From IMG/VR virus record IMGVR_UViG_3300017781_000179, positions 1-21,190 of that record: a stretch of 21,190 bases of DNA; one strand, written 5' to 3'. Every line of letters starts with the position of its first letter. The stretch's first letter is position 1. Source of the stretch: a virus. The notes under the pieces were generated by a model. That model was not told the origin of the DNA and did not search any database. It was given only the letters and a program-made list of their open reading frames with translations. Shown here piece after piece: positions 1 to 21,190 of this stretch. A program made the position numbers and the translations under genes.

Positions 1-75
1 CATGATATCGTGCATTTGACACGAGTTATATATAGTATTATGAGTCATTGTATTACGGTACTACATATCGGATGA
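1..75 (+). CDS. C-terminal end of an unknown gene cut by the window edge
   Basis: The first plus-strand frame is open from base 1 to a TGA at 73-75 and encodes about 24 residues. The TGA overlaps the ATG at 72 of the next gene in an ATGA arrangement, the coupling seen at many junctions in this window. That overlap is the main reason to believe the fragment is the tail of a real gene. No motif can be read from so short a piece, and an untranslated leader is an alternative. Confidence 0.35.
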   Translation, partial: HDIVHLTRVIYSIMSHCITVLHIG

Positions 76-245
76 TAGGTTCGTTCTCTATATGGAGAGA
101 ATACTATCGTGACCTTTACCCTATATACGGAAGAGTAAGTAGTGTCTATTATAGCTGGTTTAACTATAGACACTTTAACAGAGATGGTACATATAGAAGA
201 CCTAGATTAAGTTTATTAGAGATAATATTAAGTAGAAATCGATGA
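72..245 (+). CDS. Small hypothetical Tyr/Arg-rich protein
   Basis: This encodes 57 residues rich in Tyr, Arg and Ser, with no recognisable domain. The ATG at 72 was chosen over the TTG at 48 because it overlaps the upstream stop as ATGA. The stop (243-245) in turn overlaps a possible ATG of the next gene. It lies in a run of small plus-strand genes leading into two oxygenase-like genes and probably belongs to the same transcript. The coding strand is strongly purine-rich (many GAG and AGA codons), as in the next few genes. No function can be assigned. Confidence 0.45.
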   Translation: MIGSFSIWREYYRDLYPIYGRVSSVYYSWFNYRHFNRDGTYRRPRLSLLEIILSRNR

Positions 246-259
246 TGGAGAGAAAGATT

Positions 260-463
260 ATGGATAAGAAGTACATATACGAGAGTCCTGATAAGGGGAA
301 GACCGTATATAGGAGAGAGATTGGCAAGGTTGAACGAGAGTTATATAAGACGAGACATGATCACTATATGGAGAAGTTAGTTGAGCATGACGAGAATCGT
401 ACGAGTTGGAGTGATCGAGAGGCGTACTGGAAGAGTTACGGGTTTCAAGTAGTATATGATTAA
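260..463 (+). CDS. Small charged hypothetical protein
   Basis: This 67-residue, highly charged protein (many Lys, Arg, Glu, Asp and Tyr) has no signal peptide, membrane segment or recognised motif. The ATG at 260 has a good Shine-Dalgarno sequence (GGAGAG at 247-252), so it is preferred. An in-frame ATG at 242 would overlap the previous stop as ATGA and is a possible alternative that adds six residues. It is co-directional with, and tightly spaced between, other small genes. It may be a small accessory protein of the phage, but its role is unknown. Confidence 0.5.
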   Translation: MDKKYIYESPDKGKTVYRREIGKVERELYKTRHDHYMEKLVEHDENRTSWSDREAYWKSYGFQVVYD

Positions 464-505
464 GGTTTGGATAGGATTATATGTGATGGTGATAGGAATG
501 AGCTT

Positions 506-694
506 GTGGATGATATGGCAGATTTAGAGACGAGAGACCACTGGATGGTAGGAATTACGAGTTGTATGTTGTTTATATGTTATAAGATCATGTTCATGCA
601 TCCCTTTCTTGCGGGTGTGATGATCGCGTTGAACATGAATATGTTTAACAGGTACTGTGAGAGACGAAAGAATGATACACGAGATAGATTATGA
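506..694 (+). CDS. Small putative membrane protein
   Basis: This encodes about 62 residues. An acidic N-terminus is followed by a hydrophobic stretch from the WMVGITSCML motif through FMHPFLAGVMIAL, which could form one or two membrane segments, and then a basic C-terminal tail (RRKNDTRDRL). The start is uncertain. A GTG at 506 has an AGGA element upstream, an ATG at 515 is also possible, and a TTG at 467 has poor spacing to any ribosome binding site. Its 3' end overlaps the start of the next gene by about 23 nt. The topology suggests an inner-membrane phage protein of unknown role. Confidence 0.45.
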   Translation: MDDMADLETRDHWMVGITSCMLFICYKIMFMHPFLAGVMIALNMNMFNRYCERRKNDTRDRL

Positions 695-1139
695 GTACGA
701 TACTCGAGCGCTAAGACTCGAGGCTGAAGAGATGAGAGGATACGAGCCTTTCGTTGATCCAAAGACTGGCACCGTTATAGACAAGTGGCTGATTAAGCGA
801 GAGGTGACCGGGTACGCACGATGGCTTTCGAGCACATTTGAGACTTTGCTCGATACGGAAGTCAAGCCGAGATTTTATATACAAGAGAAGGGATTTACTC
901 TTCCATTTCACAGAGATAGGGGTACGACCTGCGCCGTCAACTTCATATTGTCGACATCGCGAGATCCAATTAGGTTTAAGACGGAGTGGGGAGTCAACAG
1001 CTATCATTACACCACGGCGATCGTCGACGTGAGTCGCGAACACGAGGTGAGAGCGTCAAGACAAGACAGGTACCTCTTTAAGCTATCGATATTTGATAAG
1101 AGTTACGAAGAGGTAGTGGATAAGTACAATGCAGTATGA
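672..1139 (+). CDS. 2OG-Fe(II) oxygenase-like protein (aspartyl/asparaginyl hydroxylase-like)
   Basis: This 155-residue protein shows the double-stranded beta-helix iron-binding signature: an HxD pair in PFHRDRG, a distal His in SREHEV, and a following Arg in QDRYLFKLSI in the position that usually binds the 2-oxoglutarate carboxylate. In this superfamily these residues coordinate Fe(II) and 2OG for hydroxylation of protein, nucleic acid or small-molecule substrates; the substrate here cannot be told. An ATG at 672 was chosen; a GTG at 657 is in frame upstream. It overlaps the next oxygenase-like gene by 11 nt, so the two are probably translated together. It is one of four such genes within 3 kb. 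Confidence 0.65.
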   Translation: MIHEIDYEYDTRALRLEAEEMRGYEPFVDPKTGTVIDKWLIKREVTGYARWLSSTFETLLDTEVKPRFYIQEKGFTLPFHRDRGTTCAVNFILSTSRDPIRFKTEWGVNSYHYTTAIVDVSREHEVRASRQDRYLFKLSIFDKSYEEVVDKYNAV

Positions 1140-1584
1140 CGTTGAGAGAATATTACTTGAGATGGAGAGCTTACCTCAGTGGGACCTTCAGATATGTCTG
1201 CAGTCTTATGAGGGAAATCGAGATCACACGTTTGGATGTGGACTTCTACAAAAAATACACGATGCCGGAAGACTTGAGACTGAACTGACTCATAAGATAT
1301 TTAATATTCCATACGTGAATTCAATCATAGATGAGTATCAGTTATATCGAACAAAGTTCTTTAAGATGAGGCCAAAGACCTGTTATAGTTATCATCGTGA
1401 TCAGACAAAGAGGCTTCACATTCCAATTATTACGAATGATAAGTGCTTTCTCGTAGTCGATGACGAGGTTGTAAGAACTCCGATCGAGGGAAATTCATAT
1501 GTTATCGATACCACGAAGATTCACACCGCGGTTAATGCGTCATTTAAAGAGCGCATTCACCTCATCGGTTGTCTTCCTACTTGA
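1129..1584 (+). CDS. 2OG-Fe(II) oxygenase-like protein (second copy)
   Basis: This 151-residue protein has HxD in YSYHRDQT, a distal His in TTKIHTAVN and an Arg in KERIHLIGCL, the typical Fe(II)/2OG-binding triad plus 2OG arginine of the aspartyl/asparaginyl hydroxylase-like group. The segment between the HxD and the distal His (LHIPIITNDK, then FLVVDDE) fits the alternating strands of a jelly-roll core. It overlaps the preceding oxygenase-like gene by 11 nt. The two share architecture but little obvious sequence, so they are unlikely to be a recent duplication. Its stop lies directly upstream of a late promoter for the next gene. The substrate is unknown. Confidence 0.65.
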   Translation: MQYDVERILLEMESLPQWDLQICLQSYEGNRDHTFGCGLLQKIHDAGRLETELTHKIFNIPYVNSIIDEYQLYRTKFFKMRPKTCYSYHRDQTKRLHIPIITNDKCFLVVDDEVVRTPIEGNSYVIDTTKIHTAVNASFKERIHLIGCLPT

Positions 1585-1592
1585 TATAAATA
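1585..1592 (+). promoter_or_regulatory. T4-type late promoter TATAAATA
   Basis: A perfect TATAAATA octamer lies immediately after the oxygenase-like gene and 20 nt before the ATG of the QueC-like gene. It is followed by a TTAGGAGAT ribosome binding site at about 1598. The spacing (octamer, then AGGAG, then ATG) matches the other late-type sites at 5471 and 7767. In T4 this octamer is recognised by the gp55 late sigma factor. Chance octamers are expected in AT-rich DNA, but this one is intergenic and properly placed. Confidence 0.6.
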
Positions 1593-1611
1593 AGACTTAG
1601 GAGATATAAAA

Positions 1612-2172
1612 ATGAAAAGATGCATCATGGTATCAGGCGGAATAGATAGTACTGTTCTGCACCACATGTTACTTAAGGACTATCCTGACATAGTCACTGT
1701 CAATATGCCAAAGCCGTCGAGTAAAGGACTGCGAGACGCTATTCCTGACGCCGATGTTACTATCGATTGGATGCCAAGCCCAGGTTATTTTGACAAGGAA
1801 AAGAAAACGCCTCATGGAAATAACGTGTACCGAGGTACGCTCTACACGGTGGAACAGAAATTAGTTCCTAACTATGACGAAATATACGTGGCGTCGAATA
1901 AGCCTCCTGAAGAAGATTGGTTTCAAAATCATCTGTTATGTCCAAAGCGTGGTGAGCTCATACCAAAATATCCTAATAAGTTCAAGACTCCGTATCAAGA
2001 TAAGTTTAAGTGGGAAATAATACAGATAGCAATCGATAACAAAATCGACTTGACAGGAACTTATACTTGTAGTATACAGCCTAAGTCAGAAAAACATTGC
2101 CGTGAGTGCTTCTGTTGTAAAGAAAGAGAGTGGGCCTACAAAAAACTTGGACTTGACGTCTACTGGGAGTAA
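1612..2172 (+). CDS. QueC-like PP-loop protein (7-cyano-7-deazaguanine synthase family)
   Basis: This 186-residue protein has an N-terminal PP-loop ATP-pyrophosphatase motif, SGGIDST, at residues 8-14, and a C-terminal Cys cluster at about residues 153-169 (C-x9-C-x2-C-x-CC). This resembles the four-Cys zinc site at the C-terminus of QueC, which converts 7-carboxy-7-deazaguanine to preQ0 using ATP and ammonia. It is shorter than cellular QueC (about 220-230 residues). In phages, preQ0 enzymes can supply 7-deazaguanine DNA modification that evades restriction. No QueD, QueE, FolE or transglycosylase is seen in this window, so the substrate may differ or come from the host. The start has a strong AGGAG and a late promoter upstream. 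It ends base-to-base against a convergent minus-strand gene. Confidence 0.7.
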   Translation: MKRCIMVSGGIDSTVLHHMLLKDYPDIVTVNMPKPSSKGLRDAIPDADVTIDWMPSPGYFDKEKKTPHGNNVYRGTLYTVEQKLVPNYDEIYVASNKPPEEDWFQNHLLCPKRGELIPKYPNKFKTPYQDKFKWEIIQIAIDNKIDLTGTYTCSIQPKSEKHCRECFCCKEREWAYKKLGLDVYWE

Positions 2173-2706
2173 TCATTTAAATCTTACTGAAAGTATTACG
2201 CGAATACCGTCATTTGGATTATCTATTGAATGAGGAATGTCGGTACGTAAGAATGTAGGCTTATCTATTATAGTCTTCTCAATGACTTTACACTTTGACT
2301 TATCAATTGGCACTCCACCTTTTGCATTATATAACTCTTTTCGTGGCTCGACATAGTCATTCTTCCAATTACTCTTATCACTGTAATCATACCACTTCAT
2401 ATATGCGTTTTCATAGTTTATTACCGGAATATTGAGTGCGTGAACTCGAGGATTTTCAATAGTGCCATCTATGTGAATATTAAGCTTACCGTGTGGAGGA
2501 GTCAAATGAAATCTTATGAAATGTATTTCTCGCTCTCTTACTGACTCGATCCACTGGTAACTTACTGGACACTCTCGTTCAAGCCACTCAGCAGAAGGAA
2601 TCCATGCCATCTTATCAATACTTTTCCAGTCATTGCTGTTAACAAGCTCTTTTTTAATATCTTCAAATAGCTGAGCCTCAATAGGATGTTTTTTATAATA
2701 CTTCAA
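2173..2706 (-). CDS. 2OG-Fe(II) oxygenase-like protein (third copy)
   Basis: This 177-residue protein has HxD in KLNIHIDGT, a distal His in TDIPHSIDN and an Arg in GIRVILSVRF, the Fe(II)/2OG signature. Other readable parts include a strand-like HFIRFHLTPP just before the HxD. It is the last gene of the minus-strand unit that begins at the tmRNA promoter and overlaps the preceding oxygenase-like gene by 4 nt (ATGA). Its stop abuts the stop of the plus-strand QueC-like gene with no gap. Resemblance is to aspartyl/asparaginyl beta-hydroxylase-like proteins; the substrate is unknown. Confidence 0.7.
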   Translation of the reverse strand: MKYYKKHPIEAQLFEDIKKELVNSNDWKSIDKMAWIPSAEWLERECPVSYQWIESVREREIHFIRFHLTPPHGKLNIHIDGTIENPRVHALNIPVINYENAYMKWYDYSDKSNWKNDYVEPRKELYNAKGGVPIDKSKCKVIEKTIIDKPTFLRTDIPHSIDNPNDGIRVILSVRFK

Positions 2707-3350
2707 AAATATCTCTTAATGTATTTGTAATCAATACCAAATAGTAAGTTTATACGTATGTCATTTGAATTGTTAAAAACACGATGTGGCCAACCAGTAT
2801 TCGTAAACCAGCACTCACCAATCTTAAAATTAACACTATCAACTTTACCACGTCTTTTAATTTCAAAAGTGCTATCTTCATTATTTAAAGAACAAGACAC
2901 ACGACATGCAACACTGGTATTAGTATCAATGTGCCAGTCAAACAGATCACCAGGATGTAGTACTGATATGCGAGCACGATAAAGTCCGGGAAACGCTGAC
3001 GCTAACCAGTCTTTTGCATTGTTAGTACAGTGTTCAGTAAACTTAGTATACTTGAGTTCCATCATGACGTCTTCGCTATCCTGCCTTGGATTTTTATTTT
3101 GTAAGAGTATGTGTTGAAATCTTTCTGGTATCATTCCTACGAGCTCACACTTATCTTTAATCTCATAATTTTCTTTATCTTTTAAAAAGTTTACTTCACT
3201 AAAATGATCGTATATCGCATTAAACTCTTCAATAATTTCTTCCGGCATGTTACATAAGTGCTTAAAGTTTGGTAGTTCGTGTCTCTTAGGACCAGGTCCT
3301 ACAACTCTGTCTCTTGGTCTTCCAATACTTGTTTTAAAATCTTTAATCAT
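2703..3350 (-). CDS. 2OG-Fe(II) oxygenase-like protein (fourth copy)
   Basis: This encodes 215 residues from the ATG at 3350, chosen over the longer frame because AGGAA precedes it and it overlaps the upstream stop by 8 nt (ATGATTAA). The C-terminal half carries HxD in FDWHIDTN, a distal His in GWPHRVFN and an Arg in DIRINLLFGI, all in the expected order and spacing for the 2OG-Fe(II) jelly roll. The segment RARISVLHPG before the HxD fits the first core strand. The N-terminal 100 residues are polar and unassigned and could form a substrate-recognition module. It overlaps the next oxygenase-like gene by 4 nt, so the two are translationally coupled. Confidence 0.75.
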   Translation of the reverse strand: MIKDFKTSIGRPRDRVVGPGPKRHELPNFKHLCNMPEEIIEEFNAIYDHFSEVNFLKDKENYEIKDKCELVGMIPERFQHILLQNKNPRQDSEDVMMELKYTKFTEHCTNNAKDWLASAFPGLYRARISVLHPGDLFDWHIDTNTSVACRVSCSLNNEDSTFEIKRRGKVDSVNFKIGECWFTNTGWPHRVFNNSNDIRINLLFGIDYKYIKRYF

Positions 3351-4011
3351 ATGTTTTCCTATGCAGTAAAAATGTTGTATCATTAAATAAGTATAATATT
3401 ATATATTGCCAGCAGTTATCGTTAATCATTCCATCCATCTTACACGTATAATAAAGTCCATCTAGCTGCTTCCAACTGTTACTTTTCCATGGAAATGGAT
3501 TTACATACTTATTATACTCTTTATTTAACATATTTACGAATAATTTAGAAAAATTCTTTCTAGAGAAAGTTGATTGAAAAGAAATAAATAAGTGGTTAAA
3601 GTTATTCTTTGCGGCGTAATCATACTGCTTAGGTAACATATATCGACTTGCTAAATTAGGTAGTTTTCTTGGTGATAAGTTTTCTTGTCTTACGGACTTA
3701 GCATAGTAAGTTTTTGTTAGTGCTCTGCCAGTTTTTTTACCAAAATGATCAGTTTGAAGTGCACTAAAAGCCACGGCTTCGTATTTTGGATTTAAAGTAA
3801 ACGGTGGTACAGGCGCAAAGACTACAGTAAAGCACTCATAATCTTTCCATTTATTAGATATATCTTTATAGTTTTTACATAACTTATCGTTTGTATTTTC
3901 TGCTTCATACGCAAGTTCTAAAAACATATCATAGTATAACTGTCCGGCTTTGTTCTTTTTAGTTAAATCGCCATTTTTATTAAAATTTGCTGCGAACGTG
4001 GTGGGTGTCAT
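3343..4011 (-). CDS. Conserved-looking hypothetical protein
   Basis: This encodes 222 residues from the ATG at 4011, which is preceded by GAAGGAAAT. An upstream TTG at 4023 is in frame but less likely. The protein is Lys-, Asn- and aromatic-rich, without signal peptide or membrane segments. I recognise no family. The middle (AVAFSALQTDHFG, then GRALTKTYYAKS) has the feel of a small catalytic fold such as an acyltransferase, but no diagnostic motif supports that. Its start overlaps the end of the desaturase by 32 nt, and its end overlaps the oxygenase-like gene by 8 nt. It may act with the lipid or hydroxylation enzymes beside it, but this is inference from position only. Confidence 0.6.
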   Translation of the reverse strand: MTPTTFAANFNKNGDLTKKNKAGQLYYDMFLELAYEAENTNDKLCKNYKDISNKWKDYECFTVVFAPVPPFTLNPKYEAVAFSALQTDHFGKKTGRALTKTYYAKSVRQENLSPRKLPNLASRYMLPKQYDYAAKNNFNHLFISFQSTFSRKNFSKLFVNMLNKEYNKYVNPFPWKSNSWKQLDGLYYTCKMDGMINDNCWQYIILYLFNDTTFLLHRKTYD

Positions 4012-4495
4012 GATTTCCTTCAAATGGTGCTAATATGTTTATGAACCATCGATTCATTGGTTTACCTTCTTGATGGCCAAAGTAGTTTAATATTCCAATG
4101 CCGGCATATCCTAAAAGTATAGTCATAGGTGACAGTATTATTATTGGCCATATCAAGTACTTTCCATATTTTTGAAAAAACATAATTCTTTTATTTTTAA
4201 TTAAGTCTCTTATTAAAGATAAAGGTATAGGCTTATTCCATCGTGATAAAAGTACATTTAGTGATCCTTGGTACTTAGGTGAATGAGGATCATTTGGTGT
4301 ATCAGAATATTTATGATGTAGTCTATGTGTACCAACCCAACCTAGTGGTTTGTACACGCCAATGCATAAAGCACACGATAATGACAACCATTCATACCAT
4401 GCTCTTCTTTTTCCCTGACCATGAGCCCAGTACCTATGTAAACCAAAGGTTGCTCCGATAGTTGCTAGTACTAGGTATACTATATAAGTTATCAC
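3980..4495 (-). CDS. Short acyl-lipid/acyl-CoA fatty-acid desaturase
   Basis: This 171-residue integral membrane di-iron enzyme has all three histidine boxes of the delta-9 desaturase family: HRYWAH at 20-25, HRLHH at 57-61 and HDTHH at 162-166. There are hydrophobic segments at the N-terminus (IVYLVLATIGATF), around residues 38-48 and around 115-138. Family members introduce a double bond into fatty acyl chains using O2 and electrons from ferredoxin or cytochrome b5. It is much shorter than cellular forms (about 270-300 residues) and ends just five residues after the third box. The start is a GTG overlapping the upstream stop (GTGA). It may alter host membrane lipids during infection. Small desaturases are known from marine T4-like phages. 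Confidence 0.85.
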   Translation of the reverse strand: MITYIVYLVLATIGATFGLHRYWAHGQGKRRAWYEWLSLSCALCIGVYKPLGWVGTHRLHHKYSDTPNDPHSPKYQGSLNVLLSRWNKPIPLSLIRDLIKNKRIMFFQKYGKYLIWPIIILSPMTILLGYAGIGILNYFGHQEGKPMNRWFINILAPFEGNHDTHHVRSKF

Positions 4496-4641
4496 GATAC
4501 TTGTAATGCAACGTAAATTAACATACCAAGTATACTAAAATTAATTAACATATTAACATAGTGTGGGTTCGGTGTCATAATTTTCTTCCTTTCAATATTT
4601 AGAGTCATAAGATCTGTGTGTTCAAGTACTTTGTGCCACAT
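4492..4641 (-). CDS. 49-residue single-pass membrane protein
   Basis: This small gene starts at an ATG overlapping the upstream stop as TAATG, with AAAGGAA before it. It ends with a TGA that overlaps the desaturase GTG. It encodes 49 residues with a polar N-terminus and one hydrophobic segment near the end (MLINFSILGMLIYVALQV). A second in-frame ATG (22 codons in) also has an AGGAAG, so a 28-residue form is possible. Perfect coupling on both sides supports it as a real gene. Its position suggests a membrane partner of the desaturase, which is inference. Confidence 0.65.
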   Translation of the reverse strand: MWHKVLEHTDLMTLNIERKKIMTPNPHYVNMLINFSILGMLIYVALQVS

Positions 4642-4883
4642 TATAATTCCTTTCCGTAACCAAACATTTGATCAAGGCCGAAGGTTTCCATAAGGAGAAA
4701 ACTGAATACTAATAAAAGAATGCTCCAGACAATAAGCTTACCACTAAAGTTTGTCGCTGCCATCTTAATTGCAATTAACTCATTGCCTAAGAATCTAAGC
4801 GCTAACTCAAACTCGTTGTGTTCTTCTTTCTTTTGCTCTTCATCTTTTTCAGTCATGTATCCGTACTTCTTATCTTCGGCCAT
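4641..4883 (-). CDS. Small membrane protein with charged N-terminus
   Basis: This 80-residue protein has a highly charged N-terminal third (Lys/Glu-rich), a short amphipathic middle, and one transmembrane segment at about residues 50-66 (LIVWSILLLVFSFLLME), followed by a short polar tail. It lies 4 nt after the preceding gene and overlaps the next by 1 nt (TAATG). It is part of the operon that starts with the tmRNA. No family is recognised. A single-pass inner-membrane protein with a large cytoplasmic N-terminus is the most likely topology. Confidence 0.65.
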   Translation of the reverse strand: MAEDKKYGYMTEKDEEQKKEEHNEFELALRFLGNELIAIKMAATNFSGKLIVWSILLLVFSFLLMETFGLDQMFGYGKEL

Positions 4884-4887
4884 GTTT

Positions 4888-5121
4888 TTATTGTTTCTCG
4901 CCTACGTAAGCATAAAGCTTGTTTGCGGTTTCGATAAGATCAACTGGCTGATACATCATAGGCGAGTGTTCTTTTATCGCCTCTTCGATGTCTTGGCGTT
5001 TCTCTTGTGCCTGATCTATCATTCGATACATCAAGTCCTGTTCTAAACAGAACTGTGTGTCGGCCATTTCTTTGGCCATTCTTAAAGTTTCGAGACGAAT
5101 CTCATAAGCATTTTTAGACAT
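4888..5121 (-). CDS. Small helical hypothetical protein directly downstream of the tmRNA
   Basis: This 77-residue protein is mostly helical and charged, with heptad-like Leu/Met spacing in the first 50 residues (IRLETLRMAKEMADTQ, then LMYRMIDQAQEKRQ). There is no membrane segment. The ATG at 5121 has a near-perfect AGGAGG 5 nt upstream. This is the first protein-coding gene after the tmRNA in the same transcript, which is driven by the promoter at 5433-5461. The style is that of small conserved proteins of marine T4-like phages. The function is unknown; a regulatory protein made early is possible. Confidence 0.7.
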   Translation of the reverse strand: MSKNAYEIRLETLRMAKEMADTQFCLEQDLMYRMIDQAQEKRQDIEEAIKEHSPMMYQPVDLIETANKLYAYVGEKQ

Positions 5122-5185
5122 ATTGTCCTCCTGTGTGTGTTAGTGGTGAGATTCTGTTTCCACGCTCTCACCGGGCGCATAGGAA

Positions 5186-5230
5186 TTACGCAGCTTGCGC
5201 AAACTCCTGAGGTGCAAAATTATCGTTTGC
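5186..5230 (-). other. tmRNA tag-peptide reading frame
   Basis: The frame GCA AAC GAT AAT TTT GCA ... GCT GCG TAA encodes ANDNFAPQEFAQAA and stop. The ANDNFA start and the Ala-Ala end match alphaproteobacterial SsrA tags, where the C-terminal AA is read by ClpXP. An earlier in-frame GCG AAC (5248-5243) lies closer to the pseudoknot, so a longer tag is formally possible. The GCA at 5230 gives the canonical tag and is preferred. Confidence 0.88.
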
Positions 5231-5309
5231 ATTTATCGTTTTGTTCGCATTAACCGAGCTTACATCCGGATAACTCCAATTCTCTAATACATACCTGTCG
5301 ATCCTATTT

Positions 5310-5372
5310 CAGCCCCATCATGAATACAGCACTTATTTAACGACACCCGTGGCTGTATTCATGGTGGAGCTG
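5310..5372 (-). repeat. 21-position inverted repeat joining the two tmRNA pieces
   Basis: Arms at 5310-5330 and 5352-5372 pair across a 21-nt loop, with one G-U and one C-A mismatch. The helix contains the acceptor stem and continues without a break past the mature CCA end. The precursor is therefore one long hairpin that host processing enzymes must open to release the mature 3' CCA end (5362) and the 5' end of the coding piece (5316). Confidence 0.85.
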
Positions 5373-5432
5373 TCGGGTACCGCCCCCGAGTCCAGTATAA
5401 TTTTCGATCCTTTTCATCGTTATATAGTATAT

Positions 5433-5461
5433 ATTATACCACAGAAATAGCCATTTGTAAA
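5433..5461 (-). promoter_or_regulatory. Early sigma70-type promoter for the tmRNA operon
   Basis: On the minus strand there is TTTACA (5461-5456), a 17-nt spacer and TATAAT (5438-5433), preceded by an A-tract and CTG (AAAAAAACTG). The predicted start near 5426 is just upstream of the tmRNA acceptor piece. The same module occurs at 9819-9847 and 20219-20247, so it appears to be the phage early promoter. It abuts a plus-strand late promoter at 5471. Confidence 0.85.
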
Positions 5462-5470
5462 CAGTTTTTT

Positions 5471-5478
5471 TATAAATA
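5471..5478 (+). promoter_or_regulatory. T4-type late promoter TATAAATA
   Basis: TATAAATA is followed by GTAAT, 22 nt before the ATG at 5501, with AGAGGAG in between. The 13-nt string TATAAATAGTAAT recurs exactly at the minus-strand site before the glutamine riboswitch. It drives the plus-strand genes 5501-6923, back-to-back with the early promoter of the tmRNA. Confidence 0.75.
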
Positions 5479-5500
5479 GTAATGAAGAAGAGGAGTTATT

Positions 5501-5980
5501 ATGCCAGTAGCAGAAATACTAGCGGGTATCGCATTGGTGAAATCAAGTGTTGACTTTATTAAGTCCAATATTGACACATGTAAAGATATTGGAGAAATAG
5601 GTGGTGCCATCGATGGTTTACTACGAGGTAAAGATGAAGTCAATAAGAAACAAGGTAAACGAGGTCTTGGTGTTAAAGAACAGTTTGATACATCACATAT
5701 CGCAAGAGAGACCATTGATGCAAAATTAGCTGCCGAGCAATTACAAGAAGTTGCTAATATGATTAATTTACGATTTGGTCCTAACACTTGGAAAGAGATA
5801 TTAGAAGAAAGAGCAAGACGAATTGCAGAACAAAAAGAATCAGTGAGGCTTGCAAAGATTGAAAAAGCAAAAGCAGATAAACAATTATGGATTGAGATTA
5901 AACAAGTTTTTACAGTTGCCGGTATTATATTTTTAGCACTTGGTTTAATTGTTGGTGCAGTATGGTACTCAAGACTTTAA
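5501..5980 (+). CDS. Tail-anchored coiled-coil protein of unknown function
   Basis: This encodes 159 residues. The N-terminus is Gly/Ala/Ile-rich and amphipathic (ILAGIALVKSSVDFIKSN, then IGEIGGAIDGLLRG). A long charged helical middle (about 70-130, with EERARRIAEQKE and KIEKAKADKQ) follows. The last 25 residues form a single hydrophobic segment (VAGIIFLALGLIVGAVWY) ending in SRL, giving a C-terminal membrane anchor. It is the first gene after the late promoter, with an AGAGGAG ribosome binding site, so it is probably made late. A virion, lysis or membrane-associated role would fit; a holin or spanin role is not supported by any motif. Confidence 0.75.
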   Translation: MPVAEILAGIALVKSSVDFIKSNIDTCKDIGEIGGAIDGLLRGKDEVNKKQGKRGLGVKEQFDTSHIARETIDAKLAAEQLQEVANMINLRFGPNTWKEILEERARRIAEQKESVRLAKIEKAKADKQLWIEIKQVFTVAGIIFLALGLIVGAVWYSRL

Positions 5981-6294
5981 TAATTATATTGATGTCTACC
6001 ACAATGGCGATTGCAGGTGCAAAAACTATAGGTACTAAAAAAGATTATACACGTCAACAAAAAATTCAGCGTGGAGACATACATCTTAAAAAGTATACCA
6101 CATGTAGATTAAAAAAGATTATACAATCAAGAAGTGGTGAACAAGCTTGCATATATCAAGGTGGAAATAAGACATATGAGCTAATGTTCGATAATAATTG
6201 TCCTAAACAATTTAAGTGTGTATATAATCCTAATAGTGCTGAACCAAACATAGATAATGTTATGGATAGTTTAAATTCAATAGGTAAAAAGTAG
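5962..6294 (+). CDS. Small exported protein with four cysteines
   Basis: This 110-residue protein has an N-terminal signal peptide (LKTLIIILMSTTMAIAGA, cleavage likely after AIA) and a basic mature part with four Cys (TTCRL, QACIY, NNCPK, KCVY). These could form two disulfides in the periplasm. It overlaps the preceding gene by 19 nt and precedes a Cys-rich mini-gene with a good AGGAG. Under late control it might act at the envelope during lysis or assembly; no family is recognised. Confidence 0.7.
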   Translation: MVLKTLIIILMSTTMAIAGAKTIGTKKDYTRQQKIQRGDIHLKKYTTCRLKKIIQSRSGEQACIYQGGNKTYELMFDNNCPKQFKCVYNPNSAEPNIDNVMDSLNSIGKK

Positions 6295-6302
6295 GAGTTA
6301 AT

Positions 6303-6446
6303 ATGATAGGCGAATCAAATGTAGGTGAAGAAAGAACATGTAAATATTGCGGTCATAGATGCCACTGCTATTCATCAGGCTGTCCTGAATGTATGAATGA
6401 TGTGTGTCAGAAATGTGATTGTGGTAAAGATGATCTTCAAACATGA
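6303..6446 (+). CDS. 47-residue Cys-rich putative zinc-binding mini-protein
   Basis: This small gene has nine Cys and two His in 47 residues, arranged as CKYC, HRCHC, CPEC, CQKC and CDC. Such spacing is typical of small zinc ribbons or treble-clef mini-proteins that can bind one or two zinc ions. The ATG at 6303 has TAGGAG upstream. The gene sits between the exported Cys protein and the next gene, overlapping the latter by 17 nt. There is no signal peptide, so a cytoplasmic zinc protein is more likely than a disulfide-bonded one. A nucleic-acid or protein adaptor is a guess. Confidence 0.7.
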   Translation: MIGESNVGEERTCKYCGHRCHCYSSGCPECMNDVCQKCDCGKDDLQT

Positions 6447-6708
6447 AAATTTCATGCTCGATCTTGAGAACGCTCATCGAGCAAAACTATATCAAGATGA
6501 TAAGTTACTGTTCTTAGGTGATGGTTATAAAGCAATTACCATACTAATACGTAACTCTAAAAATCCAACTCCAGTACAAGAAAAGTTTCGTAATCAACTC
6601 AATACTCGTCAAAAGCCAGCATTTACTGTTAAACAAGATGATCTTGAAGCTTTAAGACTTCAGGCAATAAGAGATTATACACCTGAAAAGAAAAAGAAAC
6701 GCAGATGA
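6430..6708 (+). CDS. Hypothetical protein with basic tail
   Basis: This encodes 92 residues from the ATG at 6430. An alternative ATG lies at 6454, and the frame is open further upstream inside the preceding gene. The N-terminal part has beta-like segments (AKLYQDDKLLFLGDGYKAIT) and the C-terminus ends in a strongly basic KKKKRR. There is no membrane segment or known motif. It overlaps the preceding gene by 17 nt and the following one by 4 nt (ATGATG region), so it is part of the late plus-strand operon. Confidence 0.6.
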   Translation: MIFKHENFMLDLENAHRAKLYQDDKLLFLGDGYKAITILIRNSKNPTPVQEKFRNQLNTRQKPAFTVKQDDLEALRLQAIRDYTPEKKKKRR

Positions 6709-6923
6709 TGCATGCATTTTTATTAATGGTTTATCTTGGTTCTCGTGTAGAGAGTCAAGACATGTACTTTCAAGATATAGACAAGTGTAAGTACTTCGCT
6801 GAAAGATTAAATAATCAGCCACCTGTTCCAAATAGAGTCGCACAAGAAGATGCGCCTAAGTTTCTATCATATACTGCGATATGCGTACCTAAGCGCATCG
6901 GTAAAAACACTAAAGTGTATTAG
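6705..6923 (+). CDS. Small exported two-Cys protein (family A)
   Basis: This 72-residue protein has a short hydrophobic N-terminus (MHAFLLMVYLGS) that may be a signal peptide or anchor, then YFQDIDKCKYFAERL and a second Cys in TAICVPKR. The layout (short signal, aromatic/Asp region before Cys, charged helix, second Cys 30-40 residues later) resembles the genes at 7116-7334 and 19139-19402. I suggest one family of small periplasmic proteins with a single disulfide. Its stop overlaps the convergent stop of the downstream-peptide gene by 4 nt. Confidence 0.6.
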   Translation: MMHAFLLMVYLGSRVESQDMYFQDIDKCKYFAERLNNQPPVPNRVAQEDAPKFLSYTAICVPKRIGKNTKVY

Positions 6924-7021
6924 GCTGCTTTCAGTTGTAAGCGATAGCTTAGAATTCTATGAACTCTAGCGCGATCACGTGCCTGACAAAACCTCTTCCA
7001 AGAATATGGTCTGTAAGTCAT
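6920..7021 (-). CDS. 33-residue basic 'downstream peptide' controlled by a glutamine riboswitch
   Basis: This encodes MTYRPYSWKRFCQARDRARV and 13 more residues: small, strongly basic, with one Cys and several aromatic residues. The ATG at 7021 has a strong GAGGGAGGG ribosome binding site. It lies 29 nt after the end of a glutamine riboswitch, exactly where the Downstream-peptide RNA class places its short reading frame. In cyanobacteria and their phages such peptides are linked to nitrogen status; one cyanobacterial example (PirA) binds the PII protein, but similarity to it is not evident. It overlaps the last plus-strand gene by 4 nt at convergent stops. RNA or protein binding is possible given its charge. 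Confidence 0.75.
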   Translation of the reverse strand: MTYRPYSWKRFCQARDRARVHRILSYRLQLKAA

Positions 7022-7050
7022 TAGTCACCCTCCCTCGTTAATGGTTAGGT

Positions 7051-7094
7051 GCGTTCCTTCAGCGACTGCCTACTTCCGCCCTTACGGGTGAACG
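7051..7094 (-). promoter_or_regulatory. Glutamine riboswitch (glnA/Downstream-peptide class)
   Basis: The minus strand carries the class-defining blocks: CGTTCA at the 5' end, CGGAAGTAGG in the middle and GAAGGAACGC at the 3' end. CGTTC pairs with GAACG as P1, CCC-GTAA-GGG forms a hairpin with a GNRA-type loop, and CAG-TCG-CTG forms a third hairpin, giving a three-way junction. This matches my knowledge of L-glutamine aptamers. The ribosome binding site for the 33-residue peptide follows about 16 nt later, so translational control through nearby CACC/GGGTG pairing is plausible. A late-type promoter lies 14 nt upstream. Confidence 0.88.
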
Positions 7095-7107
7095 TTTAAT
7101 GTATTAC

Positions 7108-7115
7108 TATTTATA
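7108..7115 (-). promoter_or_regulatory. T4-type late promoter before the glutamine riboswitch
   Basis: TATAAATA on the minus strand is followed by GTAAT, giving the same 13 nt as the late promoter at 5471. Transcription would start near 7100, a few bases before the riboswitch. It sits directly after the stop codon of the gene at 7116-7334. Confidence 0.7.
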
Positions 7116-7334
7116 CTAATCAAGAATTTTAAGTGGATGTCTTTCGCCATTTTTAATTTCCATTTCGAGTCTGCCTTGTTTGCAAACCCATCTAGGACCA
7201 CCAGGACCTTGAGTCCTTTTAATCTTTCTTTTCACTTTCAAACATTCCATCATTGAGTCACGAGGTGTGAATTCTGTTGGCTTCACGTCTCCACTCATAA
7301 ACATTAACAAAATAAAACCTGTAAATATTTCCAT
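7116..7334 (-). CDS. Small exported two-Cys protein (family A)
   Basis: This 72-residue protein has an N-terminal hydrophobic segment (IFTGFILLMFMSG), then FTPRDSMMECLKVKRKIKR with the first Cys, and a second Cys in PRWVCKQGR. The C-terminus is basic and polar. The layout is shared with 6705-6923 and 19139-19402. It starts with a TAATG overlap to the preceding gene, so the two are translationally coupled and under the late promoter at 7760-7767. Periplasmic location with one disulfide is inferred. Confidence 0.65.
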   Translation of the reverse strand: MEIFTGFILLMFMSGDVKPTEFTPRDSMMECLKVKRKIKRTQGPGGPRWVCKQGRLEMEIKNGERHPLKILD

Positions 7335-7741
7335 TAGTGTTTTCCGTTTAATACTTTATCTTTAAGCTTTTCTATCTGATCTTCGAGTTTTTCAATTCTT
7401 GACTTATAAAAATCAAGTGTAAGCTTTTGTTGTTGATCGTATGGAGCTTTACCAGTTTCAATATTCTTTGCGAGTTTTTCAAGTTGGCCAGCTAAGTGTT
7501 CTATTAACATAAATTGTTCACTATCTGCTGGTAGACTACCCATTTCTCCACGTGGCCATTTAATTCTAAATTCAGTATTCTTTTCAAGATCTGTGTTGAT
7601 TATTATAAGCTCAGTTTCTACTTTATTTAATCTCTCAATAATACCAAAATATGCCCATACACCTACGGCCACTGCCATAATAATAGACAGCAGATTTCGT
7701 ATCGGCATTTCAACGCCAGTGTTTTCAGATATCTTTGGCAT
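7334..7741 (-). CDS. Membrane-anchored coiled-coil protein
   Basis: This encodes 135 residues. A short polar N-terminus is followed by one transmembrane segment (about 15-33, LLSIIMAVAVGVWAYFG), a linker with KNTEFRIKWPRGEMG and LPADSEQFMLIEHL, and a C-terminal coiled coil (KSRIEKLEDQIEKLKDKVL). The ATG has AAGGAG at ideal spacing and a late promoter 19 nt upstream. The sequence has the look of a protein widely shared by marine T4-like phages, but I know no function. A bitopic membrane protein with a periplasmic or cytoplasmic coiled coil could take part in lysis or virion assembly. Confidence 0.75.
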   Translation of the reverse strand: MPKISENTGVEMPIRNLLSIIMAVAVGVWAYFGIIERLNKVETELIIINTDLEKNTEFRIKWPRGEMGSLPADSEQFMLIEHLAGQLEKLAKNIETGKAPYDQQQKLTLDFYKSRIEKLEDQIEKLKDKVLNGKH

Positions 7742-7759
7742 AATTGCTCCTTACAATAT

Positions 7760-7767
7760 TATTTATA
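7760..7767 (-). promoter_or_regulatory. T4-type late promoter TATAAATA
   Basis: The octamer on the minus strand lies 18 nt before the ATG at 7741, with AAGGAG in between. It has the same geometry as the sites at 1585 and 5471. An inverted-repeat array lies immediately upstream (7771-7827). Confidence 0.7.
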
Positions 7768-7770
7768 TCT

Positions 7771-7827
7771 TGTCAAAATATTGACAGTTACTATTATTTG
7801 ACACATTATATTGTCAGGTTTTTGACA
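7771..7827. repeat. Array of TGTCA/TGACA inverted repeats upstream of a late promoter
   Basis: Five copies of the 5-mer TGTCA or its complement TGACA lie within 57 nt: 7771, 7782, 7799, 7812 and 7823. Two pairs form TGTCA-N6-TGACA dyads (7771-7786 and 7812-7827), and a TGACA-N8-TGTCA lies between (7799-7816). The array sits between a gene stop (7828) and the late promoter (7760-7767). It could be operators for a dimeric regulator or weak hairpins ending upstream transcription; no U-tract follows either dyad. Confidence 0.6.
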
Positions 7828-8178
7828 CTAATCAGTATTGTACTTGTATTCTTGCATATCCGAGTCTATATTAGCACACTTATCAAACTCATTCATGTCA
7901 TGAACATATAGTTGTATGATTCCATAATGCAATACTTTAAGCAAATCTTTACGAGCATCATCACTCGTACCTTTTTTACCGTATCTTTGTGCGTACTTCA
8001 TTATATTACCAATACAAAAACCTGTACCGTGTCCACCGTCGATTATAAATTCTGTAGCCTGGAAGTGCTGCCTAGAATAATGACCAGTATAAGTCGAGTC
8101 AATTACTCTCTGCAATTCTTCAACATAATTATCTTCATTAAATTTATATTCGCCTTTTGGCTCATTATTTTTTTTCAT
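7828..8178 (-). CDS. DUF3310-family protein
   Basis: This encodes 116 residues from the ATG at 8178 (GAAAGG upstream); longer forms starting at 8196 or 8241 are in frame. The core TEFIIDGGHGTGFCIGNIMKY then AQRYGKKG, followed by DDARKDLLKVLHYG, matches the phage DUF3310 pattern (xGFxxGNxxKYxxRxGxKx...D..Ka). The family is common in phages and sometimes labelled nucleotide-kinase-like, but its activity is not settled. The first 30 residues are a polar extension. It overlaps the upstream small gene by 14 nt and is the last gene of the unit starting at the promoter at 9819. Confidence 0.8.
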   Translation of the reverse strand: MKKNNEPKGEYKFNEDNYVEELQRVIDSTYTGHYSRQHFQATEFIIDGGHGTGFCIGNIMKYAQRYGKKGTSDDARKDLLKVLHYGIIQLYVHDMNEFDKCANIDSDMQEYKYNTD

Positions 8179-8335
8179 CAATAACCTTTCTTGCATTGTT
8201 AACCCAATCAATAACTGTCTGATTGTTTTCGTGTATGCCACCTTTTTTTATTTTATGTTCTGTTTGTTCAACGATATGTACGGCTAACATTAAATCTACA
8301 TCAAAGTCGCTATCGCCATATATAATACTACTCAT
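8165..8335 (-). CDS. Small hypothetical protein
   Basis: This encodes 56 residues from the ATG at 8335, which has GGAGGCG upstream and an 8-nt overlap with the preceding stop (ATGAGTAG). The composition is acidic at the N-terminus (YGDSDFDVDLM) and basic at the C-terminus (NNARKVIDEKK). It is probably helical, with no membrane segment or motif. Located directly before DUF3310 with overlap, it may be made in a fixed ratio to it. The function is unknown. Confidence 0.6.
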   Translation of the reverse strand: MSSIIYGDSDFDVDLMLAVHIVEQTEHKIKKGGIHENNQTVIDWVNNARKVIDEKK

Positions 8336-8828
8336 GCTCGCCTCCTGGATCATTAGGATCTAGTTTAACTCTCTTACCATTGATCCACATAGATTGCCTT
8401 GCTCTTGAAAAACTATGATAACCATTTTTCTTTAAAAAGAACTCTGGCCGTTTTTTAGCTACATCAAATGCACTTACAGTTAACACTATTGCAGATAAGA
8501 GTAATATGTGTGCAATTGCAGTGAAACCAAATATCCACATCGAACCAAAGTACATAGAAAATGTTATACACCACATCCACGCTAAGACCTGTAATACCAT
8601 GTGTCTCGTGTTCAAGTGCGGTATATGTTTTAATGGATTCATATTGGCATCCATCACGCCATTCCAACTATCATATATAAACTGTCTCACTGGATATACT
8701 CCTCTTTCGAATGTTACTTTCAAGGGATAATTAGCATCAACTATGTCTTTAAAGTCGATTGCGTCATACCTATCATTAAAATACTGAATAACTTTAGCGT
8801 CTCGCCAATAACCTGTAACTCTGTACAC
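8328..8828 (-). CDS. Two-pass membrane protein of unknown function
   Basis: This 166-residue protein has a soluble N-terminal region (about 1-75) with an aromatic-rich start (YRVTGYWRDAKVIQYF). Two adjacent transmembrane segments follow at about 78-97 and 98-121 (WMWCITFSMYFGSMWIFG, then IAHILLLSAIVLTVSAF), then a basic C-terminal tail. The start is a GTG overlapping the upstream TAG (TAGTG). Both termini are probably cytoplasmic. No family is recognised. Confidence 0.65.
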   Translation of the reverse strand: MYRVTGYWRDAKVIQYFNDRYDAIDFKDIVDANYPLKVTFERGVYPVRQFIYDSWNGVMDANMNPLKHIPHLNTRHMVLQVLAWMWCITFSMYFGSMWIFGFTAIAHILLLSAIVLTVSAFDVAKKRPEFFLKKNGYHSFSRARQSMWINGKRVKLDPNDPGGEHE

Positions 8829-9055
8829 TATTTTTTATCCATGACTTTCATCATTTGTAGTTCTTTACCACCTAGCTCTCTAAGTTGACACTTATAATCA
8901 TACATAGAGTTATGACCTTCATAGCGAGTTAAACAGTCACGTGCTGTTATATCTTTCCATAATACTTTCTGTCCACTTGGATAAGTTACTTCATATGTTC
9001 TTAACTTCTTATCCCATGATTTAGGATAGCCATCTGTCATATACGTTACCGTCAT
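8828..9055 (-). CDS. Small hypothetical protein
   Basis: This encodes 75 residues from the ATG at 9055, chosen because it overlaps the hydrolase stop as TAATG and has GGGAAAAG before it; an ATG at 9067 is in frame four codons upstream. The pattern is beta-rich near the start (RTYEVTYPSGQKVLWKDI), then helical with two Cys (ARDCLTRYEG, YKCQLREL). No signal or membrane segment is present. It may be a small DNA- or protein-binding factor, but this is unsupported. Confidence 0.6.
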   Translation of the reverse strand: MTVTYMTDGYPKSWDKKLRTYEVTYPSGQKVLWKDITARDCLTRYEGHNSMYDYKCQLRELGGKELQMMKVMDKK

Positions 9056-9603
9056 TACTTTTCCCATCTATAAAATATGTGATCACCTACAACAAGTGTT
9101 TTTGTCTTAGTTTTTCTCCATGCTGGGAAAACATAGTTTGCATGATAGTGTGTTGCACCATAAGTTATATCATCTTTATACTGTCCAAAGAATATTATTC
9201 TTGCTATCTCGATAGCAATTCTGTATACTTCTCTATCATATGAAGGTATATCATCACCTTTACCATCACAAAACCAACTAAACTGACATCTATTCTTAAC
9301 AGGATATAATATTGTCCTATCTTTCCATGACGGTCTTGTCGGACCCTGTTGTATTACTTCACAATATGTGTTAGGATAACGAGTATCACTAACTCGATTA
9401 TCCACTACAAATGCTACTGCAAACATGCCTCTTACTGGCTGATTGCGTGCTTCCCAGTATATATTGTCTGCTAAACACGTAATTTGCTCAAATGCAGTAC
9501 CCTTAATTGATGGTTTTGCTTTTGCAGGTGTACAGTATGTTAATACAAGCATACCAAATACACCAAACAATAAACCTTTTAGGTAATCAGTGTTATTAAG
9601 CAT
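9055..9603 (-). CDS. Exported SleB-like cell-wall hydrolase
   Basis: This encodes 182 residues from the ATG at 9603. That start gives an 8-nt overlap with the upstream stop (ATGCTTAA) and a proper signal peptide: charged start, hydrophobic core LLFGVFGMLVLTY, AKA cleavage site. The mature part matches the Hydrolase_2/SleB family (PF07486): NIYWEARNQP with the likely catalytic Glu51, AFVVDNRV, CEVIQQ, CQFSWFCDG, GATHYHANYVFPAW and GDHIFYRW. Members cleave peptidoglycan glycan strands. An exported hydrolase could serve lysis or local wall remodelling. It lies behind an early promoter rather than with the late genes, which is unusual for a lysin. Confidence 0.88.
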   Translation of the reverse strand: MLNNTDYLKGLLFGVFGMLVLTYCTPAKAKPSIKGTAFEQITCLADNIYWEARNQPVRGMFAVAFVVDNRVSDTRYPNTYCEVIQQGPTRPSWKDRTILYPVKNRCQFSWFCDGKGDDIPSYDREVYRIAIEIARIIFFGQYKDDITYGATHYHANYVFPAWRKTKTKTLVVGDHIFYRWEK

Positions 9604-9784
9604 ACCAATACATCTCAACTTCATCGGCAACCTGAGATTTATCCAACCAGTTGAACTCTCTGTTCCTCATAATTTCAACATGTTCCTTAGCCTGAACTAA
9701 TGAATCAGCTTCCTTAATGATATGTTCAGCATTACTGTAGAACTCATCCATTGAATCCATAATTAAACTTTTTACTTTTGCCAT
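9596..9784 (-). CDS. Small acidic helical hypothetical protein
   Basis: This 62-residue, acidic, predicted helical protein (MDSMDEFYSNAEHIIKEAD, then VEIMRNREFNW) has no membrane segment. It is the first gene after the early promoter at 9819-9847, with a GGAG ribosome binding site, so it should be strongly expressed early. Small acidic early phage proteins often inhibit or redirect host enzymes. That is a general expectation and nothing here identifies a target. It overlaps the hydrolase gene by 8 nt. Confidence 0.6.
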   Translation of the reverse strand: MAKVKSLIMDSMDEFYSNAEHIIKEADSLVQAKEHVEIMRNREFNWLDKSQVADEVEMYWYA

Positions 9785-9818
9785 AATATAACTCCATCTT
9801 TTTTCATTTTATAGATCT

Positions 9819-9847
9819 ATTATACTACAGTTTTAATGACTTGTAAA
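9819..9847 (-). promoter_or_regulatory. Early sigma70-type promoter
   Basis: On the minus strand there is TTTACA (9847-9842), a 17-nt spacer and TATAAT (9824-9819), preceded by AAAAAAAACTG. The predicted start is near 9812, 28 nt before the ATG at 9784. It shares the full module with the promoters at 5433 and 20219. Confidence 0.85.
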
Positions 9848-9858
9848 CAGTTTTTTTT

Positions 9859-9877
9859 AAAAAAATGCACTTTTTTT
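9859..9877 (-). terminator. A/T-only hairpin after the glycan block (weak terminator candidate)
   Basis: At the stop of the gene at 9876, the minus strand reads A7-GTGCA-T7, a 7-bp A:U hairpin whose 3' arm is a U-run. It lacks G:C pairs, so termination would be weak. A tandem copy of GTGCA-A-tract sequence overlaps the last codons (9866-9904). It lies just before the early promoter at 9847. Confidence 0.25.
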
Positions 9878-10496
9878 ATGACATTTGCACTTTTTTATCA
9901 TATGTAACTATGTCGACGTTAGGTCCTCTAGTAATCTTAATTGCGTCATGAATATGATGCATCACAAATTTAGTATTGGGGAATTCTTTAAACATGTTCT
10001 CCCATACAGGACGCCAGTTATTCGCTAGCCTGTTGGTGTTCATGTTACCTCTGTCTGAATTGAGGTAGAAGTCAGAACAACTTCTTAGGTTAAAGTCAAA
10101 TATTGAGTCAAATCCATATAAGTGTACCTCATCTGCTTTAACTTTATTTGCTGCATAGTGCGTGGCCATGTGACCACAATTAAAATCTGTATAGTTTGCC
10201 ACATACTTTGGAAGTGTGGTATAAAATTCTTTCACCTGGTGCGAGTGTTTTACATAAAATGTTGGCTGCTGATCCATCCAGATCTTTGGTCTCATACCTA
10301 AAATCCAGTCACCAGGAATTATAAGTGTTCCTTCGTGCAGTGCACGCATCATCTTAAAGTCTACCATAATAGTTCCATAAGCGCCTGCAACTGGCCAAGG
10401 TGGAATATTACATGTTAACTTCATTCCAACTCTCTGCTCTTTATGAAATAAACTTGCCTGATCTCCATTTCCAATTATATGTACTATCTTACTCAT
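9876..10496 (-). CDS. Putative glycan-related protein, last gene of the glycosyltransferase block
   Basis: This 206-residue protein opens with IVHIIGNGDQASLF, a nucleotide-binding-like beta-strand and Gly turn like those at the start of DUF115/MptE-like and some sialyltransferase-like proteins. Later segments EVHLYGFDSIFDF and TKFVMHHIHD fit strands of a Rossmann-like fold. Its membership of a large glycosyltransferase operon and 4-nt overlap with a GT8-like gene suggest a role in sugar transfer or sugar-phosphate handling. A good AGGAG lies before the ATG. I could not identify a specific family, so the role is inferred from context. Confidence 0.6.
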   Translation of the reverse strand: MSKIVHIIGNGDQASLFHKEQRVGMKLTCNIPPWPVAGAYGTIMVDFKMMRALHEGTLIIPGDWILGMRPKIWMDQQPTFYVKHSHQVKEFYTTLPKYVANYTDFNCGHMATHYAANKVKADEVHLYGFDSIFDFNLRSCSDFYLNSDRGNMNTNRLANNWRPVWENMFKEFPNTKFVMHHIHDAIKITRGPNVDIVTYDKKVQMS

Positions 10497-11143
10497 AACA
10501 TACTCCTAATTTTATCTTTGCCTTTCTGTCCAGTCCAGTGCATTATTCTTATCTTACCAACATAGCCATCATCTAACTGCAACCTTAATACATTCCACTC
10601 ATTAGGTAGATCTTTAATTAAGCTAATTTTTGTAATAGGACTTAGTAGTTTATCAAGGACTTCTTGATCTCCTATTTGGTCTCTATTCTTTTTAGTAGCA
10701 CCTACCCATTGCCTTAATATTATAGGTTTATCTATAAAACCTACAACACCTGAATTATGCCACAAGTGGCCACGTCTCCAAGTCCATGGCTTATCCTCGA
10801 CCATTGCTAACTTATTTGGTTCTAATAGATTAAATATGTCATCGACATTATCCATAACTTGACAATCTGTGTCAATCCAAACTGTCTTTTTAGCCGGACA
10901 CTTAAGCATTGATAATGGTTTTTTAAACCAGCCTTTTTCTTGCACATCAGTTAAGTCCATAACAGCATGTGCATTTTCACGTATTATTGCGCGGCCAAGA
11001 TCAGATAATCCAAAGTCAGCAAAAACTAAAGGTTTTTTACAGTGTTTTTTAAAGTTCTTTAAGAACCAGGGAAGTATCCACTCATGGCCACTATCACAAC
11101 CAGTTAAAAAGGCTTCATTATATAATTTCGTAGGATTCGCCAT
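10493..11143 (-). CDS. GT8-like glycosyltransferase
   Basis: This 216-residue protein has a GT-A fold signature with a DxD motif in TVWIDTDCQV (Asp91 and Asp93) for Mn/nucleotide-sugar binding. It is followed by HNSGVVGF, GDQEVLDKLL and a terminal HWTGQKGK, resembling the GT8 order (DxD, NSG, DQ, HxxGxxKP). It is short for GT8 (about 280-340). It probably transfers a hexose onto a surface or phage glycan; donor and acceptor are unknown. It starts inside the end of the preceding gene (26-nt overlap) and overlaps the next by 4 nt. Confidence 0.75.
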   Translation of the reverse strand: MANPTKLYNEAFLTGCDSGHEWILPWFLKNFKKHCKKPLVFADFGLSDLGRAIIRENAHAVMDLTDVQEKGWFKKPLSMLKCPAKKTVWIDTDCQVMDNVDDIFNLLEPNKLAMVEDKPWTWRRGHLWHNSGVVGFIDKPIILRQWVGATKKNRDQIGDQEVLDKLLSPITKISLIKDLPNEWNVLRLQLDDGYVGKIRIMHWTGQKGKDKIRSML

Positions 11144-11759
11144 AATTATGTTTCGCTAAGCAACCTGCTTTTTGTTGAATTGTTGTAAAACTATCTCTTG
11201 CCTCTGCAGGCCAGGGATAGTACTCGCCTAAAGTAAACTTACTTGAATGTATATAGATGTCAGTTGGACCAGCACTGAACACGCACTCATCAATGAGTTG
11301 TTGAGCTCCGTTAGGTGTTAACCTATATGCGTGTGCTCCAGGGAAATATGGTTTAGACACTAGTGAGCCATATCCAATAAATGACGGTGTAGTAAATTTA
11401 CCATATGATGGCTTTCCTAAACTTAATATATCAAACATTAGCATTTGTGGTATGTCGCCGACCAGAACTGCATCATGTTCAAATATAACTATTGGCTCTT
11501 TTGACCTCACACACTTTTGCCATAAGCTGTGGTGACTTAAAAATCCTGCTATGCAGTTCTCTGGTCTACTATATTTTTCATGAAATAAAGCTGGTGGATA
11601 TTTTAGTTTCTTAAGTTCTTCATACACGTCACAGTTTTGTGGAGTGTGTGCTTTATGTTTTTTAATGTTATAGCCAAAAACTTTTCCACTCTTTACACAT
11701 CTATCAGCAACCTGAACTGATCTCTCATTATCCATTATTGTTATTACGTACATCTTCAT
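11118..11759 (-). CDS. GT25-like glycosyltransferase (copy 1)
   Basis: This 213-residue protein has FLSHHSLWQKC and IVIFEHDAVL, matching the GT25 (LPS biosynthesis/collagen galactosyltransferase-like) pattern of SHxxLWxxC followed by an [ED]xD metal-binding site, here EHD. A later GAHAYRLTPNGAQQL matches the family's gxxaYxxsxxGAxkL. The neighbouring gene 11756-12454 has the same two motifs, so the pair are likely paralogues. It overlaps that gene by 4 nt. It probably adds sugars to a cell-surface or virion glycan. Confidence 0.75.
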   Translation of the reverse strand: MKMYVITIMDNERSVQVADRCVKSGKVFGYNIKKHKAHTPQNCDVYEELKKLKYPPALFHEKYSRPENCIAGFLSHHSLWQKCVRSKEPIVIFEHDAVLVGDIPQMLMFDILSLGKPSYGKFTTPSFIGYGSLVSKPYFPGAHAYRLTPNGAQQLIDECVFSAGPTDIYIHSSKFTLGEYYPWPAEARDSFTTIQQKAGCLAKHNYGESYEII

Positions 11760-12454
11760 AATGTTGTCGTTGACCTCAATCCTTGAACTCTTGTATAAAA
11801 GTTACGTGTTACACCTAATGTAGGAATAAGCTGCTTACACATTAATGCGTCATTAGGCCACATTCCATGTTCTTTAGCAGCTGCTAAGAGCTTCTTTGCA
11901 CCTTCTGGTTTAATCACATAAGCAGAATTACCTGCTAGGCCTTGAGGTACGTTAAACTCATCAATTGTTGGAACTGGTTGAAAGAACTGAGTTCCTTCTA
12001 ATATCATATCATGATATAGTTTAGATTTTCGAGTTGCCATCGACGGATCATTAATTCCTATGATCTCATAATTAGTATCTTGAAATGTTCTATCACTTGG
12101 TAGCTTTCTAATAAATCTAGCATCATGTTCGAGTACACATATCATGTTATCTTCATTTATACACTTATGCCACAGATACCAATGACTCATAAAACAAGAT
12201 ATTCTTTTTCTCTTATCAGCAGTTTGATATGCTGATTTAATTAAACCTGTCTTTAAGTCAGTTTCTTTTCCTTCCCAAGGATAATTCCAGTAAAGTTCGT
12301 TGCCATTTGCAATTCCCTCTACTTTTTCAACAGCAATTGCATGATGTTGTTCGATTCCATCTTCATGACCGTATGTATCATAGCTTTCTTTAAGTGCATT
12401 AAATCCTGCTATTGAAAGATCATTGCCTGGTACTACTATCGCATAAGCTTTCAT
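11756..12454 (-). CDS. GT25-like glycosyltransferase (copy 2)
   Basis: This 232-residue protein has CFMSHWYLWHKC, MICVLEHDARF and NSAYVIKPEGAKKLL, the same motif chain as the next gene and as GT25 enzymes. The metal-binding element is EHD instead of the common EDD, a variant shared by both paralogues. The ATG has AAGGAT upstream and overlaps the previous stop as ATGA. Tandem paralogues with diverged sequence suggest successive sugar additions with different specificities. Confidence 0.75.
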   Translation of the reverse strand: MKAYAIVVPGNDLSIAGFNALKESYDTYGHEDGIEQHHAIAVEKVEGIANGNELYWNYPWEGKETDLKTGLIKSAYQTADKRKRISCFMSHWYLWHKCINEDNMICVLEHDARFIRKLPSDRTFQDTNYEIIGINDPSMATRKSKLYHDMILEGTQFFQPVPTIDEFNVPQGLAGNSAYVIKPEGAKKLLAAAKEHGMWPNDALMCKQLIPTLGVTRNFYTRVQGLRSTTTL

Positions 12455-12876
12455 TTTATTATCCTTACCTCATCGCCGTCTTCAATATAATATTTTCCAA
12501 TACTAAATCTTTTTAAGAAAGTTTTTCTTGAGTATGCAAAGTTATTAGTATTATCTATTATTATATCAAAACGTGGTTTATTCCATACATTTTTCATAAC
12601 ATCATTAATATTTTTCTCATCTGCAGTATCACATCTTGACCAGAATACTCTTGGTAGCTTAAGATAGTCATGTTTCTGAGGCTCTCTTTTATCAAACTCG
12701 TCTATACAATAAATGTTTGATTTCTGTAAAAATTTTTGCCAGACTGGTATGCTGCTCTCAACTCCAACCTGTAATACGTTTAAAGGCTTTAGTCTTATAT
12801 CGAATAACTCGCTTTGATAAAATTGAGCATATTTCTGTCGATTCGACTTATACCTTTGAAATAATGTATCAAGCAT
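12451..12876 (-). CDS. Small SAM-methyltransferase-like protein
   Basis: This encodes 141 residues from the ATG at 12876, chosen for its 8-nt overlap (ATGCTTGA) with the preceding gene. The start SNRQKYAQFYQSELFDIRLK, then LNVLQVGVESS resembles the motif I region (E/QxG) of macrocin/MycE-type sugar O-methyltransferases. The C-terminal FDIIIDNTNNF resembles the DIIIDDGSH motif of that group. The acidic pair and the loop glycine are degenerate (DNTNN instead of DDGSH), so activity is uncertain. It sits between glycosyltransferase-type genes, consistent with a sugar-modifying role or a decayed relative. Confidence 0.6.
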   Translation of the reverse strand: MLDTLFQRYKSNRQKYAQFYQSELFDIRLKPLNVLQVGVESSIPVWQKFLQKSNIYCIDEFDKREPQKHDYLKLPRVFWSRCDTADEKNINDVMKNVWNKPRFDIIIDNTNNFAYSRKTFLKRFSIGKYYIEDGDEVRIIK

Positions 12877-13600
12877 AAGAAAACTTTTCCAGAGCAGCAC
12901 CACCGTAAACACAATGGTGATTATCCATTACACTTAAGAGTTGATACCATCCGTACTCAGCAGGCCACAATTTCTTTTCTTTATGTAGCTTATGAACTAA
13001 GTCACAATCATACATGTCTCTTCTATGGAATATTAAATTATCATTTAACCAATATGACCAGTCACGGCTCCAAGTCTGATCAGTTTCAGGAGTGATGTAA
13101 ACATGTTCTATATCTTTAAATTTATCAAGTTTAATATGTCTACCTCCACGAATTGCAAAACCAATTGCTTGTTTTTCATTGTAAGACTGATCTAAGTAAG
13201 TATTAAAATTTAAATGTTCAGACACTATAGTATCCCATCGAGTACGAATTATCATATCATATTCTTCAGGTAAGTCAGCAACCTGATATGCATGACCTAT
13301 AAGCTGCTTTGTGGCATTCATTAATTTACCTTGATTAGCCATGCCAGTTTTATTAATAAAATCTTTTTTATATGCGTGATACTTAGGATGAGGATTGTCG
13401 GTTACACACTCACACCATGGATTATAGTGCATATGAGGTTCAGGATAATAAGTTGACTTGAACTCCTCTGACATACCGTTTTTTGTTTCTTCCCAACTGG
13501 AAAAGAACATTGGTATGTTAGGAAAAGCTTTTCTTAGGTGTCTTAAATTTCTTTTAATGTTTCCTCTGGCAACGCCAGATATACAGATCGCAGGTTTCAT
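12869..13600 (-). CDS. Putative glycosyltransferase-like protein (WavE-like?)
   Basis: This 243-residue protein opens with AICISGVARGNIKRN and contains MFFSSWEET and YDMIIRTRWDTIV. That order (short Gly/Arg N-terminal motif, 'ssW', then a 'D-x-I-x-R-x-R-x-D' metal-site-like motif) resembles WavE-type LPS biosynthesis proteins. A C-terminal YGWYQLLSVMDNHHC is also notable. It follows the nucleotidyltransferase with a TAATG overlap and precedes the methyltransferase-like gene. The family call is tentative; a role in the glycan pathway is supported by position. Confidence 0.55.
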   Translation of the reverse strand: MKPAICISGVARGNIKRNLRHLRKAFPNIPMFFSSWEETKNGMSEEFKSTYYPEPHMHYNPWCECVTDNPHPKYHAYKKDFINKTGMANQGKLMNATKQLIGHAYQVADLPEEYDMIIRTRWDTIVSEHLNFNTYLDQSYNEKQAIGFAIRGGRHIKLDKFKDIEHVYITPETDQTWSRDWSYWLNDNLIFHRRDMYDCDLVHKLHKEKKLWPAEYGWYQLLSVMDNHHCVYGGAALEKFSYA

Positions 13601-14331
13601 TATATACTATCCAGTTTATCCCACCATTCACTATTTTTTAAATCATTTAATTCTTCTGGTGTTCCCATTCCTATCATTTCATCTATACGATGTACTCCAA
13701 CATTTTCTTCTACATAGTTGTATGTAGGTGCCAAATAAAATTCATTATTTGTTCTGTCATTTGCAGCCATTTGTTTTTCATGTGCTTTAATCCAATGACA
13801 CTCATCACCAAAATAATAAACGCCAACTGTAGCAATATCGCTTATGATTTCTTTTTCTTTAAGTTGTAATAAATTATCATATTTATCAACCTTACAGTAA
13901 CTATGTTTTGGTTCGTTATGATTTGGCGTAAACACTGGTATAAGACCACCTGGATATAAATTACTTTCTATTTTTTCATAAAACTCTTTAGGATCCCATC
14001 GCATCAACTGATCACAGTTTGCAACTATCATAGGTTCGCCACCTAATACATTTGTAGCTAACCTTACAGTACATGCTGCACCTTCGGTCGTACCCGATAT
14101 AATTATAATATGAGCATCAGGGTAAAGTTCCAGAATACGTTTATCAATTTCATATTGATTAACATGGTCTTGTCTAACTATGCACTTCAATTCTGCATTA
14201 TTGCACCATAAGTTTTCAATAACTCGTGCAAACATAGGTTTGCCTTTTATATCGATTAGTGGTTTAGGTAAAATATATCCATCATCAAAAAAGCGTTGAC
14301 CGTTTCCGGCCATCGGCAATATCACTTTCAT
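13600..14331 (-). CDS. Sugar-1-phosphate nucleotidyltransferase
   Basis: This 243-residue NTP_transferase-family enzyme has the pyrophosphorylase signature GNGQRF (9-14) followed by LPKP (21-24), the SGTTEGAACTV nucleotide-binding region (79-89) and the metal-binding Asp107 in VANCDQL. C-terminal segments TNNEFYLAPTYNY and GTPEELND match the family's 'eyyltd' and 'dtpedl' regions. It would activate a sugar phosphate with NTP to give an NDP-sugar for the glycosyltransferases around it. The specific sugar cannot be read. It starts TAATG-coupled right after the RuBisCO-like gene, so the two products may act in one pathway. Confidence 0.85.
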   Translation of the reverse strand: MKVILPMAGNGQRFFDDGYILPKPLIDIKGKPMFARVIENLWCNNAELKCIVRQDHVNQYEIDKRILELYPDAHIIIISGTTEGAACTVRLATNVLGGEPMIVANCDQLMRWDPKEFYEKIESNLYPGGLIPVFTPNHNEPKHSYCKVDKYDNLLQLKEKEIISDIATVGVYYFGDECHWIKAHEKQMAANDRTNNEFYLAPTYNYVEENVGVHRIDEMIGMGTPEELNDLKNSEWWDKLDSI

Positions 14332-15407
14332 TACTTCACAGCCTCACTCATTTCTTTTACTTTATGGAACAACGTATTATTAGTAGTGCCATCACCTGTG
14401 TGCAGCCATCCACCAACTGACGCCATCCAATTTATACCAATTCTCTCTTTAATTTCTCTAGCAAGAACTGGATTCATACCACAACTTAGTGAAGGTATTA
14501 CATTATATTCATTACATATCTTAATTGCCTCAAGTGTTTCTTCTTCACTCTCGCCTTCAGGATAATAACCACCAAGCATTCCAACATGCATACTATCAAT
14601 GCCTGCCATACAACCTAGTTTTACGAGTACTGGCCATGATAGCGAGTACTTATTGCTAGGATCTGTAAGTATTCTAATACCTGATCTCTGGTAGTGAGTT
14701 GCAAGGTTATATTTTCTAGCAGAAGTATAAGCACCAAGTCCTGACCAGAAGTTAATATGTACACCACCTACGACTGCAGTGTCTGCAACGGTCTTTAAGT
14801 TATCAACTAATTCAATAGGATCAGCATTAATACAATATGCATAAAAACCTTTCCATCCAGATATATTCTTAAGGTGCTCTATTATTTCAACTCTTTCTTT
14901 AAGAGGTAAGTATGAGTTATCTGCCATGATCTCATCTTCTTTAATAAAGTCAGCTCCACCATAAATCATGTCTTTTACTAAAGATAACAACTGTTCTTTA
15001 TTTAATCCAGACTTTGGCTTTATGATTGCACCAAATAAAGGCCTATGTTCTGCATCTAGTCTCTTTTTCCATCCAGATAGTCCTAAAACCGGGCCTGTGG
15101 GCTTGGTGGGCAGGTCTATGTCTATTACCCTACACCTATCGACACCCAGAATGTCCGTGTGACCACCCATGATGATACACATCAACTGATTTATGTTTGG
15201 CCATTCAAAAGCTCTTATTGGAAAGCCAATTTTAACTATATTTCCTTCAATTTCTTTAACTTCAGCAATATATTCCTTTATATTTGATGCATTTTCAATC
15301 TCAGACCTAATATTAGGGTTACCAATACTTTGACCAATGGCAATTTCATGTGCAATTTTAGGAATATCAGGACCGTCTACTTCATATGTTACTGTATATT
15401 TTTTCAT
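14331..15407 (-). CDS. RuBisCO-like protein (form IV-like)
   Basis: This 358-residue protein is a clear homologue of the RuBisCO large subunit, shorter than form I (about 470) and most form IV (about 400). Aligned to spinach numbering by eye, it retains K175 and K177 (IIKPKSG, K130 and K132), the carbamyl-lysine/metal motif K201-x-D203-E204 (FIKEDE, K156/D158/E159), H294 (H238), H327 (H274) and S379 (S308). Carboxylase-specific residues are changed: E60 is Gly (IAIGQSIGN), N123 is lost, and the loop-6 Lys334 is Tyr281. It should bind Mg and catalyse enolisation or isomerisation of a phosphorylated keto compound, but not fix CO2. It is coupled to a methyltransferase (ATGA) and a sugar nucleotidyltransferase (TAATG). 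Confidence 0.88.
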   Translation of the reverse strand: MKKYTVTYEVDGPDIPKIAHEIAIGQSIGNPNIRSEIENASNIKEYIAEVKEIEGNIVKIGFPIRAFEWPNINQLMCIIMGGHTDILGVDRCRVIDIDLPTKPTGPVLGLSGWKKRLDAEHRPLFGAIIKPKSGLNKEQLLSLVKDMIYGGADFIKEDEIMADNSYLPLKERVEIIEHLKNISGWKGFYAYCINADPIELVDNLKTVADTAVVGGVHINFWSGLGAYTSARKYNLATHYQRSGIRILTDPSNKYSLSWPVLVKLGCMAGIDSMHVGMLGGYYPEGESEEETLEAIKICNEYNVIPSLSCGMNPVLAREIKERIGINWMASVGGWLHTGDGTTNNTLFHKVKEMSEAVK

Positions 15408-16012
15408 AGTCTTATCTCGAATTGTGTTTCTCCATGCCTAAGCATTTTTGTTAGGTTATGTTTATTTATAAACTCATTGACTGCTTTAGTTACACCAGGC
15501 TTTGACCATTTTGCATTAGGCCAACCATAATCGTCACCTAATATAAGACCACCAGTTTTTACAACTTTTAATGCGTTTTCTAAATCTTTTAAGCAGCCCT
15601 CATATGAGTGATCTCCATCTATATAAATCCAGTCGAGTTCTGTATTTTTAGTTGGAAAGTATTGATTAAAGAACTTATCAGATGTCATCCTACAGATTTT
15701 TACTTCTGTCATTTCTTGAAATCTTTGTTTAATTTCTTCATATACTCTATCATAAAACTTTTGAAAGCCAGCCTCTGCTATCTCACCAGTAATTGGCTGG
15801 TATTTTGCGAGATATTCTTGATACGACATTTCAGTATTTTCTTTATAAGGTTCAACTGAATAACAATCTACCATGTATAACTTTTTTAAACCTTTTTTAA
15901 GAAATTGAGTTGAAGTGTTTCCCATCCACACGCCAATTTCTGCACCTGTTGTATCTGGTTTTATTACATGCATTATGTTTTTTGAATCTTTATTTGTATG
16001 AGTTGCCATCAT
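15404..16012 (-). CDS. SAM-dependent methyltransferase (Methyltransferase_24-like)
   Basis: This 202-residue class I methyltransferase has motif I GAEIGVWMGNTS (23-34), an acidic strand end YMVDCYS, and DWIYIDGDHSYEGCLKDLE followed by GGLILGDDYGW, the chain seen in Methyltransferase_24/cephalosporin hydroxylase-like sugar methyltransferases. It probably O-methylates a sugar of the glycan made by this operon. It starts 5 nt after the GT9-like gene, with AAGGTAT upstream, and overlaps the RuBisCO-like gene by ATGA. A TATAAATA octamer inside its end (15463-15470) is probably a chance match. Confidence 0.82.
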   Translation of the reverse strand: MMATHTNKDSKNIMHVIKPDTTGAEIGVWMGNTSTQFLKKGLKKLYMVDCYSVEPYKENTEMSYQEYLAKYQPITGEIAEAGFQKFYDRVYEEIKQRFQEMTEVKICRMTSDKFFNQYFPTKNTELDWIYIDGDHSYEGCLKDLENALKVVKTGGLILGDDYGWPNAKWSKPGVTKAVNEFINKHNLTKMLRHGETQFEIRL

Positions 16013-16017
16013 GATGT

Positions 16018-16788
16018 TTATACCTTAAAATATTTACTTCCATTATTAATTGCTCTTACTAGGTGATGTGACCTATATGAACCTGGCCTGTCGTATATAT
16101 GTATATCTTCATATTTCATATACAACTGAGCGACATGCATCATACCTGAGTCGCTGCCTACATGTGCTTTCGCATTGGCCATTGCTAATCCAATATGCGG
16201 CAATGAATCTTTTAATAAACCTTTACCCTCACCTCCTACATACAATGCCGGAACATCATATTTACGGTGTATCTCTTCTCTAATATTATGAGGTAGAGTC
16301 CTTTGTGAATCTGTTGAATCCCACTGCACTGTAATGAACTCGTCTGGCAGCCATCCATTATTAACGATAGGTTTTAACATCGGTAGTTCTTTTATATACT
16401 GTGACATCTCGATACCAACACGAGTCTCGTTAGGATGCATATCAATCGTGTCTGCGTAATGATAAATGTATGCGTCATATCCCTTAGATTTTAAGTACTT
16501 TATCCAATCTACTTCAGATAAGTTTTCCACAGGATGTGGCTCTAAGTATAATGTATCTGATGGAAATAGTGATAATATTTCAATCCATGACTTTTTCTTT
16601 TTACCTGATGGCTTACCTCCAGCAATGCTCCACTTATCATCAGTAATGTGTATAGTTACTGGAGAATTATGTGCCTTACTATATTGGTATGCTATCATCG
16701 CACTATGAACTCTATCACCTAATCCTGGTGTAGTATATGGTCTGTCACCACTTCTTACGCTCTTAGATCTTAGTGCTATATGTTTCAA
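16018..16788 (-). CDS. GT9 (heptosyltransferase)-like GT-B protein
   Basis: This encodes 256 residues. The N-terminal PGLGDRVHSA resembles the GxGD start of ADP-heptose transferases, and the C-terminal MANAKAHVGSDSGMMHVAQL matches the GT9 donor-site motif (A...vGxDSGxxHlA). The middle includes VGIEMSQYIKEL and FITVQWDSTD, fitting the linker to the second Rossmann domain. It is shorter than cellular GT9 (about 320-350). It probably transfers a heptose or related sugar onto a core-like glycan. ATGA overlap with the preceding gene. Confidence 0.78.
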   Translation of the reverse strand: MKHIALRSKSVRSGDRPYTTPGLGDRVHSAMIAYQYSKAHNSPVTIHITDDKWSIAGGKPSGKKKKSWIEILSLFPSDTLYLEPHPVENLSEVDWIKYLKSKGYDAYIYHYADTIDMHPNETRVGIEMSQYIKELPMLKPIVNNGWLPDEFITVQWDSTDSQRTLPHNIREEIHRKYDVPALYVGGEGKGLLKDSLPHIGLAMANAKAHVGSDSGMMHVAQLYMKYEDIHIYDRPGSYRSHHLVRAINNGSKYFKV

Positions 16789-17129
16789 TGGCTCTTCATT
16801 TCTGTAAAATCACTACCAAAGTATGTATCAATACGCTTCTTTGTCTCATGACGTAAGTCATTTAACTGCGTGATAAGCATTGCTATATCACTTTCTTTCT
16901 TAGAGTATCTATCTAATTTCTTTCTCTTAATATCTTCAAGGTCCCATAGCTGCAGGTTTATAGTCTTTATAATATTTAAATAGAACTCATATCCTACATC
17001 AAGGTTTATTAACCTATGATGATAGTTAGCTATCTCTTTTGATACGTCAAGTCCTTTATATTTTTTAATCTCTAAAATAGATAATCTATCAAGGTAGTCA
17101 CCTACACTTATTTTCACATCAACTTTCAC
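16785..17129 (-). CDS. DUF6165-like protein
   Basis: This 114-residue helical protein begins KISVGDYLDRLSILEIKKY, resembling the DUF6165 N-terminus (isvGElxDKxtILexK). That family is often encoded beside LPS and glycosyltransferase genes. The rest is charged helix (NLQLWDLEDIKRKKLDRYS, then LRHETKKRIDTYF). It overlaps its neighbours by ATGA on both sides between two glycosyltransferases, which suggests an accessory or regulatory subunit in glycan synthesis. The activity is unknown. Confidence 0.7.
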   Translation of the reverse strand: MKVDVKISVGDYLDRLSILEIKKYKGLDVSKEIANYHHRLINLDVGYEFYLNIIKTINLQLWDLEDIKRKKLDRYSKKESDIAMLITQLNDLRHETKKRIDTYFGSDFTEMKSH

Positions 17130-17944
17130 TGCACAATCTCCATCAATTGTTCAACATTCTCACCTGCATTTGGCAATTTATCTTTAAGAAAGAAGTGAAC
17201 AAAGTGTGCTTCTTTAATCTTACTATCTGGTATCGCCGTGTATAATGCGTTCCATTTCCAGTCAAGATATAACTGAACCATTTTTTCTTTCTTAACCCAG
17301 TAGTTTAATAGCGTTTGGTCAGTGCTCCATTTCCATGCGCCTTTACCATCAACAAAATCTTTAAACTCTGGACGCTGAATAAATTCTTTACCAGTCTGTC
17401 CATTTAAGTATTTTAATATATTTCTATCCATTAACATTAAACCCATATTATAGAATAGCGCTCCATTATCATTCCACTCCCAATCAACATCTGTAAGATT
17501 AGAGTACTGCATGCGAGTGTAACCTTTTAGTTTTTCTTTATACCACGGGAGGATTGGCGCCAGTCTCTCCACAACTCCGGCAAATTCGGTGGTTCCACCG
17601 AAAAGATCCAGTTCATGGAAGATGTTTGGTGCGTTAGGGCGCACCCAGATATCTGCATCAATAACACAAATTTGATCATACTTATTAAAAAGATCAAGTG
17701 CATTTTCTTTTTCATATATAGGTAAGAATCCACCATATTTTTCATACGACTCCTTACTACGATTTGTTGCAAATACGTCAGGTTTAATCATCATTTTTGG
17801 TATTGTTTGAACTATATAAGAAACAGAGTGTTTAGGATCTTCTTCCTTATTAATTCTATCGGCATATGCTTTAACCGAGGCGGTACAGTGATCATACAAC
17901 CTCGATTTTTTCCCAGTGTAAACTTGGTAAATCAATCTCTTCAT
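17126..17944 (-). CDS. Glycosyltransferase, GT-A fold (GT8-like)
   Basis: This 272-residue protein has DxD at residues 96-98 (QICVIDADIWV), a YNMGLMLMDR strand, STDQTLLNYW and a terminal HFFLKDK, the order expected for GT-A retaining transferases of the GT8 type. It is the first glycosyltransferase of the block and has AAGGAT before the ATG. Residues about 99-135 are encoded by DNA clearly richer in GC than the rest of the gene, with different codon use and a perfect 18-nt palindrome (17585-17602). This hints at a recombined segment near the donor-binding region. Confidence 0.75.
   Translation of the reverse strand: MKRLIYQVYTGKKSRLYDHCTASVKAYADRINKEEDPKHSVSYIVQTIPKMMIKPDVFATNRSKESYEKYGGFLPIYEKENALDLFNKYDQICVIDADIWVRPNAPNIFHELDLFGGTTEFAGVVERLAPILPWYKEKLKGYTRMQYSNLTDVDWEWNDNGALFYNMGLMLMDRNILKYLNGQTGKEFIQRPEFKDFVDGKGAWKWSTDQTLLNYWVKKEKMVQLYLDWKWNALYTAIPDSKIKEAHFVHFFLKDKLPNAGENVEQLMEIVQ
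17585..17602. repeat. Perfect 18-nt palindrome-like inverted repeat inside a glycosyltransferase
   Basis: TTCGGTGG-TT-CCACCGAA has 8-bp arms with a 2-nt centre, inside the coding sequence at about residues 115-120. It is G/C-rich compared with the gene around it. It may be a protein-binding site, a recombination footprint or a coincidence of Gly-Gly-Thr-Thr codons. Confidence 0.5.
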
Positions 17945-17959
17945 AACAAAATCCTTATT

Positions 17960-18289
17960 TTATTTTTTCTTTTCTAGTGCTTCCTTGCCATAGAACGCAG
18001 CCACGATAGCAGCAACAGATACAAAATATACGGCGGCCATATCACCTAATATTTTTGCAGCTTTATCTAAGCCAAATAACGTGGCAATGATAACAAATGC
18101 CGGATATAATAACATACCGCCTAAAGCAAACCATGCCATATTTCTTTGTGCATCTTGTTTCTTATCTTCATTTTCTAACATAACTAATTTTTGTTCCATT
18201 TCAAACTCTTCATCAGTAACTACTCCGTCACCGTCTTTATCAAAACTCGCGTACTTGCTTCCTGGTTCCAGTTGTTTTTGCGCAGCCAT
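17960..18289 (-). CDS. EF-hand membrane protein
   Basis: This encodes 109 residues. A canonical EF-hand loop lies at residues 17-28 (DKDGDGVVTDEE, with Asp at 1, 3 and 5, Gly at 6 and Glu at 12), preceded by a short helix. After a charged helix come two hydrophobic segments (WFALGGMLLYPAFVIIATLFG and the AAVYFVSVAAIVAAFYG region). It probably binds Ca2+ through a cytoplasmic or periplasmic single EF-hand. The ATG has AAGGAG at good spacing but lies 50 nt inside the end of the preceding gene. Calcium-binding EF-hands are uncommon in small phage membrane proteins. Confidence 0.75.
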   Translation of the reverse strand: MAAQKQLEPGSKYASFDKDGDGVVTDEEFEMEQKLVMLENEDKKQDAQRNMAWFALGGMLLYPAFVIIATLFGLDKAAKILGDMAAVYFVSVAAIVAAFYGKEALEKKK

Positions 18290-18512
18290 CAGAATACTCC
18301 TTTATCGTCTTCGCTATCTCTTTAGCTTCTGTAAATCCATTACGAAGAGAATTTGACCTATGGCCATTTTTCAAAAACCAATTTATGCTATTTATATCAG
18401 ATCCATCCGGCATACTATATCCATTAGTGATTTCTTCAAAGTCAGATCTTAGTTTTATAATCTGTGTTAGTGATAAGTCAGTGTCCAAACATTTTACGAG
18501 TTCTATATTCAT
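18240..18512 (-). CDS. Hypothetical protein overlapping the EF-hand gene
   Basis: This encodes 90 residues from the ATG at 18512 (AAAGGACA upstream), a soluble, mixed-charge protein with no recognised motif. Its first 35 nt overlap the nuclease gene, and its last 50 nt overlap the EF-hand gene in another frame. The C-terminal 16 residues (CAKTTGTRKQVREF) are thus constrained by the EF-hand N-terminus. The long overlaps on both sides weaken the case slightly, but the interior 60 codons have no other coding explanation. Confidence 0.6.
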   Translation of the reverse strand: MNIELVKCLDTDLSLTQIIKLRSDFEEITNGYSMPDGSDINSINWFLKNGHRSNSLRNGFTEAKEIAKTIKEYSDGCAKTTGTRKQVREF

Positions 18513-19167
18513 CAATTGTGTCCTTTAATAATTTAGTATAGTTATCCCTGTGCTCAACAAACACCACAGGCTTTTCATGATCAACATCCATAATGATTAC
18601 TACATTTGGAACTGTCATTCCGGTTCGCTCTTCCCACATAATTGCATATGCTGCACCTTGTGCGAAGTAGTTGCTAATATTTTCTTTCTTCTTTATATAT
18701 CTTGATGTTTTAAAGTCAATTATTGATGGGACACCATTGAATTGAGCGATACAGTCACATCTACCAGCCACACCTAGGTGATCACTATATAGTGGAACCT
18801 CGAGGCCGAATATCGTTCCAACACTCTTATCAAGCACAGGCTGCAGATTTTGCAGGCTCTGTCTGATGTGTGGCAAAAATTCTGACGTATCTTCATTGTT
18901 TAAATACTTTTCTACTATACTATGGACTTTAGTTCCACGTCTTGATGCTTTTCCACCGACTATTTCTGCCTGTTCTTCACCAACTCTATTTCGCCAAGCA
19001 CGTATAGCTTCTTCAGTGAGTATACTTAGAACTGTTGTAATACTAGGATAAGACTTACCATTAGGAGTATCATAAGTTCTCCCTGTGTCTGTAGTTGTAG
19101 CATCCAAGTCTTCATAGCCGATATTAATTTTGTCATGACTAAATATTTTTCTTTTCCTTTTCTTCAT
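18478..19167 (-). CDS. PD-(D/E)XK-family nuclease
   Basis: This encodes 229 residues from the ATG at 19167. The motif chain fits phage exonucleases of the PD-(D/E)XK/Cas4-like superfamily: SITTVLSIL, RRGTKVHSIVEKYL, Glu123 in GLEVPL, Asp138 in VAGRCDCI, the D151-F-K153 pair in IIDFKTS and a Gln in YFAQGAAYA. These residues bind two metals for DNA cleavage. The basic N-terminus (KKRKRKIF) may contact DNA. It would act in recombination, repair or host DNA degradation in the cytoplasm. It overlaps the preceding exported-protein gene by 29 nt and the next by 35 nt. Confidence 0.85.
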   Translation of the reverse strand: MKKRKRKIFSHDKINIGYEDLDATTTDTGRTYDTPNGKSYPSITTVLSILTEEAIRAWRNRVGEEQAEIVGGKASRRGTKVHSIVEKYLNNEDTSEFLPHIRQSLQNLQPVLDKSVGTIFGLEVPLYSDHLGVAGRCDCIAQFNGVPSIIDFKTSRYIKKKENISNYFAQGAAYAIMWEERTGMTVPNVVIIMDVDHEKPVVFVEHRDNYTKLLKDTIDEYRTRKMFGH

Positions 19168-19402
19168 AATTATACTCAAATATACCTTTAACTTGATCAG
19201 TCGTTAAACAATATATTGCTTCAGGTGTGTGCTTAAAGTTATATGATGCACTCGCTGTTGTATATATTCTTTGATGCATTACAGATACGTACTGATGACA
19301 TTCTTTTATTGTATCAAATTGCGGTTGCTTAAATACGAAAAGAGGCCTATCAAGTGCTGCAGTATTTGCCATAATAAAAGATACTATTATAAAAAATTTC
19401 AT
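19139..19402 (-). CDS. Small exported two-Cys protein (family A)
   Basis: This 87-residue protein has a clear signal peptide (KFFIIVSFIMANTAA, cleavage near AA-LD), then FDTIKECHQYVSVMHQRI and a second Cys in PEAIYCLTTDQ, with a charged tail. The 'F-x-[ST/D]-I/M-x-[EK]-C' helix start resembles 6705-6923 and 7116-7334. It has a strong GGAGAAG ribosome binding site. Unlike the other two it lies in an early-type unit. Periplasmic, one disulfide, unknown role. Confidence 0.68.
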   Translation of the reverse strand: MKFFIIVSFIMANTAALDRPLFVFKQPQFDTIKECHQYVSVMHQRIYTTASASYNFKHTPEAIYCLTTDQVKGIFEYNYEEKEKKNI

Positions 19403-19410
19403 ATCTTCTC

Positions 19411-19641
19411 CTAAGTTTTAATAGTGTTACCTCTACCAGAATTTTGCTTTATTCTCTGTAGATTATCTTTCCACCCTTGATCAGTTTTAGATAGTAAACT
19501 GCCATGCATGGAAACAACACCTGGAAACTTAAGAACTTTTATGCAGTTATGTTTTTTGAGATAATCTTGAAGCTCATCTGAGCTGCATTCAATGTCATAT
19601 TCATCGCCTTCTTCTAAAGGCTTTACTGTATACTTAGGCAC
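19411..19641 (-). CDS. Small T4-like phage protein (FmdB-like pattern without Cys pairs)
   Basis: This encodes 76 residues from a GTG at 19641. That start overlaps the previous stop by 8 nt (GTGCCTAA) and has AAAGGA 8 nt upstream; the longer frame upstream lies wholly inside the preceding gene and is rejected. The start MPKYTVKPLEEGDEYDIECS resembles the beta-hairpin N-terminus of small FmdB-type phage proteins, and the end DNLQRIKQNSGRGNTIKT is a charged helix with a GNTI tail I associate with marine T4-like phages. The zinc-binding Cys pairs of FmdB are absent. The function is unknown. Confidence 0.65.
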   Translation of the reverse strand: MPKYTVKPLEEGDEYDIECSSDELQDYLKKHNCIKVLKFPGVVSMHGSLLSKTDQGWKDNLQRIKQNSGRGNTIKT

Positions 19642-20194
19642 CTTGGTATCCTTTCCACCAGTCAGGGGCTGGCCGTCTCCAATTCCAATTGGCAAATTGT
19701 TTTGCCTTATGGTAGTAATTTCGATATGCTTGGACTGCGTCACCTGGGACCATACAATCAGGGTAGTGTGACATTGCTTGGGCAAACTCGGTAAGACCGC
19801 CTACAGGAATATTTATAGGAGTTTTTTCTAGAAACTTACCAAGTTTTTCAAATGTTGCATGTTTTTTACCGCGCCTGTATTCAAACTCGTCAGACATTGC
19901 TACAAAGTGTTCATAGTGCCACTTATAGTTTGTGTCAGTTTTGCCTGTCCATGTAGTACATGGATGATACTTGTGAACTGCAAGGTAATACATTTCATCA
20001 CGCTCATCACCAAACGCGTAGTACTGTTGCATTGTCTTACCTGACTTTGACCTACGTCTTTCTGGTGTGCCATCAAGCATTCGATGTATAGTACTAAGCA
20101 TTTGCGCAGACTCGACAATCATCTTAGGTACGTGCCTGTCACATAGCATTTGAGCTGCTTTAACTGGACTTTTGTCCAAAATAAAAATATTCAT
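19634..20194 (-). CDS. Conserved-looking phage protein with Cys/His/Glu-rich N-terminus
   Basis: This encodes 186 residues from the ATG at 20194 (AAAAGGTG upstream). The N-terminus MNIFILDKSPVKAAQMLCDR then HVPKMIVESAQMLSTIH contains a possible metal-binding set (Cys, Asp, His, Glu, His) in a helical hairpin. Further on come VHKYHPCTTW, NYKWHYEHF and an aromatic C-terminus (NWNWRRPAPDWWKGY). I associate this layout with a protein common in marine T4-like phages whose function I do not know. It is the first gene after the early promoter at 20219, with an 18-nt leader, so it should be made early and strongly. Confidence 0.7.
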   Translation of the reverse strand: MNIFILDKSPVKAAQMLCDRHVPKMIVESAQMLSTIHRMLDGTPERRRSKSGKTMQQYYAFGDERDEMYYLAVHKYHPCTTWTGKTDTNYKWHYEHFVAMSDEFEYRRGKKHATFEKLGKFLEKTPINIPVGGLTEFAQAMSHYPDCMVPGDAVQAYRNYYHKAKQFANWNWRRPAPDWWKGYQGA

Positions 20195-20218
20195 AATAAT
20201 CACCTTTTAAATAATATA

Positions 20219-20247
20219 ATTGTATCACGTTTTTCACAGTTTGTAAA
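20219..20247 (-). promoter_or_regulatory. Early sigma70-type promoter for the 20194-to-9876 block
   Basis: On the minus strand there is TTTACA (20247-20242), a 17-nt spacer and TACAAT (20224-20219), preceded by AAAAAAACTG. It differs from the two sister promoters by one base in the -10. The start would be near 20212. It begins right after the stop of the small basic gene at 20259. Confidence 0.82.
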
Positions 20248-20258
20248 CAGTTTTTTTA

Positions 20259-20420
20259 TTAATTGATTTGAAACTTATCCTCTTGTACTTTTAATAACTT
20301 GATTTTCTTTCTAACAAAATTACGTTTTTTAACGATCTTTTCCATTCGATTAACTCTTCCTCTTTTCTTAAGTTTTAATGCGTGAAGTTCTAAATCTCTT
20401 TCAAGTTGTTGTAGTACCAT
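20259..20420 (-). CDS. 53-residue strongly basic protein
   Basis: This small gene has a good ribosome binding site (AAAGGTAAAGAG) before the ATG at 20420. The 53-residue product is helical and very basic (ELHALKLKKRGRVNRMEKIV, then KKRNFVRKKIKLLK) with heptad-like Leu/Val spacing, suggesting a coiled coil or nucleic-acid binding. It ends immediately before an early promoter. There is no membrane segment. Position after DUF6433 and RNase H hints at a replication-associated accessory, but the function is unknown. Confidence 0.62.
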   Translation of the reverse strand: MVLQQLERDLELHALKLKKRGRVNRMEKIVKKRNFVRKKIKLLKVQEDKFQIN

Positions 20421-20447
20421 CTCTTTACCTTTCGTTAGGTTGCAGAG

Positions 20448-20864
20448 TTAGTCCTGTAGTAGTTTAGGAAAGGCCTCCTCTACAACTGGTTTGGAAATTC
20501 CGGGGATTTTCTTCTTATTAATCATATTAACAACGAGCTTAGCATCTTCTGGATGCACGCCTTCAAGTATTCCTATGAATATTTGTTCTTTCTTATATTT
20601 CGGTAATTTATCACCTGGACCACCTTGAACAAAAAACTTAAACTGTTTATTTTGTTTTACTAAGTTAGTAGGGTGATTATGAGCTGCTGCTGCAGTATAT
20701 GGAGGCTCACCTTCTGGTAAGTTCCACTTAACTGTAGAATCCATTGAACCTCTTATAATATCTTTTAAAGCCCATGTCTCATTTTCTTTTAAGACACGAA
20801 CTTTATCACTACGATTTCTTTGCTTTGCCATTTCTTCAAGGACTTCGAAAACATATTGTTTCAT
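20448..20864 (-). CDS. DUF6433-family protein
   Basis: This 138-residue protein opens MKQYVFEVLEEMAKQ, followed by ENETWALKDIIRGSMD, WNLPEGEPPYT and QFKFFVQGG. The end, with QIFIGILEGVHPEDAKLV, ISKPVVEEAFPKLL, matches the pattern of DUF6433, a family of small proteins typical of T4-like marine phages. It follows RNase H with a TAATG overlap. Its function is not established; its place beside a replication gene suggests a role in DNA metabolism. Confidence 0.8.
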   Translation of the reverse strand: MKQYVFEVLEEMAKQRNRSDKVRVLKENETWALKDIIRGSMDSTVKWNLPEGEPPYTAAAAHNHPTNLVKQNKQFKFFVQGGPGDKLPKYKKEQIFIGILEGVHPEDAKLVVNMINKKKIPGISKPVVEEAFPKLLQD

Positions 20865-21190
20865 TAAATAAACTCCTGTACACTTTCAATCAAATTATTA
20901 CAACGCTTGGCTACTAAGTAAGGAAATACCTTACCTTTCTTCGACCAATGATCTTGTTCATTATAACTATTTATAATTTGTTTTTTAAGATCAGATGGTG
21001 TTTCACTTAAGTCGATTAATTTTTTATTACGACAGTAATTCCTATACCATGATGCAGCATATAATAACTCACCTTCATTAACATCTTCGATAATAGCGTC
21101 AACCTTTTTCTTTGACATAGGTGTTTGCCTAAAGCCTTCGACAAATACATTATCATCAGATAGTATGTTAGGTACACCGTCACCTTTATC
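20864..21190 (-). CDS. rnh: RNase H / 5'-3' exonuclease C-terminus (partial at window edge)
   Basis: The minus-strand frame is open from the window edge to 20864 (109 codons), so the internal ATG at 21118 is not the true start. The upstream part reads KGDGVPNILSDDNVFVEGFR then QTPMSKKK, which matches the GDGIPN...SDDN...RQ.P.SKKK block of T4-type RNase H (FEN family). In that family the block belongs to the helix-hairpin-helix/metal region. T4 RNase H removes RNA primers and flaps from lagging strands. The rest is the helical C-terminal domain. The N-terminal catalytic part lies outside the window. Confidence 0.82.
   Translation of the reverse strand, partial: DKGDGVPNILSDDNVFVEGFRQTPMSKKKVDAIIEDVNEGELLYAASWYRNYCRNKKLIDLSETPSDLKKQIINSYNEQDHWSKKGKVFPYLVAKRCNNLIESVQEFI

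Follow-up and report, generated by a model that had tools for sequence, protein, structure and literature searches.

Maturation of tmRNA involves RNase P and tRNA 3' processing, and its function involves charging with alanine and the protein SmpB. Stable RNA genes are usually taken as non-coding, and annotation masks their interior. Homing-endonuclease genes sit in the loops of group I introns, tmRNA introns included. Among phages, a two-piece tmRNA with an early promoter upstream was described for the Methylophilales phage Melnitz in 2022, and the same paper also counts 53 two-piece tmRNAs among 18,146 phage genomes, nearly all of them aquatic, proposes early expression and tagging of host proteins for phage tmRNA, and asserts riboswitch control of the Melnitz tmRNA (PMC9004378). 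A tmRNA database of 97,179 sequences, whose authors built the Rfam model RF04321, holds 79 unique phage sequences, and reports one tRNA gene (called a unique feature) and one repeat element within the intervening segment (IVS) of permuted tmRNAs, and no protein gene (PMC11915505).

The stretch of viral DNA analyzed here, referred to as the window (21,190 nucleotides of IMG/VR record IMGVR_UViG_3300017781_000179), has a circularly permuted, two-piece tmRNA gene on the minus strand at about 5461-5142, promoter included, in the order promoter, acceptor piece, spacer and coding piece (Table 1). A preliminary description had proposed a permuted tmRNA with the acceptor piece preceding the coding piece, leaving the strand unstated, and had suggested an Rfam comparison. 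This was borne out on the minus strand by full-length matches to alpha_tmRNA (RF01849; 128.4 bits, E 3.5e-35) and tmRNA_permuted (RF04321; 116.7 bits), for which the gathering scores are 50 and 47 bits, and by ARAGORN, which calls a permuted tmRNA and reads the anticipated tag, ANDNFAPQEFAQAA*. The proposed acceptor end (CAGCTCC-ACCA, with CCA at 5362) and coding-piece start (GGGGCTGAAATAGG at 5316) are exact, the predicted pairing of the two pieces is a 7-bp acceptor stem with G3-U70 and an encoded CCA, and the stop-codon hairpin is likewise supported. Covariance score, piece order, acceptor stem and an Ala-ending tag frame thus all place the locus in the permuted tmRNA class, and it is another case of the already published phage permuted tmRNA.

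Table 1. Coordinates of the tmRNA gene, its parts and neighboring features in the window
Feature	Position	Strand	Description
Sigma70-type promoter	5433..5461	-	-35 TTTACA 5461-5456, 17-nt spacer ending TGTGG, -10 TATAAT 5438-5433
Acceptor (3' tRNA-like) piece	5362..5423	-	T arm GGACTCGGGGGCGGTACCCGA, acceptor strand CAGCTCC, discriminator A, CCA end at 5362; 5' end approximate
Intervening segment (IVS), 45 nt	5317..5361	-	Long hairpin prolonging acceptor stem (ATGAATACAGC...GCTGTATTCAT)
Coding (5') piece	5142..5316	-	GGGGCTGAAATAGGATCGAC...; putative pseudoknot region, tag frame, 3' hairpin
Tag reading frame	5186..5230	-	ANDNFAPQEFAQAA, stop TAA; ARAGORN call
3' hairpin	5145..5172	-	GGTGAGA...TCTCACC, conserved loop TGGAAACAGAA; compensatory changes at three pairs
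77-aa protein gene	4888..5121	-	Directly 3' of tmRNA, SD AGGAGGA; conserved neighbor
80-aa protein gene	4641..4883	-	Standalone in window; homolog inside tmRNA IVS of L312 and L559
159-aa protein gene	5501..5980	+	Divergent neighbor; conserved synteny; query for relatives
Glutamine riboswitch RF01739	7096-7048	-	55.3 bits
33-aa ORF	7021-6920	-	MTYRPYSWKRFCQARDRARVHRILSYRLQLKAA; after riboswitch; 59-93% identity in relatives

Gene order, the G3-U70 acceptor stem, the T arm, tag type and encoded CCA are shared with the permuted tmRNAs of alphaproteobacteria (RF01849, RF04321), from which the window differs in that its tmRNA is phage-borne, no smpB was found, the lineage tag ends AQAA and relatives carry protein genes in the IVS. 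The suggestion that the tmRNA points to an alphaproteobacterial host is unsafe, because the alpha-type tmRNA of Melnitz occurs in a phage of OM43, which is not an alphaproteobacterium; host hints in the window itself are weak, consisting only of small matches to two pelagiphages. As a search for an SmpB gene in the window record and 21 related records, which are fragments, gave none, the phage would rely on host SmpB. Two further suggestions of the preliminary description, that the RNA replaces host tmRNA or selects a protease, would go beyond the present evidence. The window tag also occurs in about 20 viral loci, and tags of relatives end AQAA or ALAA: AQAA, with Gln third-last, is seen in the window lineage and ALAA or AIAA in sister lineages, and the third-last residue is usually Leu in other phage tags seen. 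The AQAA ending could alter protease recognition of the tag. Two degenerate tag patterns compared with genome contigs gave zero matches, in a search run without a positive control that supports no claim of AQAA absence from hosts, and a literature search for tag strings returned nothing.

The strong sigma70 promoter that had been placed upstream is upheld, with 11/12 matches for TTTACA-17-TATAAT and an extended -10 (TGn); it is the best of nine candidates in 2 kb, where 8.1 promoter-like sites are expected by chance. In 14 loci of the window lineage its -10 box is identical and separated by 63-64 nt from the acceptor-strand end, and the bases between the -35 and -10 boxes are variable. Covariation was evaluated in an alignment of 12 phage sequences at 19 pairs of the T stem, acceptor stem and 3' hairpin. 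Across these helices 97.8% of cells are paired, falling to 36-51% when the registers are slid; both sides have changed, in compensatory fashion, at 7 of the 19 pairs (U-A/A-U/C-G among the covarying T-stem pairs), and the covariation score was reached by none of 500 shuffles. The strength of the model matches, the promoter conservation and the compensatory changes together indicate that the tmRNA is under selection and is not a relic. Integration at ssrA is common among phages and islands, which often take pieces of that gene along (PMC9004378), and the window tmRNA gene might on that account be a decayed copy of host origin, a transduced fragment or prophage remnant functionless in the phage; with the RNA full-length, its tag frame intact, compensatory changes in all three helices tested and promoter and synteny kept in many contigs, such an origin is exceedingly improbable.

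Searches with the two flanking genes, 5121-4888 and 5501-5980, yielded relatives that are syntenic with the window, in an order that runs from a cell wall hydrolase through several small genes, the glutamine riboswitch with its conserved 33-aa ORF, and four opposite-strand genes to the tmRNA, the 77-aa gene and the 80-aa gene. The riboswitch and 33-aa ORF resemble a downstream-peptide arrangement. Control of the window tmRNA by the riboswitch is not favored: the riboswitch is 1.6 kb upstream, the DNA between them contains four genes on the opposite strand, and a separate promoter serves the tmRNA. In Melnitz the riboswitch is just downstream of the tmRNA, and in L132 and L134 the tmRNA immediately follows the riboswitch ORF. 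The published statement on riboswitch control is not transferable to the window. A Gp23 capsid match is present in only 2 of 22 contigs, so a T4-like nature is not established for most of them, and terminase is found on the cargo-bearing contigs G007 and G013. Elsewhere in the window, the product of 15407-14331 (-) is probably a RuBisCO-like protein, judging from large-subunit matches (PF00016, 85.5 bits; PF02788, 26.9 bits), and Pfam matches point to a short fatty-acid desaturase-like gene (4495-3980, -), a QueC-like gene (1612-2172, +) and a PD-(D/E)XK nuclease gene (18478-19179, -).

The IVS is the part of the gene that sets many relatives apart. That of the window has a longest ORF of 9 codons, holds no nested protein gene, and folds as a hairpin of -14.3 kcal/mol (-33.9 kcal/mol with its arms). 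Measured from CCA to GGGG, the IVS is 7-49 nt in most close relatives and 106-232 nt, with ORFs, in others, and in many marine phages it is 100-240 nt with a small protein gene. Targeted scans found IVS of 90-120 nt in at least 120 contig stretches, 140-170 nt in 109 and 210-240 nt in 19. L127, L134 and L312 carry a protein gene between CCA and GGGG; in L127, where promoter, leader and synteny are as in the window, the 160-nt IVS encodes cargo F8 (ATG AGT AAA AAT AAA TAT CAC CAC TGG...), with an SD-like GAAAGG and, as its stop, a TGA right before GGGG.

From 342 distinct tmRNA loci extracted, 215 have an IVS of 80 nt or more. A sense ORF spans roughly 60% or more of the segment in 155 of these, and an antisense ORF in 22. 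Because shuffled IVS also yield such an ORF in 57 of the 215, about a quarter, ORF presence alone is weak evidence, and the long IVS could be structured non-coding RNA with ORFs arising by chance; roseophage IVS of about 100 nt do look structural, and one IVS holds a tRNA-Arg. The sense over antisense excess runs against this, as do the substitutions: in 14 nested-ORF families with diverged members pN/pS is 0.05-0.55, where pairs are not independent and some families have only two or three members (F6 is at 0.55), and in the well-sampled families third codon positions hold most of the differences (310/198/636 at positions 1/2/3 in F1, 263/134/443 in F3). Cargo also has homologs outside tmRNA. 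The standalone window gene at 4641-4883 shares 65% identity with F7, the cargo of L312 and L559; F5 is Pfam DUF6356 (46 bits, cut-off 24); and a protein-only search with F1 found 80 loci, with both tmRNA flanks recognized in 43, one in 15 and neither in 22, the last being standalone genes, many of which start in overlap with the stop of the preceding gene. These findings leave the chance-ORF reading very unlikely as a general account, although to about 110 distinct long IVS no cargo has been assigned, and these may have a purely structural role.

The terminal sequence of some standalone F1 genes, TTGATGGGGGC, is identical to that found where IVS and coding piece meet, which suggests possible capture by microhomology. 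Searches of F1 and F3 cargo against cultured phages by tblastn gave no match and F6 a weak one; ten cargo proteins had no clear match in PHROGs, and no endonuclease family was recognized among the cargo in PHROGs or Pfam. Several variants were also seen. In the L375:4680 region ARAGORN places a tRNA-Arg(tct) gene inside a phage permuted tmRNA IVS. The F3 IVS of L237, L300 and L305 have two seemingly overlapping ORFs (VEQILLGG... then MKNPLVR...), an arrangement that suggests potentially coupled translation, and L305 has a further ORF in 380 nt. In L573-L582 and L600 several nested F1 ORFs run into the mature RNA (..MGAKQDRQ..) without the usual stop at GAAATAG, and these tmRNAs therefore deviate at a normally conserved motif.

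Cargo is exchanged while the tmRNA around it is retained. Mature tmRNAs that are 99-100% identical enclose a short hairpin IVS (26-32 nt) in one contig of a pair and a long, gene-bearing one (109-140 nt) in the other (L117/L352, L163/L175, L101/L467, L102/L182), near-identical mature tmRNAs carry unrelated cargo or none, and the tmRNA tree requires at least 45 switches between cargo and short IVS, a figure inflated by recombination and low resolution. Every cargo-bearing locus tested scored well above an Rfam cut-off (the set also included L128 and L139 as controls without cargo), and all 88 cargo-bearing loci retain the full acceptor stem, a conservation that is partly by construction as the search pattern fixed pairs 1-4, and largely did not fix pairs 5-7. 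The IVS ends themselves pair: in long segments the mean helix is 10.2 bp, as compared to 5.1 bp with arms swapped between loci, and among F1 loci the 5' arm tracks the coding 3' arm (GAGTCT/AGACTC, TAAGTCTT/AAGACTTA, GAGCACAG/CTGTGCTC). With its ends paired and their arms covarying, the IVS places the cargo in a loop whose stem stacks on the acceptor stem, and this framing stem is maintained by covariation.

The same arrangement can be recognized in Melnitz (MZ577097), where four near-identical isolates have a 142-nt IVS with an SD TTGGAG and a candidate ORF (MFKWLSKTRLVVITRDYFRERNRKADAKIPKYLSGTRSVYD..., peptide MFKWLSKTRLVVITRDYF...) lying within the annotated ssrA feature, where the record shows no CDS. 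By eye the ORF is similar to family F4 (ending KYLGK/YLSG). Melnitz and the window are alike in having an alpha-type two-piece tmRNA in a marine phage, with an early promoter reported upstream and a glutamine riboswitch nearby; they differ in the IVS (142 nt with the unannotated ORF versus 45 nt with none) and in riboswitch position. The portion of the Melnitz paper available contains no discussion that we found of a nested gene in its tmRNA (PMC9004378). Nor was any report of protein genes in a tmRNA IVS found in the literature, in a search that covered mainly literature outside subscription journals and in which absence is no proof; the tmRNA gene as a holder for small protein genes is apparently new here. 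Homing-endonuclease genes in group I introns are similar in that a removable RNA segment is a safe harbor for a protein gene, whereas the tmRNA cargo is small (about 25-75 aa) and varied, and its segment would be removed by tRNA processing rather than splicing.

Taken together, comparative sequence analysis establishes the tmRNA, the slot, nested coding genes, their exchange between near-identical tmRNAs and a maintained stem; processing, translation of the cargo and any joint function we infer. The window tmRNA would be transcribed from its host-type promoter, and host tRNA-processing enzymes would cut the precursor after CCA (5362) and before GGGG (5316). From knowledge of the family, the two pieces would pair via the acceptor stem, be charged with alanine and, with host SmpB, rescue stalled ribosomes and add ANDNFAPQEFAQAA. 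The excised segment (5361-5317) would be a neutral slot framed by the stem that prolongs the acceptor stem, tolerant of insertions because it is removed anyway, and in relatives the precursor or the released segment would serve as message for the cargo, so that cargo and tmRNA would be produced together. We hold it highly likely that this is a working marine-phage permuted tmRNA whose excised IVS is a neutral slot and, in many relatives, a cargo site for small protein genes, the cargo claim resting on those relatives and the window IVS being gene-free.

A regulatory step might be added to this explanation. Of the 88 cargo ORFs, 42 read 13 nt into the mature tmRNA and stop there, in GGGG.YGAAATAG, so that cleavage would leave a non-stop message, the tmRNA's own substrate, and synthesis of the nested protein would be confined to times of slow processing or slow rescue; arfA provides an established precedent for non-stop logic (PMC10107115). 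The other half of the cargo ORFs stop elsewhere, mostly inside the IVS (19 of 88 at the TGA of a conserved TGAT before GGGG), standalone F1 copies have a stop codon of their own, and stops in the mature RNA may simply be those that the conserved frame offers; such coupling seems unlikely. The broader proposal, that the permuted tmRNA genes of phages are composites of RNA and protein gene, their IVS serving generally as an exchangeable site for small-protein cargo and the tmRNA controlling the level of any nested protein whose stop is lost on processing, is doubtful and is offered tentatively.

In summary, the neutral-slot explanation makes the removable spacer of the tmRNA a simple genome-packing device, a gene holder found in many marine phage contigs, with hidden families of small proteins whose genes share a transcript with the ribosome-rescue RNA that the phage itself encodes. 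Melnitz, being cultured, makes the nested-gene idea testable at once. Why phages carry tmRNA thereby also becomes testable and, if cargo and rescue are linked, the cargo would tell the purpose of the RNA.
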